Of a stretch of 7,278 nucleotides of DNA, positions 1-7,278 are shown one piece after another. A program made the translations under genes and the position numbers. Source of the stretch: Actinomycetes bacterium (lineage in GTDB: Bacteria; Actinomycetota; Acidimicrobiia; Acidimicrobiales; Palsa-688); contig JAKAXG010000209.1 in assembly GCA_021827225.1 (NCBI GenBank), forward strand, positions 1 through 7,278, given 5' to 3'. Below the pieces are notes generated by a model. That model was not told where the DNA came from, made no database searches, and saw only the letters and a list, made by a program, of their open reading frames with translations. Each line of letters opens with the position of its first letter. Within the stretch, counting starts at the first letter, position 1.

Positions 1-1302
1 GATCTTCACCTCCCGGCTCAGTCGCTGCAGGTCGGGCGTCAGCCCGGCGGCCACGGCGACCGGGCGGTCGAGATCCCGGGCCGCGGGCGGCAACTCGGCC
101 AGGTCGGCCTCGAAGCGGGACCGCCCGGCCTCCCACGACCGCGGAGCGGCGAGGCGCTTTCCCCGGTGCATGACCGGCTCCAGCAGGGGTGCGGTGCCCT
201 CCGGGGGGTTCTCGCCGCGCAGCCCGATCACGTCGCGCAGCCCCGGAGCCCGGAACACCTGCTTGGCCCCCGGCAGAGTCGCCTTACGGGTGGACAGCTT
301 GGCCACCGGCCGCCCGCCGTAGTCGACCAGCTTGTAGGCGCTGTCGAGATACGGGGCGTCGGCCGACACGCCCAGGCGGGTACCGATCCCCGCCGCGTCC
401 ACCGGCGCGCCGGCGGCCACCAGGGCCGCCACGTCCCGCTCGTCCAGCCCTCCGGACACGAATATCCGGACCTGCGGGAGCCCGGCGTCGTCGAGCAGCC
501 GGCGGGCGTCGAAGGCCAGAGCCGCCAGGTCGCCGCTGTCCAGGCGGATGCCCGACGTGCGTTCCAGGCCCAGCCGCCGGATGACCTCGATGGCGTGGCG
601 GACGCCGGCCGGGGTGTCGTAGGTGTCGACGAGGAAGGTGGTCCGCTCGGGCAGATCCTCGGCGAAGGCGGTGAACGCCTCCAACTCGGAGGGGAACGCC
701 TCTATGTAGGAGTGGGCCATGGTCCCGGCCGGGACCAGGCCGTAGCGGTGGGCGGCCTCCACGTTGCTCGTGGACACGAACCCGACCATGGACGACAACC
801 GGGCGGCGGCCAGTCCGGCTTCGATGCCCTGGGTGCGGCGGAAGCCGAACTCCACCAGATCGATGCGTCCGGCGGCGGCCAGGCGGCAGCGGGCCGCCTT
901 GGTGGCCAGCGTGGTCTGGAAGGTGATCTGGTTGAGCAGGTACGTCTCCACCAGCTGGGCGGTGGCGATGGGGGCGGTCACCTCGAGGAGCGGCTCATTG
1001 GCACAGACGATCCGGCCCTCGGGAACGGCCCAGACGTCACCGTCGAAGCGCACGGCGGCGAGGGCGTCGACGGCGTCCCGGTCGAATCCCAGCCCGACCA
1101 GGTAGTCCAGGTCGCCCTCGTCGAAACCGAAGTTCTCCAGCCACGTCAGGCAGTCCTCGACGCCGGCGGCCACCAGGAACCCCCGGCTGGGCGGTAGGCG
1201 GCGGACGAACAGGCTGAACGTCGCCGGGCCGGTCATGCCCCGCCGCAGGTAGCTGGCGGCCATGTTCAGCTCGTACAGGTCCGTCAGCAGCCCGCCCGGC
1301 AC
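1..1302 (-). CDS. pncB: Nicotinate phosphoribosyltransferase, 3' end beyond left edge
   Basis: Joins nicotinate to PRPP, using ATP, to give nicotinate mononucleotide: the first step of the Preiss-Handler NAD salvage route, in the cytoplasm. In the 434 residues visible I read the family's landmarks in order: TDLYELNMA (7-15), the FGFRRTQG segment with paired Arg (152-159), STSNVEAA (177-184), GTMAHSY with the His (197) that is phosphorylated in this family, LVDTYDT (224-230), IRLDSGDLA (252-260), FVSGGLDE (281-288) and GIGTRLG (305-311). Family members are usually about 430-450 aa, so only a few C-terminal residues should be missing. The GTG start at 1302 is chosen for a GAGGAG ribosome site six bases upstream and because the TDLYELNM motif follows at once. 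It lies 34 nt after the stop of the 140-aa gene, so the two are probably cotranscribed. Function is confident; the exact end is unseen. Confidence 0.95.
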   Translation of the reverse strand, partial: MPGGLLTDLYELNMAASYLRRGMTGPATFSLFVRRLPPSRGFLVAAGVEDCLTWLENFGFDEGDLDYLVGLGFDRDAVDALAAVRFDGDVWAVPEGRIVCANEPLLEVTAPIATAQLVETYLLNQITFQTTLATKAARCRLAAAGRIDLVEFGFRRTQGIEAGLAAARLSSMVGFVSTSNVEAAHRYGLVPAGTMAHSYIEAFPSELEAFTAFAEDLPERTTFLVDTYDTPAGVRHAIEVIRRLGLERTSGIRLDSGDLAALAFDARRLLDDAGLPQVRIFVSGGLDERDVAALVAAGAPVDAAGIGTRLGVSADAPYLDSAYKLVDYGGRPVAKLSTRKATLPGAKQVFRAPGLRDVIGLRGENPPEGTAPLLEPVMHRGKRLAAPRSWEAGRSRFEADLAELPPAARDLDRPVAVAAGLTPDLQRLSREVKI

Positions 1303-1308
1303 GGCCCG

Positions 1309-1314
1309 CTCCTC
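1309..1314 (-). promoter_or_regulatory. Ribosome binding site of pncB
   Basis: GAGGAG on the minus strand, six bases before the GTG at 1302. It decides the pncB start: the nearby ATG at 1334 leads to a 16-codon dead end in another frame. Confidence 0.7.
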
Positions 1315-1336
1315 GCAGCCCCGACAGTGACCATCG

Positions 1337-1759
1337 TCAGCCGGACAGGCAGCCCTCGAGCACCATCACCTGCAACGCCCGGGCCCGCACGTCGGCGATG
1401 GCGGAGAAGATCTCCTCCGAAGCGACCGTGGTGCGGTGCAGCAGGTCGGTGAGGAGGTGCTCGACCGGGGACGCCACTTCCGGCTCCACCGCCTGCGCCG
1501 CCCCCCACACCACCAGGAGCGGGTTCACCAGAACGGCCGAGTAGATGAAGCTGTCGCGCAGGTACGGGGTGAGGGCGGTGACCGCCTCGTCCAACCGGTT
1601 CACCCGCTCCTCGACCGGCGCCGTCGAATGGGTTCGCGGCGGGCGAACCGGGACCGGCGGCGGCTCCTGCCGCTCGTGCCTGACGACGGCCACCGGCCGG
1701 TCGATCCCGCTTCCCCGCCCTCCGAATGCTTTGGTGAGTCTGTAGCGCTTGCCGAACAT
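1337..1759 (-). CDS. Unrecognised 140-aa protein upstream of pncB
   Basis: I do not recognise this family. The first 20 or so residues are basic and Gly/Arg-rich (MFGKRYRLTKAFGG). A proline/arginine-rich linker follows (about 32-45, PPPVPVRPPR), then a helical C-terminal half (about 50-140). This half includes a hydrophobic patch (FIYSAVLVNPLLVVWGAAQ, roughly 75-93) and an acidic amphipathic helix ending in EGCLSG. There is no signal peptide; the hydrophobic patch is too interrupted for a sure membrane segment. Codons in this frame carry G/C in nearly every third position, which supports real coding over the overlapping plus-strand frame. I prefer the ATG at 1759: a DosR-like box and an AATAGT -10-like hexamer place the predicted transcript start within a few bases of it, so the message may be leaderless. 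A TTG at 1768 would add three residues. It probably heads a two-gene operon with pncB. Confidence 0.65.
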   Translation of the reverse strand: MFGKRYRLTKAFGGRGSGIDRPVAVVRHERQEPPPVPVRPPRTHSTAPVEERVNRLDEAVTALTPYLRDSFIYSAVLVNPLLVVWGAAQAVEPEVASPVEHLLTDLLHRTTVASEEIFSAIADVRARALQVMVLEGCLSG

Positions 1760-1767
1760 CGAGTTCA

Positions 1768-1810
1768 ACTATTCCGTTCGGGGCGATTGCCCGGCAGGGC
1801 CCAAAGTCAC
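1768..1810 (-). promoter_or_regulatory. Predicted promoter with DosR-like box for the 140-aa gene and pncB
   Basis: On the minus strand GTGACTTTGGGCCCT (1810 to 1796) matches the DosR/DevR consensus as I recall it (GGGACTTNNGNCCCT) at every defined position except the second. After 22 bases comes AATAGT (1773-1768), a plausible -10. The predicted transcript start is about 1761, which puts the box centre near -42, a typical class II activator position. The ATG at 1759 would then be at or almost at the 5' end. The box begins 12 nt after the stop codon of the 102-aa gene. Box similarity is seen directly; the regulator is inferred. Confidence 0.5.
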
Positions 1811-1822
1811 GTGCGGTGGGCG

Positions 1823-2131
1823 CTAAGACTCCTGCGGGCGGTGGTCCGGGGTGGGCAGGGGGAAGCGGGTCGGGGCGTGCCCGGCGGCCGCCCCGGCCAT
1901 GTTCGACACCTTGAGGTAACCGTCGCGGAAGGCCGGCGACCGGTCGCGGAGGGCGGACGCGCTGGCCGCCCTGGAAGGGACCGGTCCCGACAGGTCCCGG
2001 GCGGCGGTGAGCACCCCCACGTAGAAGTCGTGATCCGCCGTCCCCACGCTCAGGGCGGCAGCCCTCATGCGGGCCTCTTCGGCCAGGCGCCGCAGCGCCT
2101 CCCGGACGATCACAGCCGGTTCTGGATTCAT
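1823..2131 (-). CDS. Unrecognised 102-aa protein, divergent from the ATPase operon
   Basis: I do not recognise this family. The protein begins with a predicted amphipathic helix rich in Ala, Glu and Arg (EPAVIVREALRRLAEEARMR). A mixed segment (TADHDFYVGVLTAARDL) follows, then a variable Ser/Ala/Arg stretch, a compact motif FRDGYLKVSNMAG, and a proline-rich tail. There are no membrane segments, cysteines or obvious catalytic motif. It is soluble and small, like many regulon-associated hypothetical proteins. The ATG at 2131 is preferred because GGTGAG stands four bases before it; the GTG at 2140 would add three residues but has no ribosome site. It is transcribed away from the ATPase genes from a shared 148-nt control region. 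The gap to the next minus-strand gene contains a second promoter-like element, so it may be monocistronic. Reality of the gene is likely from its codon pattern and upstream signals, not from homology. Confidence 0.6.
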   Translation of the reverse strand: MNPEPAVIVREALRRLAEEARMRAAALSVGTADHDFYVGVLTAARDLSGPVPSRAASASALRDRSPAFRDGYLKVSNMAGAAAGHAPTRFPLPTPDHRPQES

Positions 2132-2135
2132 GTCA

Positions 2136-2141
2136 CTCACC
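2136..2141 (-). promoter_or_regulatory. Ribosome binding site of the 102-aa gene
   Basis: GGTGAG on the minus strand, four bases before the ATG at 2131. It overlaps the alternative GTG start at 2140, so the two starts exclude each other; the site favours the ATG. Confidence 0.45.
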
Positions 2142-2149
2142 CGGACCGG

Positions 2150-2192
2150 AGCTTAGGTACCCCCCGGCCGGTGCCATAGGGTCCAACGTCAC
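2150..2192 (-). promoter_or_regulatory. Predicted promoter with DosR-like box for the 102-aa gene
   Basis: On the minus strand GTGACGTTGGACCCT (2192 to 2178) is followed after 22 bases by TAAGCT (2155-2150), which fits the actinobacterial -10 pattern TANNNT. The predicted start is near 2144, giving a 13-nt leader and placing the box centre near -41. This box is the left arm of the perfect inverted repeat. It differs from the recalled DosR consensus at two of its 11 defined positions. Confidence 0.5.
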
Positions 2193-2217
2193 TCCCGGCC
2201 ACGTGACGTTGGACCCT
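2178..2217. repeat. Perfect 15-bp inverted repeat in the divergent intergenic region
   Basis: The left arm 2178-2192 (AGGGTCCAACGTCAC) and right arm 2203-2217 (GTGACGTTGGACCCT) are exact reverse complements, 15 of 15, with a 10-base spacer (2193-2202). Pairing could extend by GCC/GGC (2173-2175 with 2218-2220) past a two-base bulge. Neither side is followed by a T-run, so it does not look like an intrinsic terminator. Each arm is a DosR-like box pointing outward to the nearer gene, and a third near-copy occurs at 1796-1810, so a paired regulator site is the best reading. If transcribed it would form a strong hairpin. Confidence 0.9.
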
Positions 2218-2246
2218 GGCCGGACCGGGCGGGACAAACCCACACT
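2203..2246 (+). promoter_or_regulatory. Predicted promoter with DosR-like box for the ATPase operon
   Basis: GTGACGTTGGACCCT (2203-2217) is followed after 23 bases by CACACT (2241-2246), a weak -10-like hexamer. The predicted start is near 2252, so the box centre is again about -42 and the leader about 28 nt. Its flanks extend the match with the 1796-1810 copy to CACGTGAC and CCCTG. The -10 is the weakest of the three, as would be expected of an activator-dependent promoter, but it could also be a chance choice. Confidence 0.42.
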
Positions 2247-2269
2247 CGCCCGGAGGAAGATCCGACGAG

Positions 2270-2275
2270 AGGAGG
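2270..2275 (+). promoter_or_regulatory. Ribosome binding site of the first ATPase gene
   Basis: AGGAGG, a full match to the ribosome anti-site, lies four bases before the GTG at 2280. It fixes that start over the internal ATG at 2376. Confidence 0.75.
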
Positions 2276-2279
2276 ACCG

Positions 2280-2759
2280 GTGCCCTCGCTGGCCCAGCTT
2301 CTGCGCCGGCTGCGGCGCCACGCCGTCCCCGGGCGGGCCCAGCCGGCGGCCGTTCCGGTCGACCGGACGGCGGAGATGCGGGAGGAGCTGGCACCGGTGT
2401 TCGCGTTGCTGGAGCCGGTGGTGGAAGCGACCAGCGCCCAACTGGAGCTGGCCGCCCGCCAGGCGGAGCAGCTCCTGGCCGAGGCCACGGCCCGGTCCCG
2501 GCAGGCGGCCGAGGACGCCGAGCGACGCTACCCCGGGGAGACGGCCGCCGAGATGGCCCGCGAACTGTCCCGGCTCGACCGGGAGGCGCACCGGGCGACC
2601 GTCCGGGCCGAGGCGGAGTCCGCCGCGGACGGCGAAGCCCTCAGAGCGCGGGTCCAGGCCCTGAGCAGCCGGATGGTGGACTTCGCGCTGGCCCTGCCGT
2701 ACCAGCAGGCCGCCGCCGGAGCTGATCACGACCGCCCCGCCGCCCAGAACGGGGCCTGA
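2280..2759 (+). CDS. V/A-type ATPase peripheral stalk subunit (G/H-like)
   Basis: Probable partner of subunit E in the peripheral stalk, which holds the catalytic head still against the turning rotor. The 159-aa protein has a basic N-terminus (LLRRLRRH, 7-14), a Pro/Ala linker (about 16-28), then one long, charged, Ala/Glu/Arg-rich helix from about 31 to 138 with heptad-like spacing. That is the expected build of a stalk subunit. A short polar tail follows. There are no membrane segments. Stalk subunits keep little sequence identity, so the call rests on helix architecture and on being first in the operon, where archaeal ahaH also sits. The GTG start follows an AGGAGG site. Its stop overlaps the next start by one base (TGATG), so the pair should be translationally coupled. 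At 159 aa it is longer than typical G/H subunits (about 100-120). It could also be a lineage-specific stalk-associated protein. Confidence 0.65.
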   Translation: MPSLAQLLRRLRRHAVPGRAQPAAVPVDRTAEMREELAPVFALLEPVVEATSAQLELAARQAEQLLAEATARSRQAAEDAERRYPGETAAEMARELSRLDREAHRATVRAEAESAADGEALRARVQALSSRMVDFALALPYQQAAAGADHDRPAAQNGA

Positions 2760-3656
2760 TGGCCGGCGCCGCCGTCGCCGGCTGGGTCCGGGGCAGGGCG
2801 CTGCTGGACCGGCGTATCGGCCCGGAGGCCGCCCGGGAGCTGGCCGCCGCCGCTTCGCCCGCCGACGCGGTCGCCGCCCTGGCGGCCACGCCCTACGGCC
2901 ACGACGTCCGCCCCGGTATGGACCTGCCGGCCGCGCAGCGGGCCGTCCGGGCCGCCCTGCTTTGGAACCTGCGGGTGTTCGCCGGTTGGGCACCCCCCGG
3001 TCCGTCGAACCAGGTGCGGGTGCTCGCCGGCGGGTTCGAGATCGTCAACACGGTGGACCGGCTGGTGGAGCTGGCCGGCGGCCCACCCGCCCACCCGTTC
3101 GCGCTGGGCTCCCTGTCGACGTCGTGGGGGGCGGTGAGCGGGGCCGGGACCGTCGCCGCCGTGCGGGCCGCTCTCGGCCGGTCGGAGTGGGGCGACCCGG
3201 GAGCCGACGATCCCGGCGCCGTGCTGCTGGCCCTCCGCCTGGCGTGGGCCCGGCGGGTGTTCGACGACGTCGCCCCGGCCGGCGGGTGGGCCAGGGCGGC
3301 TGTCGGTCTCATGGTCGGCCACATCCGGGCCGTGGGTGGGGAGGCGGTCGTCACGGCGGCCGCCCGGCGCGACCTGGCCCACGTGCTCGGCCGGCCCCTG
3401 GGCCAGGTGCCGGGCCGGCCCTCCGGAGGGACGCAACCGCCCGGCGCAGGACCGGGCGGCGGCTGGCCGGACTGGTGGCGCCGGCTGGAGGACGACGCGG
3501 CCGCCATGGCCGCCGCCAGCCGGGCGACCCCGGCGGCCACCGTGGGCGTGGTGGGGTTGCTGGCCGCCGACGCCTGGCGGGCCGGGTCGGCTCTGGCCCT
3601 GGCCGGCGGCCCGCCCCCCACCCTCACGGGCGAGCAGGAACGGACGGGTCTCCTCG

Positions 3657-3670
<14 letters not shown>
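2759..3670 (+). CDS. atpC: V/A-type ATPase subunit C (V0 d-like)
   Basis: The central-stalk cap that sits on the proteolipid ring and connects it to the D/F rotor shaft. At 303 aa it is a little shorter than classical C/d subunits (about 320-350). Landmarks I associate with the actinobacterial version of this family are visible: RGRALLDRRIG (11-21), TPYGHDVR (44-51), LLWNLRVFAGW (67-77), RVLAGGFEIVN (87-97), RSEWGDPG (141-148) and LLAADAWR (267-274). The composition is mainly helical with repeated Trp residues, as in the funnel-shaped d fold. A Gly/Pro-rich segment (about 219-236, PGRPSGGTQPPGAGPGGG) probably forms a flexible loop. The ATG overlaps the previous stop by one base, and the tail overlaps the start of subunit I by 14 nt. 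The assignment combines these motifs with operon position. Confidence 0.85.
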
Positions 3671-5398
<1,728 letters not shown>

Positions 5399-5401
5399 AG
5401 C

Positions 5402-5620
5402 GTGGGCCGGGTCCTCGTGATCGGCGAAGCGGCCAGGGTCCGCCCGTTCGCCCTGGCCGGAGCGGTGGTGGCCGCCGCCGACAGCGCGGAGGCGGCGGTG
5501 CGGGCGTGGACCGCCCGCCCCGGGGACGTCACCCTGGTGATCCTCACGCCGCGGGCCGCCGAGGCCCTGTCCGGCCTGCCCCGGCCAGCGGAGATCCTCG
5601 AGGCGGTGATGGAGGGGTGA
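5402..5620 (+). CDS. atpF: V/A-type ATPase subunit F, short form
   Basis: Central-rotor subunit that binds the D shaft. At 72 aa it keeps the N-terminal half of the fold: strand RVLVIGE (3-9), the FALAGA turn (16-21) that corresponds to the family's GFRLAGI, helix SAEAAVRAW (28-36), and strand DVTLVILTPRAA (42-53). It stops after LEAVMEG. Classical F subunits are about 100-105 aa and continue with another strand and a C-terminal helix that contacts D. That part is missing here, and no continuation is available because subunit E begins at once in another frame. The GTG start is three bases after the K stop, and GGAAAGG in the last K codons may serve as its ribosome site. It ends in a GTGA overlap with E. 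Identity rests on N-terminal motif and position. Confidence 0.75.
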   Translation: MGRVLVIGEAARVRPFALAGAVVAAADSAEAAVRAWTARPGDVTLVILTPRAAEALSGLPRPAEILEAVMEG

Positions 5621-6147
5621 GCGCCACCGCTGACGCGTCGCTGGCCGAGGAGCTGGCCCCGGTCGCCCGGGAACTCCAGGAGTCGGCCGCCCGCAGGTCG
5701 GCCGAGCTGCGGGCGGCGGCGGAGGAGAAGGCGGTGGCTCTCATGGCCCGGTCCCTCGAGCAGGCCGCCCGCACCCTGGAGGACGCCCGCCGGGCCGGAG
5801 CGTCCTCGGCGCGCCGGGTCGGGGCGGCCCGGGGCGCGGAAAGCCGCCGCCGGGCCAGGGAGGCGGTGCTGGCCGCCCGGCGGGAAGCCTACGAATCGCT
5901 GCGCGCGGATGTCGCCGCCCGGATCGACGAGCAGCTGGACCTCCCGGCCGGCCGGGACCTGCGCGCCTACCTGTGCGACCTGGTGGCGGCACGCGCCGGT
6001 GCGCCGGCGGTGGAGGGACGGGAACCGGGGGGACGGTGGCGGGCGGTGGCGGAATCCCCCTCGGGCCGGGCGTCGGTGGATGTGGACACGCTGGTCGATC
6101 AGCTGCTCGACCGCTTCGGTGCCGAGGTGGAGGCCCTGTGGAGCTGA
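5617..6147 (+). CDS. atpE: V/A-type ATPase peripheral stalk subunit E
   Basis: Pairs with the G/H-like subunit to form the stator stalk and anchors it to the head. The 176-aa protein has a long charged helix from about 9 to 108, rich in Ala/Arg/Glu with repeated ARR and AEL steps. It includes REAVLAARREAYESL (81-95), which matches the family's conserved stretch before the globular domain. A smaller C-terminal domain (about 110-176) ends in VDVDTLVDQLLDRFGAEVEALW (154-175), again typical of E. At 176 aa it is slightly shorter than classical E (about 185-200). The GTG start overlaps the F stop by four bases (GTGA), so it probably depends on termination-reinitiation. The GGAGGG just before it is too close to act well alone. 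The open frame extends upstream to 5083, but that part overlaps K and F and is not coding. The end overlaps subunit A by 10 nt. Confidence 0.85.
   Translation: MSATADASLAEELAPVARELQESAARRSAELRAAAEEKAVALMARSLEQAARTLEDARRAGASSARRVGAARGAESRRRAREAVLAARREAYESLRADVAARIDEQLDLPAGRDLRAYLCDLVAARAGAPAVEGREPGGRWRAVAESPSGRASVDVDTLVDQLLDRFGAEVEALWS
6129..6133 (+). promoter_or_regulatory. Ribosome binding site of atpA inside atpE
   Basis: GGAGG within the last codons of subunit E, four bases before the GTG at 6138. It supports this start, which directly precedes the expected N-terminal beta strand of subunit A (ELTGRVVRVNGPLVEVEG). Confidence 0.6.
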
Positions 6148-7278
6148 CCGGCCGGGTGGTCCGGGTGAACGGCCCGCTCGTGGAAGTGGAGGGCCTGGAG
6201 CGGGTGGCGGTGCTGGACGTGCTCGAGATCGGCGACCGCCGGCTGACCGCCGAGGTGGTGGCCGTGCGGCCCGGCCGGGCCACCGCCCAGGTGTACGACT
6301 ACACGGGTGGTCTGGCCGTCGGGGACCCGGTGACCGGACTCGACCGGCCGCTCTCGGCCGAGTTGGGGCCGGGGCTGCTGGGAGGCGCCTTCGACGGGCT
6401 GCTCCGCCCGCTCGGCCCGTCCGGCAGGTGGCTGCAGCCCGGTCGCAGACCGAACCGGTCGACCGTGTCGTGGTCGTTCCAGCCGGCGTGCTCGCCGGGG
6501 CAGGACATGGCACCGGGCGGGCTGGTCGGCACGGTCGCCACGGCCGCCGGTCTGGAGCACAGGGTCATCGCCCCGCCGAACGTCTCGGGAACCGTCGACT
6601 GGGTCAGCGGGCCGGCCGAGGTTCCCGACGACGAACCCGTCGCCCGGATCGGCGGCGCCACCGTCACCCTCACGGAGTGGTGGCCGGTGCGCCGGCCCCG
6701 CCCCTATGCCAGGGCCCTGGACCTGAGCGTCCCGCTCCTCACCGGCCAGCGGGTGGTCGACCTGCTGTTCCCCATCGCCCGGGGGGCCACCGCCGCCGTC
6801 CCCGGCGGGTTCGGCACCGGCAAGACGGTCCTCCTGCAGCAGATCGTGAAGTGGTGCAGCGCCGACGTCATCGTCTTCGTCGGCTGCGGCGAGAGGGGCA
6901 ACGAGCTGGTCGACGCCCTCACCGATCTGTCCGAGCTGCAGGACCCGGTGAGCGGACGGCCCCTGGCCCAGCGGACGGTGGTGATCGCCAACACCTCCAA
7001 CATGGCGGTGATGGCCCGGGAAGCGAGCATCTACACCGGCATGACGGTGGCCGAGTACTACCGCGACATGGGCTACCACGCCGTCCTGCTGGCCGACTCG
7101 ACGTCCAGATGGGCCGAGTCACTGCGCGAGTTCGCCTCCCGCAACGGGGAGTTGCCTGTCGAGGAGGGCTACCCGGCCGGGTTGCCCTCGGCCCTGGCCG
7201 GCTTCTACGAGCGGGCCGGCCGGGTGATCACCAGATCCGGCCGGGAGGGCTCGGTGACCGCCATCGGATCCGTGTCCC
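6138..7278 (+). CDS. atpA: V/A-type ATPase catalytic subunit A, 3' end beyond right edge
   Basis: The nucleotide-hydrolysing subunit of the A3B3 head. The window holds 380 of an expected 580-600 residues. In order: N-terminal beta-barrel (TGRVVRVNGPLVEVEG, 4-19), the A-specific insertion domain leading to EWWPVRRPRPY, then LLTGQRVVDLLFPIARG, P-loop PGGFGTGKT (222-230, Lys229), GCGERGNE with the catalytic Glu252 and Arg253, NTSNM (285-289), REASIYTG, ADSTSRW (319-325) and EEGYPA (342-347). The insertion domain and the GERGNE motif separate it from the F-type beta subunit and from subunit B. Thr227 replaces the cysteine found in the eukaryotic P-loop (GAFGCGKT), so that disulfide control is absent. 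No frameshift or missing catalytic residue is seen. The GTG start overlaps E by 10 nt. Subunits B and D should follow outside the window. Confidence 0.97.
   Translation, partial: MELTGRVVRVNGPLVEVEGLERVAVLDVLEIGDRRLTAEVVAVRPGRATAQVYDYTGGLAVGDPVTGLDRPLSAELGPGLLGGAFDGLLRPLGPSGRWLQPGRRPNRSTVSWSFQPACSPGQDMAPGGLVGTVATAAGLEHRVIAPPNVSGTVDWVSGPAEVPDDEPVARIGGATVTLTEWWPVRRPRPYARALDLSVPLLTGQRVVDLLFPIARGATAAVPGGFGTGKTVLLQQIVKWCSADVIVFVGCGERGNELVDALTDLSELQDPVSGRPLAQRTVVIANTSNMAVMAREASIYTGMTVAEYYRDMGYHAVLLADSTSRWAESLREFASRNGELPVEEGYPAGLPSALAGFYERAGRVITRSGREGSVTAIGSVS

Follow-up and report, generated by a model that had tools for sequence, protein, structure and literature searches.

The closest described counterpart of the locus analysed here is the DosR/DevR regulon of Mycobacterium tuberculosis. 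According to the available part of PMC4428469, universal stress proteins and triacylglyceride synthases are core DosR genes and the nicotinate phosphoribosyltransferase (NAPRTase) gene pncB2 is a peripheral one. Lys179, Lys182 and Asn183 are named as the base-contacting residues of DosR in the accessible portion of PMC4082495, and the DevR site nearest the transcript start overlaps the -35 element (PMC3029386, available text). Outside mycobacteria, the DevR orthologue OsdR of Streptomyces coelicolor is predicted to govern a stress regulon with universal stress proteins and pyruvate phosphate dikinase among its members; its consensus, AGGGCCGATCGGCCCT, is unlike the boxes described below, and the words ATPase and nicotinate are absent from the main text of PMC5069765 as far as it was available. 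Excerpts of PMC12919924, PMC11876180 and PMC10034137 were also consulted.

The window, by which we mean the whole 7,278-nucleotide stretch of DNA, probably comes from an uncultured actinobacterium, of a lineage other than the mycobacteria, and carries three boxes of the DosR type. DosR sites were predicted here comparatively, as Gerasimova et al. (2011) reportedly did for mycobacterial dormancy regulons. The locus and its relatives resemble the M. tuberculosis regulon in the type of box, in a start-proximal site predicted to overlap the -35 region, in putative members (universal stress protein, triacylglyceride synthase and NAPRTase genes) and, as judged from proteins of relatives, in a NarL-family regulator with identical base-contact residues. 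Unlike in M. tuberculosis, T stands at box position 2 in 23 of the 68 tabulated sites of relatives, and the candidate members include a V-type ATPase, an acyl-CoA ligase/2-oxoacid dehydrogenase/ACP cluster and the family of a small protein encoded at 1823-2131.

The box GTGACTTTGGGCCCT lies at 1796-1810 on the minus strand and faces the 1337-1759 gene, with NAPRTase behind it. The box GTGACGTTGGACCCT occurs twice, at 2178-2192 (minus), facing the 1823-2131 gene, and at 2203-2217 (plus), facing the V-type ATPase operon. A preliminary description had placed three DosR-like boxes here, and each of its coordinates and strands was confirmed. All three match the pattern GKGACNTTNGNCCCT exactly and are its only exact sites in the window; under a first-order Markov null this pattern, which was composed after the boxes had been seen, has a mean of 0.0007 sites per window, and two or more sites arose in 0/3000 cases. 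The sequence GGGACTTNNGNCCCT, used in the preliminary description, is presumably the semi-palindromic DosR/DevR consensus and provides a comparison independent of the window's own boxes. The fit claimed for it was right: 10/11 positions agree at 1796-1810 and 9/11 in both GTGACGTTGGACCCT copies, leaving one, two and two mismatches. Allowing up to two mismatches, GGGACTTNNGNCCCT matched the window five times (shuffle mean 1.16; 0/200 shuffles reached five); three of these matches are the boxes, and two lie inside V-ATPase genes (4891 and 5954). A matrix made from 68 exact-pattern sites of other genomes and 13 NAPRTase-upstream sites scored the three boxes 22.7, 21.6 and 21.6 and the next site 9.5, 12 bits lower, a ranking that is partly circular because the sites were gathered with GKGACNTTNGNCCCT, which fits the window boxes; the reversed matrix reached at most 4.1 on the window. 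A search of the plasmid collection gave no match. The longer core CACGTGAC that had also been proposed is common to two of the three copies, but its CAC is not kept in the 68 sites of relatives, and it was rejected as a common signal for lack of conservation among them.

At 2178-2217 the two GTGACGTTGGACCCT copies are arranged as a perfect 15-bp inverted repeat with a 10-nt loop and 100% complementary arms, and may therefore have arisen together rather than as independent events. This geometry, together with an RNA fold of -32.5 kcal/mol (z -4.0), would also suit a reading without DosR, as a single palindromic operator or an RNA hairpin. We consider such a reading very unlikely, since the third copy (1796-1810) stands alone, a separate -10-like hexamer follows each arm on that arm's side, and the divergent box pairs of relatives have other spacings (60 nt between the boxes in genome G001) and unequal sequences. 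The repeat is followed by no terminator-like T run, and the hairpin or terminator reading was set aside. Taken as separate DosR-type operators, the boxes each face a start codon of their own, as had been claimed; the gaps measured from the sequence, 36 nt (ATG 1759), 46 nt (ATG 2131) and 62 nt (GTG 2280), are close to the 37-63 nt first given.

Each box is followed by a -10-like hexamer: AATAGT at 1768-1773 (minus), 22 nt past the box at 1796-1810; TAAGCT at 2150-2155 (minus), 22 nt past the box at 2178-2192; and CACACT at 2241-2246 (plus), 23 nt past the box at 2203-2217. AATAGT does not have the first-position pyrimidine of the motif YANNNT. These hexamers had originally been picked by eye, and their spacing recurs elsewhere. 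Among 95 exact sites outside the window, distinct by their 60-nt context and not phylogenetically independent, YANNNT begins at 22 nt in 26 and at 23 nt in 16, against a mean of 0.9 and a maximum of 5 at the other 52 offsets (p 1e-46). The same peak was found at 112 one-mismatch sites (23 at 22 nt and 11 at 23 nt), one of the eight reversed-pattern sites had YANNNT at offset 23, and there was no spacing peak on the opposite strand. Because it recurs at 42/95 other sites, the 22/23-nt spacing is a general property of the box. If the hexamer is placed at -12 to -7, the box covers roughly -49 to -35 with its centre near -42, and at these predicted starts the boxes would overlap the -35 region, as a proximal site does. 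A strict sigma-70 scan of 1700-2320 (TTGACA + TATAAT, 9/12) returned no promoter, which counts against the operator reading. The predicted start of the 1337-1759 gene falls almost at ATG 1759 (window 1757-1773), suggesting a leaderless transcript.

Box statistics were obtained from the Acidimicrobiia genomes G001 (L013), G005 (L020) and G250, in which the exact pattern occurs 14, 31 and 26 times genome-wide and its reversed control 0, 0 and 0 times. The sites are not placed at random. Only 7 of 75 distinct exact sites, mostly from stretches of these three genomes with a few from G002, G633 and G640, fall in called genes, which cover 69.5% of the bases (binomial p 1e-27), and a called start lies within 300 nt on either side at 48 of the 75. 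Genes were called by a rough codon-usage caller that overlooked known ones, among them the first V-ATPase genes in L132, and the downstream-gene counts are therefore minimum values. Universal stress proteins, which are core DosR members in M. tuberculosis, lie under the same boxes in these relatives: an exact box was found within 300 nt upstream of 5 of their 52 universal stress protein matches, where 0.09 were expected. Among the Pfam matches listed (25 of 73 families) for 60 called proteins starting within 300 nt of a box, three were universal stress proteins, three pyridoxamine-phosphate-oxidase-like, two WS/DGAT (wax ester/diacylglycerol acyltransferase) and one pyruvate phosphate dikinase.

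The same three genomes gave 30 GerE-domain matches, and the 12 proteins recovered from these include a tight group of four that are 62-90% identical. For the G250 and G005 members, the best PDB match is DevR 3c3w (1.2e-75 and 1e-68), with VraR and NarL far behind, and the equivalents of Lys179, Lys182 and Asn183, with DevR residues counted by hand, are identical in both proteins checked. A DosR-like NarL-family regulator therefore exists in relatives. A protein of G001 is 93% identical to the G250 regulator, and the G005 regulator clusters with universal stress genes and a box. The kinase adjoining the G250 regulator, the one kinase examined, has the DevS haem GAF domain as its best PDB match (7.9e-42) and keeps the equivalent of His149, numbered by hand with construct limits taken partly from recall. 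We infer that a regulator of the same kind is probably encoded in the window's organism.

Boxes and regulator also occur together across the class. In a draw of 148 genomes, 67 of the 77 with a DosR/DevR orthologue carry boxes (236 in all), compared with 13 of the 71 without one (22 boxes; Fisher 6e-18); when only genomes of at least 2 Mb are counted, the figures are 62/71 and 12/30. Orthologues were taken at E<=1e-60, a cut chosen after the scores had been seen, in the gap between 6e-64 and 2e-50. Ten of the 77 genomes with an orthologue are without an exact box, which, like the 22 boxes in genomes without one, speaks against the operator reading. These 13 genomes, one of which (G050) has a partial orthologue (66%, 113 residues), and the several NarL-family proteins per genome among the GerE matches would agree with control of the boxes by a NarL-family paralogue that has DosR-like specificity and responds to a signal other than hypoxia. 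We judge a paralogue to be unlikely, since the orthologues stand apart from all weaker matches, the three base-contact residues are kept in both of those checked, the kinase beside the G250 regulator is DevS-like, and box counts follow orthologue presence. Furthermore, in at least 14 genomes the distance between a box and the regulator gene, whichever side the box is on, is no more than about 2 kb (tables compared by eye).

Chance resemblance, or a dispersed repeat without regulatory role, would be in line with the result for the laxer pattern GTGACNTTGGNCCCT, whose five window matches at up to three mismatches are not unusual (31/200 shuffles reach five). It is contradicted by the position and spacing statistics, the shuffles, the reversed controls and the orthologue co-occurrence, and we regard it as extremely improbable. 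The tests run on relatives (placement, orthologue co-occurrence, spacing and universal stress proteins) were all favourable to the earlier proposal that the boxes unite a regulon. Collectively, the comparison indicated that the three boxes are very probably DosR/DevR-type (NarL family) operators of three units, centred near -42 and 22-23 nt before a -10 hexamer.

The first of these units consists of the small protein gene at 1337-1759 (minus; 140 aa, ATG 1759) and the NAPRTase gene at 1-1302 (minus; PF17767 1.3e-28, NF009131 1.1e-177), which are separated by 34 nt and are probably co-transcribed. The C-terminal end of NAPRTase may be cut by the window edge; its best matches are actinobacterial proteins, up to 72% identical. 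The 1337-1759 protein has no Pfam or NCBIfam match and four homologues, one of them 99% identical with the same ATG start; judged by their homologues, both it and the 1823-2131 protein look real. Upstream of NAPRTase, a box with at most one mismatch was found within 250 nt at 14/79 loci, exact at five, compared with 116/5238 background windows of the same loci, which may themselves contain real boxes (odds 9.5, p 4e-9). The reversed pattern was found at 0/79. The scan covered 80 loci, of which L052 was dropped because its upstream region was too short. In Actinomadura bangladeshensis (L069, L133), a second lineage with adjacent NAPRTase and V-ATPase, the two diverge from each other, and a weak box lies in between.

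The second unit is the gene at 1823-2131 (minus), which encodes a conserved protein of 102 aa with many invariant residues; 28 proteins, itself included, are listed for its family. Its predicted model is helical (pLDDT 78.7) and had no PDB match at E<=0.001. In 395 genomes, six matches to the family were found in five, four of them confident. Three of the four confident members (L260, L261 and L262; three of all six) are preceded by a box that has one mismatch at most, and two of these three have a YANNNT hexamer at 22 nt; no such box was found for L265 or for the marginal L263 and L264. By eye, neighbours of the family look like CBS-domain and pyridoxamine-phosphate-oxidase-like proteins. The boxes at family loci make this protein a candidate dormancy protein independent of V-ATPase.

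The third unit is the V-type ATPase operon, all on the plus strand. Its first gene (2280-2759) had no Pfam or NCBIfam match over cut-off; homologues immediately precede the C-like subunit gene in relatives, and by position it probably encodes a stalk (G/H-like) subunit. It is followed by the C-like subunit (2759-3670), the I subunit (3657-4997; 6.2e-28), the K/c subunit (4982-5398; 4.9e-16), the F-like subunit (5402-5620), the E-like subunit (5617-6147) and the A subunit, which begins at 6138 and is cut by the window end at 7278 (1.3e-142); the C-, F- and E-like assignments rest on matches below curated cut-offs. The I subunit is short (446 aa) and appears to be without much of the N-terminal cytoplasmic stator part, because its best NCBIfam match begins at profile position 279/646. 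The c subunit has an N-terminal extension ahead of the ATP-synt_C domain (residues 75-134). Its carboxylate motif, AEGIAIY, is also present in G005 and G250, and it looks like the proton type.

V-ATPase is rare in the class, with two strong and nine weak matches in 296 genomes; strong matches numbered 2 in 198 genomes of one order and 5 in 17 of one family. In all five Acidimicrobiia relatives found to carry it (G001, G005, G250, G633 and G640), boxes head the presumed V-ATPase transcription unit, and in two of them (G001 and G250) a box lies directly before the first V-ATPase gene. In G001, an exact box stands 46-61 nt before that gene, according to the start codon, with TAGCGT at 22 nt, and a divergent one-mismatch box faces a universal stress gene. 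In G250, a one-mismatch box is found 68 nt ahead of the first V-ATPase gene with TAGGCT at 22 nt, and an exact box (TACCGT at 22 nt), opposite a universal stress gene, stands ahead of the acyl-CoA ligase/2-oxoacid dehydrogenase/ACP cluster that lies upstream. The other three have no box directly before the first gene, so that control of their V-ATPase assumes co-transcription with the leading genes. In G005, which has no box directly before V-ATPase, an exact box (TAGCGT at 22 nt), again opposite a universal stress gene, heads a cluster of the same kind that runs with small gaps into V-ATPase. In G633, two exact boxes are flanked by genes for an acyl-CoA ligase and an acetyltransferase, the latter 133 nt ahead of V-ATPase; in G640, two one-mismatch boxes lie between an acetyltransferase gene and a DUF1918 gene leading into V-ATPase. 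This DUF1918 gene (L259:9422-9628) is directly ahead of the operon; DUF1918 is, we presume, the family of the DosR-regulated Rv0569. At L131:3744-9191 and L130:11208-16739, acyl-CoA ligase, 2-oxoacid dehydrogenase E1/E2 and ACP genes precede V-ATPase on the same strand, with Pfam checks covering L131 and the ligase of L130. Four of the five relatives have an F1 beta subunit over cut-off, and none over cut-off was found in G005.

When the matrix was applied to a fixed 320-nt window, G005, G633 and G640 scored like background (-2.0, 2.4 and -4.2). Over all 28 V-ATPase loci the excess over background had p 0.0013 and the paired comparison with the reversed matrix p 0.11. Scores of at least 8 were reached at 6 of 23 Streptosporangiales loci versus 38/727 background windows (paired p 0.24), and one (L247) of eight Streptosporangiales loci inspected had YANNNT at 22/23 nt on the V-ATPase side. 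The excess being only weak, the link between V-ATPase and the boxes is not claimed for Streptosporangiales.

Our proposal for the mechanism is as follows. A DevS-type haem sensor kinase would sense low oxygen or a related gas signal, and the phosphorylated DosR/DevR-type regulator would bind the boxes, overlapping the -35 region, and switch on the V-type ATPase operon, the divergent 1823-2131 gene and the 1337-1759/NAPRTase pair. The V-type ATPase would most simply serve as an extra rotary pump that keeps an ion gradient when respiration stalls; boxes before its operon suggest that an ion-pumping ATPase forms part of the dormancy programme. V-ATPase and the 1823-2131 family appear to be additions to the DosR regulon. 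An ordinary regulator would thus be found in an unexpected place, and in Acidimicrobiia the V-type ATPase would be a target of a new kind. We put forward, tentatively and with somewhat less than even confidence, that a complete second rotary ATPase, of the V-type, is under the direct control of the dormancy regulator in Acidimicrobiia. On this view the cell would respond to oxygen loss by building an ATP-driven proton pump that keeps up the membrane potential through dormancy, alongside NAD salvage and, for some relatives, the acyl-CoA ligase/2-oxoacid dehydrogenase/ACP cluster. A search of the open-licence literature, outside which most subscription papers lie, found none linking DosR with V-type ATPase and nicotinate phosphoribosyltransferase; the one match for DosR with V-type ATPase was on Trypanosoma, and Acidimicrobiia with DosR gave none.

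The 22/23-nt spacing allows DosR sites in uncultured actinobacteria to be searched for with a sharper rule, and the 1823-2131 family adds a new candidate dormancy protein. If the V-type ATPase is a DosR target, the question of how dormant actinobacteria maintain a membrane potential without respiration would be testable by expression and knock-out, and some lineages would own an oxygen-controlled pump for their membrane potential.
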